From NCBI GenBank assembly GCA_029946105.1, contig JAQSDW010000036.1:1-64000 (forward strand): DNA of 64,000 bases, read 5' to 3'. Each line of letters begins with the position of its first letter. The stretch's first letter is position 1. This stretch comes from Reyranella sp. GTDB lineage: Bacteria; Pseudomonadota; Alphaproteobacteria; Reyranellales; Reyranellaceae. Under the pieces are notes generated by a model. The model was given only the letters and a program-made list of their open reading frames with translations. It did not search any database and was not told where the DNA came from. Shown here one piece after another: positions 1 to 64,000 of the stretch. The position numbers and the translations under genes were made by a program.

Positions 1-49
1 TCGATACATCGCTAACGCTGGATATGCTTCGATATGAACCGAAAAGACT

Positions 50-184
50 CTAGCGGCGCGATTTGGCTGGCACTTGCCGGGTGAGCCAGCGGCGATACTG
101 GAGGTAGGAAGCGGCAAGGGCGATGCCGAAGCCGCTGAACGAGAGGCAGACCAGGATCAGATAGTAGAACTCGTTCTTGGACAT
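50..184 (-). CDS. Small single-pass membrane protein, 44 aa, unknown function
   Basis: This short reading frame begins MSKNEFYYL and encodes one hydrophobic stretch (about residues 6-27) followed by a basic tail rich in Arg and Lys, as expected for a single-pass inner-membrane peptide with the tail in the cytoplasm. The ATG was chosen because GGAG lies six bases upstream. The longer in-frame version starts at a TTG without a comparable site. It lies 68 bases downstream of dnaE2 on the same strand and could be the last gene of the SOS operon. I do not recognise the family, and the function is unknown. Confidence 0.5.
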   Translation of the reverse strand: MSKNEFYYLILVCLSFSGFGIALAASYLQYRRWLTRQVPAKSRR

Positions 185-252
185 CAGCCGCTCCATTGGA
201 AATGAAGCGAGGATGATCGATCGTTCGACGGCTGCGTTGATCCAGATCAATT

Positions 253-3200
253 TCAGTGAAAATCGCGCGAAGCGATCCTGATTTTCGGCCGGTCGAGCGC
301 GGGTGAAACCGTGCGGCTCGACCGGTGGCGCGTGGCGTTGGCCTCGGGCACGGCTACGCGATGATCGCCCACGCGATTATCGGTCATGCGACGGTCGCCC
401 GGATCGGTGCGGACTTCGTCGCCGCGGCCTGTGGTCAGGTGGAAGGTCTCGTCGATCTCGGCGATGCGGTCGAGATCGGCCGACCAGTCCCAGAGTTGTT
501 CGGCGACGAGATGGATCACGGCATAATCCCCTTCGCCCTCGCGCTGGATCTTCCCACGCACGCCCAGCAGGCGCGAGCCCATGACGATACGGCGGTGCGT
601 CTCGAAGACCTTGGGCCAGACCACGAGATTGGCGATGCCGCTTTCGTCCTCGATGGTGACGAACACCACGCCCGAGGCGGTGCCCGGCCGCTGCCGCACC
701 AGGACCAGGCCGGCGAGGGTGAAGATGTCGCCGCTCTTGCTGTCCTTGAGAACGATCGTGCCGGACACGCCCTTCTGGGTGAGCGCCGGCCGCAGCAGCG
801 CCAGTGGATGGGAGCGCAGCGACATGGAGAAGCTGCCGTAATCATCCACGACCTGTTCGCCCATCGTGAGGGCGGGCAGGGCGACAGCAGGCTCGAGGTC
901 ACGCACCTGTGGCTGACCTGGCGGCCTTCCGTCGAGCAGCGGCAACTGCCCATCGGAGAAACCACGTACCGCCCACAGCACATCGCGGCGCGAGAGGCCG
1001 AGCGAGGCGAAGGCATCGGCGCGCGCGAGAGCGATGATCTGGCGCTTGGAGAGACTGCTGCGGCGCCACAGGTCGGCCGGATCGCGATAGGGCTCGGTGC
1101 GGCGCGCGACCAGGTGATCGACGTCATCTTTGGTGAGGCCTGTGACCTGGCGAAGGCCGAGGCGCAGCGCGCAGCGGTTGCTCTGGCTCGGCTCCAGGGT
1201 GCAGTCCCAGTCGCTGGCATTCACGTCAGGCGACCGGACCTCGACACCGTGCTCGCGCGCATCGCGCACGAGTTGGGCCGGCGCATAGAAGCCCATGGGT
1301 TGGGAGTTGAGCAGGGCTGCGGCGAAAACCTCGGGGTAGAAGTGTTTTACCCATGCCGAGACGTAAACCAGGATCGCGAAGCTCGCAGCGTGGCTCTCGG
1401 GGAAGCCGTAGTCGCCGAACCCCTCGATCTGCTTGAAGCAGCGTTCGGCGAAGTCGCGCTCGTACTTGTTGTTCACCATGCCTTCGATGAAGTCTTCCTT
1501 GAGCGTATGCATGGTGCCATTCCGGCGGAAAGTCGCCATCGCGCGGCGCAGTTCATCGGCCTTGGCAGGGCTGAAGTTCGCCGCAACCATGGCGATCTGC
1601 ATGGCCTGCTCCTGAAACAGCGGCACGCCCATCGTTCGTGACAAAACCCCCTCAAGTTCCGGCTTGGGGTAGTCGACCGTCTCCAGTCCGTTGCGACGGC
1701 GCAGATAGGGATGAACCATGCCGCCCTGGATCGGACCGGGCCGCACGATCGCCACTTCGATCACGAGATCGTAGTAGCTCCTGGGCCTGAGGCGCGGCAG
1801 CATCGACATCTGCGCCCGGCTCTCGACCTGGAATACGCCGACCGAATCGGCCTTGCACAGCATGTCGTAGACCGCCGGATCGTCGGGTCTCATGTTGAGT
1901 TTGGGGTGCTCGTCGTAGTGATTGCGGATCAGGTCGAAGCTCTTGCGCAAGGCCGTCAGCATGCCGAGTGCCAGCACGTCGACCTTGTAGATGCCGAGGA
2001 TGTCGAGGTCGTCCTTGTCCCACTCGACGACAGTGCGCTTATCCATGGCCGCGTTCTGGATCGGCACCAACTCGTCGAGCCGACCGTCGGTGAGGACGAA
2101 GCCGCCGACATGCTGGGAGAGATGGCGCGGGAAACTACAAAGGGTTGCCGACAGTTCGAGTGCCAGCATCAGGTGAGAATCGCTGGGATCAAGCCCGGCT
2201 TCACGTATATGGTTGAGTTTGACGCCGCTCGATCCGATGCCCCACACCGTGTCGGCCATCACGCCCACGGTGTCGGAGGAGAGACCCATGGCTTTGCCGA
2301 CATCGCGAATGGCGCTGCGGCTTCGGTAGGCGATCACCGTCGCAGCCAGGGCGGCGCGTGAACGACCCTTCTTGCCGTAGATCCACTGGATCACCTCCTC
2401 GCGCCGCTGGTGTTCGAAATCGACGTCGATGTCGGGCGGCTCGTCGCGCGCGTTGGAGAGGAAGCGTTCGAACAGCAGTTTGACTTCGCTGGGATTGACC
2501 TCGGTGATGCCAAGGCAGTAGCAGACGGCGGAATTGGCGGCCGAGCCGCGGCCCTGGCAAAGGATGTCCTGGCTGCGGGCAAACTCGACGATCTCGTGCA
2601 CGGTCAGGAAGTAGGGCGCGATCTTCTTCTTTTCGATCAGCGCGAACTCGTGCTGGAGTGTGATGGCCACATCCTGCGGGATGCCTTCGGGATAGCGCCT
2701 GGCGGCCCCGATCCACGTGAGGCGGACAAGCCTCTCCTGTGGGGTCTCGCCCCCTTCGTACTCGACCGGATACTGATAGGTGAGTTGCCTGAGCGAGAAA
2801 TCGCGGCAGCGCTCGACGATTTCCTGTGTGGCTGCAATGGCACGCGGATGGCGGCGGAACAGGCGTGCCATCTCCTGCGGCTCCTTGAGATGGCGCTCGG
2901 CGCTGGCGAAGCGGCGGAAGCCCAGTTCGTCGACAGTGCAGCCGAGCCGGATGGCGGTCACCACGTCCTGCAGCGCCCGCCGCTCAGGCTCGTGGTAGTG
3001 CACGTCGTTGGTGGCGACGAACCCGACCTTCATTTCCGCGGCGAGATTGTCGAGCTGGGCGAGGCGGCGCGCGTCGTCGCCACGGAACAGCATGGTGCCG
3101 GCGAGATAACAGCGGTCGCCGAACAGGCGGGCGAGTGCGTACAGCCGCTCGCGGAAAGCGGGATCATCGGGCCGGCGTGGCGGCAGGACGATGGCCAGGA

Positions 3201-3570
3201 GGCCTTCGGAATAAGCCGCAAGATCGTCGAAAGTGAGATCACACTGACCTTTGACGGCGTCCTTGTTTCCGACGCTCAACAGGCGGGAGAGGCGCTTGTA
3301 GGCTTCAAGGTCTGTGGGATAGACGAGCAGCGAGTAGCCATCGCGCGTCTCGAGGTGGCAGCCGACCAGCAATTTGATCTTGTCGGGATCGTCTTTCTTC
3401 TTGCCGAGCGTCGCTGCAAAGGCGCGCACGACCCCGGCCAGAGTGTTGCGGTCGGTGATGCCGATGGCGGTGTGACCGAGTTCGATCGCCCGCTCCATCA
3501 GCTCGCGCGGATGCGAGCCGCTGCGCAGGAAGCTGTAGTTGGTCGTGACCTGGAGCTCGGCGTAGTCCAT
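253..3570 (-). CDS. dnaE2: Error-prone DNA polymerase DnaE2 (ImuC)
   Basis: This is a C-family DNA polymerase subunit of 1105 aa, close to the usual DnaE2 length of about 1080. It begins MDYAELQVTTNYSFLRSGSH, a PHP-domain start (residues 1 to about 270). The catalytic carboxylates lie in PDIDVDFEH (about residues 379-387), and helix-hairpin-helix and OB-fold regions follow. In other bacteria DnaE2 works with ImuA and ImuB in damage-induced translesion synthesis. The ATG at 3570 is preferred to an upstream in-frame extension because that extension is low-complexity and lies over vapC. It starts 4 bases after the vapC stop with no clear ribosome site, so translation is probably coupled. Family assignment is sure. 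Confidence 0.96.
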   Translation of the reverse strand: MDYAELQVTTNYSFLRSGSHPRELMERAIELGHTAIGITDRNTLAGVVRAFAATLGKKKDDPDKIKLLVGCHLETRDGYSLLVYPTDLEAYKRLSRLLSVGNKDAVKGQCDLTFDDLAAYSEGLLAIVLPPRRPDDPAFRERLYALARLFGDRCYLAGTMLFRGDDARRLAQLDNLAAEMKVGFVATNDVHYHEPERRALQDVVTAIRLGCTVDELGFRRFASAERHLKEPQEMARLFRRHPRAIAATQEIVERCRDFSLRQLTYQYPVEYEGGETPQERLVRLTWIGAARRYPEGIPQDVAITLQHEFALIEKKKIAPYFLTVHEIVEFARSQDILCQGRGSAANSAVCYCLGITEVNPSEVKLLFERFLSNARDEPPDIDVDFEHQRREEVIQWIYGKKGRSRAALAATVIAYRSRSAIRDVGKAMGLSSDTVGVMADTVWGIGSSGVKLNHIREAGLDPSDSHLMLALELSATLCSFPRHLSQHVGGFVLTDGRLDELVPIQNAAMDKRTVVEWDKDDLDILGIYKVDVLALGMLTALRKSFDLIRNHYDEHPKLNMRPDDPAVYDMLCKADSVGVFQVESRAQMSMLPRLRPRSYYDLVIEVAIVRPGPIQGGMVHPYLRRRNGLETVDYPKPELEGVLSRTMGVPLFQEQAMQIAMVAANFSPAKADELRRAMATFRRNGTMHTLKEDFIEGMVNNKYERDFAERCFKQIEGFGDYGFPESHAASFAILVYVSAWVKHFYPEVFAAALLNSQPMGFYAPAQLVRDAREHGVEVRSPDVNASDWDCTLEPSQSNRCALRLGLRQVTGLTKDDVDHLVARRTEPYRDPADLWRRSSLSKRQIIALARADAFASLGLSRRDVLWAVRGFSDGQLPLLDGRPPGQPQVRDLEPAVALPALTMGEQVVDDYGSFSMSLRSHPLALLRPALTQKGVSGTIVLKDSKSGDIFTLAGLVLVRQRPGTASGVVFVTIEDESGIANLVVWPKVFETHRRIVMGSRLLGVRGKIQREGEGDYAVIHLVAEQLWDWSADLDRIAEIDETFHLTTGRGDEVRTDPGDRRMTDNRVGDHRVAVPEANATRHRSSRTVSPALDRPKIRIASRDFH

Positions 3571-3574
3571 CGCG

Positions 3575-4012
3575 TCACGCGGCAAGCTCGTGCACGCGGG
3601 CGAGCGGCACACCGCGCAGCGCAATGCCCTCGGCCCGCAATGCCTGCAGGAAGGTCTCGTCGGCGCTGACCAGCGGGGCAGAGGCCGCCTCCGCGCAAGC
3701 GGCATAGAAGCATTCGTGCACCGGCCAGCCGCATTGCATCGCGAGCGCAAAGGCGCGGTTGCGCAGCCGGGGCGATTCGACGAAGGCCGAGATAAAGGAC
3801 GGCAGGGCGATGTTGCGGACGATGGGCTCGGCCTGCTCGGCCGCGATCTCGCCACTCGCCACCTTCTTCCAGGCGAGGTCGGCCACGCCCGCGATCAGGA
3901 TGTCGGGGGCGATCAGCTCGTGGTGATTGACCAGCAGCGAGCGCGCCTGCGGACGCAACGGTTCCTCGACGAACCATTTGATGGCGACGCCCGGGTCGAC
4001 GACCACGATCAT
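3575..4012 (-). CDS. PIN-domain VapC-like toxin with degenerate acidic site
   Basis: This 145-aa protein has a PIN-domain outline: VVDPGVAIKWFVEE at the N-terminus, a central helical part, and VSADETF near the C-terminus. PIN RNases normally use four acidic residues. Here D6 and D118 are clear. The expected Glu in the APxLLxxE motif is Gly42, and the third acid appears as Glu100 (VHECFYAAC) instead of Asp. The start overlaps the vapB stop as ATGA, typical of a toxin-antitoxin operon. The gene sits between imuB and dnaE2 on the same strand. By homology it would be a VapC ribonuclease, but the missing Glu may weaken or abolish activity. Confidence 0.82.
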   Translation of the reverse strand: MIVVVDPGVAIKWFVEEPLRPQARSLLVNHHELIAPDILIAGVADLAWKKVASGEIAAEQAEPIVRNIALPSFISAFVESPRLRNRAFALAMQCGWPVHECFYAACAEAASAPLVSADETFLQALRAEGIALRGVPLARVHELAA

Positions 4013-4212
4013 TGGCTCGCCGGAGTCATGGCGGCGATGCGGTCGGCCTCGGCCAGCGCATCGAGGACCAGCGGCTGGCGTGAGGTATGGGTCAGCAGAT
4101 CGCGCAGGTCGGCCTCGAGCGACCGTCCCTTGGTCCGCGCGCGCGCCTTCAGGCGCTCGATGATCCTGTCATCGAGGCCGCGAATGGTCAGGGTGTTCTT
4201 GGGTTTCTTCAT
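4009..4212 (-). CDS. VapB/FitA-like ribbon-helix-helix antitoxin
   Basis: This 67-aa protein starts MKKPKNTLTIRGLDDRIIER. The N-terminal TLTIRGLDD strand and the following helices (RLKARARTKGRSLEADLRDLL) match FitA/VapB-type ribbon-helix-helix antitoxins. Such proteins bind operator DNA through the N-terminal strand and the PIN toxin through the C-terminal tail. It begins 21 bases after the imuB stop and overlaps the toxin start by 4 bases. The pair lacks a promoter region of its own, so it appears to be read with the mutagenesis operon. The antitoxin may also autoregulate from within, but I see no obvious internal operator. Confidence 0.85.
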   Translation of the reverse strand: MKKPKNTLTIRGLDDRIIERLKARARTKGRSLEADLRDLLTHTSRQPLVLDALAEADRIAAMTPASQ

Positions 4213-4233
4213 CTTTTCCGCCGTTCATTTTTC

Positions 4234-5910
4234 TTAGGCGCAGAAGCCGTGGAGGAACCATCGCGCCGTCGGCTGGCCGTTGGCCGCGAGCTTGTAAGGC
4301 CCGTCGCGGAACAGCCAGAAGCGGCCGCCGTCATCGTCCTCGACGCGGTAATAGTCGCGCACCGGCGGTAGCGTGCCGGCGGGAGGCCGGCTGCCGTCGG
4401 GCCGCGGCCGCCACCATTCGTCGGCGATCCGCTCCGGCCCGTCGGCGCGCACGATGCGATGGGCGTGGCGGCGCCAGTGAAAGACCGAGGGCGGATCGTC
4501 GGGCACGAAGGCGGTGACCTCGACCGGCTCGGGCCGCTGCAGGAGGCGCGTCGGCCGCGCGCCCTTGAGGTTGGCCAGGCGCTGCCAGGCGCCGTCGGTG
4601 GCAGGCCTGGACGAGACGGCTACCGCGACCTGCACGCGTTCGGGCAGATGGCTGTCGCGCGGCAACAGCCGCACCACGTTCTCAGCCCCCAGCCGCAATG
4701 CCAGCCGGTCGGCGAGGTCGATTGTGCCGTCCTCGCCCAGCGAGAACGCGAGCGCTCCTGCTTCGGGCAGCACGTCCTGCGCACCGCTCCAGGCCTCGAC
4801 TTCGGGGGCGGCCAGGATCATCAGCTCGACGCCGAAGCCGGGATCGAGTTCGCTCAGCTTCTCCTCGAACAGCTTCATCAGCTTGGGATTGTCGCGGTTG
4901 GGCCGGCTGGTACCGATCGCGGTGCGATCGACCGAGCCATCGACGCGATAGAGCGCGATCTCGAGCTTGCGCGCGCCCACGCCTGCCTGCTCGAATTGCC
5001 GGCAGAGGGCGGCCAGCAGGCGGCTGGTGGCGGCGGCGATGTCCTCGGGCCGGCCGATCGGTTCGACGAAACCCAACCGTGTACGGAAGGCGGGCACGGC
5101 CCGGCGCGGCTCGAGCACTTCGTCGCGTGCGCCCAACGCCTGGTCGAGGCGGGTGAGCGGCAGGTCGCCAAAGCGCCGGGCGAGCGGGGCGCGCGGCAGG
5201 GGATAGAGATCGCCGATGCGGCGCAGCCCGAGCTTCACGAAGGTTTCCAGGATCGGTGCCTCGAGACGCAGGCCTTCGACCGGCAGCGATGCGAGGGCGT
5301 CGCGCTGGCCATGGCGCGGGCAGAAGAGATCGGCCTGGCGCTCGGCGTAGCGTGCCAGCGCCCAGGCAGCGCCCGCGGTGTCGGCCATCGCGGCACGGCA
5401 GGCGAAATCGTGACGCGACAGCCGCCCGACTAGGTCGGCCAGCAGCGCGCGTTCGCCCGCTTCGTCACCCGTCTCGCCTTGGCCGAAGAGATGGGTACAG
5501 CCGGTGACGTCGAGCAGGAGGCCGGCATCACCGCCGAAGCCGCCGGTGCTGCAGGCCTCCGTTCCTTCCTCGGCCAGCGCGCCGCCCAGCGGGTCGATCG
5601 CCACCCACGGCGTGTAGCGGTCGCACCAGTCGGCGATCGTGCCGATCAGGCGCTGATCGGCCTGCGGTTCGCCCGACGTGGTGACGAGGTCGGGCACCAG
5701 CGCGCGGGCGTCGGCCAGCCGCATGTGGGGACGAAGGCCCGCGGTGCGGGCATGGGCATTGATCGCGGCGAGGCGCGGACAGCCTTCGCGCCAGACGACG
5801 GTGGCGGCCGCTCTAGCCGACCATTCGTTCCTCGAAGAGGCGTTCTTCGAAGAGCGCGCCAGACGATCCGTGGAGAGTTTCGGAAACCATAGCGAGACAA
5901 CGCGTTTCAT
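4234..5910 (-). CDS. imuB: ImuB, inactive Y-family polymerase-like mutasome hub
   Basis: This 558-aa protein begins MKRVVSLWFPKLSTDRL, the normal ImuB opening. The DxxxFFxxxE catalytic motif of active Y-family polymerases is replaced by SLWFPKLSTDRL, so it is expected to be catalytically inactive. Family knowledge gives ImuB a scaffolding role: it binds the beta clamp and recruits ImuA and DnaE2. The C-terminal region (RDYYRVEDDDGGRFWLFRDG, ending WFLHGFCA) is also typical. Its start lies inside imuA, giving a 98-base overlap, and its stop is 21 bases before vapB. It is the second gene of the LexA-type operon. Confidence 0.95.
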   Translation of the reverse strand: MKRVVSLWFPKLSTDRLARSSKNASSRNEWSARAAATVVWREGCPRLAAINAHARTAGLRPHMRLADARALVPDLVTTSGEPQADQRLIGTIADWCDRYTPWVAIDPLGGALAEEGTEACSTGGFGGDAGLLLDVTGCTHLFGQGETGDEAGERALLADLVGRLSRHDFACRAAMADTAGAAWALARYAERQADLFCPRHGQRDALASLPVEGLRLEAPILETFVKLGLRRIGDLYPLPRAPLARRFGDLPLTRLDQALGARDEVLEPRRAVPAFRTRLGFVEPIGRPEDIAAATSRLLAALCRQFEQAGVGARKLEIALYRVDGSVDRTAIGTSRPNRDNPKLMKLFEEKLSELDPGFGVELMILAAPEVEAWSGAQDVLPEAGALAFSLGEDGTIDLADRLALRLGAENVVRLLPRDSHLPERVQVAVAVSSRPATDGAWQRLANLKGARPTRLLQRPEPVEVTAFVPDDPPSVFHWRRHAHRIVRADGPERIADEWWRPRPDGSRPPAGTLPPVRDYYRVEDDDGGRFWLFRDGPYKLAANGQPTARWFLHGFCA

Positions 5911-6721
5911 CGTTCCACTCCACGAGCCAGGACGGGATATCGGCTGCCGACGGCACGCCGAAGCGGTTGCGCCTGAGGTCGAGGCGCCAGCGCGCGGCGC
6001 CGATGTCGTGCAGGCCCGGTGTCGAGCGCGAGGGGGCCGAGGCGATCCGCCAGCGCGTCACGCACACGCTTTGCGGCGGCGCGGGCTGGGGCCGCAGCAG
6101 CAGGGCAGGCACGCCGCTCTTCTCGGCAGCGAGCGAGAGGCGACGGCCTGATGTGGCGTCGGCGGCGCGCGTCTCGCCCAGGACGGCGGCGATGCCTGGA
6201 CAGCGCAGGCCTTCCTCCATCGCCCAGAACACATCCTCGTCGCGCCGTGCCGTGACCACCAGCAGGCGCGCCGGATCGAACCAGGCGGCAAGCGAGGGCG
6301 CGTAGGGCGGAGCGTCGAACACGCCCGACGGCCGGCGGCACCACAGCAGTGTGCCGGGCGTGCGCGCCGCGAAGCGGCCCATCAAATGGGCGGCAAAACC
6401 CAGGGCCGCGCCATCGTGGGCAGCGACGCGGCCGGAGGGGGAAGGCCCGGCCTCGACCTCGTGTAGCGCCCCCGTCAGCAGCCCGCCTTCGGGCAGCAGG
6501 GCATCGATGGCGGGCAGGCCGAGCGGCACGGCGGCCTTGCCGGCGCGCTGGATACTGTGGGCGCGCTCCAGCCGGCGGACCTTTTCGCGCAGGCTTGTCG
6601 ATACGGGCGCCGTTGCATCGTTGGCGGGGGCATCGTTGGCGGGAGCGGCCCGGGTGGCACCGCGGGTGATGGCTCTGGTGATGGGGGGAGGAGCAAAAGC
6701 ACTCGGGGAAATGACCGGCAT
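5813..6721 (-). CDS. imuA: ImuA, RecA/SulA-like mutasome protein
   Basis: This 302-aa protein is the first gene of the imuA-imuB-dnaE2 cassette. The N-terminal 55 residues are Pro/Ala-rich. The ImuA core follows (LPAIDALLPEGGLLTGALHEVEAG, then LLWCRRPSGVFDAPPYAPSL), which is a degenerate RecA-like fold. In characterised systems ImuA is needed for induced mutagenesis and contacts ImuB and RecA. The ATG at 6721 has a GAGGGGG stretch upstream and lies 35 bases from a perfect LexA box at 6756-6770. Its end overlaps imuB by 98 bases, longer than the usual few bases. Confidence 0.9.
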   Translation of the reverse strand: MPVISPSAFAPPPITRAITRGATRAAPANDAPANDATAPVSTSLREKVRRLERAHSIQRAGKAAVPLGLPAIDALLPEGGLLTGALHEVEAGPSPSGRVAAHDGAALGFAAHLMGRFAARTPGTLLWCRRPSGVFDAPPYAPSLAAWFDPARLLVVTARRDEDVFWAMEEGLRCPGIAAVLGETRAADATSGRRLSLAAEKSGVPALLLRPQPAPPQSVCVTRWRIASAPSRSTPGLHDIGAARWRLDLRRNRFGVPSAADIPSWLVEWNDETRCLAMVSETLHGSSGALFEERLFEERMVG

Positions 6722-6755
6722 CGCCCCCTCGGGGTTGGATGGTTGGGGATAGTTT

Positions 6756-6770
6756 GTTCTGTTTTTGTTC
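6756..6770. promoter_or_regulatory. LexA (SOS) box, alphaproteobacterial type
   Basis: GTTCTGTTTTTGTTC matches the direct-repeat GTTC-N7-GTTC LexA operator of alphaproteobacteria exactly (GAAC-N7-GAAC on the other strand). It lies 35 bases upstream of imuA, where LexA-controlled imu promoters usually carry it. It is also 90 bases upstream of the divergent gene at 6861, which could share the control. Confidence 0.88.
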
Positions 6771-6860
6771 TATTTAGATTCGCGAGGAGAGTCAACGGGA
6801 GTCCGTGCTGGCACAGCGCCTGCTTTCTGGACGAAGCTGCCGTCCTGACCCGGAGGCCGA

Positions 6861-7691
6861 ATGACCCTTCGTTATTCCATCGTTGCCCTGTTCGCCGCGG
6901 CCCTTGCCCTGCTGGCCGGCCCCGCCTGGGCGCGCTGTTCGCAGAACCTGGTCCAGTTCGGATCAGGAATGCAGGTGGCATCGCTCGATGGCTTCCGGCT
7001 GGCGGCCGACACCTCGCCCAACCGCGTGCTCGTCACCTTCGTCGGCCATGCCAGCTTCCAGATCGACACGCCGCAGGGCGTGCGCGCCATCACCGACTAC
7101 AACGGCGTCAACGGCTTTGGGCGCAAGCCCGACATCGTCACCATGAACAACGCCCACGACACGCATTTCACCGACATGCCGGAAGAGGGCATCACCTACG
7201 TGCTGCGCGGCTGGCCGAGCCAGCCCGGCGAGACCGAGGCCAAGCATGAGGTTACGCTGAAGGACATGAAGGTGTGGAACGTGCCGACCAACGCCCGCGA
7301 CTGGGGCGGCGGCCGCGCGCGCATCAACGGCAACTCGATTTTCATCTACGCCGTGGGCGACCTCTGCATCGCCCATCTCGGCCATCTGCATCACCGCCTG
7401 ACCAGGGAACATCTCGAGGAACTCGGCCGCATCGACGTGCTGATGGTGCCGATCGACGGCTCCTACACCATGGGCATGCCGCTGATGGTCGACGTGATCC
7501 GCCAGATCCAGCCCCGCGTCGTACTGCCCATGCACTACTGGGGCCGCAGCCAGCTCGAGCGCTTCGAAGGGCTGATGGCCACGCTCGACGCCGACTTCGT
7601 CTGGCCCGACCGCCGCTCGATCGAGATCATCAAAGAGCAGCTGCCGGAGAAGCTGACGGTGATCGCCGTCGGCGGCGAGGGCGGCGGCTGA
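6861..7691 (+). CDS. Exported metallo-beta-lactamase-fold hydrolase
   Basis: This 276-aa protein has a Sec signal peptide (residues 1-24, ending GPAWA). The mature part resembles UlaG-like/MBL_3 proteins: LVTFVGHASFQID with His63, a DNAHD-like segment (NNAHDTHF), GDLCIAHLGHLHH, and PMHYWGRSQ near the C-terminus. These supply plausible metal-binding His and Asp residues. The signal peptide implies a periplasmic enzyme; the substrate is unknown. GGAGG lies just upstream of the ATG. It is divergent from imuA, and its promoter must lie in the 140-base spacer holding the LexA box, so weak SOS regulation is possible but unproven. Confidence 0.82.
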   Translation: MTLRYSIVALFAAALALLAGPAWARCSQNLVQFGSGMQVASLDGFRLAADTSPNRVLVTFVGHASFQIDTPQGVRAITDYNGVNGFGRKPDIVTMNNAHDTHFTDMPEEGITYVLRGWPSQPGETEAKHEVTLKDMKVWNVPTNARDWGGGRARINGNSIFIYAVGDLCIAHLGHLHHRLTREHLEELGRIDVLMVPIDGSYTMGMPLMVDVIRQIQPRVVLPMHYWGRSQLERFEGLMATLDADFVWPDRRSIEIIKEQLPEKLTVIAVGGEGGG

Positions 7692-7772
7692 GAAGCCACC
7701 TGGGGCGGCTCAAGTCCTCCCCGAATTCCACCGTAGAAATTCGGCTCTCCGCACGCCGGAAAGCCAATAACG

Positions 7773-7789
7773 GCGGGCTTTTCGCCCGC
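7773..7789 (+). terminator. Possible terminator after the MBL gene
   Basis: A 6-bp GC stem (GCGGGC/GCCCGC) with a TTTTC loop lies about 80 bases past the MBL stop, flanked by complementary AATA and TATT. The T-run is weak (TATTTG), so termination is only plausible. Confidence 0.35.
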
Positions 7790-8119
7790 TATTTGTGGAA
7801 CCTGAATGTAACGCGTGTTGTCCGCAATGGTGTCCGAGACTCGCGGATAAGCCTTGCTCGATGGGCTTTTCTCGACTTCCGCGACTTCTTCGTTTGCACG
7901 GACCCCGGCACGCCTGTTTCCCAAGCGTCGTTAAGTGTCTGTTCGCACGTTGTTATTTGGCGTGTCGTTGAGACGGGGTTGTTCTTGGGATTGTCCACGG
8001 GTCAGGACCCGTGGCGGCTGCACCAAGCCATGAGGCGAACCCGCGGGCGTGCCGCGGGAGGTCGTGCCGAAATTGGAAAGGGCCGACGCAGTCCAAGCGC
8101 CAACCTATCAAAATTAATA

Positions 8120-8140
8120 GCAGATTCCTGCTGAATCTGC
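8120..8140. promoter_or_regulatory. Inverted repeat, candidate operator of the CoA-transferase gene
   Basis: GCAGATTC, a 5-base loop and GAATCTGC form a perfect 8-5-8 inverted repeat 65 bases upstream of the CaiB start, in an AT-rich promoter-like stretch. A second short palindrome, ACAATTGT, lies at 8183-8190. No candidate regulator gene is adjacent. Confidence 0.4.
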
Positions 8141-8205
8141 AAGTATTTCTGCCGATTGCCGGGGTATGTACCAGGCGAGTGTACAATTGTTGAAGAGGCA
8201 AAGCG

Positions 8206-9402
8206 ATGACTGACGATCTATTCAAAGGCCTGAAAGTCATCGATTGCGCGAGCTGGATTGCCGGACCGGCGGCGGCGACGATCCTCTCGGACTTCGGCGC
8301 CGACGTGATCAAGATCGAGCCGCCGGGCGCCGGCGACCCTTGGCGGGCGTCGACACCCGTTCCCGGCAAGACCACCGACTACTGGTGGCAGCTCACCTCC
8401 CGCAACAAGCGCAGCCTGGCCATCGACCTCAAGCATCCCGAGGGACTGGCCGTGCTCTACCGGCTGATCGCCTCGACCGATGTTTTCATCACCAACTTCC
8501 CCTTGCCGGTGCGCGAGCGTCTGAAGATCGCGGCGGCTGATCTCCAGGCCATAAATCCGCGGCTCATCTACGGCTCGATGACGGCCTACGGCGAGGTCGG
8601 GGCGGAGTCGGCCCGGACCGGCTTCGACGCCACGGCCTATTGGGCGCGCTCGGGCCTGATGGACATGGTGCGGGCCAGCGCCGACACCGAGCCGGCGCGG
8701 TCCACCCCGGGTCTGGGCGATCAGCCGACCGCGACTGCCCTCTATGCAGCGATCGTCACGGCCCTCTATCGCCGCGAGAGAACCGGACAGGGCGGCATTG
8801 CGCAGACCTCTCTTCTCCAGAACGGCCTTTGGGCAGGCGGCTGCTTTGTGCAGAACCGGTTGTTCGGCGAGCATGTCGTGCCGCGGCCGCCCAGGACCCA
8901 GGCGCCGAACGCGCTTGCCAATCACTATCGCTGCCGCGACGGCCGCTGGTTCCTGATGGCGCTGCACAACGAGCTACGGCAGCTGGCGAGCTTCCTGGAG
9001 GCCATTGACGCGCGCCACCTCAGCGACGACCCGCGCTTTGCGACAAATTTGGCGCGGCGCGAGAACGCCGTCGCGCTCACTGCGATCCTGGATGATGTCT
9101 TCGCGAAACGCGACCTTGCGGACTGGCGTCCGATTCTTGAAGGGGCAGGCGTGACCTTTGGTGCCGTCTTCTCGGTCAACGAAGCGGCCGACGACGAGCA
9201 GTCCCGCGAAATCGGCGCTCTCGTGCCTTTCGCCGACGGCAAAGGCCTTACCGTGTCGAGCCCCTTCCACATCGATGGCGCCACCAAGATCGCCCCCGGC
9301 CGCGCCCCTGCCGTCGGTCAGCATTCGGAGATGGTGCTGCGCGAAGCGGGATACTCGGCCGACGAGATTGCGCAGCTGAAAGGGCTTGGCATTCTCGGGT
9401 AG
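8206..9402 (+). CDS. CaiB/BaiF family CoA transferase (class III)
   Basis: This 398-aa protein has the family N-terminus (GLKVIDCASWIAGPAAATILSD, then DVIKIEPPGAGDPWR) and the expected length. The aspartate in GFDATAYWARSG fits the catalytic Asp that forms the acyl anhydride in formyl-CoA transferase. It would move CoA between carboxylic acids; the substrate cannot be told from sequence. It converges on the minus-strand catabolic run ending at 9416, with 13 bases between stops, so it may activate an intermediate of that pathway. Two palindromes upstream suggest its own regulation. Confidence 0.88.
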   Translation: MTDDLFKGLKVIDCASWIAGPAAATILSDFGADVIKIEPPGAGDPWRASTPVPGKTTDYWWQLTSRNKRSLAIDLKHPEGLAVLYRLIASTDVFITNFPLPVRERLKIAAADLQAINPRLIYGSMTAYGEVGAESARTGFDATAYWARSGLMDMVRASADTEPARSTPGLGDQPTATALYAAIVTALYRRERTGQGGIAQTSLLQNGLWAGGCFVQNRLFGEHVVPRPPRTQAPNALANHYRCRDGRWFLMALHNELRQLASFLEAIDARHLSDDPRFATNLARRENAVALTAILDDVFAKRDLADWRPILEGAGVTFGAVFSVNEAADDEQSREIGALVPFADGKGLTVSSPFHIDGATKIAPGRAPAVGQHSEMVLREAGYSADEIAQLKGLGILG

Positions 9403-9415
9403 ATCGCCCGCCGGC

Positions 9416-10387
9416 CTAAGGCTGCTGCAGCACTTCCCTGTTGATCACGGCATCGCGATCGAACTGGCCGGCCAGGAATTCGAGGACGTTGCCGGCGGAG
9501 TCCCATGCCATCCGGCGCAAGCCCTCGGCGGTGCTGGCCGCCACGTGCGGCGTGACGACGAGGTTGTCGAGCGCCAGCATGGAGATGGGCTTCGTCAAGG
9601 GTTCGACGCTCAGCACGTCGAGGCCCGCCGCCGCCAGATGGCCTGACCGCAGGGCCGCTTCCAGCGCGTTCTCGTCGATCAACGTTCCGCGTGCGGTATT
9701 GATGAGCACGGAGCCGGCCTTCATTCGCGACAGAAAAGCGGCATTCACCATGCCGCGCGTCGTCTCGTTGGCGGGGGCGTGAATGGTCACGATGTCGGCG
9801 GTCGCGAGCCCGCTGTCGCGGTCGACCGCGGCTTCGTATCCGGCGCCCCGGATCGTGCCCGCGGGCATGTAAGGATCGTGAATCGCCACGCGCATGCCAA
9901 AGGCCGCACTGAGGCGCGCCACCCTTGTGCCGATCCGGCCAAAGCCGATGACCAAGACCTGTCGTCCGCCCAGTTCGAACGTGCTGGATTGGCCCCGTGC
10001 GCGCCATTCTCCCCGGCGCACCGCGGCGGCGACCTGCACGGTGTTGCGCGAGAGAGTGAGCATCAGCATCAACGCATGCTCCGCCACCGATGCCGCGTTC
10101 GCCTCGGGCGTGATCATCAGCGCGATGCCACGCCTCGTCAGGACCGGCACATCGACCAGGTCGTAGCCGACGCCATGCCGGCAAACCACGCGTAGCCTTT
10201 CGGCATGCATGAGCAACGCCTCGTCCACCGGCGTTCCCCGCACGATCAGGCCATCTGCCAGCCGCAGCCGCTCGGCAAGCGGCTTGTTGGCGGCGTTTCC
10301 CGGGTGGTCGACCGTGACGCCGGGCGTCTTCAACAGGCGCTCGATGCCCTCTGGATGAATTGGATCGGCGACGACGATATGCGGCAT
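9416..10387 (-). CDS. D-isomer-specific 2-hydroxyacid dehydrogenase
   Basis: This 323-aa NAD(P)-dependent enzyme has a clear Rossmann motif GFGRIG (residues 148-153). The catalytic triad is Arg233 (NTARG), Glu262 (SVEP) and His281 (TPHVAAST). It would interconvert a 2-oxoacid and a D-2-hydroxyacid; phosphoglycerate-, hydroxypyruvate- or glyoxylate-type substrates are all possible. It follows the Bug receptor gene by 8 bases and is the last gene of the minus-strand catabolic run, so it may reduce or oxidise the 2-oxoacid released by the aldolase encoded upstream. Confidence 0.92.
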   Translation of the reverse strand: MPHIVVADPIHPEGIERLLKTPGVTVDHPGNAANKPLAERLRLADGLIVRGTPVDEALLMHAERLRVVCRHGVGYDLVDVPVLTRRGIALMITPEANAASVAEHALMLMLTLSRNTVQVAAAVRRGEWRARGQSSTFELGGRQVLVIGFGRIGTRVARLSAAFGMRVAIHDPYMPAGTIRGAGYEAAVDRDSGLATADIVTIHAPANETTRGMVNAAFLSRMKAGSVLINTARGTLIDENALEAALRSGHLAAAGLDVLSVEPLTKPISMLALDNLVVTPHVAASTAEGLRRMAWDSAGNVLEFLAGQFDRDAVINREVLQQP

Positions 10388-10395
10388 GAACTAAT

Positions 10396-11370
10396 TCATT
10401 CGACCTTGAGATTCAGGTCCTTGACGATGGTTTTCCATACCTGGAATTGATCCTTCTGGTACTGCACCGCCTGCTGGCGCGTCGATGGCATCGGCACGAT
10501 GCCGCTCTGCAGCAGCTTCGACTTCACCGGCTCCGACTCCAGGATCCTGACCAGTTCCTTGTTCAGCCGGTCGAGGATCTCGTCGGGCGTATTTGCCGGC
10601 GCGACGGCGGCCCACCACCCTCCCATGTCAGGGGGTGTCGGCAGGCCGGCTTCCGCGAACGTCGGCACTTCGGGCAACAGCGGATGACGTTGTGCCGTTG
10701 GCATGCCGACCGCCCGAATCTTGCCGGCCCGGATCATGCTCTGCGACGTGGGCACATCGGCGACCATCATCTGAACGTGTCCGCTGATCAAGTCCGCCAA
10801 TGCCGGTGGCGTCGACTTGTAGGGCACGTGCGTCGCGTTGAGCTGATAGGCGTTCATCATCTGGCCGCCGTAGGCGATGCCACCTGTGTTGCCGCTCGCG
10901 TAATTGTACTTTCCGGGATTGGCTTTGATCAACTTGATGAGTTCGGGAGCGGTCCTGGCGTCGACATCGATGTTGACGACCCAGACATAGGAGACCGACG
11001 CCACGAGCGAGATATAGCTCAGATCCTTGGCCGGATCGTAACGGACTCCGCTGGTCAACCCGGCGGGGCTTGCGACGAGGCCGGAATTGGTGAGGAGCCC
11101 GAGCGTGTATCCGTCCGGCGCCGCCGCCACGACGAACTCGGTGCCCAGCGTCGTGTTGTTCCCGGGCTTGTTCTCCACGATGATCGGCTGGCCCAGTGCC
11201 TGGGACAGCGGCTCGCTGAGAATGCGAGCAAGGATATCGCTCGCGGAACCGGCGCCGAAAGGCACGATGAGCCGTATCGGCTTGTTCGGATAGGGTTGCG
11301 CCGTCGCGGGCACGGCGGCCAGGAGGCCGGCGGCGGCAGCAAGGCCGGCGATCCATCGGAAAATCTTCAT
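10396..11370 (-). CDS. TctC/Bug-family periplasmic solute-binding protein
   Basis: This 324-aa protein has a signal peptide (about residues 1-24, ending AVPATA) and then the Bug opening QPYPNKPIRLIVPFGAGSAS. The family motif IIVENKPGNNTTLGTEFV follows. Bug proteins bind carboxylated solutes in the periplasm, either for TctAB transporters or as sensors. No tctA or tctB gene is nearby, as is common for orphan Bug receptors. A strong ribosome site (AAGGAGG) precedes the ATG. Its place among catabolic genes suggests that it binds the pathway's organic-acid substrate. Confidence 0.93.
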   Translation of the reverse strand: MKIFRWIAGLAAAAGLLAAVPATAQPYPNKPIRLIVPFGAGSASDILARILSEPLSQALGQPIIVENKPGNNTTLGTEFVVAAAPDGYTLGLLTNSGLVASPAGLTSGVRYDPAKDLSYISLVASVSYVWVVNIDVDARTAPELIKLIKANPGKYNYASGNTGGIAYGGQMMNAYQLNATHVPYKSTPPALADLISGHVQMMVADVPTSQSMIRAGKIRAVGMPTAQRHPLLPEVPTFAEAGLPTPPDMGGWWAAVAPANTPDEILDRLNKELVRILESEPVKSKLLQSGIVPMPSTRQQAVQYQKDQFQVWKTIVKDLNLKVE

Positions 11371-11450
11371 GCGGTTCCTCCTTTTTGTCGAGATGGCGTG
11401 GTCGTCTTTGCGCGACCCAATGTGTTTATAGTTCGCTCAAGCCAAGTGGC

Positions 11451-12593
11451 TCACGGCTTGAAGCCGAGTTCGCGGACGATGATGTTCTTCTGGATCTCGC
11501 TGGTGCCTTCGCCGATCACGTAGACCAGCGCGTCGCGATGGATGCGGCCCACCGGATATTCGCGCATGATCCCGGCGCCGCCGTGAATTCTGATCGCCTG
11601 TTCGCTGACGGCCACGGCGGTCTCGCTCGCGATCAGCTTCACGCGCGCGGCGGTCGCCACATCCAGCGTGTTCTGGTCGACGCGCCAGGCCCCATAATAG
11701 ACGAGCCATTTGGCCGCTTCGATCTGGGCCGACATCTCTGCGAGCTTGTGGCCGATTGCCTGATAGTCGCCGATGCGCTTGTTCGCGACCACGCGCTCCC
11801 GCGCGTACGCCGTGGCGGCATCGAAGGCAGCCCGCGCCATACCGAGTGCATTCGCGGCGACCCCGACGCGGTTTTCGCTGAGCGACTCCAGGATCACCGG
11901 GTAAGTGCCCAGGCGCCCGCCGAGAACACATTCGTCCGGGACGAATACGTCCTCCATGTAGATCAGGCCGGTTTCGGACGCGCGGATACCTTCCTTTCGC
12001 AACTTGTCGATGCGCATGCCCTTGGCCGGAAGCTCGACGATGAACAGGCTGATGGCGTCGCCCGTCAGTTCGGGCGCGGTGCGGGCGGCGACGAGCAGGA
12101 AGTCGGCGATCGGCGCATTCGTGATGTAGAGCTTGCTGCCATTGAGATGCCAGCCGCCTGCCGTGCGTTCGGCGCGGGTTTTTAGGCCACGGATATTCGA
12201 GCCGCCGTCGGGTTCGCTGAGGGCGAAGCCTGCGATCTTCTTTCCTTGCACCGCAGGGAGAAAGAAACGCCGGCGCTGTTCATCCGTGCCGGCCTTCCAG
12301 ATTGGCCAGATCCCGAGATGACTGTGTGCCGACCAACTCGACGCAAATCCCTGGCTCATGTAGCTCAGCTCTTCGCGCACGATACAGTCGCTGACCTTGT
12401 CGAGACCGCTGCCGCCATCGCTTTCGGGGTAGCGAACGCCAAGCAAGCCTAGCTCACCCCAGCGCTGGAACACCTGGCGCGGGAGGACTTCGTTCTCCTC
12501 CGCCGCCATGACCAACTGCTGATGCTCCGACTGGCACAGGCGTTTGACAGTATCGCGCACGGCGATGTGCTGTTCCGAGAAGGAGAAGTCCAT
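11451..12593 (-). CDS. Acyl-CoA dehydrogenase
   Basis: This 380-aa flavoenzyme has the full acyl-CoA dehydrogenase layout: helical N-terminus (MDFSFSEQHIAVRDTVKRL), FAD-binding middle (FALSEPDGGSNIRG, LYITNAPIADFLLV), and C-terminus GGAGIMREYPVGRIHRDA then IGEGTSEIQKNIIVREL. The Glu of GEGTSE is the usual catalytic base position. It would oxidise an acyl-CoA to an enoyl-CoA and pass electrons to ETF. It lies 80 bases upstream of the Bug gene and 153 bases downstream of the monooxygenase gene on the same strand. Confidence 0.93.
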   Translation of the reverse strand: MDFSFSEQHIAVRDTVKRLCQSEHQQLVMAAEENEVLPRQVFQRWGELGLLGVRYPESDGGSGLDKVSDCIVREELSYMSQGFASSWSAHSHLGIWPIWKAGTDEQRRRFFLPAVQGKKIAGFALSEPDGGSNIRGLKTRAERTAGGWHLNGSKLYITNAPIADFLLVAARTAPELTGDAISLFIVELPAKGMRIDKLRKEGIRASETGLIYMEDVFVPDECVLGGRLGTYPVILESLSENRVGVAANALGMARAAFDAATAYARERVVANKRIGDYQAIGHKLAEMSAQIEAAKWLVYYGAWRVDQNTLDVATAARVKLIASETAVAVSEQAIRIHGGAGIMREYPVGRIHRDALVYVIGEGTSEIQKNIIVRELGFKP

Positions 12594-12746
12594 TCAGCAG
12601 CCACTCTCTAAAGCGGAGACGCTTTTACGATTTGAGTACTGACGATATTCGAAGTTGAGGTCGCGTGCGAGAGAATGCCGCGGTTTCGCCACTCGGATGC
12701 TACGGAGGATTGCCTCGATATGGCGTGTGTCGCCCATCTTCGCACG

Positions 12747-14387
12747 CTACGAGAGGTCGAATCCTTCGTAGCCCCGCGCCGCAACCTCTTGGCAAATTTC
12801 CCGATACCGGACCATTCCTCCGGCATAAGGCATGAACACGCTGGGTTTGCCGGGAATGTTTGCGCCCAGGTACCAGGAATGCTTCGCTTGCGGCAGCAGC
12901 GTCCTGTTGGCGACCTCGTTGACCTCCGCCACCCATTTTTCAACCGAGTCGGGCTTGGCCTCGATGCGCTCCATACCCTTCGTTCGCATATAGTCGATGC
13001 AGTTCGTGATCCAATCCGCGTGTTGCTCGATCGCCACCGGCATGTTGCACAGCACGGATGGGCTCCCTGGACCGGTGATGGTGAACAGGTTCGGGAATCC
13101 GGCGATCTGCAGGCCGAGGTAGTTGCGCGGCCCGGTTTCCCAAACATCCTTCAAGGCCAGGCCGTCGCGCCCACGGATATCCATCCGCAGCATGGGACCC
13201 GTCATGGCGTCGAAGCCGGTCGCGAAGACGATGATATCCAGCGGGTACTCGGCCTCGGCAGTGCGGACTCCCGCCGGCGTGATGGCCTGGATCGGCGCCG
13301 TTTTCACGTCCACGAGCGTGACGTTGGGTCGATTGTAGGTCTCGAAGTAATCGGTATCGATCGGCGGGCGTTTTGCCGCGTAGGGGTGATCGATGTCCGA
13401 CAGCAGCGCCGCGGTTCGTGGGTCCTTCACGATGGTGCGAATCTTGCGCTTGATGAAATTGGCAGCCGTGTCGTTGGCCGCTTTATCGACCAACATGTCC
13501 TGGAATGTCGCCCGGAACTGCAAACCGCCGCGTTCCCAGGCTGCTTCATAGATCTTCTCGCGCTCCTCCGCCGAGGTTTCGACGGCCTTGCGGTCTTCGA
13601 TCCTGAAGCCCATGCCATTCAGCGTTTCGTGAGTCGTTACCCTGATGTCTTCCGCATGTCGCTTTACGTATTGTTTGAACTCCGGCTTGAGCGGCACGTT
13701 CCGCGCCGGGACCGAGTAGTTGGCGGTACGCTGAAACACCGTCAGGTGCTTGGCTTGTGCCGCTATTACGGGCGCAGCCTGAATGCCGGTCGAGCCGGTG
13801 CCAATCATGCCGACGCGCTTGCCGGTGAAGTCCACCCCCTCATGTGGCCACTCGCCCGTGTGATACCAGTCTCCCTTGAAATCATTCAGGCCAGGAAAGT
13901 TCGGCACGTTCGCCGTCGACAGACAGCCCACCGCGGTGACGAGGAATTTTACGACATAGGTTTCGCCTTGCTCCGTCCGAACGCGCCAGCGGTTCGCCGC
14001 TTCATCGTAATGCGCCGACGTGACCCTGGTGTTGAATTGAATGTCCCGCTTCAGGTCGAATTTGTCCGCGGCGAAATTCAGATAGCGCATGATCTCCGCC
14101 TGGCCCGGATAGCGTTCGGACCATTCCCATTCGCGCATCAGTTCGGGGGAGAAGGTGTACCAATACACATGGCTTTCAGAATCGCACCGCGCGCCGGGAT
14201 AGCGGTTCCAGTACCACGTGCCACCCACGCCGCCGCCGGCCTCCAACGCCTTCACCTTCAGGCCGAGCCGGTCGCGCAAGCAAAGCAGCTGGTAGAGGCC
14301 CGCGAAACCCGCTCCGATCACCAGAGCGTCAAGTTCGGTAACGTCGCCAGCCGAGGCGCTCGGGAGATCTCGCGGTGCATTCGTCAT
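12747..14387 (-). CDS. Flavin monooxygenase, Baeyer-Villiger type
   Basis: This 546-aa protein has an FAD Rossmann motif GAGFAG (residues 25-30), GGTWYWNRYPGARCD, the Baeyer-Villiger fingerprint FKGDWYHTGEWP (170-181), and an NADPH motif GTGSTG (196-201). Such enzymes insert oxygen into ketones to form esters or lactones. The ATG at 14387 is preferred over an upstream ATG at 14414, because GGGA lies just upstream of the former and nothing lies before the latter. It stands between the enolase-superfamily gene (50-base gap) and the acyl-CoA dehydrogenase. The substrate is unknown; cyclohexanone-like ketones or steroids are typical of the family. Confidence 0.92.
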   Translation of the reverse strand: MTNAPRDLPSASAGDVTELDALVIGAGFAGLYQLLCLRDRLGLKVKALEAGGGVGGTWYWNRYPGARCDSESHVYWYTFSPELMREWEWSERYPGQAEIMRYLNFAADKFDLKRDIQFNTRVTSAHYDEAANRWRVRTEQGETYVVKFLVTAVGCLSTANVPNFPGLNDFKGDWYHTGEWPHEGVDFTGKRVGMIGTGSTGIQAAPVIAAQAKHLTVFQRTANYSVPARNVPLKPEFKQYVKRHAEDIRVTTHETLNGMGFRIEDRKAVETSAEEREKIYEAAWERGGLQFRATFQDMLVDKAANDTAANFIKRKIRTIVKDPRTAALLSDIDHPYAAKRPPIDTDYFETYNRPNVTLVDVKTAPIQAITPAGVRTAEAEYPLDIIVFATGFDAMTGPMLRMDIRGRDGLALKDVWETGPRNYLGLQIAGFPNLFTITGPGSPSVLCNMPVAIEQHADWITNCIDYMRTKGMERIEAKPDSVEKWVAEVNEVANRTLLPQAKHSWYLGANIPGKPSVFMPYAGGMVRYREICQEVAARGYEGFDLS

Positions 14388-14437
14388 GACTATCCCAATT
14401 CCTTTCGAACTCACGCCATTGGCGTCGAAGACATCAC

Positions 14438-15532
14438 TTAACCTGTTGCGTAGAGATGACGGCGCAGGAAATCGGGATCGGGATCGAAGCCCAATCCCGG
14501 GCCGGTCGGCACGTCGAGCGACTTCTTCCAGCGCGTGAGGCCGATGCCGTAGGGATCCATCGAGTCATCAGCCTCGACAGTAGCGAAATAGCCTTCCTCC
14601 TCGGTGATGGCCAGCATGTGCAGCGAGGCAAGTGCTGCCGGTCCGACGAACGGCGTGTGCGGCGCCGCCGTCTTCTTCGCCGCCGCGAGCATGGCGAGCG
14701 TACGCTTGGCTTCGGAGAGGCCCCCCAGCATGCAGACATCGGGCTGCAGCACGCCGATAGCCGGCGTCTTGCTATAGACCGCCATCTGCTCGGCCGAACC
14801 GAAATCGGCGCCCATGCCGATCACGATCCCCGGCAAAGCCGGACAATCGAGGAGATCCTCGGGCGGCCAGAACGGATCTTCGAACCATAGAAGGCCGAGC
14901 GCTGCCCAGCGCTTCGCGTCGCGCCTGATATCGGCCAGGGTATGCGCGTTGTTGCTGTCGGCGACATAGGGCGTTGCGGACGGAATCGCGCGACGCACCT
15001 CCTCGATCACCTCGAGGCTCGCCTCATGCACCTTCACGGAGGCAACGCCTGAAGCCAGCGCCTGCTCGACCCGCTGCCGTGCCCGGCCGGGGTGATCGTA
15101 CTTGTCGAGGCTTGCCATCACCGGCACCTGATTGCGCCGGGCGCCGCCCAGCATCGTGGAGACCGACTGGCCCGACGCCTTGCCGGCGATATCCCACAGC
15201 GCGATGTCGACGGCCGCCAGCGCGTTCATCACCGTGCCGGCGCGGCCGAAGCTCGCGAAGCGCTTGCGCGCCGCAAGGCTCAGCGCCTCCTTCTGGTCGA
15301 CCGACTTGCCGAGATAGTGCGGCGCGATCGCATCGCGGATGGTGGCGAACAGCGCGTTCTGCATCGGCGGGCGCAACGACAGGCATTCGCCATAGCCTAC
15401 CAGGCCGTCGCGCGTCGTCACGCGACAGAGGGTGAGGCACAAATCGCCGCTCACCTGCGGCGACGGCACGCTGGCCGGCCGCTTCGGTGCCGGAAGCCGA
15501 AGCGCGATGGGCTCGATGCGGTCGATGATCAT
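14438..15532 (-). CDS. Mandelate racemase/muconate-lactonizing family protein (enolase superfamily)
   Basis: This 364-aa protein shows the enolase-superfamily capping domain and barrel. Likely Mg ligands are Asp192 (VADSNN), Glu218 (WFEDPF) and Asp243 (GADFGS, where Glu is usual). The base motif KxK is Lys167-Val-His169 here, and His292 (APHTPF) is the likely second base. The superfamily removes a proton alpha to a carboxylate, giving racemases, lactonizing enzymes and acid-sugar dehydratases. A dehydratase would suit the SDR and aldolase genes upstream. GGAG lies upstream of the ATG, and the preceding SDR stop is 12 bases away. Confidence 0.88.
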   Translation of the reverse strand: MIIDRIEPIALRLPAPKRPASVPSPQVSGDLCLTLCRVTTRDGLVGYGECLSLRPPMQNALFATIRDAIAPHYLGKSVDQKEALSLAARKRFASFGRAGTVMNALAAVDIALWDIAGKASGQSVSTMLGGARRNQVPVMASLDKYDHPGRARQRVEQALASGVASVKVHEASLEVIEEVRRAIPSATPYVADSNNAHTLADIRRDAKRWAALGLLWFEDPFWPPEDLLDCPALPGIVIGMGADFGSAEQMAVYSKTPAIGVLQPDVCMLGGLSEAKRTLAMLAAAKKTAAPHTPFVGPAALASLHMLAITEEEGYFATVEADDSMDPYGIGLTRWKKSLDVPTGPGLGFDPDPDFLRRHLYATG

Positions 15533-15544
15533 GCGCTGCTCCGG

Positions 15545-16348
15545 TTATCCGTGCCCAAGCCCCATGCCGCCATCGACCCGCAGGATTTCGCCGGTGATGA
15601 ACTGCGCCTCGTCGGAGGCCAGGAACAAGGCCGCGTGAGCGGTGTCGTAGCCAGTGCCCATCTTGCGCCGGAGAGGAACCATGGCATCTCGCTCGGCACG
15701 AACGGCAGCCGTGGAGCGGCCGGTCGCTCCGGCGATTCCCGATACGGCCATGGGCGTATCCATGAAGCCCATCATGATGGCATTGGCCCTGATGCCGTAG
15801 CGGGCGTTGGACTGGGCGACATGCGTTGTCAGGCGGTTCACGGCCGCCTTGGAGATCTCGTATGCCATCTGCGTCGCGCCGCTCATGGCCGCCAGGGAGG
15901 AAATGTTGACGATGGCCCCTGCCTCCTGCTCGCGCATCACCGGGATGGCCGCCTTGATGGTCTGCCACATGCCTTTCAGGTTCACGGCGAGGATACGGTC
16001 GAAGACCTGTTCCTCGAGGCGGTGAGCCGGCGCATCGCCGCCACCGCCGATGCCGACATTGTTGATGAGGATATCCAGGCGGCCGTAGCGCCTGCGTGCC
16101 TCTTCGACGATGCGGACACAATCGGCCGCGATTGTAACGTCGGCAGCCATCGACGACACGGTGGATGTTCCGGGAGCAATCTCGTCGGCCGTCTTCTGCG
16201 CACGCTCGGCGATCCTGTCCACGCAGAGAACGGTCGCGCCTTCGCGGGCGAACACCTGGGCAATGGCAGCGCCATTGCCGATCGTTTCGCCCGGGGTCTG
16301 TCCGGCACCCACGACGACGGCGACCTTTCCGGCGACACGGTTGGTCAT
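15545..16348 (-). CDS. Short-chain dehydrogenase/reductase
   Basis: This 267-aa SDR starts MTNRVAGKVAVVVGAGQ. It has the glycine-rich nucleotide site, the NNVG structural motif (96-99), a catalytic Ser near 150-151 (NISS), and Tyr163/Lys167 (YEISK). It ends with the usual EILRVDGGMG. It would oxidise a hydroxyl or reduce a carbonyl with NAD(P). The longer in-frame extension upstream overlaps the aldolase gene and is not coding. It lies between the aldolase and enolase-superfamily genes, an arrangement like acid-sugar degradation operons. Confidence 0.92.
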   Translation of the reverse strand: MTNRVAGKVAVVVGAGQTPGETIGNGAAIAQVFAREGATVLCVDRIAERAQKTADEIAPGTSTVSSMAADVTIAADCVRIVEEARRRYGRLDILINNVGIGGGGDAPAHRLEEQVFDRILAVNLKGMWQTIKAAIPVMREQEAGAIVNISSLAAMSGATQMAYEISKAAVNRLTTHVAQSNARYGIRANAIMMGFMDTPMAVSGIAGATGRSTAAVRAERDAMVPLRRKMGTGYDTAHAALFLASDEAQFITGEILRVDGGMGLGHG

Positions 16349-16389
16349 GATCCAATCCCTTGGAAAGGGTGCAGAGCGATGACGCGTCT

Positions 16390-17157
16390 TCAGGCCGTCT
16401 TGGCCTTGAGTTCGTCGAGCTGCGAGCGCACGCCCGCGATCATGCAGGACAGATCGGACGTCACCATCACCATGTCGAAGCCACGCTTCACCGCACCGGC
16501 GGCGAACGAAGCGGTGGCGCAATGCATGACGCACTTGATGCCGGCCTTGTGAGCCGCCGCCAGGATCTTGTCGCAAGTAGCCATGTGGAGCGGATCCGGG
16601 TTGTCGCCGCGCGGCGGCAGCCCCAGGGCAAACGAGAGATCGGCCGGCCCGATATAGACGGCGTCGAGGCCCGGCGTGGCGCAGATGGCATCGAGATTGG
16701 CGAGACCTTCCTTGGTCTCGATCATGGCCATGACGACGATCTCGTCGTTGGCATTGGCCACGTAGTCGGCGCCGCCATAGTGCACGGCGCGCACCGGCCC
16801 ATTGGAGCGCATGCCGACGGGCGGATAGCGGCATGCAGCCACCGCCATGGCGGCTTCCTTGGCGTTGTTCACCAGCGGCACGATGATGCCATAGGCACCG
16901 AGGTCCAGGGCCTTCATGATGGCCGCAGGCTCGTTCCAGGCGACGCGCACGACCGGCACCGTGTCGGTCTGCGAGATCGCCTGCAGCATCGGCGCCACGT
17001 CCTTCATTTCAGAAGTGCCGTGCTGCAGGTCGACGCACAAGGCATCGAAACCCTGCCGCGCCATGACTTCCGCGGTCAGCCCATGAGACACGGAGAGCCA
17101 GCCCAGCGACACCCATTGTCCGGCATTCCACTTCTGCTTGATCTTGTTCGGTCGCAT
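16390..17157 (-). CDS. HpcH/HpaI family aldolase
   Basis: This 255-aa protein begins MRPNKIKQKWNAGQ. Family features include DLQHG with the catalytic His46, RVAWNEPAAIMKALDLGA, MIETKEGLANLD with the metal-binding Glu, and GPADLSFALG with the metal-binding Asp. These class II aldolases cleave 4-hydroxy-2-oxo acids to pyruvate (or another 2-oxoacid) plus an aldehyde. The ATG at 17157 is chosen because AAGGGGG lies five bases upstream; the alternative at 17175 lacks this. It is the first gene of the catabolic run, and its promoter region holds repeated GATCAATT. Confidence 0.92.
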   Translation of the reverse strand: MRPNKIKQKWNAGQWVSLGWLSVSHGLTAEVMARQGFDALCVDLQHGTSEMKDVAPMLQAISQTDTVPVVRVAWNEPAAIMKALDLGAYGIIVPLVNNAKEAAMAVAACRYPPVGMRSNGPVRAVHYGGADYVANANDEIVVMAMIETKEGLANLDAICATPGLDAVYIGPADLSFALGLPPRGDNPDPLHMATCDKILAAAHKAGIKCVMHCATASFAAGAVKRGFDMVMVTSDLSCMIAGVRSQLDELKAKTA

Positions 17158-17173
17158 GGTCGCCCCCTTGTTC

Positions 17174-17220
17174 ATTGATCAATTCTGTAAACCGGATTGG
17201 GCCCTATCGAACGATCAATT
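17174..17220. promoter_or_regulatory. Repeated GATCAATT boxes upstream of the aldolase operon
   Basis: GATCAATT occurs at 17177-17184, within the palindrome ATTGATCAAT, and again at 17213-17220. The two copies are 36 bases apart, in the AT-richer spacer between the regulator's 3' end and the aldolase start. They are candidate operator half-sites for the catabolic operon. No binding protein can be named. Confidence 0.35.
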
Positions 17221-17299
17221 TCAATGTTCACGAGGCTCGGCGATCAGGGGGATGCAAGCGCCGGGCTCGCTCTGCGATAGCCAAATTCAGCGATGGGCG

Positions 17300-20158
17300 T
17301 TAGCGCAGGGCCGCCAGCTGGCGTTTGGCGGATTTGAGATCCGCTGTATTCGAACCTTCGACGAACCGCTCGAAAATGGGCTGCAGAAGCACCCGCGCGT
17401 CTTCGATTTGTCCCCGTGCGGCCAGCAACGCCGCCAGGTCGCTCGCAGTGCGCAGTTCCCAGGCGAGCGCGCCCTGACGGCGGCTGACTTCGAGTGATTG
17501 CCGAAAATTCTCTTCTGCTGCGTCGGGGTGGGGCTGTTGCGTCGAGAGCAGAAGGGCACCCTTCACGCGCAGCAATTCCGGCATGTACACAAGGTCTCCC
17601 CGTGTCTCAACTTCCCGGGTGGCCGTATCAATAAGCGTGAGGCCATCCGGGGCGAGACCGATCGCCGCCAGACCCTGCGCGAGCGAGATCTCGAACTCCG
17701 TCATGAGCAGGCCGTAGTTCATGGCATGAATCCTCTCGAGAGAGGCTTTCAGGCTTTGCACTCCGCCGCGTACATCACCCCGGCGAATAGCCAGTTCACC
17801 GCGGCGGGCCCGTCCGAGCACGACCAGCGGTTCAAGCGATTGGGATTCGGCGTGGAAGATGGACGCCGCGATCTGCTCCTCCGCGCTTCGGAGATCGCCG
17901 ATCCAGAGAAAAACGGACGCCGCCCACGCCAGGACGACGGAGAGCGATTCGGGACGGTCCAAGCGCTCGGCATCCTTCACCGCCTGGTGCGTGCGTTTCG
18001 CGGCTTCGTCGGGATGACCCTGCAGCCACAAGGTCCGGGCGAGGGCGATCTCCGCCCGATAGTGGCGATCGTAGCCGAGGTAGATGGTGCTGGCCTGCCG
18101 AGTGCGCCCGCGCTGCGCCATCAGGGCATCAAGTTCCACCCGGGCGGCGCTATGATCGCCCGCCATGTGCAGCGACCGACCCAGGATGGAATGGGCCAAC
18201 GCCATGGCCGCGGGATCCTCGATGGTGCCGGCAATGGCTCGGCACTGCGTTGCATTCTGCATCGCCTGGCCGAATTCACCGCCGCGAAAGTGGAACATGT
18301 GACGCAAGCTGCGCAGTCCGATGCGGTTGAGGCCGTCGTCGCGGGCATCGGCAATGGCCACGCTCTTGACCAGGGCCTCGCGCGCCGCCTCGCTCTGGCC
18401 GTGCATGTAGAGCGACGCCGTCCCGAGGCAGGCCAGCAGATGCATCTCCTCGCCGACACCGCGGGTTGTATCGTCGAGCCAGAGAAGTGCCCGCTCCGAC
18501 CAGCGATGACATTCGGGAAGGAGCGACATCGCCAGGAAAACCGGTGCGACGGCGGCGGCGAGCCCGACGCCGACTCTCGTGTTGCCGTTGGTGCCGAAGC
18601 ACCATTCCAGCGCAGAACGGACATTGTTGAGAGCGGCGAAATGGGCGGACCGCTCGGTCCCGGTCGACAGGCTCGACCATTCGGCCCCGTTCTGCTCCAG
18701 CCAGCGCCGGTAGTAGCCGGCATGACGCGCAGTCAGGTCGGCGAGCTCGGCCTGGTCGATGGCGATTTCGAGGGCGTAGGCGCGAGTCGTGTCGAGGAGC
18801 CGGTAACGCACCATCGCACCGATGGGGCGGGTCGCGACCATCGATTTGGCCACCAGGCTATCCATGGCGCCGAGCACGACCGATTGATCGAGAGTGGCGC
18901 TCGACGCCACTTCCAGCGCGGCATCGAGCGTGAAGTGTCCGACGAAGACGGCGAGCCGGCGAAGCACCAGGCGCTCCAGGTCGGAGAGCAGCCCGTAGCT
19001 CCAGTCGAGCGTGGCCTGCAGGGTCTTCTGGCGCGGCGTTGCCATGCGGGGCCCGGCCCAAAGCAGAGTGAGCCGCTGGTCGAGCAGGGCGGCGGTCTGT
19101 TGCAGGCCGTAGGACTCGACGCGCCGGGCGGCGAGTTCGATCGCCAGCGCCACGCCGTCGAGCTTGCGGCAGATATCGCCCACGAGGACGGCGTCGGCGT
19201 CGCTCATCTGCAGGCGCGCGCCGCTCGCCATGGCGCGCTCGACGAACAGCTGGGTCGCCGGAAAGTTCTGGACGGAAGCCGCCGTGAGCCCTGTATCGTC
19301 CGGCGGGCAGGCGAGTGGATCGAGCCGGTAGACATGCTCGTCGTCGACCTGCAGCGCCTCGCGGCTGGTCGCCAGAATGTGGACGCCGGGCGCGGCGGCG
19401 AAGATACCCGAGGCGAGTTCCGCCACGGCCTCGATCAGATGCTCGCAGGTATCGAGGATCACAAGGATCCACTTGTCGCGCAGATAGGCGATCAAGCTCG
19501 GCGTCGCATCGTCGGACTGCACCGACAGGCCCAGCATGGAGGCTGTCGCCGTGGCCACGAGGTCGGGATCGCTCAGCATGCCGAGGTCGACGAACAGCAC
19601 GGCGCCAGCGAAGGCTTCCATCAGGTGATGTCCGACCGCGACCGCCACCGTGGTCTTGCCGACGCCGCCCGAGCCCACGATGGAGACGAAGCGCGCCGTG
19701 GTCAGTTGGGCTGCCAGCCGGGCAATGTCGTCGTCGCGACCGACCATTCGGCCGAGCCGGCCGGGCAGGTTGGCGTGCGAAAAGCTCGCCGCGGGAGCGG
19801 TGCGTTCGCCGCCTCGATCGTGCGCCCGCGAGATCGGTGCCACGAAGCAGTAGCCCCGTCCGGCGAGAGTGGTGATGTAGCGCGCGCCTTCCTTGCCGTC
19901 GCCCAGCGCCTTGCGGAGGGCGGCGATGTGAAAGCGCAGGCTGCCTTCCTCGACGACGACGTCAGGCCAGACCTCGGCCATCAGGTCGCGCTTGCTGATG
20001 GCCTCGTTCGGCTGCGAGAGCAGCGCGATCAGCGTGTCCAGGGTTCGCGCGCCCAGCACCACCGGGACGCCGTCTTTCAGCAGCAGGCGGCGACCCGGAT
20101 CCACGCTGAAGGGACCGAACGATACGACGTCTCTGGTTTTTGCCGTCGGCTCGATCAC
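17300..20158 (-). CDS. Winged-helix/ATPase/TPR transcriptional regulator (AfsR/MalT-like architecture)
   Basis: This 952-aa protein has an OmpR/PhoB-type winged helix at residues 10-110 (ending TLAGRGYCFVAP). It then has an NB-ARC/STAND ATPase domain with Walker A GSGGVGKTT (162-170) and a Walker B-like ILVILDTCEHLIEAV. A long C-terminal helical half looks like TPR repeats. Such proteins bind DNA on sensing an inducer through the STAND and TPR parts. It starts at GTG and is divergent from the epoxide hydrolase operon, with a 122-base spacer holding direct repeats. It probably regulates itself and that operon. The inducer is unknown. Confidence 0.9.
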   Translation of the reverse strand: MIEPTAKTRDVVSFGPFSVDPGRRLLLKDGVPVVLGARTLDTLIALLSQPNEAISKRDLMAEVWPDVVVEEGSLRFHIAALRKALGDGKEGARYITTLAGRGYCFVAPISRAHDRGGERTAPAASFSHANLPGRLGRMVGRDDDIARLAAQLTTARFVSIVGSGGVGKTTVAVAVGHHLMEAFAGAVLFVDLGMLSDPDLVATATASMLGLSVQSDDATPSLIAYLRDKWILVILDTCEHLIEAVAELASGIFAAAPGVHILATSREALQVDDEHVYRLDPLACPPDDTGLTAASVQNFPATQLFVERAMASGARLQMSDADAVLVGDICRKLDGVALAIELAARRVESYGLQQTAALLDQRLTLLWAGPRMATPRQKTLQATLDWSYGLLSDLERLVLRRLAVFVGHFTLDAALEVASSATLDQSVVLGAMDSLVAKSMVATRPIGAMVRYRLLDTTRAYALEIAIDQAELADLTARHAGYYRRWLEQNGAEWSSLSTGTERSAHFAALNNVRSALEWCFGTNGNTRVGVGLAAAVAPVFLAMSLLPECHRWSERALLWLDDTTRGVGEEMHLLACLGTASLYMHGQSEAAREALVKSVAIADARDDGLNRIGLRSLRHMFHFRGGEFGQAMQNATQCRAIAGTIEDPAAMALAHSILGRSLHMAGDHSAARVELDALMAQRGRTRQASTIYLGYDRHYRAEIALARTLWLQGHPDEAAKRTHQAVKDAERLDRPESLSVVLAWAASVFLWIGDLRSAEEQIAASIFHAESQSLEPLVVLGRARRGELAIRRGDVRGGVQSLKASLERIHAMNYGLLMTEFEISLAQGLAAIGLAPDGLTLIDTATREVETRGDLVYMPELLRVKGALLLSTQQPHPDAAEENFRQSLEVSRRQGALAWELRTASDLAALLAARGQIEDARVLLQPIFERFVEGSNTADLKSAKRQLAALR

Positions 20159-20172
20159 AACGCCTCACAACT

Positions 20173-20204
20173 CCTAACAGGCGGAAAATAGAGCCTAACG
20201 GGCG
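20173..20204. promoter_or_regulatory. Direct repeats CCTAACRGGCG, candidate operator of the winged-helix regulator
   Basis: CCTAACAGGCG (20173-20183) and CCTAACGGGCG (20194-20204) are direct repeats 21 bases apart, two turns of the helix. A weaker copy, CCTCACAACT, starts at 20163. PhoB/OmpR-type winged helices bind direct repeats spaced by about 11 or 22 bases, so this is a plausible site for the adjacent regulator. It lies 15-46 bases upstream of its GTG start. Confidence 0.5.
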
Positions 20205-20280
20205 TTTGCTGCACGCGCCGCGTAAATGTTCGGGCGTCGGAGCGAATTCACCGTCGTTTGATCGATCAGGGAGAAAGACC

Positions 20281-21501
20281 ATGACCGCAGCAATGTCATC
20301 GAAGATCGGCTTCGAGGCCTCTGTCGCCAAAGCAATCCACCCCTTCAGTGTGGGTTTTCCGGACGAGGTGCTGCTTGACCTGCGCCGCCGCATCCTCGCC
20401 ACGCGCTGGCCGGAACGCGAGACCGTCTCGGATTCGTCCCAGGGTGTCCAGCTCGCGACGATCCAGAAGCTCGCGCACTACTGGGCGACGGATTACGACT
20501 GGCGCAAGATCGAGGCGAAGCTGAACGCGCTGCCGCAGTTCGTCACCGAGATCGATGGGCTGAACATTCATTTCATCCATGTCCGTTCCAAGCATGAGAA
20601 TGCGTTGCCGGTCATCATCACGCACGGCTGGCCCGGCTCGATCATCGAGCAGATGAAGATCATCGATCCGCTGACCAACCCCACGGCCCATGGCGGCAAC
20701 GCCGCGGACGCGTTCGACGTCGTGATCCCGTCGATGCCAGGCTACGGCTTCTCCGGCAAGCCGACCGCGACGGGCTGGGACCCGACCCGCATCGCGCGCG
20801 CCTGGGCCGTGCTGATGAAGCGCCTCGGCTACACGAAGTACGTGGCGCAAGGCGGCGACTGGGGCGCGCTTGTCACGGAGCAGCTGGGTGTGCTGGCGCC
20901 CCAGGGATTGCTCGGCATCCACACCAACATGCCTTCCGCTGTGCCGGCCGAAATCATGGGGGCGCTTCACACTGGAAAAGGTGCGCCTCAAGGTCTCTCG
21001 GCCGACGAAAGCCGCGCATTCGACCGGATCGCCTTCTTTTTCGCCCATGGCCTGTCCTACGCCCAGCAGATGGCGAACCACCCGCAGACTCTCTACGGGA
21101 TCTCGGATTCACCGGTTGGTCTCGCCGCCTGGTTCATCGACCACGACCTGCTGAGCTACGAACTCATCACGCGCGCCTTCGACGGCCAACGCGAAGGCCT
21201 CACGCGGGACGACATTCTCGACAACATCACGATCGCCTGGCTGACCAACACGGGGATCTCCGGCGCGCGCCTCTATCGGGAGAACAAGCTTCCGTTCTTC
21301 GCTCCGATGGGCGTCGCCATCCCCGTCGCCATAAGCGCTTTTCCCGACGAGCTTTACCAGGCTCCGCGGAGCTGGGTGGAGCGGGCCTATCCCAAGCTCA
21401 TCCACTACAACAAGCTCGACAAGGGCGGCCACTTTGCGGCGTTCGAGCAGCCCGCGTTGCTCACCGCCGAGATGCGTGCCGGCTTCCGCACGCTGCGCTG
21501 A
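20281..21501 (+). CDS. Epoxide hydrolase, EHN-domain alpha/beta hydrolase
   Basis: This 406-aa protein has the N-terminal EHN domain (HPFSVGFPDEVLLDLRRRI) typical of microsomal-type epoxide hydrolases, then an alpha/beta-hydrolase core. The oxyanion motif HGWPGS is at 115-120, the nucleophile is Asp193 (GGDWGAL), and the likely His is in KGGHFAAFEQP near the end. It would convert epoxides to diols. GGGAGA lies just before the ATG at 20281; the upstream in-frame extension crosses the promoter. It is the first gene of a four-gene operon (19-base gap to the next) divergent from the winged-helix regulator. Confidence 0.92.
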   Translation: MTAAMSSKIGFEASVAKAIHPFSVGFPDEVLLDLRRRILATRWPERETVSDSSQGVQLATIQKLAHYWATDYDWRKIEAKLNALPQFVTEIDGLNIHFIHVRSKHENALPVIITHGWPGSIIEQMKIIDPLTNPTAHGGNAADAFDVVIPSMPGYGFSGKPTATGWDPTRIARAWAVLMKRLGYTKYVAQGGDWGALVTEQLGVLAPQGLLGIHTNMPSAVPAEIMGALHTGKGAPQGLSADESRAFDRIAFFFAHGLSYAQQMANHPQTLYGISDSPVGLAAWFIDHDLLSYELITRAFDGQREGLTRDDILDNITIAWLTNTGISGARLYRENKLPFFAPMGVAIPVAISAFPDELYQAPRSWVERAYPKLIHYNKLDKGGHFAAFEQPALLTAEMRAGFRTLR

Positions 21502-21520
21502 TCGTTCAAGGGAGACCGCC

Positions 21521-21952
21521 ATGGGCGAAACCATGATCCCGGGCGCGAAGCTCCTCTACACCGCCCGGACTCACACCACTGGCGGCCGCGAGAAAGGGTC
21601 GTCGCGCAGCAGCGACGGCCGCCTCGACGTCAAGCTGTCGGTGCCCGGCGGACCGGGCACCGGCACCAACCCTGAGCAACTGATGGCGGCGGGCTGGTCG
21701 GCCTGCTTCGAAAGCGCCATGGCACTCGAGGCTCGCAAGGCGAAGATCGCGCTGCCGCCGGATCTCGCGGTCGATGCCGAGATCGACCTGAACCTCGGCG
21801 TCGACGGCTATTTCCTGCGCGCCCGACTGAACATCAGCCTGCTGGGCCTCGACCGTGCGACGGCCCAGAAGCTGGTCGATGCCGCGCACCAGACCTGCCC
21901 GTACTCCAAGGCAGTGCGCGGCAACGTCGACGTCGTCCTCAACCTCGTGTGA
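21521..21952 (+). CDS. Organic hydroperoxide resistance protein, Ohr/OsmC family
   Basis: This 143-aa protein has both redox cysteines of Ohr: Cys62 in WSACFESAM and Cys126 in QTCPYSKAVRGN. The opening (KLLYTARTHTTGGREKG) matches Ohr, including the conserved Arg. Ohr reduces organic and fatty-acid peroxides using dihydrolipoyl thiols. GGGAG precedes the ATG. Its place behind an epoxide hydrolase suggests defence against lipid-derived epoxides and peroxides. Regulation is probably by the divergent winged-helix protein, because no OhrR gene is nearby. Confidence 0.93.
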   Translation: MGETMIPGAKLLYTARTHTTGGREKGSSRSSDGRLDVKLSVPGGPGTGTNPEQLMAAGWSACFESAMALEARKAKIALPPDLAVDAEIDLNLGVDGYFLRARLNISLLGLDRATAQKLVDAAHQTCPYSKAVRGNVDVVLNLV

Positions 21953-21968
21953 ACCGGGAAGAAGAACA

Positions 21969-22541
21969 ATGACCATGAAGAGAATGACATCCTTGCTGAC
22001 GCTGACCGGCGTCGCAGCGTTCGCCATCTTGGGCGGCAGGTCCATCACCGCGCAGGACACCGGCGAGGCCAAGTACAGCTTGAAAGTGCCCGGCGGGCTC
22101 GCCTTCTCCGAGTTCAGGGGATACGAGGCCTGGCAGACCGTTTCCATCAGTGTCAGCGAAAAGCTGATGGCTGTGATCCTCGCCAATCCCGTGATGATCG
22201 AAGCCTACAAGTCTGGCATTCCCGGCAACGGCAAACCGTTCCCCGATGGCGCCAAGATGGCGAAGATCCATTGGAATCCGAAAAAGCAGGCGAACTTCCC
22301 CACGGCGACGGTGCCGGCAAGCCTGAGCGACGTCGATTTCATTGTGAAGGACAGCAAGAGGTTCGCGGACAGCGCCGGATGGGGTTGGGCCGTGTTCAAG
22401 TATGACGCTGCGTCCGCTTCGTTCACGCCCGGCACCATGGCCGACATGCCGCCGCAGGGAAACGACGCCAAGTGCGGCCTGGCGTGCCACACGATCGTGA
22501 AGACAAGAGATTACGTCTTCACGGAGTACGGCAAGAGGTGA
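21969..22541 (+). CDS. Periplasmic cytochrome P460-like protein with CX3CH haem motif
   Basis: This 190-aa protein has a signal peptide (about residues 1-28) and resembles the cytochrome P460/c'-beta family: GLAFSEFRGYEAWQTVSISVSE, then FPDGAKMAKIHW, a beta-rich body, and a haem site at the C-terminus. The motif is C169-G-L-A-C173-H174, with three residues between the cysteines instead of two. P460-like cytochromes act on hydroxylamine or nitric oxide or serve as gas-binding proteins; the role here is not clear. It is the third gene of the four-gene operon, 16 bases after ohr. An ATG two codons later is an alternative start. Confidence 0.78.
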   Translation: MTMKRMTSLLTLTGVAAFAILGGRSITAQDTGEAKYSLKVPGGLAFSEFRGYEAWQTVSISVSEKLMAVILANPVMIEAYKSGIPGNGKPFPDGAKMAKIHWNPKKQANFPTATVPASLSDVDFIVKDSKRFADSAGWGWAVFKYDAASASFTPGTMADMPPQGNDAKCGLACHTIVKTRDYVFTEYGKR

Positions 22542-22579
22542 GCCTGTCTTCCCGAACCGACGCGAATACGGAGTCCCCG

Positions 22580-23254
22580 ATGAAAATCCTCATGGTCCTC
22601 ACGTCCCACGACAAGCTCGGCGACACCGGCCGCAAGACCGGCTTCTGGCTCGAGGAGTTCGTCGCGCCCTACTACACTTTCCTCGACGCCGGGGCGGCGG
22701 TCACCGTCGCCTCGCCCAAGGGCGGGCAACCGCCCCTCGACCCGATCAGCGACACGCCGGAGGGCCAGACCGACCTCACGCGGCGTTTCAAGCAGGATCC
22801 CGCGGCCCAGGCAGTGCTCGCCAAGACCGTGAAGCTCGCCGACGTCAAAGCCGCCGACTACGACGCGGTCTTCTATCCCGGTGGCCACGGCCCGATGTGG
22901 GACCTGGCCGAGGACCCGCATTCGATCGCCCTCATCGAGGCCTTCTACAATGCCGGCAAGCCGGTGGCCGCGGTCTGCCACGCGCCGGGCGTGCTCCATC
23001 ACGTCAAGTTCCAGGGGCAGCCGATCGTGAAAGGCAAGCGGGTGGCTGGCTTTACCAACAGCGAGGAGGAGGCGGTCCATCTCACCAAGGTCGTGCCTTT
23101 CCTCGTGGAAGACGAGCTCAAGCGCCTGGGCGGCCACTATGAGAAGGCGGTGGACTGGGCGAGCTTCGTCATCACCGATGGCAAGCTCGTCACGGGCCAG
23201 AACCCGGCATCCTCGAGGGCGGGGGCCGAGGCGCTGCTGAAGCTCCTGGCCTGA
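22580..23254 (+). CDS. DJ-1/PfpI superfamily protein (Hsp31-like)
   Basis: This 224-aa protein begins MKILMVLTSHDKLGDTGRKT. The nucleophile elbow is AVCHAPG with Cys133 and His134. A glutamate in GFWLEEF (Glu25) fits the residue that tunes the Cys, and the PGGHGPMWDL loop is characteristic. Relatives act as glyoxalase III/deglycase-like enzymes, chaperones or amidotransferase-like proteins that protect against aldehydes. This suits the operon's apparent theme of reactive electrophiles. It is the fourth gene, 38 bases after the cytochrome gene, and converges with the ThDP enzyme gene. Confidence 0.88.
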   Translation: MKILMVLTSHDKLGDTGRKTGFWLEEFVAPYYTFLDAGAAVTVASPKGGQPPLDPISDTPEGQTDLTRRFKQDPAAQAVLAKTVKLADVKAADYDAVFYPGGHGPMWDLAEDPHSIALIEAFYNAGKPVAAVCHAPGVLHHVKFQGQPIVKGKRVAGFTNSEEEAVHLTKVVPFLVEDELKRLGGHYEKAVDWASFVITDGKLVTGQNPASSRAGAEALLKLLA

Positions 23255-23285
23255 GCCCTCCGCGGCCTGAATCGACGGGGCGGGA

Positions 23286-25007
23286 TCAGATCCTGAGGTT
23301 CGTCCGCGCCAGATCGACCAGCTCGCCGGCGCGGCCGTCCATCACCGCCTTCAGCGTGAACAGGCCGAAGTGGTAGGCTTGGTCGAGCGTCGCCTTGGGC
23401 GGCATGACCAGCTCCTGGCGCGCGCTCACCACGTCGACCAGCACCGGACCCTTGTGCGCCAGCGCCTCACGCAGCACGCCCTCGAGCTTGCTCGGATCCT
23501 CGACGCGGAAGCCCTTGATGCCCATCGCCTCGGCCATGGCCGCGAAGTTGGGATTCTTGAGGTCGACGGCGGTGTCGAGGAAGCCGCTCGCCTTCATCTC
23601 CAGTTCGACGAAGCCCAGCGTGCCGTTGTTCAGCACCACCACTTTCACCGGCAGGCCGAGCTGGGTGAGGCTGATGAAGTCACCCATCATCATGGCGAAG
23701 CCGCCGTCGCCCGACATCGAGATTACCTGGCGGCCCTTGTGCGAGGCCTGGGCGCCGATCGCCTGCGGCATGGCATTGGCCATCGAGGCGTGGTTGAACG
23801 AGCCGATCAGCCGCCGCTTGCCGTTCATCTTGAGATAGCGCGCCGCCCACACCGATTGCGTGCCGACGTCGCAGGTGAAGACGGCATCGTCGTCAGCGAG
23901 TTCGCTCAACAGGCGGGCGACGTACTGCGGGTGGATCTTGGCGCCACTCGGTCCGCCCTCGGCCAGCTTGTCGAGATCGGTGCGCGCCTTGCGGTAGTGC
24001 GCGAGCGCCGCGTCGAGGAAGGCTCGTTCGGTCTTGGGCTTGAGCCGCGGCAGGAGCGCCGCGATCGTGTCGCCGACGTCGCCCACCACGCCGATATCGA
24101 GTCGGCAGCGGTTGCCGAGACTCTCGGCGCGGAGGTCGATCTGCGCCACCTTGGCGTGCTCTGGATAGAACTGCCGGTAGGGGAAGTCGGTGCCCAGCAG
24201 CAGCAGCGTGTCGCACTCCTTCATCGCTGCATATCCCGAGGCGAAGCCGATCAGGCCGGTCATGCCGACGTCGAACGGATTGTCGTACTCGACATATTCC
24301 TTGCCGCGCAGCGAATGCACCATCGGCGCGTTGAGGATGCGCGCGAGCTCGATCACCGCGTCATGGGCGCCAGCGCAGCCCGCACCGCACATCAACGTGA
24401 CCTTCTGGCCGTCGTTCAGCAGGGCCGCCAGCGCATCGAGGTCCGAATCGGAGGGCCGCACGACCGGCGGCTTGGGCGCGAGCCAGCCGGCCGCCTTGGC
24501 GGACGTCGTCTGCAGCGCCACGTCGCCCGGGATCACCACCACCGACACACCGCGCTGGGCCACCGCGATGCGGATCGCCTTGTCGAGGACGCGCGGCATC
24601 TGCTCGGGATTGGAGATCGTCTCGACATAGTGCGAGCACTCCGCGAAGAGCTGTTCGGGGTGCGTCTCCTGGAAATAGTGGCCACCGATCTCGTTACTCG
24701 GGATGTGCGCGGCGATGGCCAGCACCGGCACGCGGCTGCGATAGCAATCGAACAGGCCGTTGACCAGATGCATGTTGCCGGGACCGCAGCTCCCGGCACA
24801 GACGGCGAGCTCACCGGTCAGATGGGCCTCGGCGCCGGCAGCGAACGCGCCGGCTTCCTCGTGGCGCATATGGATCCAGTCGATCTCCTTCATGCGGCGC
24901 AGCGAATCGGTGAAGCCGTTCAACGAGTCACCGGCGACGCCGTAGATCCGCTTTACGCCGGCGGCCCGCAGAGTCTCGGCCATCAGATCGGCAATCGTTC
25001 GCGCCAT
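23286..25007 (-). CDS. Thiamine diphosphate enzyme, pyruvate oxidase/dehydrogenase (PoxB)-like
   Basis: This 573-aa protein has the three-domain layout of ThDP enzymes. The conserved Glu that activates thiamine is in [15 protein letters not shown]. The central domain lies about residues 190-330, and the ThDP motif [14 protein letters not shown] with a downstream LNN closes the third. It resembles pyruvate:quinone oxidoreductase (PoxB) more than acetolactate synthase, but specificity is uncertain. The ATG at 25007 has GGAG six bases upstream and replaces a GTG five codons earlier. It follows the deacetylase gene by 68 bases on the same strand. Confidence 0.88.
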
Positions 25008-25075
25008 GTCGGACTCCGTCACGAGAAATGAAGTTGTTCGCGACTATGCCATGCGATGGCGGCGAAGGGGAAACG

Positions 25076-26104
25076 CTAGCCGCGACCCTTTTCGAAGCCG
25101 GCCAGGAACTGGACGAGGTTGCGGCCGAGGTCGTCGCCGAGATAGCCGCCTTCCTGGACCAGCACCGTCGGCAGGCCGAGCTGCGCGATCTTGGCTGCCA
25201 TGGCGGCAAAGCCCGCGCCGGTCACTTTCAGGCCCTGCAGCGGATCGCTTTCGCTGGAGTCGAGGCCCAGCGCCACGACCAGCGCGGTCGGCGCGAAGTC
25301 GCGGATGCGCGCCAGGGCCTTGTCGCCGGCCGCGAGCCACGGCGCGTCGGTAGATCCCAGTGGCAGCGGCAGGTTGAGGTTGAAACCGTTGCCCGCGCCG
25401 CTGCCCCCTTCGTGCGCATGACCCCAGAAGTAGGGGTAGTAGTTGTCCGGGTCGGCGTGGATCGAGACGGTGAGCATGTCGGCGCGCTCGTAGAAGATGC
25501 CCTGCGTGCCGTTGCCGTGATGCACGTCGACGTCGAACACCGCGACACGCGCATGCTTCGAACGAAGATGCTGGGCCGCGATCGCGGAATTGTTGAGGAA
25601 GCAGAAGCCGCCCGCCATGTCGGCGAAGGCGTGATGACCGGGCGGCCGGCAGAGCGCATAGGCCTCGCGCGTGCCGTCCAGCACTGTTTCGGCCGCCGTG
25701 GTTGCGACTTCGGTCGCGGCAAGTGCTGCGTCCCAGGTGTACGGCCCGATCGGGCAGGCCATGTCGGCCTGGTGCCAACCGGCGCGGCCGGCCAGCGCCT
25801 TGGGATATGAGGCATGGGCGCGAGCGGGGTGCATGTTGGGCACGACTTCGTCCGAGGCGCCCGGCAGCTTCGCCCATTCGCGCGCGGCGACTTTCAGAAA
25901 ATCGATATAGTCGGGCGTGTGTACCGCCGCGGCCGGGCCGGGGCCGTAGGCCTTGGGCGCGACGATCTCGTGGCCGGCGCCCTTGGCTGCGGCGAGCAGG
26001 CGCGTCGCCCGTTCGGGCTGCTCGGCGCTCCTTTGCTTCACACCGCGGACGATGAATGTCTGCGGATCGTGCTGCGCATGCTTGTCGGAATAGACGATCT
26101 TCAT
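25076..26104 (-). CDS. Histone deacetylase superfamily protein, acetylpolyamine amidohydrolase-like
   Basis: This 342-aa protein shows the zinc deacetylase signature. The His pair is in RPPGHHA, the metal-binding Asp and His in DVDVHHGNGTQ, another Asp in LGLDSSESDP, and the catalytic Tyr in QEGGYLGDDLG. The N-terminal MKIVYSDKHAQHDP opening is typical of bacterial acetylpolyamine amidohydrolases. It would deacetylate small amides such as acetylpolyamines. Its start overlaps the upstream CoA transferase stop as ATGA, so the two are coupled. A polyamine-type ABC transporter is encoded about 7 kb away. Confidence 0.92.
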   Translation of the reverse strand: MKIVYSDKHAQHDPQTFIVRGVKQRSAEQPERATRLLAAAKGAGHEIVAPKAYGPGPAAAVHTPDYIDFLKVAAREWAKLPGASDEVVPNMHPARAHASYPKALAGRAGWHQADMACPIGPYTWDAALAATEVATTAAETVLDGTREAYALCRPPGHHAFADMAGGFCFLNNSAIAAQHLRSKHARVAVFDVDVHHGNGTQGIFYERADMLTVSIHADPDNYYPYFWGHAHEGGSGAGNGFNLNLPLPLGSTDAPWLAAGDKALARIRDFAPTALVVALGLDSSESDPLQGLKVTGAGFAAMAAKIAQLGLPTVLVQEGGYLGDDLGRNLVQFLAGFEKGRG

Positions 26105-27273
26105 GGTGCACCGACAGCCTTCGAGTCGCGGAGGGCTGCGATCTCGGCGTCGCTATAGCCGACATTGCGCATGATCTCGATCGTGTGCTCGCCGACTCTC
26201 GGGGCGAGGCGCCTCACTTCCAACGGCGCGTCGGAGAGTTTTATGGGGTTGGCCGCAGCCTTCACCGGGCCGAGGCCGGGATAGTCGTATTCGATGATGC
26301 TGCCGCGCGCCTTCGTGTGCTCGTTCTCTATCATGTCGCTCACCTTCTGGACGGCCGAGCACGGCATGCCGGCAGGCAGCAGCACGTCCAACAGCGCCTC
26401 GCAGCTATGCTGGGCGAAATGCATCTCCATCATCGGCTCGAGAATGGCGCGGTGGGTGACGCGGCCCTCGTTGGTGGCGAAGCGCGGATCGGCCAGCCAC
26501 TCCTCGCAGCCCAGGGCGCGGCACAGGATTTTCCAGAAGGCGTCGTTGGTGCCGGCGATGTAGATCGGCTTGGTCCTGGTTTCGAACACGCGCAGCGGAA
26601 ACAGGATCGAATTGCCGGTGCCCATGCGGACCGGATCCTCGCCGGTGAGGCCGTGGTTGGTGATCCAGTGACTCATCAGATGCACGCCGACGTCGAACAG
26701 GGAGAGGTCGAGCCTCTGGCCGCGGCCGGTCTTGTGGCGGCCGAGCAGCGCGAAGGCGATGCCGGCAGCGCAGGCGAGACCGGTCGAGTAGTCGACCGCC
26801 GCGGTGCCGACGCGGCACATCTCGCCGCCGGTCGGGCCGGTCGCCTCGATCAGACCAACCTCGGCCTGGATACAGGGATCGTAACCGGCGCGGCCGGAGT
26901 AGGGGCCGGTCTGGCCGTAGCCGGAGACCGAGGCATAGACCAGCTTCGGATTGGCCTTCGACACCACATCCCAGCCGAAGCCCAGCTTGTCGATCACGCC
27001 CGGCGTGAAGGCCTCCATGAACACGTCGGCCTTGGCCACGAGCCGCATCAGCACGTCGCGCCCGCCGGGCGTGCGCAGGTCGAGGGCGAGGCCGCGCTTG
27101 TTGCGGTTCATCGACGGCACCCAGGCGCCGCCGAAGTGCGGGCGGAAATGCTCGCCATGCAGCGGCTCGACCTTGATGACGTCGGCGCCCATGTCGCCCA
27201 GGATCTGGCCCGCCGTCGGACCGGCGATGACCTGCGTGAGATCGAGGACGAGGGTGTCGGAGAGAGGGAGCAT
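26101..27273 (-). CDS. CaiB/BaiF family CoA transferase (class III)
   Basis: This 390-aa protein begins MLPLSDTLVLDLTQVIAGPT. Motifs include GADVIKVEPLHGEHFRP and a catalytic Asp in AGYDPCIQAEVGLIEATGP. The ATG at 27273 starts the conserved domain; the upstream extension enters the divergent promoter region. The gene shares ATGA with the deacetylase start, a sign of translational coupling. The pairing suggests one route in which an acyl group is removed from an amide and the acid is then activated as a CoA ester. The substrate cannot be given. Confidence 0.9.
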   Translation of the reverse strand: MLPLSDTLVLDLTQVIAGPTAGQILGDMGADVIKVEPLHGEHFRPHFGGAWVPSMNRNKRGLALDLRTPGGRDVLMRLVAKADVFMEAFTPGVIDKLGFGWDVVSKANPKLVYASVSGYGQTGPYSGRAGYDPCIQAEVGLIEATGPTGGEMCRVGTAAVDYSTGLACAAGIAFALLGRHKTGRGQRLDLSLFDVGVHLMSHWITNHGLTGEDPVRMGTGNSILFPLRVFETRTKPIYIAGTNDAFWKILCRALGCEEWLADPRFATNEGRVTHRAILEPMMEMHFAQHSCEALLDVLLPAGMPCSAVQKVSDMIENEHTKARGSIIEYDYPGLGPVKAAANPIKLSDAPLEVRRLAPRVGEHTIEIMRNVGYSDAEIAALRDSKAVGAP

Positions 27274-27402
27274 GCGGACGGGTTTCCTTATGGGAGCCAC
27301 ACCCTTGCAAGCGGATGGGGCCAAGCTCAAGCAATACGTTTCGCTGGCTGGCATTTGCCGCCGACGTGGCTATTTTGTTCGTCTGTTCATCCGGAGTACG
27401 CC

Positions 27403-28656
27403 ATGAAGACCGCCGCCCCGTCAGATCTCAGGCCCAATCTCAGCGTCGATCCCGACCGGCTGTGGTCGAGCCTGATGGAACTGGCCGAGATCGGCGGCAC
27501 GGAGAAGGGCGGCGTTTGCCGCATCGCGCTCACGGACCTGGATCGGATCGGCCGCGACCTGTTCGTGCGCTGGGCCAAGGAGGCGGGCTGCACCATCAAG
27601 GTCGACAAGGTGGGCAACGTCTTCGCGCGCCGCGAGGGCCGCGATCCCGCCAGGCCACCGGTGATGACCGGCTCGCACCTCGACACCCAGCCGACCGGCG
27701 GCAAGTTCGACGGCGCCTATGGCGTCATGGCGGGCCTGGAAGTGCTGCGAGTGCTGCATGATTCAAACTACGTCACCGAGGCGCCGATCGAGGTCGCGGT
27801 GTGGACCAACGAGGAAGGCTGCCGCTTTGCACCAGCCATGGTGGCGTCGGGTGTGTTCGGCGGCGCCTTCGAGCTCGACTATGCACTCAGCATCAAGGAC
27901 CGCGACGGCGTGACGTTCGGCGAAGCGCTGAAGAAGATCGGCTACGATGGCGCCGAGCCGGTGGGCGGTCGCCCGATCGGTGCGTTCTTCGAGGCGCATA
28001 TCGAGCAGGGTCCGATCCTTGAGCGGCAGAACAAGACCATCGGCGTGGTGACGGGCGCCCAGGGCCAGCGCTGGTACGAGATCAACTGGACCGGCATGGA
28101 AAGCCACGCCGGCACGACACCGATGGAAGGCCGCCGTGACGCGCTGGTCGGTGCCGCCGAACTGATCGTGGCGGCGCGAAAGATCGGCGAGCGGCCGAAC
28201 GGGCGCTCGACGGTGGGCGTGATCGACAGTCTCCCGCAGTCGCGCAACACGATCCCCGGCCGCGTGTTCATGACCCTCGACTTCCGCCATCCCGACGATG
28301 GTGAACTCACGAAGATGGATGCCGAAATGCGTGCGGCCGTGGCCGATATCGCGGCACGCCATCGCCTGGACGTGAAAATCGAGCAGATCTGGTATTTCCC
28401 GCCGTCGCCGTTTGCCAAGGAACTGGTCGAGGCGGTTCGCCGTGGCGCCGAGCAGGCGGGCTACCCCCACATGGACATCGTGAGCGGCGCCGGACACGAC
28501 GCCTGCTATGTGAGCCGTGTGGCGCCGACGGCGATGATCTTCGTGCCCTGCAAGGACGGCATCAGCCACAACGAGATCGAGGACGCGACCAAGCCCGATA
28601 TCGGCGCCGGCGCGCAGATCCTGCTGCAGGCGATGGTCGACACTGCCAACAAGTAG
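27403..28656 (+). CDS. M20-family N-carbamoyl amino-acid amidohydrolase (hydantoinase/carbamoylase)
   Basis: This 417-aa protein matches the Zn-dependent hydantoinase/carbamoylase family. Metal ligands lie in TGSHLDTQPTGGKFDGAYG, in WTNEEGCRF and in the C-terminal SGAGHDACYVSR. FFEAHIEQGP and the dimerisation segment (GRRDALVGAAELIVAARKI) are also typical. Family members cleave N-carbamoyl amino acids, ureidoglycolate or beta-ureidopropionate to ammonia, CO2 and an amino acid. The ATG at 27403 begins the conserved region. The gene is 10 bases ahead of benE and divergent from the CoA transferase, with a 129-base spacer. Confidence 0.92.
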   Translation: MKTAAPSDLRPNLSVDPDRLWSSLMELAEIGGTEKGGVCRIALTDLDRIGRDLFVRWAKEAGCTIKVDKVGNVFARREGRDPARPPVMTGSHLDTQPTGGKFDGAYGVMAGLEVLRVLHDSNYVTEAPIEVAVWTNEEGCRFAPAMVASGVFGGAFELDYALSIKDRDGVTFGEALKKIGYDGAEPVGGRPIGAFFEAHIEQGPILERQNKTIGVVTGAQGQRWYEINWTGMESHAGTTPMEGRRDALVGAAELIVAARKIGERPNGRSTVGVIDSLPQSRNTIPGRVFMTLDFRHPDDGELTKMDAEMRAAVADIAARHRLDVKIEQIWYFPPSPFAKELVEAVRRGAEQAGYPHMDIVSGAGHDACYVSRVAPTAMIFVPCKDGISHNEIEDATKPDIGAGAQILLQAMVDTANK

Positions 28657-28666
28657 GGGCGAACGC

Positions 28667-29824
28667 GTGAAATCGGGCAGTCTCGTCTCGGTCGCGACCG
28701 CCGCGCTGGTCGCGACCATCGCCGGCGTGGGCGGAACCCTGCCGGTCGTGCTGGCGGCGGCCCAGGCGGTCAGCGCCACACCGGAACAGGCGAGTTCATG
28801 GGTGTCGGGCCTCGGCCTCGCCACCGCCATCAGCGCGCTGGCGCTGAGCGTCCGCTATCGCATGCCGATCATCACCGCCTGGTCGACGCCGGGTGCTGCC
28901 TTGATCGCTTCCACCTCGGGCGTGCCGAGTCTGGCGGCTGCCGTCGGCGCCTTCGTACTGGCGGCCGTGCTGATCCTGCTCACCGCCGCGATCCGGCCGC
29001 TGGGACGGCTGATCGAGCGTATTCCGGCGAGCATCGCCGCCGCCATGCTGGCCGGCATCCTGTTGCGGCTGGTCGTGGCGATGGTCGAGCATGTGCCGTC
29101 CTCGCCGCTGCTGGTGCTGCCGCTGATCGCACTGTTCCTGATCGCGCGCGCCTTCATGCCCGCGCTCGCCTCGCTGGTGGTGCTGGTGGCGGGCGCGCTG
29201 CTTGCCTGGGCGCTCGGCCTGGTGAAGCCGATGCCGGCGATCGGCCTGTCGACGATCGTGTTCACGGCGCCGGCCTGGGATGTGGCCACGCTCGTGGGTC
29301 TCGGCGTGCCGCTCTATCTCGTGACGATGGCCTCGCAGAACCTGCCGGGCTTTGCCGTGCTGCGCGGCTCGGGCTACCAGCCGCCGACGCAGCCGATCCT
29401 GGCCGTCACCGGCCTCGCCTCGCTCGGCACGGCGTTCATGGGCTCCCACACGTCCAATCTCGCGGCGATCTCGGCCGCCCTCTGCACGGGGCCCGACGCG
29501 CATCCCGATCCCGCCAAGCGCTGGATGGCCGGACCTTTCTACGCCCTGTTCTGGGGCCTGATCGCCCTGTTCGGCGCCTCGCTGGTGGGCCTGTTCGGCG
29601 CGTTGCCGCCGGCGCTGCTCGCAACGGTCGCGGGCACCGCCCTGTTGGGCTCGATGGCGAGCGCCATGGGCGCCGCCCTGGCCGGCGACCAGGACCGTCT
29701 CGCTGCCGCCGGGACGCTCGCCGTCACCGTCTCGGGCGTCACCCTGATGGGCGTCGGCTCGGCCTTCTGGGGACTGGTGTTCGGGCTGCTGATCCTCGCG
29801 ATCGACCGGCTCGTGAAGAGGTGA
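28667..29824 (+). CDS. benE: BenE-family benzoate/H+ symporter
   Basis: This 385-aa membrane protein starts at GTG with AGGGGC just upstream. About twelve hydrophobic segments run through its length, and the conserved segment around SHTSNLAAISAALCTG and the N-terminal region ATIAGVGGTLPVVLAAAQAV match BenE transporters. These import benzoate with protons. It follows the carbamoylase gene by 10 bases. Benzoate-CoA ligase and boxBC genes in the same window make benzoate a credible substrate, although no box promoter palindrome is seen here. Confidence 0.85.
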   Translation: MKSGSLVSVATAALVATIAGVGGTLPVVLAAAQAVSATPEQASSWVSGLGLATAISALALSVRYRMPIITAWSTPGAALIASTSGVPSLAAAVGAFVLAAVLILLTAAIRPLGRLIERIPASIAAAMLAGILLRLVVAMVEHVPSSPLLVLPLIALFLIARAFMPALASLVVLVAGALLAWALGLVKPMPAIGLSTIVFTAPAWDVATLVGLGVPLYLVTMASQNLPGFAVLRGSGYQPPTQPILAVTGLASLGTAFMGSHTSNLAAISAALCTGPDAHPDPAKRWMAGPFYALFWGLIALFGASLVGLFGALPPALLATVAGTALLGSMASAMGAALAGDQDRLAAAGTLAVTVSGVTLMGVGSAFWGLVFGLLILAIDRLVKR

Positions 29825-30271
29825 CAGGCAGCTCTCCGCAGCCCGGAGAGCCCTAAAAAGTCATCGTTTCCAGGGATTTCACCCTGTCTCATGTCACACC
29901 AAGTTGTGACATTTTCTGTGACACGCACGTGTGACATCGCGGGTTTGGCCTGCGGTCCGAGTGCCGCAGCAGACCGTCAAAGTCCATAGGGGCGCGTTTT
30001 CTCGCGCCTTCGGTCCACCCCACGTCCGGACGGTCTCCAGCGGGGGTGGCCATTCGTTACTACGCACGACTCGATGATCGCGGGACGACCCTCCTCCTCA
30101 ATTGGAGCGTCCCGGGCGGGTGCACCGGGCGGGGTATGGTCTTTATTTATTGGCGACGGCTTCGGCCAATTGGGCAGGCCTCGTGCCACGCTGCCGGAAA
30201 TCTAGCATGTAACTTGCTGAACCTGTCATCACAACCTCGTGAGCGGTTGCTGGCAATGCATGCACTCCACT
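29825..30271. other. Intergenic region with clustered heptamers, no gene seen
   Basis: This lies between the 3' ends of benE and the AhpD-like gene. Two reading frames of 70-99 codons fall here, but they lack recognisable products or good ribosome sites. It holds the TGTCACA/TGTGACA cluster at 29892-29936, a CAGGG/CCCTG hairpin just before it, and a GGCGCG/CGCGCC stem-loop at 29991-30008. Since both flanking genes end here, a promoter is not expected unless a small RNA is made. Confidence 0.5.
29892..29936. repeat. Cluster of four TGTCACA/TGTGACA heptamers
   Basis: TGTCACA at 29892-29898 faces TGTGACA at 29905-29911, forming an inverted repeat. Further TGTGACA copies lie at 29917-29923 and 29930-29936. 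Copies are spaced 12-13 bases apart. The same heptamer with 13-base spacing recurs at 47611-47643. Confidence 0.6.
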
Positions 30272-30823
30272 TCAGGGCGATGCACCGGGGAAGCGCGCCG
30301 CATAGGATTCCAGCGGCAGTTTCAGTCCTCGGCAAAGGAAGCTGATGGTGTGGTAATAGCCCACCAGCGAGATCGCCTCGAGGATCTGCGTCTCGTCGAA
30401 ATGGGCAGTGAGGGCGGTCCAGCTCGCGTCGGAGATCGTGCGGCGATCGACCAAGTCATCGACCAGGGTGAGCAAGGCCTGCTCGTCGGCCGTCCAGCAG
30501 GCGGCGTCGGCCGGTCCGGTCACGGTGGCCGCCACCCGCTCGGGGTCAAAGCCCACTTTTTTCGCGAAGAAGGCGATGTGGACGCCCCATTCATATTCGC
30601 AGCCCAGCCGGGCCGTGGTGCGGTCGATCACGATCTCGCGCTGGCGGAGGCTGAGGGCACCCTTGTCGAGCAAGCCTCCGGCAAACATCTTTTCGAACAC
30701 GCGCGGGTTCCGGGCCAGGGTGCGGAACAGCACTAGGGGCTCGACCCCCTGGGGCATGATGCGCGCGAGTTCGGCGGCAATCCGGGGCGGGTAGGGCGCT
30801 TCGGCAGGAGCGATACGAGGCAT
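30272..30823 (-). CDS. Carboxymuconolactone decarboxylase/AhpD-like protein
   Basis: This 183-aa all-helical protein has the CMD/AhpD core at RTTARLGCEYEWGVHIAFFAKK. AhpD peroxidases carry CxxCxxxH; here Cys75 and His82 remain, but the second Cys is Glu78. It therefore belongs with the CEYEW-type CMD proteins, not with disulfide peroxidases. The function is uncertain and could be in aromatic-acid metabolism or redox protection. It is divergent from the HxlR-type regulator, with twin operators between them, so the regulator probably controls it. Confidence 0.87.
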   Translation of the reverse strand: MPRIAPAEAPYPPRIAAELARIMPQGVEPLVLFRTLARNPRVFEKMFAGGLLDKGALSLRQREIVIDRTTARLGCEYEWGVHIAFFAKKVGFDPERVAATVTGPADAACWTADEQALLTLVDDLVDRRTISDASWTALTAHFDETQILEAISLVGYYHTISFLCRGLKLPLESYAARFPGASP

Positions 30824-30844
30824 GGTCGGTCTCCGAGTCAGGTG

Positions 30845-30893
30845 CTACAGTTTCTGTAGTATCTTCAACCGGTCAGCGCTACAGAAAATGTAG
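30845..30893. promoter_or_regulatory. Twin 15-bp operators between the AhpD-like gene and HxlR regulator
   Basis: CTACAGTTTCTGTAG (30845-30859) and CTACAGAAAATGTAG (30879-30893) are near-identical palindromes of the form CTACA-N5-TGTAG. Their centres are 34 bases apart, about three helical turns. They lie in the 86-base divergent spacer, upstream of both genes. They are very likely the binding sites of the adjacent HxlR-type protein. Confidence 0.78.
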
Positions 30894-30909
30894 TAACGGA
30901 GTGTAATAG

Positions 30910-31224
30910 ATGGTGAAGCGCGTTCGCGGCTCGAAGACCGGCCGTCCGATCATGGCCCTGCTCGACCTGCTGGGCAGGCGCTGGGTGCTGCGTATCGTCT
31001 GGGAACTGCGCGAGGAGCCGCGGCGGTTTCGCGAGCTGCAGGATGCCATCGGCGCCAGCCCGACCATCGTCAATTCGAGGTTGGCGGAGCTGCGCGAGGC
31101 GAAGCTGGTCGAACTCGACGCCGACGCGGGCTACCGGCTCACCGTGCTCGGCCGCGAGTTGCTGCGCTTGTTCCTGCCGCTGCACCTCTGGTCGGAGAAG
31201 TGGGCGAAGGCGGTTGCTACTTGA
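30910..31224 (+). CDS. HxlR-family winged-helix transcriptional regulator
   Basis: This 104-aa protein matches HxlR regulators: GRPIMALLDLLGRRWVLRIVWELREEPRRF, then the recognition helix region ASPTIVNSRLAELREAKLVE and a wing. HxlR proteins act as dimers and often respond to aldehydes, quinones or thiol stress. It has no cysteine, so it is not a simple thiol switch. GGAG lies eight bases before the ATG. Two CTACA-N5-TGTAG operators lie just upstream, so it probably regulates itself and the AhpD-like gene. Its end overlaps the convergent cytochrome gene by 8 bases. Confidence 0.92.
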   Translation: MVKRVRGSKTGRPIMALLDLLGRRWVLRIVWELREEPRRFRELQDAIGASPTIVNSRLAELREAKLVELDADAGYRLTVLGRELLRLFLPLHLWSEKWAKAVAT

Positions 31225-31669
31225 GGAACGGATTGTCGCCGCCCCGCGGGCGCCGGCGCGGCGGGAACTGTTCGGAAAGATAATCGAGGATCTCGGCGCG
31301 TTCCGCCGGCTTGACCGGCGGCATGCGGTGCTTCTCCAGCATCAGGTCGAAGGTCGAGTCCCAGAGGTCGCGTGTCAGGCCCTGCGCCTTGATCAGCGCC
31401 ACGCCATGGCAGGCGGTGCAGGTATAGAAAGTGATCTCGCGGCCCTTGCCCTCGGGCAGGTCCTCGACCTTGTCATTGTGCGGCGGCGGCTTGCCCTTCT
31501 CGGTGTCGGCGGGAGGTGCTGCCTGTGCCGGCGGCGCGGTCGCGGCCGCAGGCACCGGCACCCACAGGTGCCGGTCGGTCCGAAGACCGCCGGCCATATC
31601 GAGGGCAACCAGCAGGAACACCGCCGTCAGGGTAATGACGACGACGTGCGCGATCGTAAGCTGTTTCAA
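31217..31669 (-). CDS. Membrane-anchored cytochrome c
   Basis: This roughly 150-aa protein has an N-terminal hydrophobic anchor (about residues 5-25), a Pro/Ala-rich linker, and a single class I-type haem domain. The haem motif is CTACH (Cys84, Cys87, His88), and Met116 (HRMPPV) fits the distal ligand. The only start that suits the family is a TTG that overlaps the preceding stop as TTGA, so coupled translation is inferred. It lies directly after the sulfite-oxidase-like gene and would accept its electrons in the periplasm, as SorB does for SorA. Confidence 0.83.
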   Translation of the reverse strand: MKQLTIAHVVVITLTAVFLLVALDMAGGLRTDRHLWVPVPAAATAPPAQAAPPADTEKGKPPPHNDKVEDLPEGKGREITFYTCTACHGVALIKAQGLTRDLWDSTFDLMLEKHRMPPVKPAERAEILDYLSEQFPPRRRPRGGDNPFLK

Positions 31670-32901
31670 GACTCGACGAGCACGCGGATACGGTTGAGCG
31701 GGTTGCCGCCGTAGCCTTGCGGGTTCCAGTTGCCGGCGGCGAAGGGCTGGGTGACGCCCTTGCTGTCGGTCGCCTTGGCCCAGACCTCGTAGTAGCCGGC
31801 TGTCGGCAGGTCGATCGACGCCGTGAAGCGCTGCCAGGCGAATCGGTTGGGCGGCGCATCGACCTTGGCCGGCTTCCAGGTGACGCCGTAGTCGGTCGAG
31901 ATGTCGACCTTCTTGATGTCGTAGTCGCCGGCCCATGCATGGCCGCGCAGATCGATCTTCCTGGACGCGAGCTTGGTGCCGTCGGCCGGGAAGGTGATGA
32001 CCGAGCGCACCGGCATCGATTCCAGGATCGCCATGTCCTTGTCGTTGCCCTTGCTGCCGGGCACGATGGGAGTCTTCGGCGTGCGGTAGGAGAAGCCACC
32101 CATGCCCGGCCCGTCATGCTCCTTGTCGCGGATCCAGATGCGATTGAGCCATTTGGTCGACAGCGAGCCCGCCCAGCCCGGCACGAGCAGACGCACCGGC
32201 GCGCCATGGATCAGCGGCAGATCCTTGCCGTTCAGCTTGAAGGCGATCAGCGTGTGCTCGTCCATCGCCTTGGCGATGGGCATGCCGCGCGAGATGGTGG
32301 GCTTGTTGGTTTCGCCCGCCAGCGTCGGGTCGGAACCGTAGTGGCCGGTGTAGATCGCCGAGGATTTCAGCCCGGCGGCCTTCAGCACGTCGGCCAGGCG
32401 GATGCCGGTCCATTGCGGGCAGCCCGCGCCGCCGTTGGTCCACTGGTTGCCGCGCGCCTCGGGGGTGAAGAACGAGCGGCCATTGCCGCCGCACTCCAGC
32501 ATCAGCTGATAGGTGACGTTGGGAAAGCGGCTCATCAGCTCGCCGACGGACAGTTCGAGCGGCGTGTTCACCTCGCCGTCGATCTTGATCTTCCACGCCT
32601 TGGGATCGCCGGTGATGTCGGGCACCTGGCCGTTGTTGCGCACGAACAGCTTGTCGGTGGGAGTGACGGCATCGTCCATCATCTCGGCCGGCGTCTCGGC
32701 GACCAGCGGCTTGTCGCCCAGCACCGCGAGCTTGGCCTTGCCCTCCATTTCAAGAAGCTTCGGGCCCTTTGGCGCGGCGGCGGGCGCCGTGCCCTGCGCC
32801 AGAGCCATGCCGGCAGGCAGCAGCGATACGCCGGCGGCGGCGATGCCGGCACCCTTCAGGACGTTTCGCCGTGACGCATTCCGGGGTTCTGATGGACGCA
32901 T
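31666..32901 (-). CDS. Sulfite-oxidase family molybdoenzyme (SorA/SoxC-like)
   Basis: This 411-aa protein begins with a Tat signal (SRRNVLKGAG, then a hydrophobic stretch to about residue 36). The oxidised molybdopterin domain carries the Mo-ligand Cys137 in MLECGGNGRSFF, followed by GAGCPQWTGIRLADVL. A C-terminal dimerisation domain follows. It would oxidise sulfite or a related sulfur compound in the periplasm. The next gene encodes its likely cytochrome c partner, 4 bases overlapping. Other sox genes are absent, which favours a SorAB-type pair over a full Sox system. Confidence 0.9.
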   Translation of the reverse strand: MRPSEPRNASRRNVLKGAGIAAAGVSLLPAGMALAQGTAPAAAPKGPKLLEMEGKAKLAVLGDKPLVAETPAEMMDDAVTPTDKLFVRNNGQVPDITGDPKAWKIKIDGEVNTPLELSVGELMSRFPNVTYQLMLECGGNGRSFFTPEARGNQWTNGGAGCPQWTGIRLADVLKAAGLKSSAIYTGHYGSDPTLAGETNKPTISRGMPIAKAMDEHTLIAFKLNGKDLPLIHGAPVRLLVPGWAGSLSTKWLNRIWIRDKEHDGPGMGGFSYRTPKTPIVPGSKGNDKDMAILESMPVRSVITFPADGTKLASRKIDLRGHAWAGDYDIKKVDISTDYGVTWKPAKVDAPPNRFAWQRFTASIDLPTAGYYEVWAKATDSKGVTQPFAAGNWNPQGYGGNPLNRIRVLVES

Positions 32902-32931
32902 TGTTTCCTCCTTGTTGGCGCGGAGACTAGC

Positions 32932-33723
32932 TCACGCCTTCCGCCGCGTCAGCCAGCCCGACAGAACCAATGCACAGGCAGCCACCATCACGACGACGGT
33001 GGCCAGCACGTTGATCTGCGGGTCGACGCCGAGGCGGACGCTGGAATAGACGCGCATCGGCAGGGTCTGGGACTGCGCTCCCGCGACGAACTGCGTCAGG
33101 ATCAGATCGTCCAGCGACAGAGTGAAGGCGAGCAGCCAGCCCGAGCCCACGGTCGGTGCGATCAGCGGCAGCGTTACCGTGCGAAACGTGACCCATGGCG
33201 TGGCGCCAAGATCCATCGCCGCCTCTTCAAGTGAACGGTCGAAATCGGCCAGCCGCGCCTGGACGATGATGGCGACGAACGAGATCGAAAAGGTCACGTG
33301 CGCCAGCGTGATGGTGAGGAAGCCGCGGTCCGGCCCGCCGAACAGGCGCTCCGAGCCGACGAACAGCAGCAACATGGAAATGCCCATCACCACTTCGGGC
33401 ATCACCATGGGCGCGATGACCAGGCTGCCGAACAGGCTGCGGCCGGGGAAGTTGCGCGCGCGGGCGAGCGCGTAGCCGGCGGCAAGGCCGATGACGGCCG
33501 CCAGGGTGGCGCTCACCGCCGCGATGCGGAGCGACAGCCAGGCCGCCCGCAGCATGGCCTCGTTGGCGAACAGCGCGCTCCACCATTTGGTCGAGAAGCC
33601 GCCCCACACCGTGACCATGCGCGACTCGTTGAACGAGTAGAACATCACCAGCGCGAGTGGCAGGTAGAGGAAGGCGTAGCCGAACCCCAGCATGGTGAAG
33701 GCGAAGCGGGCGCGCCCGATCAT
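32932..33723 (-). CDS. potC: ABC transporter permease, PotC-like (polyamine type)
   Basis: This 263-aa inner-membrane protein has about six hydrophobic segments and the EAA loop (LEEAAMDLGATPWVTFRTVTLPLIAP) typical of binding-protein-dependent permeases. It matches the second permease of spermidine/putrescine transporters. The ATG at 33723 starts the first membrane segment; the longer frame upstream overlaps potB. It is the last gene of the potF-A-B-C group, 10 bases after potB. The molybdoenzyme gene begins 30 bases further on. Confidence 0.88.
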   Translation of the reverse strand: MIGRARFAFTMLGFGYAFLYLPLALVMFYSFNESRMVTVWGGFSTKWWSALFANEAMLRAAWLSLRIAAVSATLAAVIGLAAGYALARARNFPGRSLFGSLVIAPMVMPEVVMGISMLLLFVGSERLFGGPDRGFLTITLAHVTFSISFVAIIVQARLADFDRSLEEAAMDLGATPWVTFRTVTLPLIAPTVGSGWLLAFTLSLDDLILTQFVAGAQSQTLPMRVYSSVRLGVDPQINVLATVVVMVAACALVLSGWLTRRKA

Positions 33724-33733
33724 GAGGCGGCCC

Positions 33734-34573
33734 TCACCGGTGCCGCTCCAGGCTGCGCGCCTGCTGGCGCTGGAACAGCGCGATGGGACCGACCAGCAGC
33801 ACCAGCAGGCAGATCGCCACCGCCGACGCGATCGGCCAGTCGGCATTGGTGAAGAACTCGTCCCACAGCACCTTGCCGATCATCAGTGTCTGGGTGCCGC
33901 CCAGCAGGTCGGGGATCACGAACTCACCGACGGCGGGGATGAACACCAGCAGGCAGCCGGCGACGACTCCGGGCAGCGACAGCGGCAGCGTGATGGTGAG
34001 GAAGGCCGCGATCGGTCGCGCGCCGAGATCGGCGGCGGCCTCGAGCAGGCCGGTGTCGAGCTTCTCCAGCGTGGCGTAGAGCGGCAGCACCATGAAGGGC
34101 AGGTACGCATAGACGATGCCGAGCAGGATCGCCCAGTCGGTGCCCAGGATCGTGGTGGGGTTGGCCGCGAGGCCGCTCCAGCGCAGGAACTGGTTCAGCA
34201 GGCCGTTCTCGTCGAGCAGGCCCATCCAGGCGTAGACCCGGATCAGGAACGAGGTCCAGAACGGCAGGACGACCAGCATCAGCAGCAACGGCCGCCGCTC
34301 GGGGGCCGCACGCGCGATGGCATAAGCCATGGGATAGCCCAGCAGCAGCGTCACGATCGTCGACGTAGCGGCGATGCGGAGCGAGGTGAGCCAGGCTGCG
34401 AGATAGAGATCGTCGGTGAAGAGCAGCGTGAAGTTTTTCAGGCTGAAGCCCAGCTCGACCGGCGGCACCGAGTCGGGCGCGTTGGTGCCGAGCGCAATCG
34501 CCAGCACCAGCGCGAACGGCAGCAGGAAGAAGACCCCGAGCCAGACGAAGGGAAGGGCGATGACCGCGCGCAT
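33734..34573 (-). CDS. potB: ABC transporter permease, PotB-like (polyamine type)
   Basis: This 279-aa permease begins MRAVIALPFVWLGVFFLLPF and has about six membrane segments. The EAA loop is LLEAAADLGARPIAAFLTITLPLSLP. It pairs with the PotC-like permease to form the channel of a polyamine-type importer. It sits 4 bases after potA. Related transporters also carry gamma-aminobutyrate or other cations, so the substrate is not certain. Confidence 0.9.
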   Translation of the reverse strand: MRAVIALPFVWLGVFFLLPFALVLAIALGTNAPDSVPPVELGFSLKNFTLLFTDDLYLAAWLTSLRIAATSTIVTLLLGYPMAYAIARAAPERRPLLLMLVVLPFWTSFLIRVYAWMGLLDENGLLNQFLRWSGLAANPTTILGTDWAILLGIVYAYLPFMVLPLYATLEKLDTGLLEAAADLGARPIAAFLTITLPLSLPGVVAGCLLVFIPAVGEFVIPDLLGGTQTLMIGKVLWDEFFTNADWPIASAVAICLLVLLVGPIALFQRQQARSLERHR

Positions 34574-34577
34574 GGTT

Positions 34578-35573
34578 CTATGTGTCGAGCGGATGGCCGG
34601 CGTCGGCGGCCCAGCCCAGCCAGATGGTCTCGCCGCGGCGGAACGAGCCGTCGGGTGTGCGGGCGATGTTTGCCGTGGCGACCATCATCACGCTGCCGTC
34701 ATCGAGCGCCACGCGGTGGAGCGAACGTCCGCCTTCGTAGGCGATATCGATGATTTGGCCAGCCACGGCATGGGCGGTGTCCGGCCGCGCTGTCGACAGC
34801 ACGATCTTTTCCGGCCGCAGCGCCAGCCAACGTCCCTCCGCCGCGGGCAGGATGTTGGCGATGCCGATGAAGTCGGCGACGAAGCGCGAGGCGGGGCGCT
34901 CGTAGACTTCGTGCGGGGAGCCCACCTGGACGATGCGGCCCGCGTCCATGACGGCCATCCGGCTTGCCATCGACATCGCTTCGTCCTGATCGTGCGTCAC
35001 CATGACGAAGGTGAGGCCGAGTTCTTCCTGCAGGCGCACCAGCTCGAAGCGCGTGCCCTCGCGCAGCTTGCGGTCGAGCGCGGCCAGCGGCTCGTCGAGC
35101 AGCAGCAGCTTGGGCCGCTTGACCAGCGCACGGGCGAGCGCCACGCGCTGGCGCTGGCCGCCCGAAAGCTGCGACGGCCGGCGTCGCGCGAGATCGGCGA
35201 GGCGCACCTGCTCCAGCGCCTCGACGACACGGCGGTCTGTTTCGGCGCGCGCGACGCCCTCACGGCGCAGCCCATAGCCCACGTTGTCGGCCACGGTCAT
35301 GTGCGGGAAGAGGGCGTAGGACTGGAACATCATGTTGACCGGCCGCAGATGCGGCGGCACGCCGGTCATGTCCTGGCCGTCGATCAGCACGCGGCCCGCA
35401 TCGGGTGTCTCGAAGCCAGCCAGCATCCGCAGCAGGGTGGTCTTGCCGCAGCCGGAGCCGCCCAGCAGCGCGAACAGCTCGCCGCGCTCGATCTCGAGAT
35501 CGACCTCGTCAACGGCCACGACCGGACCGTAGCGCTTGGCGAGCCCTTCGATCCGGACGATGGGCTCGCTCAC
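34578..35573 (-). CDS. potA: ABC transporter ATP-binding protein, PotA-like
   Basis: This 331-aa ATPase has Walker A GGSGCGKTT, the signature LSGGQRQRVALARAL, Walker B LLLLDEPLAALD and the switch His (VTHDQDEA). A C-terminal TOBE domain (LRPEKIVL) follows, as in spermidine/putrescine transporters. It energises the PotB/PotC-like channel. It starts at GTG, and its coding region follows the binding-protein gene by 25 bases. Confidence 0.92.
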   Translation of the reverse strand: MSEPIVRIEGLAKRYGPVVAVDEVDLEIERGELFALLGGSGCGKTTLLRMLAGFETPDAGRVLIDGQDMTGVPPHLRPVNMMFQSYALFPHMTVADNVGYGLRREGVARAETDRRVVEALEQVRLADLARRRPSQLSGGQRQRVALARALVKRPKLLLLDEPLAALDRKLREGTRFELVRLQEELGLTFVMVTHDQDEAMSMASRMAVMDAGRIVQVGSPHEVYERPASRFVADFIGIANILPAAEGRWLALRPEKIVLSTARPDTAHAVAGQIIDIAYEGGRSLHRVALDDGSVMMVATANIARTPDGSFRRGETIWLGWAADAGHPLDT

Positions 35574-35598
35574 GAGGATCTGCTCACGGGGCTTCCGC

Positions 35599-36684
35599 TC
35601 ACCGGCCCGTCTTCACGGTGGTCCACAGCCGCGTGCGCTCGCGTGTCTGGTCGGCCGTGCCGGCGGTGATGGTGTAGAACTTGGCGCGCACGTCGGCCGG
35701 CGGGTAGATCAGCGGGTTTTCCGAGATGTCCTTCGGCAACAGCGCGAAAGCGGCCTTGTTGCCGTTGGCATAACCGGTGAGCTCGCTCGACGCGGCGGCG
35801 ACCTTGGGCTCCAGCAGGAAGTCGAGGAAGCGGAGCGCATTGGCCGGGTTCGGCGCGTCCTTGGGGATCGCCGCGACGTCGATCCAGAGCAGCGAGCCCT
35901 CCTTGGGAATGGCATAGGCGATGTCCTGCTTGTCCTTGGCCTTGGCTGCGCGGTCGCGCGCCTGGAAGACGTCGCCGGAAAAGCCAAAGGCCAGGCAGAT
36001 GTTCCCGCCGGCCAGTGCGTTGATGTACTCCGACGAATGGAACTTGCGGATGAACGGCCGCACCGCCTTCACGACGTCGGCCGCCTTGGCGAGGTCCTCG
36101 GGCTTCTTCGAGTCTGGATCGAGGCCGAGATACTTCAGCGCCGCCGGCAGCACGTCGGTGGCGCTGTCGAGCATCATGACGCCGCAATCCTTGAACTTCG
36201 CGACGACCGCGGGATCGAAGACCATGCGCAGCGAATCGATCGGCGCGTCGGGCATGCGTTTCTTGATCTCGGCGACGTTGTAGCCGATGCCCGTGGTGCC
36301 CCACATCCACGGAATGGCGTGGACATTGCCGGGATCGTATTTGGCCAGAGCCGCCATGATCTCGGGGTCGAGGTTGCTCCAGTTTTTGAGCTTTGAGCGG
36401 CCGAGCGGCAGATAGATGCCGGCGGCGAGCTGGCGCACGAAGAAGGGCGAGGCCGTCGGCACCACGATGTCGTAGCCCGACTTGCCGCTCCTGAGCTTGG
36501 CATCGAGGATCTCGTTGGAATCGTAGGTCGTGTAGTTGACCTTGATTCCGCTGTCCTTCTCGAACGCCTTGAGCTGGTCCTCGGCGATATAGTCGGACCA
36601 GTTGTAGACATTGACGGAGCCCCCTTGCGCGAAAGCGGGTGAGAACGCGAGGGCGAACAGGGCGGCAAGAATGGGCAGACGCAT
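35599..36684 (-). CDS. potF: Polyamine-type periplasmic binding protein (PotF/PotD-like)
   Basis: This 361-aa protein has a signal peptide (residues 1-19, ending SPAFA) and then the family opening GGSVNVYNWSDYIAEDQL. YDSNEILDAKLRSGKSGYDIVVPT and IPWMWGTTGIGYN are typical of PotD/PotF. It would bind putrescine, spermidine or a related amine. The ATG at 36684 has GGAG six bases upstream; the upstream alternative is less likely. It is only 16 bases after livF, so the pot genes may be transcribed with the liv genes. Confidence 0.92.
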   Translation of the reverse strand: MRLPILAALFALAFSPAFAQGGSVNVYNWSDYIAEDQLKAFEKDSGIKVNYTTYDSNEILDAKLRSGKSGYDIVVPTASPFFVRQLAAGIYLPLGRSKLKNWSNLDPEIMAALAKYDPGNVHAIPWMWGTTGIGYNVAEIKKRMPDAPIDSLRMVFDPAVVAKFKDCGVMMLDSATDVLPAALKYLGLDPDSKKPEDLAKAADVVKAVRPFIRKFHSSEYINALAGGNICLAFGFSGDVFQARDRAAKAKDKQDIAYAIPKEGSLLWIDVAAIPKDAPNPANALRFLDFLLEPKVAAASSELTGYANGNKAAFALLPKDISENPLIYPPADVRAKFYTITAGTADQTRERTRLWTTVKTGR

Positions 36685-36700
36685 CGGTAACTCCGCAGGA

Positions 36701-37405
36701 TCAGACGCCAAGATACCTGTGCTGCAGTTCCTTGTCCCCGGCCAGCGCCGTGGATGAACCGGTCCAGACGACGCGGCCTTTCTCGACGATATGGTGGCGG
36801 TCGGCGAGGCCGATCAGGGCGCCGACGTTCTTGTCGATCACCAGGATCGCCTGGCCCTCGCGCTTCAGTCGGCCGACGCAGGCCCAGATCTCGTGGCGGA
36901 TCAGCGGCGCCAGTCCCTCGGTCGCCTCGTCGAGGATCAGGAGCTTGGGGTTGGTCATCAGCGCCCGCCCGACCGCCAGCATCTGCTGCTCGCCGCCGGA
37001 GAGCTGGTTGCCCATGTTGCGCTGGCGTTCGGCCAGGCGCGGGAAGAACTCGAAGGCGCGCTCGATCGTCCACGGATTGGCCCGGGCGCTGCGATTGGCG
37101 GCGGCGGCCACCAGGTTCTCGCGCACCGAGAGGTTGGGGAAGATCTGCCGCCCCTCGGGAACGAGACCGAGACCGAGCCGGGCGATGCGGAACGAGGCCA
37201 TCTGGTCGACCCTGACGCCGTCGAATTCAACCATGCCGCGCCGGCTCTCGAGCAGGCCCATGACCGCGTGCACGGTCGTGGTCTTGCCCATGCCGTTGCG
37301 GCCCATCAGGGTCACGACTTCGCCCGCATCGACGCTGAGCTCCATGCCGAACAGGGCCTGGCTGGCGCCGTAGAATGCGGTCAGGTCGCGCACCCGCAGC
37401 ATCAC
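36701..37405 (-). CDS. livF: Branched-chain-type ABC transporter ATP-binding protein LivF
   Basis: This 234-aa ATPase has Walker A MGRNGMGKTTT, signature LSGGEQQMLAVGRAL and Walker B LLILDEATEGLAPL, all typical of LivF. It pairs with LivG to drive import. Its start overlaps the livG stop by 4 bases. Transporters of this family import branched-chain amino acids, amides or aromatic acids. The benzoate-CoA ligase gene at the head of the run favours an aromatic acid here. Confidence 0.93.
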   Translation of the reverse strand: MMLRVRDLTAFYGASQALFGMELSVDAGEVVTLMGRNGMGKTTTVHAVMGLLESRRGMVEFDGVRVDQMASFRIARLGLGLVPEGRQIFPNLSVRENLVAAAANRSARANPWTIERAFEFFPRLAERQRNMGNQLSGGEQQMLAVGRALMTNPKLLILDEATEGLAPLIRHEIWACVGRLKREGQAILVIDKNVGALIGLADRHHIVEKGRVVWTGSSTALAGDKELQHRYLGV

Positions 37406-38163
37406 GCGACCTCCGCCGTCTCGTCGCCGAGATAGGCCTGGCGGACTTCGGCGTTGGCGCGGATCTCGTCGGGCGTGCCGCTGGCGATGGCGCGGCCGTA
37501 GACCAGTACGGTGATGCGGTCGGCGAGCTGGAACACGGCATCCATGTCGTGCTCGATCAGCAGCATGGCGCGCTTGCCCTTGAGCGCCTGCAGGAAGCCG
37601 ATCATGCGCTGGGATTCTTCCGCGCCCATGCCGGCCATCGGCTCGTCGAGCAGCAGCAGTTTCGGATCGCCCGCCAGTGCCATGGCGATCTCGAGCTGGC
37701 GCTGTTCGCCGTGACTGAGGACAGAGGCCAGCGTGTCGGCGCGCGCGCCCAACCCGACCGCCTCTAGACCCTGCCGCGCGGGCGCCCGCAGCGTCTCGTC
37801 GCGGCGGACGTCGGCCAGGAAGCGAAAGGAGTGGCCGGCGTGCGCCTGGACCGCCAGCGCCACGTTCTCCAGCGCGGTGAACTCGCGCAGCACCGAGGTG
37901 ATCTGGAACGAGCGCGCCAGCCCCAGCCGCACACGGGCGTGAGTGGGCAAGCGTGTGACGTCACGGCCAGCGAAATGGATGGTGCCGGCATCGGGCGCCA
38001 GGTTGCCGGTGAGCTGGCCCACCAGTGTGGTCTTGCCGGCGCCGTTGGGGCCGATCAGGGCATGGATCTCGCCGGGCCGGACGTCGATCGAGACCGTATC
38101 GGTGGCGACCAGCCCGCCGAAGCGCTTCACGAGGCGGTCGGTGCGCAGGAGCGGCTCAATCAT
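37402..38163 (-). CDS. livG: Branched-chain-type ABC transporter ATP-binding protein LivG
   Basis: This 253-aa ATPase begins MIEPLLRTDRLVKRFGGLVATD. Walker A is GPNGAGKTT, the signature is LSHGEQRQLEIAMAL, and Walker B is LLLLDEPMAGM. The LSHGEQ form of the signature is typical of LivG. It overlaps the 3' end of livM by 8 bases and livF by 4, so the ATPase and permease genes are translated together. Confidence 0.93.
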   Translation of the reverse strand: MIEPLLRTDRLVKRFGGLVATDTVSIDVRPGEIHALIGPNGAGKTTLVGQLTGNLAPDAGTIHFAGRDVTRLPTHARVRLGLARSFQITSVLREFTALENVALAVQAHAGHSFRFLADVRRDETLRAPARQGLEAVGLGARADTLASVLSHGEQRQLEIAMALAGDPKLLLLDEPMAGMGAEESQRMIGFLQALKGKRAMLLIEHDMDAVFQLADRITVLVYGRAIASGTPDEIRANAEVRQAYLGDETAEVA

Positions 38164-39208
38164 GGCGGCGCCCCTCGTGCCGTGGGCCGAGCAAGGAATC
38201 GATACCGCCTTTGGCGTAGAGCGCGATCAGCACCAGCATCGGGCCGAACACGATCTGCCAGTATTCGCCCCAGCCTTTGTGAACAAGGTCGAGCAGCGGT
38301 TTTAGCGATTCCTCCAGCACGAAGAAGGCGATGGTGCCGTAGAGCGGGCCGAACAGGGTGCCCATGCCGCCCAGCACGACGATGACGATGAGATCGCCCG
38401 ACTTCACCCACGACATCATGGCGGGCGAGACATAGGCGCCTTCGTTGGCGAGCAGGATGCCGGCCAGGCCGCCGAAGGCGCCGGAGAGGGTGAAGGCCGC
38501 GAGCCGGTAGCGGAACACCGGGAAGCCCAGCGCCATCATGCGCTGGTCGTTCGATTTGGCGCCGCGGATCACGAAGCCGAAGCGGGAATTGGCGAAGCGG
38601 CTACAAAACCACAGCGTGCCGAGCAGGAGCACGAAGCAGAGCCAGTAGAACGACGCCTTGTCGCGCAGGTCGATCAGGCCGGGGAAGCGGCTGCGGCTGA
38701 TGTTGAGCCCGTCGTCGGCGCCGTAAGCCTCGAGCCCCGCGCTCACGTAGTAGACGAGCTGGGCGAAGGCGAGCGTGATCATGATGAAGTAGACGCCGCG
38801 CGTCCTGAGCGACAGCGCACCGACCAGAGCCGCCCACAGCACCGATGCGGCGATGGCGACCGGCCATTGCAGCCAGCCGCTCTGAAGGCCGCTGGCCGAG
38901 AGGATGCCGACGGCATAGCCGCCGATGCCGAAGAACACGGCATGGCCGAAACTCACCAGCCCGCCATAGCCCAGGATCATGTTGAGGCTGATGGCCGCGA
39001 TCGACCAGATGACGATGCGCGTGCCGATCGACAGCAGGTAGCGCTGGTCGAAGGCCTGGGTGAGCAGCGGCAGGACAGCGAGAAGCAGAACCAGAATGGC
39101 CGCGACGATCGTGCGAGGAGAGCTCAACCATTCGATCATGCGCGACGCGCGGGCGAGCAGGATGATGGCGGCTGCCATCTCGTGAACGGTCGGCAGGCGG
39201 TGGCTCAT
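38156..39208 (-). CDS. livM: Branched-chain-type ABC transporter permease LivM
   Basis: This 350-aa membrane protein has the LivM core (LNMILGYGGLVSFGHAVFFGIGGYAVG, with about nine to ten hydrophobic segments) and the cytoplasmic loop LGFPVFRYRLAAFTLSGAFGGLAGI. The ATG at 39208 shares ATGA with the livH stop, so it was chosen. An alternative Met about 23 codons later is possible. It forms the channel with LivH. Confidence 0.9.
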   Translation of the reverse strand: MSHRLPTVHEMAAAIILLARASRMIEWLSSPRTIVAAILVLLLAVLPLLTQAFDQRYLLSIGTRIVIWSIAAISLNMILGYGGLVSFGHAVFFGIGGYAVGILSASGLQSGWLQWPVAIAASVLWAALVGALSLRTRGVYFIMITLAFAQLVYYVSAGLEAYGADDGLNISRSRFPGLIDLRDKASFYWLCFVLLLGTLWFCSRFANSRFGFVIRGAKSNDQRMMALGFPVFRYRLAAFTLSGAFGGLAGILLANEGAYVSPAMMSWVKSGDLIVIVVLGGMGTLFGPLYGTIAFFVLEESLKPLLDLVHKGWGEYWQIVFGPMLVLIALYAKGGIDSLLGPRHEGRRHD

Positions 39209-40119
39209 GTTCTCTGTCCGAACAGGCCGGTTGGCCGCCACACCAGCACGCCCGCCATCAGCACATAGACCAGGACCTGCGAGATCGCGGGCGCAGCGCT
39301 GGAGGCGGCGGCGGGCGCCATGAAAGTTTTCAGGAAGTCGGGCAGGAAGGCGCGACCGACGATGTCGATCTGTCCCACCACCATGGCGGCCACGAACGCG
39401 CCCTTGATCGAGCCGATGCCGCCGATGACGATGATGACGAGGGCCAGGATCAGGATGTCGTCGCCCATGCCGATCTTCACCGAGCTGATGGGCGCGGCCA
39501 TCAGGCCGGCGAGGCCGGCAAAGACGGCGCCAAGACCGAACACGAGGCTGAACAACAGTTCTATGTTGACGCCGAGGGCCGCGATCATGCGCCGGTTCGA
39601 GGCGCCGGCGCGGATCAGCATGCCGAGCCGGGTGTGCGCCACCAGCCAGGCGAGCAGCAGCGCCACCAGGATACCGACCACGATGATGGCGAAGCGGTAG
39701 GCGGGATAGAGCACGCCGGGCAGGATCTCGACGGTGTAACTCAGGAACGCCGGCACCGCGATGCTCTTGCCGGCCGGGCCCCAGACCGCGCGGACCAGCT
39801 CGTTGAAGAACAGGATCAGGCCGAAGGTCGCCAGCACCTGGTCGAGATGGTCGCGGGCATAGAGCCGTCGCATGACCACGGCCTCGACTGCGACGCCCAG
39901 TAGAAAGGTGGCGGGCAGCGCCAGGATCGCACCCAGCACGAAGGAGTCGGTCCAGCCGATCAGCGTCCAGGCGAGGTAGGCGCCCATCATGTAGAGCGAG
40001 CCGTGCGCCAGGTTGACGAGATCCATGATACCGAAGGTAAGCGTGAGGCCCGCGGCAAGCAGGAACATCAGCAGGCCGAGCTGCACGCCGTTCAGCATCT
40101 GGATCAGCAGATAGTCCAT
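39205..40119 (-). CDS. livH: Branched-chain-type ABC transporter permease LivH
   Basis: This 304-aa permease begins MDYLLIQMLNGVQLGLLMFL and has about eight hydrophobic segments. GLTLTFGIMDLVNLAHGSLYMMGAY is the LivH hallmark, and the GRRMI-like loop (NRRMIAALGVN) follows. It pairs with LivM. It is separated from the binding-protein gene by 68 bases holding a strong hairpin, which probably lowers its expression relative to that protein. Confidence 0.93.
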   Translation of the reverse strand: MDYLLIQMLNGVQLGLLMFLLAAGLTLTFGIMDLVNLAHGSLYMMGAYLAWTLIGWTDSFVLGAILALPATFLLGVAVEAVVMRRLYARDHLDQVLATFGLILFFNELVRAVWGPAGKSIAVPAFLSYTVEILPGVLYPAYRFAIIVVGILVALLLAWLVAHTRLGMLIRAGASNRRMIAALGVNIELLFSLVFGLGAVFAGLAGLMAAPISSVKIGMGDDILILALVIIVIGGIGSIKGAFVAAMVVGQIDIVGRAFLPDFLKTFMAPAAASSAAPAISQVLVYVLMAGVLVWRPTGLFGQRT

Positions 40120-40140
40120 CGCAACCTTGTCTCAAACGAA

Positions 40141-40166
40141 ACGGGAGCGCGTTGCCGCGCTCCCGT
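40141..40166 (-). terminator. Intra-operon hairpin (attenuator) between livK and livH
   Basis: ACGGGAGCGC and GCGCTCCCGT form a perfect 10-bp stem with a 6-base loop, followed on the minus strand by TTTCGTTTG. It looks like a partial terminator or mRNA-protecting hairpin that favours expression of the binding protein over the permeases. Confidence 0.7.
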
Positions 40167-40187
40167 CTGCGATTGGCCTCACGGGCC

Positions 40188-41363
40188 TTACTTCATCGGG
40201 CACTTTTCGTAGTACGGGTCCTTGGCGTCCTTCACCGCCGTGGCGATGGTCTTCACCGTCATCATGCCGCCCGCATCCTTGACCGCTTCCTGGATGTAGA
40301 AGTTCTGGATCGGGAACTGATTGGTGTTGTACTTGAAGTCGCCGCGCAGCGACTTGAAGTTGGCCTTCTTCAGCTCGGCGCGGACCTTGTCCTTGTTCGA
40401 CAGGTCGCCCTTGAGCGCGTCGGCCGCCGAGGCCATCAGCATGATGGCGTCGTAGCTCTGTGCGCCGTAGTACGATGGGTAGACGTTGTGCTTCTTCTTG
40501 AAGTCGGCGACGTAGCGCTTGTTCTGCTCGTTCGGCAGGTCGTTCACCCACTCCTGGGCGCCCAGGGTGCCCAGCGCCAGATCACCCTGCTGCGGCAGCG
40601 TGATCGCGTCGATCGAGAACACCTGGTAAAGCGGCACGGTCTTGTTGAGGCCGGCCTGGGCCCACTGCTTCACGAACTGAACGCCGTGCGCGCCGGGATA
40701 GAAGATGAAGATGCCGTCGGGCTTGGCCGCGGCGATCTTGGCGAGCTCGGCCGAGAAGTCGATCTGGTCGGGCCACTTGGTGAAGTCCTCGCCGATGATC
40801 TTGCCCTTGTAGGTGCGCTTGACGCCGGCCAGCATGTCCTTGCCGGCGGCGTAGTTGGGACCCACGAGGTAGAGGTTCTTCACGCCCTTGGTGTTGAGAT
40901 ACTCGCCCATCGCCATCGGCGTCTGGTCGTTCTGCCACGAGGTCGAGAAGAAGTTCTTGTTGCAGAGCTCGCCCGCGATCTGCGACGGCCCGGCGTTGGC
41001 CGACACCAGGATCGTGTTGCCCTCGTCGGTCACGGTCTTGAGCGAGGCCAGCAGCACGTTCGACCAGATGTAGCCGCCGATGAAGTCGACCTTGTCCTGC
41101 AGCACGAGCTTCTCGGAGCGCGCCTTGCCGACATCGGGCTTGAAGGTGTCGTCCTCGTAGATGATCTCGAACGGCTTGCCGCCCATCTTGCCGCCGAGGT
41201 GCTCCTTGGCGAGCTCGACCGAACGGCGCATGTCCTCGCCGATCGCGGCCTGCGGGCCGGAGAAGGTGCTGACGAAGCCGATTTTTATCGGGCTCTGCGC
41301 CATCGCCGGCAGACTGAGTGCCATCGCCGCAATTGTTGCGGGTCCAAACAATTTGATTTTCAT
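40188..41363 (-). CDS. Periplasmic binding protein of the Liv-type transporter (LivK-like)
   Basis: This 391-aa protein has a signal peptide (about residues 1-22, ending LPAMA) and begins QSPIKIGFVSTFSGPQAAIGED, typical of leucine-binding-like type I proteins. FEIIYEDDTFKPDVGKARSEKLV is also characteristic. Related proteins in aromatic-degrading bacteria bind benzoate or hydroxybenzoates. A ribosome site (AGGGAG) lies upstream. It follows benzoate-CoA ligase by 51 bases, and a hairpin separates it from livH. The ligand is inferred from context only. Confidence 0.9.
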   Translation of the reverse strand: MKIKLFGPATIAAMALSLPAMAQSPIKIGFVSTFSGPQAAIGEDMRRSVELAKEHLGGKMGGKPFEIIYEDDTFKPDVGKARSEKLVLQDKVDFIGGYIWSNVLLASLKTVTDEGNTILVSANAGPSQIAGELCNKNFFSTSWQNDQTPMAMGEYLNTKGVKNLYLVGPNYAAGKDMLAGVKRTYKGKIIGEDFTKWPDQIDFSAELAKIAAAKPDGIFIFYPGAHGVQFVKQWAQAGLNKTVPLYQVFSIDAITLPQQGDLALGTLGAQEWVNDLPNEQNKRYVADFKKKHNVYPSYYGAQSYDAIMLMASAADALKGDLSNKDKVRAELKKANFKSLRGDFKYNTNQFPIQNFYIQEAVKDAGGMMTVKTIATAVKDAKDPYYEKCPMK

Positions 41364-41414
41364 TGTTGAAAGCTCCCTGTTCTCTTGGACGTCATAAAAG
41401 CCGAAAATACCGCC

Positions 41415-42992
<1,578 letters not shown>

Positions 42993-43006
42993 TAATTCCC
43001 ATTTGC

Positions 43007-43048
43007 GTAATTCAGTACTGAATTACCTATTTGGTTTCCGCGCCGCAA
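43007..43048 (-). promoter_or_regulatory. Promoter and palindromic operator of the benzoate-CoA ligase operon
   Basis: GTAATTCAGTACTGAATTAC (43007-43026) is a perfect 20-bp palindrome 14 bases before the ligase start. Read on the minus strand, TTGCGG (43043-43048), a 17-base spacer and TAATTC (43020-43025) form a promoter in which the -10 lies inside the palindrome. The block is nearly repeated upstream of boxC at 52617-52658. A repressor bound here would block RNA polymerase. Confidence 0.8.
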
Positions 43049-43135
43049 GTTCATTCTGCCGACATCCAGGGTCGCTGTCCGCCTTGCTTGGGGGCAAACT
43101 CCCGGATCGAACCCATCGGTCGAAGGAGACACACG

Positions 43136-43519
43136 ATGCCGGTCGTTGACTATGCGGCACTGCCGGAATTCCCCATGCGCACCGGGATCACCGGCAAATG
43201 GCTCTCCGCCCGCGAACACGGCGCGACATCGCTCAGCGTGCTTTCCAATACGGCCGCCCCGGGCGTCGCCGTCCCCCGGCACTTTCATGAATATGAAGAG
43301 GTCATTCTCGTCGAGGCGGGCCAGATCTGGGCCGAACTCGGGGACGAGAGGCTGACGGCCGGCCCCGGCCAGTCCGTCATCATCCCGCCGCATACGCCCC
43401 ATGCCTGGGGGACCGCAGGACCTGAAGCGGCGCGCGTTCTGTTCATCTGGCCTGTGCTGGAGCCCTTCGCGCCGGGCAAAAGTACCTACCTGGAAGGTGC
43501 CCCGCCGGCGGTGAGCTGA
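43136..43519 (+). CDS. Cupin-domain protein
   Basis: This 127-aa single-domain cupin shows [23 protein letters not shown] (metal-binding His, His and Glu) and a second motif [15 protein letters not shown] with His residues. Small cupins serve as dioxygenases, isomerases or ligand-binding proteins; this one cannot be assigned. GGAG is placed before the ATG. It is divergent from the benzoate-CoA ligase operon and uses the spacer that holds the palindrome, so it may respond to the same regulator. Confidence 0.85.
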
Positions 43520-43649
43520 ATCAGGTGTGCGGGCTGCGAACTTGACCCGGCCGCCGGGAACCGTTACCGCCGCAGGACGTAGACAAGGCTGGCGTGCGTC
43601 GCGCGCCCTCGCTCGTACTCACGATCTCTTACTAACCAGGATACAGATT

Positions 43650-43850
43650 ATGGCTTCAGGCACAGTCAAGTGGTTCAACGCCACCAAGGGTTTCGGTTTC
43701 ATTCAGCCCGATGGCGGCGGCAAGGACGTGTTCGTCCACATCAGCGCCGTCGAGCGCGCGGGCCTCAACGGGCTCAATGAAGGCCAGAAGATCACCTACG
43801 AAGTCCAGCAGGACCGCGGCAAGGATGCCGCCGTGAACCTAAAGGCCTAG
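43650..43850 (+). CDS. cspA: Cold-shock protein, CspA family
   Basis: This 66-aa protein begins [20 protein letters not shown] and continues [13 protein letters not shown], with the RNP1 (KGFGFI) and RNP2 (VFVHIS) motifs of cold-shock domains. It binds single-stranded RNA and DNA as a chaperone. The 130-base 5' region may hold a long leader, as is usual for csp genes; I see no clear promoter in it. A strong hairpin follows. Confidence 0.96.
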
Positions 43851-43878
43851 TCAGCTCGAAAGAGCCGGATCGATATAC

Positions 43879-43907
43879 CTCCTCCCTCGCTTGTTGCGGG
43901 GGAGGAG
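43879..43907 (+). terminator. Terminator downstream of cspA
   Basis: CTCCTCCCTCGC and GCGGGGGAGGAG form a 12-bp stem (one G-T wobble) with a TTGTT loop, followed by TTCTAC. It lies 28 bases after the cspA stop. The U-run is short, but the stem is strong. Confidence 0.65.
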
Positions 43908-43990
43908 TTCTACTGCCGCGCTGCGGCCCAATCCCAAAGCATGCTCGTGGCTTCGTCTCCTGTCATATTCCGGCAGAGGGAGAAGGCCGC

Positions 43991-45670
43991 ATGATGATCG
44001 TCCGCTGGATGCCGGGCCTGGCAACGCTTGCCACCTACAAGGCGTCGTTCCTGCCGCATGACCTGGCGGCGGGACTGACGCTGGGCGCCGTGATGGTGCC
44101 GGTGGGGCTGGCCTACGGTGAACTGGCGGGCCTGCCGCTGGCCGGGCTCTACGGCAGCATGCTGCCGCTGCTGGCCTACGCGCTGTTCGGCAGTTCGCGC
44201 CAGCTCATCGTCGGACCCGACACGGCAATGGCTGCCCTCGTCGCCGTCGTCGTGGTGCCGCTGGCGCCGGGCGATCCCGGACGGCTCGCCCTGCTGGCCG
44301 CGGGGCTCGGCGTGATGGTAGGCCTCCTCTGCCTGCTAGGCGGCGTGTTGCGGCTGGGCTTCGTCGCCAACTTCCTCTCCAAGCCGGTGATCGTGGGCTT
44401 CATGCACGGGCTGGCGTTGGTCATCATCGTGGCCCAGCTGCCCAAGGTGCTGGGCCTGAAATCCGATGGCGAGACCACGCTCGAGCAGGCGATCTCCCTC
44501 CTGCATCGCCTGGGCGACACCAACCTCCTCTCGCTCGCGATAGGCGTCGGCAGCTTCGCCACCATCCTGCTCTGCCGCCGCTTCGCGCCGCGTGTGCCGG
44601 GCGCGGTCCTGGCGCTGGCGGCCTCGGGCCTGGCCGTCGTCCTGCTCGGCCTCGACAAGCCGGGTATTTGGGGGCAGGGCGTCGCCGTGGTCGGCCGCAT
44701 CCCGACCGGCCTGCCCGGCCTTTCTTTGCCGGTGCTCACGCTGGCCGACTTCGAGGCGCTGCTGCCGGTGGCGTTCGTGGCCGCCTTGCTGTCCTTCTCC
44801 GACACGGTGGTCACCGCCCGCGCCTTCGCCGCGCGCAACCGCTACCGCATCGACGCCAACCAGGAGCTGCTGGCCATCGGCGTGGCCAACCTCGTCTCCG
44901 GCCTCAGCCAGGGCCTGCCGATCAGCGCCAGCGATTCGCGCACCGCCGTCGCCGAGGCGGCGGGCGGCCGCACGCAGGTGACCTCGGCCATCGCGGCCCT
45001 CGTCGTGGCCATCGTCATGCTCTGGCTGGCGAACTTTCTCTACTATCTGCCCTCGGCGGCGCTGGGCGGCCTGTTGATCGCCTCGGCCTGGGGCCTCTGC
45101 GACACGGCCGAGTTCCGCCGGCTCTGGCGCTTCCGCGGTATCAGCCTGGCTGGTGCGCTGGTGACGATGGCCGGCGTGGTGGCGATGGGCGTGATGGAAG
45201 GCATCCTGATCGGCGTCGTCTTCTCGCTGGTCCTGCTGCTGCGCGCGCTGGCCTTTCCGCCCGACGCTGTGCTCGGCCGCGTGCCGGGCGGGAGCTGGCA
45301 CGACACGGTGCATCGGCCTGACGCCGCGTCCTTGCGCGGCCTGCTCGTTTATCGCTTCTCGGCGCCGCTCTTCTTCGCCAACTGCACCCTGTTCCGCGAC
45401 CGCATCATGGCGCTGGTCGATGCCGCGGCGCATCCCGTGTCGGCCGTGGTGATCGACGGCAGCGCGATCCACGATGTCGACCTGATGGGCTGCGAGACGC
45501 TGGTCGAACTGGAGCAGGAGCTGCGCGAACGCGGCATTCGCCTCGCCTTCGGCAACCTGCGCGACCGGGTGAAGCGCGACATCGAGCGCGGCCTGGAACT
45601 CAGGCCCGAGGACGACGCCATCACCTTTCCGAGCGTGGCCGAGGCGGTGGAAGCGGTGCGGCCCGCCTAG
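43991..45670 (+). CDS. SulP-family anion transporter with STAS domain
   Basis: This 559-aa protein has about 10-12 membrane segments, including ADLAAGLTLGAVMVPVGLAYGELAG-like and GPDTAMAALVAVVVVPLA segments at the N-terminus. The family motif around PVGLAYGELAGLPLAGLYGSM is clear. The C-terminus is a STAS domain (VIDGSAIHDVDLMGCETLVELEQEL). SulP proteins carry sulfate, bicarbonate or dicarboxylates. The sulfite-oxidase-like gene elsewhere in the window makes sulfate possible, but the genes are not adjacent. It converges on the Bug gene with 10 bases between stops. Confidence 0.92.
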   Translation: MMIVRWMPGLATLATYKASFLPHDLAAGLTLGAVMVPVGLAYGELAGLPLAGLYGSMLPLLAYALFGSSRQLIVGPDTAMAALVAVVVVPLAPGDPGRLALLAAGLGVMVGLLCLLGGVLRLGFVANFLSKPVIVGFMHGLALVIIVAQLPKVLGLKSDGETTLEQAISLLHRLGDTNLLSLAIGVGSFATILLCRRFAPRVPGAVLALAASGLAVVLLGLDKPGIWGQGVAVVGRIPTGLPGLSLPVLTLADFEALLPVAFVAALLSFSDTVVTARAFAARNRYRIDANQELLAIGVANLVSGLSQGLPISASDSRTAVAEAAGGRTQVTSAIAALVVAIVMLWLANFLYYLPSAALGGLLIASAWGLCDTAEFRRLWRFRGISLAGALVTMAGVVAMGVMEGILIGVVFSLVLLLRALAFPPDAVLGRVPGGSWHDTVHRPDAASLRGLLVYRFSAPLFFANCTLFRDRIMALVDAAAHPVSAVVIDGSAIHDVDLMGCETLVELEQELRERGIRLAFGNLRDRVKRDIERGLELRPEDDAITFPSVAEAVEAVRPA

Positions 45671-45680
45671 AGCTTCGCCC

Positions 45681-46646
45681 CTAAAGCTTCGCCCCCGACG
45701 CCTTCACCGGCGCCTGGAAGGCCTGGACCTGGGCGGCGACAAAGGCGGTGAACTCGGCCGAACTCATGGGCTTGGTGACGAAGCCGAGGTCGCCCAGCCG
45801 CTCGACGATCTTCGGGTCGGCCAGCACCTCGACCATCGCCGTGTGCAACTTCACCTGGGCCTCGGCCGGGAAGCCGGCGGGCGCGGAGAGGCCGACGAAA
45901 TTCTCGGCCACCAGTTTCGGATAGCCGAGCTCGGTCACCAGCGGCACGTCGGGCGCCGACGGTGGCTTCTGCGTAGAAGTGAGCGCCAGCATGCGGAGCT
46001 TGCCGTCCTTGGCCAGTGGCAGCACCTCCGTGAGTGTCACCACGGCAAAGTCGAGCTGGCCTGCCATCATGTCCTGAAACATGGGCGCCGCGCCGCGATA
46101 GCCGATGTGCTCCATGTTGAGGCCGAGTTCGGCCTTGAACATCTCGCCGATGATATGGCCGATCGAACCCTGGCCACCCGAGCCGAACGGCACCGTCTTG
46201 CCCTGGCCTTTGATCCAGGCGATCAGCTCCTTCATGTCCTTGGCCGGCACCGCGGGCCGCACGACGAAGGCGTTGGCGACGGAGCCGATATAGGCCACGT
46301 GGGCGAAATCCTTCAGCGGATCATAGGGCGGCTTGTCGAACAGGTAGGGTGCGATCGAGATCGGCGCGCTGTTCGACAGCAGCAGCGTGTGATCGTCCTT
46401 GGCGGCCAGCACTGCATTGGCGCCAATTGTGGTGCCGCCGCCAGGCTTGTTGTCGACCACGACCGTCTGGCCAAGCTTCTCCGACAAGGGCCCCGAGATC
46501 ACGCGCGCTGCCGCATCGGAGGCGCCGCCGGGCGGGAAGGTGACGATGATTTTTACGGGACGGGCCGGCCATTGCTGGGCCGACAAGGGACCGCCTGCGA
46601 CAATCAGGGCGACCGATCCCAAAAGGAGCGTGCGGCGTGCGATCAT
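45681..46646 (-). CDS. TctC/Bug-family periplasmic solute-binding protein
   Basis: This 321-aa protein begins MIARRTLLLGSVALIVAGG, a signal peptide ending around residue 23. Mature sequence WPARPVKIIVTFPPGGASDAAAR and VVVDNKPGGGTTIGANAV match Bug receptors. The ATG at 46646 has GGGGGA nearby and is preferred over the upstream in-frame Met at 46667. There are no tctAB genes nearby. It is a second Bug receptor in the window and probably binds an organic acid. Confidence 0.92.
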   Translation of the reverse strand: MIARRTLLLGSVALIVAGGPLSAQQWPARPVKIIVTFPPGGASDAAARVISGPLSEKLGQTVVVDNKPGGGTTIGANAVLAAKDDHTLLLSNSAPISIAPYLFDKPPYDPLKDFAHVAYIGSVANAFVVRPAVPAKDMKELIAWIKGQGKTVPFGSGGQGSIGHIIGEMFKAELGLNMEHIGYRGAAPMFQDMMAGQLDFAVVTLTEVLPLAKDGKLRMLALTSTQKPPSAPDVPLVTELGYPKLVAENFVGLSAPAGFPAEAQVKLHTAMVEVLADPKIVERLGDLGFVTKPMSSAEFTAFVAAQVQAFQAPVKASGAKL

Positions 46647-46720
46647 GGTGTTCCCCCGTGTGTTCATGCCCGAAGGTACGCAATCGTCATGCCCGGCGCC
46701 ATGATCGCCGTCAGGGGGTG

Positions 46721-47095
46721 TCAGGCGCCGCCACGGAAAAGTGAGAAGCCCCACGGCGTCATCTTGAGCGGCAGGTGATAGTGCTGCGCCAGGTCTGCAA
46801 TGCCGAAGCGGTAGGGCACTGCTTCGAGGAAGGCAGGCGAGGGCACGGCCACGCCTTGCGCGCGATACCATTCGCCGACATGGAAGACCGCTTCGTACAT
46901 CCCGGTGGCCACGATGCCGTCGCCCTGCATCGTCGGATGGGCGAGGACGCCGCTGGCATTGATCTCGCCCGACGCCAGCCGCTTGCCGTCGGGCCCCTTG
47001 AGTTCTACGCGCAGCCCCGTCGCCGCGATGCCGCGCGAGACATCGAAGACGTGGATCGAGATGCCGCCGGGCTTGAGATGAACGCGGTCGCTCAT
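46721..47095 (-). CDS. uraH: 5-hydroxyisourate hydrolase, transthyretin-like (stand-alone)
   Basis: This 124-aa protein has the HIU hydrolase signatures: GGISIHVFDVSRGIAATGL at the start, and the C-terminal QHYHLPLKMTPWGFSLFRGG. The final YRGS tetrapeptide of the family appears as FRGG. It hydrolyses 5-hydroxyisourate in urate breakdown. A second copy, fused to OHCU decarboxylase, is at 59789. This copy lies 4 bases after a gene for an exported protein and may act on another related compound. Confidence 0.88.
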   Translation of the reverse strand: MSDRVHLKPGGISIHVFDVSRGIAATGLRVELKGPDGKRLASGEINASGVLAHPTMQGDGIVATGMYEAVFHVGEWYRAQGVAVPSPAFLEAVPYRFGIADLAQHYHLPLKMTPWGFSLFRGGA

Positions 47096-47099
47096 TCGC

Positions 47100-47555
47100 T
47101 CACCGTTTCTTGACGGAAAACGCCTTGGTTCCTGGCGCGCTCAAGGCAACGCCCTTGGCGGAAAAGAACTGCACGCTGAGCTCATAGTCTCCCGGCGGCA
47201 GGATGCAGTCCTGACCCAGCAGGGCCACCGCATTCCTGGAGCTCCATTCCTTCGTCGGCGCATTGAAATTGGCGGCCGGGGCAGAAGCACCTGTGTGCGC
47301 ACCGCATATTTTTGTGCCCCCCTTCTTGATGATCACCAAAATCCTGCTTTCCGCGACGGCCGGATCGACTCGTCCCGCGGTGCCCTTGGCCGTCGCCGCT
47401 ATGGTGAGCAAAGACGTGTCGGTGCCCCAATTTGCCGTGTTGGCGTCGGGGTTGGCGGGCAGGGTGATGTTGATGGCTGTGACAGGGTTGGTCTGCGCCA
47501 GCGCCGGCATCGCCACGGTGAACGGCAGCAGCAGGAGCATCCACATAGGCTTCAT
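47100..47555 (-). CDS. Predicted exported protein, unknown function
   Basis: This 151-aa protein has a signal peptide (residues 1-20, ending AMPALA). The rest is polar with beta-strand character and two Cys (KICGAH and QDCILPP) that could form a disulfide. The end, PPGDYELSVQFFSAKGVALS, resembles a small Ig-like domain, but no family can be named. It is translated 4 bases ahead of uraH, so the two are co-transcribed. Three 13-base repeats lie 56-88 bases upstream of its start. Confidence 0.6.
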   Translation of the reverse strand: MKPMWMLLLLPFTVAMPALAQTNPVTAINITLPANPDANTANWGTDTSLLTIAATAKGTAGRVDPAVAESRILVIIKKGGTKICGAHTGASAPAANFNAPTKEWSSRNAVALLGQDCILPPGDYELSVQFFSAKGVALSAPGTKAFSVKKR

Positions 47556-47610
47556 TTTTTGATCTTTCTCTCAACCGACAGCGTTGCTCGACGGTAAGGC
47601 CGGCCCGCGC

Positions 47611-47643
47611 GGTTGTCACATATGGTTGTCACAAATGGTTGTC
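47611..47643. repeat. Three direct repeats of GGTTGTCACA with 13-base period
   Basis: GGTTGTCACA occurs at 47611-47620 and 47624-47633, and GGTTGTC again at 47637-47643, exactly 13 bases apart. The array lies 56-88 bases upstream of the exported-protein/uraH operon, in a position suited to an activator or repressor. The embedded TGTCACA heptamer also forms the cluster at 29892-29936. Confidence 0.6.
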
Positions 47644-47678
47644 GGATGGCGTGCGCGCGCTGCGGGGCGCGCTTCCAG

Positions 47679-47719
47679 GGACGCCTTTCCGGACAGTGCA
47701 AGGTGACTGTCCGGCGTCC
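47679..47719. terminator. Large stem-loop between the Tim44-like gene and the repeats
   Basis: GGACGCC pairs with GGCGTCC, and GGACAGT with ACTGTCC, giving two 7-bp helices with a 5-base bulge and an 8-base loop. It lies 65 bases downstream of the Tim44-like gene and may terminate its transcript, although no T-run follows. Confidence 0.5.
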
Positions 47720-47784
47720 TCTTCAGGGGCCTTCCAAGGCGCCCAGTCTTCATAGATGAGCCGCCAGCAATCAGTCGCCGGCAA

Positions 47785-48807
47785 TCAGGTCTGCTGGATC
47801 GCCGACAGGATCCACTTGCCGCCGCGGCTGCGCAGGAAGGTCCAGACTTCGGTGGCTTCCGTCCGCTCGCGGTCGCTGCCGTCCACGATGGCGCCGTCGG
47901 TGAGCCGGCGGGTCGCGTCGATCATGCTGAAGCGCATGGCGACGGTGGCGTAATCGAGGCCCGCTTCGCTCCAGGCTTCCGACAGGTCGCCCTGCTCGAG
48001 CTTGACCTCGGCGACCTTGTTCTCGACGCCGCGGCTCGCATTGGCCGAAAGCTGTTCGGAGAAATAGCCGACCATTTCCGGCGTCGCGATCTCCCGCAGC
48101 TTGCCGAGCGCGCCCGCGCTGTAGGCGGCCTGGACGTCGGTCAGCAGTCCTTCGAAGGCGTTGAAGTCGCCCTCGGTGATGGCGAGGCCCACGGACGCGC
48201 TGCCAGCCGTCGCGGCGGAGCCACCGCCGATGCCGGCGAGAAGGGCGCGGCCGGGCGACAACTCGGTCGAACGTGCCATGGGCTGTTGTGTCGGTTGTTG
48301 CGGCTGGCGCGACCCGGCCGTCGCACCGGCATAGGCCGGCTGCGCGCCGTTGCCGGCCATGCGGCCACGGATCAGGCGCACCGCGATGTAGATCAGGCCA
48401 CCGATCAGGGCGACCTGCAGGAGCAGGCCCAGCATGCCGGCCGCACCGCCGAGGCCGGCGCCAAAGCCGCCACCGAACATCATGCCGATCAGGCCGGCGC
48501 CCAGCATGCCGCCCATCATCCCGGAGAGGAACGGATTGCGCGACATGAAGCCGCCGGGCTGCGCGGCCGCAGATGCCGGGGTAGCCACCGCGGGCTTCTG
48601 CGCCGGTGTGGCACTCCGCTCCATGGGCTGCGCGCTGGGCGCGGTCTGTGTCGGGGCGGGCGCCTGGCCGGTCTTGCCGCCACGGCTGCCTGAACTGGAA
48701 CCCGCGCCGGCGCGCGCATCGGCATCGCCGGACAGCAGGACACCCGGCAACGCAATGGCCGCCACGGCGACGACGGCAAGCAAACCACTGACGATATTCT
48801 TTTTCAT
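47785..48807 (-). CDS. Tim44-like domain protein, membrane-anchored
   Basis: This 340-aa protein has an N-terminal hydrophobic segment (MKKNIVSGLLAVVAVAAIAL), a Gly/Ala/Pro-rich linker, and a Gly/Met-rich membrane part (FLSGMMGGMLGAGLIGMMFGG, then a second hydrophobic stretch). The C-terminal domain (ITEGDFNAFEGLLTDVQAAYSAGAL, then VENKVAEVKLEQGDLSEAWSEAG) is Tim44-like, ending WTFLRSRGGKWILSAIQQT. Bacterial Tim44-like proteins are found mostly in alphaproteobacteria; their role in envelope or secretion processes is not well defined. The gene stands alone, with a hairpin downstream. Confidence 0.85.
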   Translation of the reverse strand: MKKNIVSGLLAVVAVAAIALPGVLLSGDADARAGAGSSSGSRGGKTGQAPAPTQTAPSAQPMERSATPAQKPAVATPASAAAQPGGFMSRNPFLSGMMGGMLGAGLIGMMFGGGFGAGLGGAAGMLGLLLQVALIGGLIYIAVRLIRGRMAGNGAQPAYAGATAGSRQPQQPTQQPMARSTELSPGRALLAGIGGGSAATAGSASVGLAITEGDFNAFEGLLTDVQAAYSAGALGKLREIATPEMVGYFSEQLSANASRGVENKVAEVKLEQGDLSEAWSEAGLDYATVAMRFSMIDATRRLTDGAIVDGSDRERTEATEVWTFLRSRGGKWILSAIQQT

Positions 48808-48869
48808 GTTTCAGCCACCCCTGTCGGCAAATGCCGGCACCGATCAAGTTAGTCGCATATCGGCTGCAT

Positions 48870-49418
48870 TCAAGGCTTTCGTCGATTAACTCTGTGCGAG
48901 GTTCTCGGCATCATTGGCGGCTTTTCGCGCGGCAGGAAGTGCCGGTGCAGCCGGACCGCCAGCGCCAGCGCCCGTCCCTGCATCGCCGCCGCGCCCAGCA
49001 TGGCCACCAGCGCCGCGCCAAAGCGGACCGCTTCCGGCCGGGGATCCATGCCGGCCGCGCCGATCTCCACGGCGACCGCCGCGCCCACCGCCAGCGCCAC
49101 CCACACCAGCACCAGCTTGGCCGCCCGCGACACGGCCACTGTCGGCCGATGCATGTCGTGTTCGATGCGCATCAGGGTGCCGCGAAGCCAGCCGGCGGCG
49201 AGGCCGGCGAGCAGGGCCACGATGAACGGCCAACCGGGCTGGCGCGCGGCGATCTGGATGATGGCGAGGCCCAGCGCCACGCCGAGGCCCAGGGTCGCCG
49301 GCGCGAGCAGCCGCCATTGCGAGATATAGCGCCGCTGCACCTCGCGGATGGCGAGGTAGATGCTGCCGCAGGCGCCCACCGCCAGCAGGCCATGCATCAT
49401 CGTGAGTTTGCTGATCAT
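48870..49418 (-). CDS. Predicted inner-membrane protein, unknown
   Basis: This 182-aa protein has about five hydrophobic segments (for example HGLLAVGACGSIYLAI, LLAPATLGLGVALGLAII, PFIVALLAGLAAGWL, LVLVWVALAVGAAVAVEIGA). A basic C-terminal tail follows. Codon use and position fit a real gene, but the family is not recognised. The ATG at 49418 lacks a strong ribosome site. It is downstream of boxB on the same strand (89-base gap). Confidence 0.55.
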   Translation of the reverse strand: MISKLTMMHGLLAVGACGSIYLAIREVQRRYISQWRLLAPATLGLGVALGLAIIQIAARQPGWPFIVALLAGLAAGWLRGTLMRIEHDMHRPTVAVSRAAKLVLVWVALAVGAAVAVEIGAAGMDPRPEAVRFGAALVAMLGAAAMQGRALALAVRLHRHFLPREKPPMMPRTSHRVNRRKP

Positions 49419-49507
49419 GTCGCCATCATACCGCAGGACCGACGTCGTGCACCGGCGGCATGAAACATCATGGCCGATTTCGTTGCGATATCCCCGTTCG
49501 CGACGGC

Positions 49508-50926
<1,419 letters not shown>

Positions 50927-50935
50927 GGTTGCCTC

Positions 50936-52600
50936 CTATGCCCGCTTACGATCGTACTTGGATTGCTTGCCCGTGCCGTAGAGTTTCAGCGCACCCTCGG
51001 GGCCGGTCGCGTTGGGACGCTGGAAGATCCAGTTCTGCCAGGCCGAGAGCCGCGCGAAGATCTTGGTCTCCATCGTCTCCGGTCCGGCGAAGCGCAGGTT
51101 GGCTTCCATGCCGATCAGCCCGTCGGGCGAGAAGCCGGCACGTTCCTCGACGGCGAGACGAACTTCGTCTTCCCAGTCGATATCGTCGGGCGTGAAAGTG
51201 ACGAGGCCCTGCTCGTCGGCGGCCTGGGCGGCGAGCGCCTCGCCGATCTCTCCCTTCAGCGCGGCGACGTGCGGCGGATCGAACAGGAAGCGTGTACCGA
51301 GCCGCGTCAGGCCATTGCCCATGGGGTAGGGGCCGAAGTTCATGGATGTGAGGCGGAGCGTGGCCGCCGGCCGGTTGGAACCCTCGACCGTGCCGTCGAG
51401 CATGTAGGAGCGGTCGGCGGCCAGCACGATTTCCAGCAGCGTGCCGCTGAAGCACGAGCCGGGCTCGACCAGAGCGATCAGGCTGCGAGAGCTGACGTCG
51501 AGCCGCTTCAGCGTGCGCTTCCAGAACAGCACGATTTCTTGCACCAGCCAGTTTGACGCTTCCTTGGCGAGCAGCGCATCGTAGACCTCGACCAGCGCGC
51601 TATCACCCTGGCTCTGCAAGACCCAGGTGCCGATCTCGGTCTCGTTCAGCCGCAGATGCATCATGGCGTCGTCGAGGTCGCGGGCCAGTGCCAGCGGCCA
51701 GAAGGCGGCTCCCTGAGCATGGACCGCGGCAGCATCGGCAGGTGCTGTCTTCGACGGGCCCATGATGCGCAAACGCGCAGCCCGCTGTTCGCGATCGATC
51801 TCCACCGTGAGAGACGAGTAGCGGATCGTATCGCCTTCGATCTGGCGTTCGACCTGAGGCAAAGCGATGCCCTCGGCGTTCTTCGGCCGCGCCGACTTGG
51901 CGGCAGTCTCTTCGGCGATCTTCCTGGTTTCCTCGACGAGCTTGCTGGGCGGGATCAATTTGTCGACCAGTCGCCACTCCCGCGCGCGCTTGCCGCGCAG
52001 GCCCTCGGCGGTGGTGCAGAAGAAGTCGGCGTGGTCGCGCCGCACCATGCGCTTGTCGACGAGGCGCGTCAGTCCGCCGGTGCCGGGCAGAACGGCGAGC
52101 AGCGGCAGCTCGGGCAGTGACACGGCGCTGGAACCATCGTCGGCCAGCAGGATGTCCTCGCAGGCCAGCGCCAGTTCATAGCCGCCGCCGGCGGCGATGC
52201 CGTTGATCGAGCAGATGTAGCGCTGACCCGAATGGTGGCTGGCGTCCTCGATGGCAAGCCGCGTCTCGTTGGTGAACTTGCAGAAGTTCACCTTGTGGTC
52301 GTGTGTGCTGAGACCCAGCATGTTGATGTTGGCACCGGAGCAGAACACGCGATCGCGTTGCGAGCGGATCACCACCGCGCCGATCTCGGGATGCTCGAAG
52401 CGCAGGCGCTGTACGGCATCGGCCAACTCGATGTCGACGCCGAGATCGTAGGAATTGAGCTTCAGCTTGTAGCCGGGTCGGAGTCCCGCATCCTCGTTCA
52501 CGTCCATGGTGAGGTAGGCGACGCCATTTTCGAGGGCGAGCTTCCAGTGCCGGTAGCGCTCGGGCGTGGTGCGGAAGTCGATGAGGGTGGTCTCGGCCAT
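50936..52600 (-). CDS. boxC: 2,3-epoxybenzoyl-CoA dihydrolase BoxC
   Basis: This 554-aa crotonase-superfamily protein has the long, two-part layout of BoxC. The active-site-type segments include QRDRVFCSGANINMLGLSTH and NGIAAGGGYELALACEDILLAD with the oxyanion glycines, then PLLAVLPGTGGLTRLVDKR. A second crotonase-like half fills the rest. BoxC opens the epoxide ring to 3,4-dehydroadipyl-CoA semialdehyde and formate. AGGGA lies before the ATG. Its promoter, with a palindrome at 52617-52636, repeats that of the benzoate-CoA ligase operon. Confidence 0.95.
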   Translation of the reverse strand: MAETTLIDFRTTPERYRHWKLALENGVAYLTMDVNEDAGLRPGYKLKLNSYDLGVDIELADAVQRLRFEHPEIGAVVIRSQRDRVFCSGANINMLGLSTHDHKVNFCKFTNETRLAIEDASHHSGQRYICSINGIAAGGGYELALACEDILLADDGSSAVSLPELPLLAVLPGTGGLTRLVDKRMVRRDHADFFCTTAEGLRGKRAREWRLVDKLIPPSKLVEETRKIAEETAAKSARPKNAEGIALPQVERQIEGDTIRYSSLTVEIDREQRAARLRIMGPSKTAPADAAAVHAQGAAFWPLALARDLDDAMMHLRLNETEIGTWVLQSQGDSALVEVYDALLAKEASNWLVQEIVLFWKRTLKRLDVSSRSLIALVEPGSCFSGTLLEIVLAADRSYMLDGTVEGSNRPAATLRLTSMNFGPYPMGNGLTRLGTRFLFDPPHVAALKGEIGEALAAQAADEQGLVTFTPDDIDWEDEVRLAVEERAGFSPDGLIGMEANLRFAGPETMETKIFARLSAWQNWIFQRPNATGPEGALKLYGTGKQSKYDRKRA

Positions 52601-52616
52601 CGGGATCCCTATTTCC

Positions 52617-52658
52617 GTAATTCGGTACTGAAATACCTATTTACTTTCCCCACCGCAA
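52617..52658 (-). promoter_or_regulatory. Promoter and operator of boxCB, copy of the ligase promoter
   Basis: GTAATTCGGTACTGAAATAC (52617-52636) is a palindrome with two mismatches. TTGCGG (52653-52658), a 17-base spacer and TATTTC (52630-52635) form the matching promoter on the minus strand. CGCAAGTTCATTCTG and TACCTATTT are identical to the ligase promoter region, and similarity runs for about 90 bases. The weaker palindrome may bind the regulator less tightly. Confidence 0.8.
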
Positions 52659-52677
52659 GTTCATTCTGTCAACATCC

Positions 52678-53097
52678 ATGGTTTCTGTACGCCCTGCCCA
52701 AGTCTCTGATCTACCAGCGATTTCCGCGCTGGATGCCCGCCTGACCGGGGCCTCCAAGCCGGATTACTGGCGTGACCGGCTGGCGCTCGGTCTTCATTTC
52801 CTGGTGGCCGAGACCGACAAGGGCGCCTTCGCGGGCTTCATCGCCGGCGAGGTGCGCGCCTGGGAATTCGGCCAGCCGCCGGCCGGCTGGGTGTTCGCCA
52901 TCCAGATCGATCCGAAGCTTCGCCTGAAAGGCGCCGGTAGCGCACTGTTCGAGGCGCTGGTGGCGCGCTTCAAGGCCGAGGGCGTGACGCGCGTGCGCAC
53001 CCTGGTCGATCGCAAGGACCATCTGATCCTTTCCTTCTTCCGCGCCCATGGCATGGTCGCGGGTCCGTCGCTGCAACTCGACAAGGAACTCTCATGA
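52678..53097 (+). CDS. GNAT-family N-acetyltransferase
   Basis: This 139-aa protein begins MVSVRPAQVSDLPAISALDA. The acetyl-CoA site is in GWVFAIQIDPKLRLKGAGSALFEALVARF (an RxxGxG/A-type loop), and the rest follows the GNAT fold to LVDRKDHLILSFFRAHGM. The substrate is unknown. It is divergent from boxC, and its start lies in the duplicated promoter block. No clear ribosome site precedes the ATG. Its last codons, KELS-stop, are the first unit of the 14-base repeats that lead into the Rrf2 gene. Confidence 0.85.
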   Translation: MVSVRPAQVSDLPAISALDARLTGASKPDYWRDRLALGLHFLVAETDKGAFAGFIAGEVRAWEFGQPPAGWVFAIQIDPKLRLKGAGSALFEALVARFKAEGVTRVRTLVDRKDHLILSFFRAHGMVAGPSLQLDKELS

Positions 53098-53140
53098 GGG
53101 AACTTTCATGAGGGAACTCTCATGAGGGAGCTGTCGTGAA
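53085..53140 (+). repeat. Four 14-bp repeats carrying overlapping MRELS mini-ORFs
   Basis: GGAACTCTCATGAG is repeated four times (53085, 53099, 53113, 53127), the last as GGAGCTGTCGTGAA. Each unit has a ribosome-site-like GAGGGA or AAGGA, a start codon and a stop. The ATGs at 53094, 53108 and 53122 each encode Met-Arg-Glu-Leu-Ser and then TGA. Each stop overlaps the next start (ATGA), and the last overlaps the GTG of the Rrf2 gene at 53136. This is a chain of coupled five-codon cistrons that arose by tandem duplication of the GNAT-Rrf2 junction. Confidence 0.85.
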
Positions 53141-53531
53141 GCTCCAGACGGCGACGCGGCTTGGCCTCTACGCCACGCTCGAACTGGCGCGCGATCCGGC
53201 GCAGACCCTGTCGTCGGCGGATCTCGCCGAGCGCTTCGGCGTGTCGACGCATCATCTCGCCAAGGTCCTGCGCACACTGGCGGCGGCCGGCCTCGTGCAT
53301 GCCGAGCGCGGCGCGTCGGGCGGCTACCGTTTCACCGGCAACCGCCGCCGCGTCACCCTGATGGATATCGTGGCCCTGTTCGAGCCGGCGCCGGGCAACC
53401 GCGCCAAGGAGCCGGGCGAGGACACGGAAATCGGCAGTGCCCTGCAGCGGGTGCTGACGGAGATCGACGAGATCGCCGAAGCGACGCTGCGTTCCGTCAG
53501 CCTGGAGACTATGCTGAAACAACCGATGTGA
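53136..53531 (+). CDS. Rrf2-family transcriptional regulator without cysteines
   Basis: This 131-aa protein has the Rrf2 winged helix (KLQTATRLGLYATLELARDP, then SADLAERFGVSTHHLAKVLRTLAAAGLV and the RGASGGYRF wing) and the dimerisation helix. IscR-like members ligate an iron-sulfur cluster with three Cys; this protein has no cysteine, so cluster sensing by that route is excluded. It starts at GTG, preceded by AGGGAG and a chain of mini-ORFs. A gene for an exported protein follows 10 bases later. Its target is not known. Confidence 0.9.
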   Translation: MKLQTATRLGLYATLELARDPAQTLSSADLAERFGVSTHHLAKVLRTLAAAGLVHAERGASGGYRFTGNRRRVTLMDIVALFEPAPGNRAKEPGEDTEIGSALQRVLTEIDEIAEATLRSVSLETMLKQPM

Positions 53532-53541
53532 AGGTTGTCGC

Positions 53542-54219
53542 ATGCTCGTCCGCCTGCTGTGCCTCGCCGCCCTGTTGCTGCCGACCGGCGCGCTCGCGCA
53601 GGCCATGGGCGAGGAGGCGAAGGCCTGCGTGCCGAACGGTGCGCCACTGGGCGCTGAGCACGAGCGCGAAAACCAGACCAAGGAGTGGCCGCAGGAAGCC
53701 CAGCGCCTGAAGCGCGATGTGCCGAACGTGGTGCGGCAGGGCGACCGGCTCCGTCTTTCGATCGATGGTGGTAAGGTGGTCGAACTGCAGGACTGCCCCT
53801 ACGGTGACACTGCCTATCAATATCTCTACGAAAGATTCGACGATCCCGGCCGCTTCTATGTCGTCCGCACGCCGGCCTACGAAGACTTCTCCTACACGCT
53901 GGTGATGAAACGGACGGGCCGGCTGTTAACGGTTTACGGCGCGCCGGTCTGGGCCTCGGACAAGTCAAGGTTCCTCTCGGTTGCCTGTTCGCTGCTGCCG
54001 GAGCGCGGCACCCTCACGATCTTTGCGCCGTCGGGCGACGGGCTTGCCACAGAAGCGGAGGTTCCGCTGCCGTGTGCGATGGAGAGTTGCTCGGCGCGCT
54101 GGGACTTCCAGTCGTGGATCTCGGTGTCCTGTGCGCCGCGCGACGAGCCGGGCAAGAAGGGCACGGAGTTCGTCGTGATCCGCGGCAATGACGGCAAGTG
54201 GAACCGGTTCGGGCGCTAG
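53542..54219 (+). CDS. Predicted exported protein, unknown function
   Basis: This 225-aa protein has a signal peptide (residues 1-19, ending GALAQ). The mature part contains several Cys (KACVPN, ELQDCPYGD, SVACSLL, PCAMESCSARW, VSCAP), which suggests disulfides in the periplasm. I do not recognise a family. It follows the Rrf2 gene by 10 bases, so it is probably co-transcribed. Its stop overlaps the convergent acyl-CoA dehydrogenase stop in the shared tetramer CTAG. Confidence 0.6.
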   Translation: MLVRLLCLAALLLPTGALAQAMGEEAKACVPNGAPLGAEHERENQTKEWPQEAQRLKRDVPNVVRQGDRLRLSIDGGKVVELQDCPYGDTAYQYLYERFDDPGRFYVVRTPAYEDFSYTLVMKRTGRLLTVYGAPVWASDKSRFLSVACSLLPERGTLTIFAPSGDGLATEAEVPLPCAMESCSARWDFQSWISVSCAPRDEPGKKGTEFVVIRGNDGKWNRFGR

Positions 54220-55409
54220 TCCTTGGGCCAGCCGTCGCGAGTCTGCGGCAGCTTCTTCTTGAGCAGCGCACCGGCCACGACGTTGCGCAGCACTTCCGCC
54301 GTGCCGCCGCCGATGGTGAACATGCGCACGTCGCGCGCCATGCGCTCGAGCGGCAGTTCGCGTGAATAGCCGCGCGCGCCGAAGAACTGCAGCGCTTCAT
54401 TCACCACCTGGATCGCGCTCTCCGATGTGAAGACCTTGGCTTGCGCGGCCATCAGCATGTCGGGGAAGCCGTCTTCGCCCGAGCGGGCGGCGTTGTAGAC
54501 CAGCGCGCGGGCCGCCGAGAGCTTGATCGACATGTCGGCCAGCTTCCATTGCAGGCCCTGGAATTCGTTGATCGGCCGGCCGAACTGCTCACGCTTTCCC
54601 GACCAGTCGAGCGCGAGCTGATAGGCGCCCTCGGCGATGCCGAGCGCCACCGTGGCAGCCCCCACGCGCTGGCTGTTGTAGGCGGTCATCAGGTCCGCGA
54701 AGCCCTTCTTCAGGCCGCGCGGCGGGATCACCAGTGCCGAGGGCGGCACGTCCATGTCCTCGAAATCGATCACCGCCTCGGGAATGCCGCGCAACCCCAT
54801 GGTCGGTTCGCGCTTGGTGATTTTCAGGCCCTTGGTCTCGTCGCGGATAGCCAGGAAACCGCCGATGCCCTCGAAATTGCCCTTCTCGTCGTAGACCTTG
54901 GCGAAGATCAGATGCAGGCGCGAGACGCCGCCGCCGGTGATCCAGTGCTTGCGGCCGTTGATGACGTAGCGGTTGCCCTTCTTGTCGGCGCGCGTGGTCA
55001 TGCCGTTGGCGTCGGAGCCCGCGTCGGGCTCGGTGATGCAGATCGCGGGCTTGTCGCCCGCCAACACCATGTCGGCGCACATTTTCTTCTGCTCTTCCGA
55101 TCCGTAGGCCATCACCGCGCTGATCGCGCCCATGTTGGTCTCGACAGCGATGCGGCCGGTGACGGCGCAGGCTGCCGACAGCGCCTCGATGGCGAGCACT
55201 GCCTCGAGCCAGCCCTTGCCCTGGCCGCCGTACTGCGTGGGGATCGTCATGCCAATTAACTTGGCGTCCTTCAGCAATTCGACGTTGTCCCATGGATACT
55301 GCTCGGTGCGGTCGACCTCTGCGGCACGCTTGGCGACGGGCCCAGCGGCCAGTTCGCGCGCACGAGCTTGCAGCTTCACCTGATCGGACGACAATCCAGA
55401 CGCGTTCAT
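54216..55409 (-). CDS. Acyl-CoA dehydrogenase
   Basis: This 397-aa protein has the acyl-CoA dehydrogenase layout: MTIPTQYGGQGKGWLEAVLAIE, CITEPDAGSDANGMTT, and LQFFGARGYSRELPLERMARDV near the C-terminus. The C-terminal segment reads FTIGGGTAEVLRNVV, so the Glu seen in GEGT-type enzymes is Gly. In other subfamilies the catalytic base lies elsewhere, so this does not show inactivity. It shares ATGA with the cyclase stop and ends in the CTAG shared with the convergent gene. The substrate is unknown. Confidence 0.9.
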   Translation of the reverse strand: MNASGLSSDQVKLQARARELAAGPVAKRAAEVDRTEQYPWDNVELLKDAKLIGMTIPTQYGGQGKGWLEAVLAIEALSAACAVTGRIAVETNMGAISAVMAYGSEEQKKMCADMVLAGDKPAICITEPDAGSDANGMTTRADKKGNRYVINGRKHWITGGGVSRLHLIFAKVYDEKGNFEGIGGFLAIRDETKGLKITKREPTMGLRGIPEAVIDFEDMDVPPSALVIPPRGLKKGFADLMTAYNSQRVGAATVALGIAEGAYQLALDWSGKREQFGRPINEFQGLQWKLADMSIKLSAARALVYNAARSGEDGFPDMLMAAQAKVFTSESAIQVVNEALQFFGARGYSRELPLERMARDVRMFTIGGGTAEVLRNVVAGALLKKKLPQTRDGWPKD

Positions 55410-56923
55410 GAAGATTTTCCCTGGCTGTTGGGATCGATGCTGAAGATGGCGACCGCATCGCTGCGGCCGCGTACGGCGACACTGCCCAGTGCTGCGAACG
55501 CGAACTCGCCATTGCAGGCCGTGCTGGTGCTTTCCGAAACGAGAATGCGCGTGCCGTGGTGCTTGTTCAACTCTTCCAGCCGCGATGCGAGGTTCACCGT
55601 GTCGCCCAGCAGGGTGAAGCTCATGCGCTGGCCGGCGCCGACCGAGCCGCCGATCACATGGCCGGTGCTGATGCCGATACGGGTGGCGAGCGCCACGCCG
55701 CTGGTACCGAAGGTGCGGCCGCCGACGGCGCGCTGGATGTCGATGGCCGCACGCACCGCGGCAGCTGCATGATCGGGGCAGGCGAGCGGCATGTTGAAGC
55801 TCGCGAACAGGCCATCGCCGATGAAGGTGTTGACCACGCCGCCGTGCGCCCGGATCGGCTCCAGCACCGTCTCAAGGTACTCGTTGAGTGCCTCGACCAG
55901 GCGGTCGGGCGACAGATACTCGGCGATGGTGGTGAAGCCCGCGATGTCGGTGAACAGGATCGTGGCCTCGCGCATCTCGCCCGCCAGAACGCCCTGGCCT
56001 TCGCGGTGCAGGATGGTCGAGGCGACGCTCTCGTCGACGTAGCGGCCGAAGGTCTCGCGGATGCGCTCGCGCTCACGCAGGCCCTCGACCATGTTGTTGA
56101 ACTGCCCGGTGAGTTCTCCGACCTCGTCGTTCGACGTAACCGGCACGCGCTCGCTCAAGTCACCCTGGGCGACCTTGCCCATGGCGCGTGACAGAATTCG
56201 GATCGGCCTCAGGAGAGAGCGGGTGATGAAATAAGAGGTAATCGCCATGCCCATGATGGCCACCCCGACGACGTTGGTGATCTCCAGGCGGAGGCGATCG
56301 CCCTCGTAGGAGAACAGGTCGACGATGATTGCCGCCAGCGGCGCGATCGAGATCACCGTCAGCGCGACGATCAGCTTGGTCCGGTAGCTGCCGAAGAACA
56401 GTTCGAGGTTGCGGCCTCGGTGCTGGAAGATGAAGGCGCAGAGCTTGGCCAGGTAGTCGCTGATGACGAAGTAGGTGTAGGTGAAATAGAAGACCGGCAG
56501 GACAATGCACAGCGTGATGACCTGGGCGACGGCCGGTCGCGGAATGCCGGTTAGCGACGGGTCGGACCAGAAATAGGTCGCTGTGAGGCGGAACGCGGTC
56601 AGGATCAGCACCAGGATCGCCACGTTCTGCGCCGTCAGCAGCGGCAGCTGGGTGATACGGCGCTGCGTGTCCTCGAAGCTCGTTGTGCCTTCGAGATAGC
56701 GCTGAATCGGCTGGAACAACCAGCGCGACAGGAAATAGTTGACGGCCAGCAGGAGCACGAGCCCCGCGCCTAGGGAGCGCGGCGCGAAGCTCCAGGCGCC
56801 CGTCAATCCGATGAAGACCAGGGTGAAGGCCATGTCGACCGCAACGCTCGACGTCGCCATCCAGAGATAACGCCGGCGAATCGCGGAGATCTCGTCCGGC
56901 GTGGCGGTCGTCGACACGCTCAT
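55406..56923 (-). CDS. Membrane-bound class III nucleotidyl cyclase with HAMP domain (second copy)
   Basis: This 505-aa protein has about six membrane segments (up to residue 240), a HAMP domain (about 237-290) and a cyclase domain. Metal Asp326 (FTDIAGFT) and Asp370 (FIGDGLF) are present, as are Asp441, Asn444 and Arg448 (GDTVNLASRLE). The Lys that usually recognises adenine is Thr366 (VNTFIGD). It probably makes a cyclic nucleotide at the inner membrane in response to an unknown signal. It follows its paralogue by 13 bases and is coupled to the acyl-CoA dehydrogenase start. Confidence 0.88.
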   Translation of the reverse strand: MSVSTTATPDEISAIRRRYLWMATSSVAVDMAFTLVFIGLTGAWSFAPRSLGAGLVLLLAVNYFLSRWLFQPIQRYLEGTTSFEDTQRRITQLPLLTAQNVAILVLILTAFRLTATYFWSDPSLTGIPRPAVAQVITLCIVLPVFYFTYTYFVISDYLAKLCAFIFQHRGRNLELFFGSYRTKLIVALTVISIAPLAAIIVDLFSYEGDRLRLEITNVVGVAIMGMAITSYFITRSLLRPIRILSRAMGKVAQGDLSERVPVTSNDEVGELTGQFNNMVEGLRERERIRETFGRYVDESVASTILHREGQGVLAGEMREATILFTDIAGFTTIAEYLSPDRLVEALNEYLETVLEPIRAHGGVVNTFIGDGLFASFNMPLACPDHAAAAVRAAIDIQRAVGGRTFGTSGVALATRIGISTGHVIGGSVGAGQRMSFTLLGDTVNLASRLEELNKHHGTRILVSESTSTACNGEFAFAALGSVAVRGRSDAVAIFSIDPNSQGKSS

Positions 56924-56936
56924 GATGTTGTCTTGC

Positions 56937-58439
56937 TCATGAAGTTGTCCCAACGCGATAGACCACGACATTGCCGCGGTGGCCGCGCACGTCGGTCTCG
57001 CCCAGGCGTTCACAGAAGTGCTCGGCGCCGGCTGCACGAACCGTGCTCTCGGTTGCCAGAATGACGGTATTGAACTGCTTGTTGAGTTGCTCGACCCTGG
57101 CCGCGACATTCACTGCGTCGCCCAGCAGCGTATAGTTCAAACGGTCGGCGGCACCGATCGTGACACCGATCACCGGGCCGGTGTTGAGGCCGATCCGGGT
57201 CCGCACCTCGACACCGGGCACGAGGCTGACGGCCGCGAGCGAGTGCTGGATCTCCACTGCTGCCCGAAGGGCGGCGCCGGCATGATCTTCGAGCGGCAGC
57301 GGCAGGTTGAAGCTGGCGAACAGGCCGTCGCCGATGAAGCTGTTGACGACGCCGCCGTGGCGCTGGATCACCGGCACCACTGTGCCGAGATAGACATTCA
57401 GTGCGCCGGCGACCTCGGTCGGCGTCATGCGCTCCGAAAGGCCGGTGAAGCCCTCGATGTCGGTGAACATCAGGGTCGCGTCGGCGGTGGTGTCGACGGC
57501 CCGGCCGGTATGTTCGTTGCCGTCGAGGATCGCCGTGGCGACGCTTTCACTCACGTACTTGCCGAAGGTGTCGCGCAGGTATTGCCGCTCCGCCAGACCC
57601 TCGACCATCCGGTTGAAGCCGCTTGCCGCATGACCGACCTCGTCATCCGAGGTCACCGGCAGGCGCACGCTGAAATCACCGTCGGCGACCTGCCGCATGC
57701 CGACGTCGAGACGCGCGATCGGTCGCGTCAACGCCCGCGATATCCAATAGTACATCAACACCGCACCGGTGGCGGACGTAATGATGTCGACGGTGGCTTC
57801 GCGCACAAGTCGTTCGCCTTCGTAGCTCAGGATGTCGGCGGCGATCAGGACCATGGTGGAGAAGGAGACGAACAGCAGCGCCAGCGCCACCTTGCGGCGA
57901 AAGCGGCCGTGGAAGACGGCGATGTTCACGCCGTGCGTCGTGAAGAGGAATTCGCAGAGCCGGTCGAGAAAAGCCGAGACGATGAAGAAGGTGAGGACGA
58001 CGTTGAAGCCGGTACCGACCGTCAGGTTCGCCACGATATCGGGCCAACCCGCTTTCTGCAGCGTGGCGCCGAACGTGATGTCGAGGCGATGCGACAGCAG
58101 TCGCAGACCGATCATCGGCATGTAGAAGAAGCCGACGACGAGGGCGGAATGGCGCGGCAGATTGCACAAAGGGTGTTCGATGTCGGCGTAGGCGAGGCGG
58201 CCCTGCACGAAGCCCACGACCGGTCGGATCAAATACCAGGCACCGGCACCCACGCCGGCCACCAGGAAGACCGCCGATGAGAGGATCGACGGCAGCAGGA
58301 CCGGCGCCGCATCGTTGAGGATCGCGTAGACGACGAGCGAGACGACGTCGATCAGGAACGGCACCGACATCGCCAGGAAATAGCGATGCACGAGGCGGGC
58401 GGGCGCCGCGAGCGACGCCACGTCGGTCGACGCTGTCAT
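56937..58439 (-). CDS. Membrane-bound class III nucleotidyl cyclase with HAMP domain (first copy)
   Basis: This 500-aa protein has a similar layout to the next gene: an N-terminal membrane domain (several segments up to residue 240), HAMP (about 237-290) and cyclase. Asp327 (MFTDIEGF) and Asp371 (FIGDGLF) bind metal. The DAVNVAARVEQL segment supplies the Asp, Asn and Arg. Ser367 (VNSFIGD) occupies the adenine-Lys position, as Thr does in the paralogue. The two probably arose by tandem duplication and may heterodimerise. A 60-base spacer separates it from the transglutaminase-like gene. Confidence 0.88.
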   Translation of the reverse strand: MTASTDVASLAAPARLVHRYFLAMSVPFLIDVVSLVVYAILNDAAPVLLPSILSSAVFLVAGVGAGAWYLIRPVVGFVQGRLAYADIEHPLCNLPRHSALVVGFFYMPMIGLRLLSHRLDITFGATLQKAGWPDIVANLTVGTGFNVVLTFFIVSAFLDRLCEFLFTTHGVNIAVFHGRFRRKVALALLFVSFSTMVLIAADILSYEGERLVREATVDIITSATGAVLMYYWISRALTRPIARLDVGMRQVADGDFSVRLPVTSDDEVGHAASGFNRMVEGLAERQYLRDTFGKYVSESVATAILDGNEHTGRAVDTTADATLMFTDIEGFTGLSERMTPTEVAGALNVYLGTVVPVIQRHGGVVNSFIGDGLFASFNLPLPLEDHAGAALRAAVEIQHSLAAVSLVPGVEVRTRIGLNTGPVIGVTIGAADRLNYTLLGDAVNVAARVEQLNKQFNTVILATESTVRAAGAEHFCERLGETDVRGHRGNVVVYRVGTTS

Positions 58440-58499
58440 ACGCCGGGTATAGTGCGGATCGGGACGGAGCGGAATGCCCCGCCCGCCGCGACCGCGGGA

Positions 58500-59591
58500 T
58501 CAGGCCGTGAGTTCGCGCGCCGTGATGCGGTACTTGAACTTGTCCGGATCGAGCGAGTCGAGGAAGCCCGCCTTGTTCTCGGCCTGCGGATACATCAGGA
58601 ACGGGATCGCTGGTTCCTTCGAGCCCGGCAACTTCACGTCGTGTGCGACGTTGAAGGCGACCCAGTTGCCTTCCCACGCACCGAACAATGCCTTGCGCGC
58701 CGCGACGACCTTGGGATCGCTCATCGCGAGGTTGGTCGGCGGCTCCTCGAGCACGACCTTGCGAACGTCGGCGGGATCGACCGGCGTCCAGCCGCTTCCG
58801 GTCAGCCAGACTTCGGCGCGGCAATGCTGCGCCTTACTAACGACTTCCGATCCGGCGCCGAGCGCCTTGAAGCCGAACTCCGACGGTGCCACCCGGATGC
58901 CGTAGACGTCACGCGCCGGCAGGCCGACGGACCGGGCAAGACCGACATAGAGCGCGTTGAGGTCGGCACATTTGCCGTTGAGGTTGCCGGTCTTGATCAT
59001 CGTGGTGATGTCGCCGACGCCGCAGCCCAGTGTCTTGGCGTTGCGGAAGGTGTTCTCGACAACCCATTCGTAGAGTGCGCGCGCCTTGGCGACGTCGTCC
59101 TTCTTGCCGCGCACGATCTCCTCGGCGGTTTCCTTGACCAGCCCGTCGGTCGGCAGCAGGTCGGTCGAGGCGAGGTTCAGCGCACGCTCGGCGTCGCTGA
59201 GGGGTGCGGCCGTTCCCTGGCCAGGACGAACGGAGCGGTTCTGGGTCTGCACCTGGGCCGCGACCTCGATCACCGGAGAGAGCTGGTCGCTCGCCCATTC
59301 GACGCGCAGCATCTCTGCGCCGTACTTGGGATCGCGCACGCGCTCGGCGACCCGGGCGTTTCCCTTCCAGGTGACGTTGCCCGGACGCTGCCAGTCGGCG
59401 GCCTCGAAGGTGGGGAGAGGAATCCAGGCCTTGTTGGCACCCGCCGTCGGCTCGACCTGCGCGGTCAGCACGAAGCTGCGCCAGCCCTTGGGCACGGGTG
59501 CGAAGGTGGCCTGGGCCGATGCCAGGCGCGGCACGAGACCGACGGCGCCGGCGGCGATGCCGGCCTTGAACACGTCGCGACGATTGATCAT
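58500..59591 (-). CDS. Exported transglutaminase-like cysteine protein
   Basis: This 363-aa protein has a Tat-like signal (MINRRDVFKAGIAAGAVGL, to about residue 26). The transglutaminase-like core carries the catalytic triad: Cys in NGKCADLNALYVGL, His in KAQHCRAEVWL and Asp in GWTPVDPADV. Such proteins are cysteine proteases or amidases more often than true cross-linkers. The start at 59591 begins the Tat signal; the upstream extension is not coding. Its partner or substrate is unknown, and it is not obviously linked to the cyclase genes downstream. Confidence 0.87.
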   Translation of the reverse strand: MINRRDVFKAGIAAGAVGLVPRLASAQATFAPVPKGWRSFVLTAQVEPTAGANKAWIPLPTFEAADWQRPGNVTWKGNARVAERVRDPKYGAEMLRVEWASDQLSPVIEVAAQVQTQNRSVRPGQGTAAPLSDAERALNLASTDLLPTDGLVKETAEEIVRGKKDDVAKARALYEWVVENTFRNAKTLGCGVGDITTMIKTGNLNGKCADLNALYVGLARSVGLPARDVYGIRVAPSEFGFKALGAGSEVVSKAQHCRAEVWLTGSGWTPVDPADVRKVVLEEPPTNLAMSDPKVVAARKALFGAWEGNWVAFNVAHDVKLPGSKEPAIPFLMYPQAENKAGFLDSLDPDKFKYRITARELTA

Positions 59592-59788
59592 TTGTCTTCT
59601 CCACATGGCGATGCGAGCCGGGGAGAGTGCGCGTTCCCGCTGTCGGGAAGGCTGCAACCATCCCGGCCCAAACCCGCGCCGCACGTGGCAGCGGTCTGTA
59701 CCGGAAGCAGCGAGGATCGCAGGTCCGCGGGGCAAGCGTCAACCACGCGCTATAGAGGCCGGCGACCGGTCGTGCTAGGTCGGCCGGC

Positions 59789-60670
59789 ATGACGGAGAAG
59801 CTGGCCGACCTCAATCAAATGACACTTCCGGGTTTTGCCGCAGCCATCGGCGACACCTTTGAATTGGCGCCCTGGGTTGCCGAGGCGGCGTGGGCGAAAC
59901 GTCCGTTCGCCAGTGTCACGTCGCTGCACGAGGCGATGATGGGCGCGGTACGGGCAGCGCCACGCGAGCGGCAGCTCGAATTCCTCCGCGGCCATCCCGA
60001 TCTCGCCGGCAAGGCGGCCCGCGCCGGCACGATCACCGACGACTCGAAGAGCGAGCAGTCCAGTGTTGGCCTCGATTCGCTCGATGAGGCCGACTTTGCG
60101 CGCTTCCACAGGCTGAACGACGCCTACACGGCGAAGGTCGGCTTTCCCTTCATCGTTTGCGTGCTGCGCCACACGCGCGATTCGATCCTGGCGCAGTTCG
60201 AGCGCCGGCTCGGCCACGACACCGCCACCGAGTTTGCCGCTGCCTTGCAGGAGATCTTCTACATCACCCGACTGCGCATTGCGGCCAAGGTGGCGGGCGA
60301 GGGCCTGCCCCGAGTGAATGGCCGCCTCAGCACCCATGTCCTCGACACCAACGTCGGTCGGCCGGCGGTCGGCGTCGCGATCGAGCTCTACGAGTTTTCG
60401 GGCAAGGTCGCCCATCTCATCGCCACGGCCGTCACCAATTCCGATGGTCGCACCGACCAGCCGCTGATCGGCGACCGCCCACTGCCGATCGGGCGCTACG
60501 AGCTGCGCTTCGCCATGGGTGACCATTTTCGCAGCAGGGGTATCGAGCAGGGCGATCCGCCGTTCCTCGATATCGTGCCTTTGCGCTTTTCGATCGCCGA
60601 GCCGGAAGGGCATTATCACGTGCCGCTGCTCTGCACGCCCTGGAGCTATTCGACCTATCGCGGATCCTGA
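59789..60670 (+). CDS. UraD-UraH fusion: OHCU decarboxylase and 5-hydroxyisourate hydrolase
   Basis: This 293-aa protein joins two steps of urate breakdown. The N-terminal OHCU decarboxylase part (residues 1 to about 170) shows FLRGHPDLAGKAA with the catalytic His, and LNDAYTAKVGFPFIVCVL. The C-terminal HIU hydrolase part (about 180-293) shows RLSTHVLDTNVGRPAVGV and ends YHVPLLCTPWSYSTYRGS. Together they take 5-hydroxyisourate to (S)-allantoin. A stand-alone uraH lies at 46721. Uricase is not seen in the window. The aldehyde dehydrogenase gene follows by 15 bases. Confidence 0.93.
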   Translation: MTEKLADLNQMTLPGFAAAIGDTFELAPWVAEAAWAKRPFASVTSLHEAMMGAVRAAPRERQLEFLRGHPDLAGKAARAGTITDDSKSEQSSVGLDSLDEADFARFHRLNDAYTAKVGFPFIVCVLRHTRDSILAQFERRLGHDTATEFAAALQEIFYITRLRIAAKVAGEGLPRVNGRLSTHVLDTNVGRPAVGVAIELYEFSGKVAHLIATAVTNSDGRTDQPLIGDRPLPIGRYELRFAMGDHFRSRGIEQGDPPFLDIVPLRFSIAEPEGHYHVPLLCTPWSYSTYRGS

Positions 60671-60685
60671 GAACCGGAGGAAATG

Positions 60686-62125
60686 ATGACTGCCTACAGC
60701 GATGTCTCCCTGATGATCGACGGTGCCTGGACCAAGGGGGCCAAGGGCCGCACGATTCCCATCGTCAATCCGGCGACCGAGGAAGTGATCGGCCATGTTG
60801 CCCATGCCGAGACCGCCGACCTCGACCGCGCGCTGGCTGCCGCCGACAAGGGCTTCAAGATCTGGAAGAAGGTCTCGGCCTACGAGCGCTACAAGATCAT
60901 GCGCAAGGCCGCCGACCTGATGCGTCAGCGCCTCGACGAGATCGCCACGATCATGACCATGGAGCAGGGCAAGCCGCTCTACGAGGCCAAGGTCGAGACC
61001 AATCTCGCTGCCGACATCATCGACTGGATGGCCGAGGAAGGCCGCCGCACCTACGGCCGGGTCGTGCCGGCGCGCGCCGAGAACGTCTACCAGCTCGTGC
61101 TCAAGGAGCCGGTCGGCCCGGTCGCGGCCTTCACGCCGTGGAACTTCCCGATCAACCAGGTCGTACGCAAGGCCTCGGCGGCGCTCGCCACCGGCTGCTC
61201 GATCATCATCAAGGGTCCGGAAGACACACCGGCCTCGTGCGCCCAGCTCATCAAGGCGTTCGTCGATGCCGGCGTGCCGGCGGGCGTGATCCAGCTCGTC
61301 TACGGTGTGCCGTCGGAGATCAGCGCCTATCTGATCCCGCATCCGATCATCAAGAAGGTGACGTTCACCGGCTCGACGCCGGTCGGCAAGCAGCTCGCGG
61401 CCCTGGCCGGTGCGCACATGAAGCGCGTCACCATGGAACTGGGCGGCCATGCGCCGGCCATCGTATTCGAGGACGCCGATCTCGAGCAGGCGGTGAACGT
61501 GCTGGGCGCCAACAAGTTCAGGAACGCGGGTCAGGTCTGCGTGGCACCAACGCGCTTCCTGGTGCACGAGAAGGTCTATCCCGAATTCGTCGAGCGCTTC
61601 ACCGCCTTCGCCAAGAACATGAAGGTGGGCAATGGCCTCGAGGCCGACACCAAGATGGGCCCGCTGGTGGCCGAGCGCCGCCTGCATGCCATGGACACCT
61701 TCATGAACGACGCGCTGGCCAAGGGTGCCAAGGTCCAGACCGGCGGCAAGCGCATGGGCAACAAGGGCTACTTCTACGAGCCCACCGTGCTCACCAACGT
61801 CTCGCCCGATTCGAAGATCATGAACGAGGAGCCGTTCGGCCCGCTGGCGCCGATCATCCCGTTCAAGGATTTCGACGGCGTGATGAAGGAAGCCAACCGC
61901 CTCGCCTGGGGCCTGGCCGCTTACGCCTATACCAAGAACACCAAGACCGCGGCCGCGGTCGGCGCCGCCTTCGAAAGCGGCATGGTGTCGATCAACCACC
62001 ATGGGCTTGCACTGCCGGAAGTGCCGTTCGGCGGCATGAAGGACTCGGGCTACGGTTCCGAGGGCGGCCTCGAGGCGCTCGAGGCCTATCTCAACACCAA
62101 GTTCGTCAGCCAGCTCAACATGTGA
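60686..62125 (+). CDS. NAD(P)-dependent aldehyde dehydrogenase, succinate-semialdehyde type
   Basis: This 479-aa protein has the aldehyde dehydrogenase signatures: PWNFPINQV, the catalytic Glu in MELGGHAP, the nucleophile Cys in NAGQVCVAP, and [10 protein letters not shown]. It resembles GabD-type enzymes, which oxidise succinate semialdehyde to succinate; the precise substrate is uncertain. The ATG at 60686 has GGAGG five bases upstream; the ATG three bases earlier has too short a gap. It directly follows the uraD-uraH fusion, with a terminator-like hairpin after it. Confidence 0.92.
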
Positions 62126-62133
62126 GGATCGGC

Positions 62134-62163
62134 GACCCTCCTCTGCTCGTGCGGAGGAGGGTC
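62134..62163 (+). terminator. Terminator-like hairpin downstream of the aldehyde dehydrogenase
   Basis: GACCCTCCTC and GAGGAGGGTC form a 10-bp stem, extended by three inner pairs around a TCGT loop. It lies 8 bases after the stop. No clear T-run follows, so termination is likely but not certain. Confidence 0.6.
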
Positions 62164-62201
62164 CGCCTGATTTCGCGCAACTGTTTGTTGAAGGTTAGCT
62201 C

Positions 62202-64000
62202 ATCCCGGACCAGGACGATCTCGGTGGCGCGTGGAAAGTGCCGCCGAGCCGCTACCTCGCCGGACGACCGGCTGAGTTCACCGTGGGCGCGCCCGCATCG
62301 AGCTATGTGACGATGGCGGACGGCTGCCGCCTCGCCGTCGATGTGATCCTTCCGGAGACCGAGGGGGGTGGCGTCAGCGCATCGAAGCGTTGGCCGACCG
62401 TCCTGATCCTCACGCCCTACATCCGCCGCTTCGAGCTGGCACCCGGCACCACCGGCGTCGAGCCGTCGCCCAACACTTATCGCTACCGCGACATGTTCGT
62501 GCCACACGGCTATGCCCTGGTCGTGGTCGATGCGCGCGGCACCGGCGCGAGCTTCGGCACGCGCGATTCGTTTCGTTCGCCGCGCGAGCGCGCCGACTAT
62601 CGCGCCATCGCCGATTGGATCGTGGCCCAGCCGTGGAGCGACGGCGCCATCGGCGCCACCGGCATCTCCTATCTCGGGGCGGCGTGCGATTTCCTCGCCA
62701 GCACCGGCCACAAGGCAGTGAAGGCGATCGCGCCTCTGTTCGCGGTCTGGGATACCTGGACCGACAACTATTATCCCGGTGGCATGCTCATCAAGCGCCT
62801 GGCGCTGGTCTACGACGAACTGATGCTGGCGCTCGATCACGACCGACGCGAGTTGCGCAGCCAGTTCAGCTATTTCGCCAATCCCGCCCTGCTCGGGCCG
62901 ATGCCGGTCGACGACGACACCGACGGTGCGCTCGCGAAGGAGGCCGTGAAAGGCCATCTCGCGAATTTCCGCATGCCCGACTTCATCACCGAGTTCAAAT
63001 TCCGCGACGATGCGTTGCCCTACGATCCTGGCTTCACCAGCGCCTCGTTCAGCCCCTACAACTATCTCGACGAGATTCCCAAGGACGTGGCGGTCTATGC
63101 CGTTTCAGGGTGGATGGATGGCGCCGGCTACGCCAACGGGGCGCTGTCGCGCTTCCTGACTCTGCCCAATACAGAGCGACGCGTGCTGCTGGGGCCGTGG
63201 GATCACGGGGCGCGGATCAATGCCTCGCCCTGGCGCACACGGCCCGAACCCGAGCTGCCGGTGCTGGGCGAGGTGCTGCGGTTCTTCGATCGCCATCTGG
63301 CCGGCCGCGAGACCGGTCTCGAGCATGAAGACCCGATCCACTATTTCACCGTACACGCCGAGGAGTGGCGCGCGGCGAAAAGCTGGCCGCTGGTCTCGAC
63401 GATCCGGCAGTTCTTCGCAGCACCTGGCCATGCGCTCACGGCGGCACGGCCGAACGACGGCACGTCGGAGCAATTCCAGGTCGACTTCACCCAGGGGTCG
63501 GGTACGCAGACGCGCTACGAGCGCATCGCCGGCATCGACGCCACGTCTTATTATGCCGACTGGAGCGAGCGCGAACGCGCGCTTCTCTCCTTCACGACAT
63601 CGCCGCTCGAGAGTGCGCTGGAGATCGCGGGCCATCCCGTGGTGTCGCTGTGGCTCGCCTCGAGCGAGCCCGACGCCGCGGTCTTCGTCTACCTCTCGGA
63701 AGTCGAGGTGGACGGCACCTCGCGCTATGTCACGGAAGGCGTGCTGCGCGCCATACATCGCGCCGAAGCGCCGTGCCCGCGCGACTATCGCACGACCTGG
63801 CCGTGGCGGACCTTTGCCCGCAAGGACGCGCGGCCGATGCCGATCGGCGAGCCCCAGCTCCTGCGCTTTGCCCTGTTGCCGACGGCCTGGCGGTTCTCCC
63901 AGGGGAGCCGCCTGCGGTTGTCGATCGCGGGCGGCGACGCCGACCATTTCGTACAGGCGCCGCATGGCCGGCCGCCGCTGCTGACAATCCTGAGTGGCGG
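62202..64000 (+). CDS. CocE/NonD-family hydrolase, cut by the window end
   Basis: The first 599 codons of a CocE-like serine hydrolase are present, and the gene continues past the window. The nucleophile Ser is in GATGISYLGAAC. SYVTMADGCRLAVDVILP begins the core, VVVDARGTGASFG precedes the elbow, and LLGPWDHGARIN carries the likely catalytic His. The C-terminal jelly-roll is partly seen. Relatives include cocaine esterase and X-Pro dipeptidyl peptidase. The 5' end is uncertain: a natural-looking N-terminus would begin at an ATC (62202) with AAGG upstream. GTG at 62238 is the first ordinary start. Confidence 0.82.
   Translation, partial: MPDQDDLGGAWKVPPSRYLAGRPAEFTVGAPASSYVTMADGCRLAVDVILPETEGGGVSASKRWPTVLILTPYIRRFELAPGTTGVEPSPNTYRYRDMFVPHGYALVVVDARGTGASFGTRDSFRSPRERADYRAIADWIVAQPWSDGAIGATGISYLGAACDFLASTGHKAVKAIAPLFAVWDTWTDNYYPGGMLIKRLALVYDELMLALDHDRRELRSQFSYFANPALLGPMPVDDDTDGALAKEAVKGHLANFRMPDFITEFKFRDDALPYDPGFTSASFSPYNYLDEIPKDVAVYAVSGWMDGAGYANGALSRFLTLPNTERRVLLGPWDHGARINASPWRTRPEPELPVLGEVLRFFDRHLAGRETGLEHEDPIHYFTVHAEEWRAAKSWPLVSTIRQFFAAPGHALTAARPNDGTSEQFQVDFTQGSGTQTRYERIAGIDATSYYADWSERERALLSFTTSPLESALEIAGHPVVSLWLASSEPDAAVFVYLSEVEVDGTSRYVTEGVLRAIHRAEAPCPRDYRTTWPWRTFARKDARPMPIGEPQLLRFALLPTAWRFSQGSRLRLSIAGGDADHFVQAPHGRPPLLTILSG

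Follow-up and report, generated by a model that had tools for sequence, protein, structure and literature searches.

Tandem 14-nt copies of a stop/start junction between operon genes in Reyranella and their probable origin by local duplication

How does a chain of mini-cistrons come to lie between two neighbouring genes, and what might it do there? The question is raised by a 64,000-nucleotide stretch of a Reyranella sp. genome (contig JAQSDW010000036.1, assembly GCA_029946105.1; hereafter the window). Here, a GNAT acetyltransferase gene (52678-53097, + strand; Pfam Acetyltransf_1, E 4.4e-9) is followed by a gene for an Rrf2-family regulator (53136-53531, + strand; Pfam Rrf2 PF02082, E 6.6e-25) that begins with a GTG at 53136, leaving a gap of +38 nt between the GNAT stop and the Rrf2 start. 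The Rrf2 protein of the window contains no cysteine in its sequence, and the conserved cysteines of Fe-S cluster Rrf2 regulators are thus absent. Next to the locus, at 49508-52600 on the - strand, the only Pfam matches are PaaA_PaaC-like and enoyl-CoA hydratase, and we take these genes to resemble a benzoyl-CoA oxygenase of the BoxB/BoxC type.

The sequence from 53080 to 53140 reads GACAAGGAACTCTC ATGA GGGAACTTTC ATGA GGGAACTCTC ATGA GGGAGCTGTC GTGA AG, and the hand-over from GNAT to Rrf2 therein consists of four successive 4-nt stop/start overlaps. The GNAT frame ends ...DKELS-TGA, with its stop at 53095-53097 overlapping the start of mini-cistron 1 (53094-53111, + strand; ATG AGG GAA CTT TCA TGA). 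This is followed by mini-cistron 2 (53108-53125, + strand; ATG AGG GAA CTC TCA TGA) and mini-cistron 3 (53122-53139, + strand; ATG AGG GAG CTG TCG TGA), the last stop overlapping the Rrf2 GTG. All three encode MRELS, and in this the preliminary description was correct to the base. The underlying 14-nt tandem array (53085-53129, + strand; 3.2 copies, period 14, 93% match) has the top score, 83, among the 45 tandem repeats of the window. It looks like a repeated copy of GNAT's own junction, since the units match the GNAT 3' end (AAGGAACTCTCATGA).

Every start in the window array is preceded by a Shine-Dalgarno (SD)-like motif at a suitable spacing. An AGGGA lies before mini-cistron 2 (53097-53101, + strand) and recurs 14 and 28 nt downstream. 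The predicted duplexes with CCUCCU are -5.8 kcal/mol before mini-cistron 2, -5.8 before mini-cistron 3 and -6.3 before Rrf2, and the AAGGAA upstream of mini-cistron 1 gives -4.0 kcal/mol. Four obligatory re-initiations in a row, as had been proposed, are thus not demanded by the sequence, since each unit has its own SD-like AGGGA and fresh initiation is possible. A frameshift or a fusion to Rrf2 was ruled out, as all mini-ORF frames terminate ahead of Rrf2, and a functional peptide was likewise discarded, given that the encoded peptides differ between species (MRELS, VRSGA, VRDLA, MRRWA, MKALA). In addition, the unit contains a 7-bp inverted repeat (TCATGAG...CTCATGA, 53092-53125), through which RNA pairing between units is possible. 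In an RNA fold of the window junction the units do pair with each other, and that sequence is not common to other species.

We compared 60 distinct Reyranella junctions containing both GNAT and Rrf2. A plain 4-nt RTGA overlap, with the Rrf2 start inside the GNAT stop, is found in 28 of them and also in a genome of the same order used as outgroup (L092), and is therefore likely to be the ancestral state. Inserts, defined as gaps of at least 10 nt, are present in 25/60 junctions. Thirteen of these are a single 14-nt unit, three junctions have two units (L008, L055, L056) and the window has three, while seven further inserts have gaps of 19, 22, 25, 67, 70, 73 and 94 nt. In all 25 inserts the reading frame opened at the GNAT stop closes exactly on the Rrf2 start. 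This holds even at the junction with the 94-nt gap (L042), where a TCA to TGA change has put the GNAT stop one codon earlier and a TGATG overlap still joins the mini-ORF. Three junctions have a gap of 1 and a tiny closing ORF in each; the four junctions with a gap of 0 are non-closing, and no others among the 60 fail to close. The larger inserts (gaps of 67-94 nt) are REP-like palindromes whose frames stay open for 24 to 33 codons and end on the Rrf2 start, their identity as REP being a judgement by eye.

On the gene tree, the presence or absence of an insert switches at least 15 times and the gap length changes at least 24 times; the close relatives L003, L032 and L007 have zero units. A similar picture was obtained at a second junction, between an inositol-phosphatase-family gene and Sua5, where 0, 1, 2 or 3 units are found and all close. 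Most species have the plain overlap there, and five-codon units number one in G080, two in G063 and three in G018. In G023, one unit is followed by a large REP-like palindrome; a 56-codon ORF runs across it and closes on a start 3 nt ahead of the anchor residue. At both surveyed junctions, species without any unit form the most frequent class. REP-like palindromes placed exactly in the stop/start junction, with the frame open and closing as it is in MIRUs (see below), were noted in L023, L025, L087 and L090 at GNAT-Rrf2 and in L216 at phosphatase-Sua5. Repeat number varies between species, from 0 to 3 here and up to 5 elsewhere; in this variation, as in the overlapping mini-cistrons and the closure retained by all inserts, the preliminary description is supported.

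Closure of the 14-nt units is in itself uninformative as to selection: since 14 is 2 mod 3, an RTGA junction duplicated at that length cannot fail to close, and it is the inserts of other lengths that form the test. When changes by multiples of 14 nt are set aside, ~9 of the remaining ~11 length changes close against an expectation of 1/3 (binomial p ~0.001), a hand count that would shift with a different tree or a different splitting of nested changes. That these lengths, too, obey the frame rule is suggestive of selection. The earlier remark that each unit restores its own start is accordingly a consequence of unit length where the 14-nt units are concerned, but stands as a rule that other insert lengths also follow. 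The 14-nt length itself may be partly mutational. In many zero-unit species, an AAG codon of GNAT is found at a distance of 14 nt from one of Rrf2, a spacing across the two genes that is 2 mod 3 by construction, and such microhomology may favour duplications of this size. Retention of the RTGA at the GNAT stop is weak evidence, because the motif is inherited from the ancestral overlap. A fourfold-site control for the retained purine of the RTG start found 3/76 other columns to be equally purine-only and is weakly supportive.

We also found the unit well beyond these two gene pairs. Across 65 Reyranella genomes, the pattern RTGA-N10-RTGA-N10-RTGA has 272 matches vs 37 for the reversed control, and with the spacing set to 13, 16 or 17 there are about 60, 50 and 82 matches, respectively. 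The unit-15 pattern was dropped as a control since it is dominated by in-frame coding repeats, as was the unit-11 pattern, which is dominated by a recurrent motif and a dispersed family in G065. The G065 family, a GTGAGACATCGGTGAGACATGGGTGA-like motif spaced at 11 nt in about 25 places and abundant in that one genome only, may represent the end of a mobile element or else a binding site. Other spacings yielded a 16-nt array with 7 overlapping matches in one species (G003:C8:111316-111447), a six-unit 13-nt array that joins no pair of genes (L194), and a 17-nt-spaced chain, ATGACCGTCGCAGGCTCGTGATATTCTCC...ATGA, that recurs in many Reyranella species at what is apparently one conserved junction.

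We inspected 25 unit-14 arrays, comprising all of those in the window's genome outside the window and eleven from G064. Two long coding-like ORFs are joined exactly by 13/25 of them, compared with 1.9% of all RTGA sites and with 1/8 unit-13 arrays. The flanking ORFs are real genes, with Pfam matches in 19/20 and 10/10, and the pairs include APH/RNase H, ABC permease/permease, ApbA/DsbA, PALP/PfkB, HAD/ADH, OppC/OppD and DUF1348/GNAT; judged from these matches, they are ordinary operon partners. The unit sequences differ from junction to junction, and each matches its own flank, be it the end of the gene before it or the start of the gene after it; this speaks for duplication in place and against transposition. 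Within the window, two closing mini-ORFs occur in one ABC-transporter operon on the - strand (33720-33737 and 35570-35602): VSGSPVSRSS (29 nt, with a nested start and a 14-nt period) at the solute-binding protein/ATPase junction and VRAAS (14 nt) between two permeases. Further closing ORFs on that strand are MSKTTS (17 nt, 56920-56940), between two HAMP-cyclase genes, and the three-codon VSE (47092-47103), ahead of a gene of the transthyretin/HIUase family.

In 1.6 Mb of R. massiliensis, where gene calls were crude, single-unit closure was counted at 16/75 RTGA stops vs 31/384 other stops (p 0.0014), and against CTGA stops alone the excess has p 0.07. A single-contig R. massiliensis genome (L265) carries a two-unit array joining two real genes; at L265:1295-2398, one open frame matches both a cytidylyltransferase (NadD-like) and RsfS, an apparent fusion. 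Other Alphaproteobacteria, hand-picked for clear repeats and so informative on existence and not on frequency, include one with five units between two ABC permeases (L244) and a congener with two units at apparently the same junction (L260), along with arrays at GDSL/FIST, ABC/ABC and TauD/MR_MLE junctions.

The strongest new facts are that the unit recurs at many junctions and that all inserts close at the two surveyed junctions. For the anatomy, recurrence, turnover, closure rule and genome-wide excess that we observed, the reading that we prefer, at a probability of about 0.7, is tandem duplication of a termination-reinitiation junction whose copies are kept only when the stop/start hand-over re-forms. 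From the ancestral RTGA overlap, slippage would duplicate about 14 nt carrying an SD-like sequence, a start codon and the overlapping stop. A copy of this length, 2 mod 3, would turn the start that overlaps the GNAT stop into the opening of a five-codon ORF ending on the next start. Ribosomes terminating on GNAT would presumably still reach Rrf2, stepwise, with the mini-ORFs being translated on the way. With the other length classes, re-initiating ribosomes would overshoot the Rrf2 start or Rrf2 would gain an N-terminal extension, and such non-closing duplications would be removed by purifying selection. Short duplications probably arise often, the survivors being those that keep the hand-over, and unit number would drift up and down through further slippage. 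The unit would thus be a spacer that keeps genes coupled, its peptides lacking a function of their own, and the same process may act at many operon junctions in Reyranella and other Alphaproteobacteria. In Escherichia coli reporters, reinitiation is down 40-80% at +14 nt and nearly abolished at +38 nt (PMC10666635). In a closing chain, the ribosome would cross the 38-nt gap by translating, each step ending on a start codon, and fresh initiation at the SD-like motifs could operate alongside this relay.

Some of the same facts could be read otherwise. The units may be SD-bearing spacers that serve independent downstream initiation, with unused mini-ORFs and with closure reflecting no more than a bias of slippage towards 14 nt. 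The suitably spaced SD-like motif at all starts of the window array would fit, 14 nt is explicable by microhomology, and in E. coli gaps near +10 nt form a minor peak that has been read as SD-bearing (PMC10666635). We nevertheless hold this to be unlikely, given that closure extends to gaps of 19-94 nt and to REP-like inserts whose frames stay open for 24-56 codons, and that unit-13 and unit-16 arrays are far rarer, those of 13 nt seldom joining genes. Adaptive tuning, the proposal of the preliminary description, in which each unit lowers or buffers downstream translation and a selected copy number sets the ratio of the two proteins, could draw on the range of 0 to 5 units at intact gene pairs and on the ease with which slippage changes that number. 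It strikes us as doubtful indeed when turnover is rapid and scattered with the nearest relatives at zero, when zero units is the usual state at both surveyed junctions, when the genes at these junctions range widely in function (transporters, RNase H, Sua5, PolyA polymerase, NadD) and when the mini-ORF peptides are not conserved.

An assembly artefact or a chance repeat might be suspected in a short array from a genome in 242 contigs, and the preliminary description had itself named assembly error as a possibility. Yet the same structures occur in independent species and in single-contig genomes, with closure conserved and unit sequences diverged, and independently assembled species have 1-3 units at the same junction. 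For the arrays as a class these sequences already refute the artefact reading; at this single locus an assembly error is conceivable, and overall we give the artefact reading a very slight chance.

The closest known systems are the MIRU elements of mycobacteria, which insert at start codons and thereby bring an internal ORF into -4 nt coupling (PMC12548453), so that the array is not the wholly new kind of structure it was first taken for. At senX3-regX3, MIRU form tandem copies of 77 or 53 bp (PMC4213456), and both lengths are 2 mod 3. Common to the two are tandem, copy-variable repeats between co-directional genes, each ORF being coupled by a 4-nt stop/start overlap. Unlike MIRU, which are homologous, apparently mobile and tens of bp long, the Reyranella units are 14 nt, junction-specific and matched to the local flank. 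On the preferred reading, the array would be a small counterpart of the mycobacterial MIRUs that arose in place, and in the open-access literature we found no natural tandem mini-ORF or 14-nt array described that comes closer. The ancestral GNAT-Rrf2 overlap and each relay step resemble ATGA/GTGA termination-reinitiation junctions (PMC6728339, PMC10666635), except that in the array the junction occurs several times over, separated by mini-ORFs. As in bicistronic design, the nfORF and the axe-txe minigene (PMC12548453, PMC13255528, PMC8708949), where a productless short ORF affects translation of the next gene, the mini-ORFs precede a gene; those cases are engineered or single leaders, whereas the present ones are serial and lie inside natural operons. 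In axe-txe, moreover, a distance of 15 nt separates the mg2 stop from the txe start, with no overlap of the kind found in the relay. Palindromic inserts in the manner of REP-type elements occupy this stop/start point at some Reyranella junctions, but the window array is without such an element.

If local duplication is indeed the origin, 14-nt duplications would give MIRU-like structures an origin without a mobile element. If serial mini-ORFs carry ribosomes over gaps where little reinitiation would otherwise occur, then reinitiation after very short ORFs would be efficient in nature, and the evolution of gene junctions would obey a frame rule of which annotation takes no account. Because gene pairs with 0-5 units exist in nature, the efficiency of each reinitiation step can be measured directly. 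It is a bolder and rather unlikely proposition that slippage-prone 14-nt start/stop units serve Alphaproteobacteria as evolvable dials of expression at many junctions. Were it true, each 14-nt unit would be the smallest piece of DNA with an SD, a start and a stop, and operon stoichiometry could shift in single heritable steps with neither gene broken.
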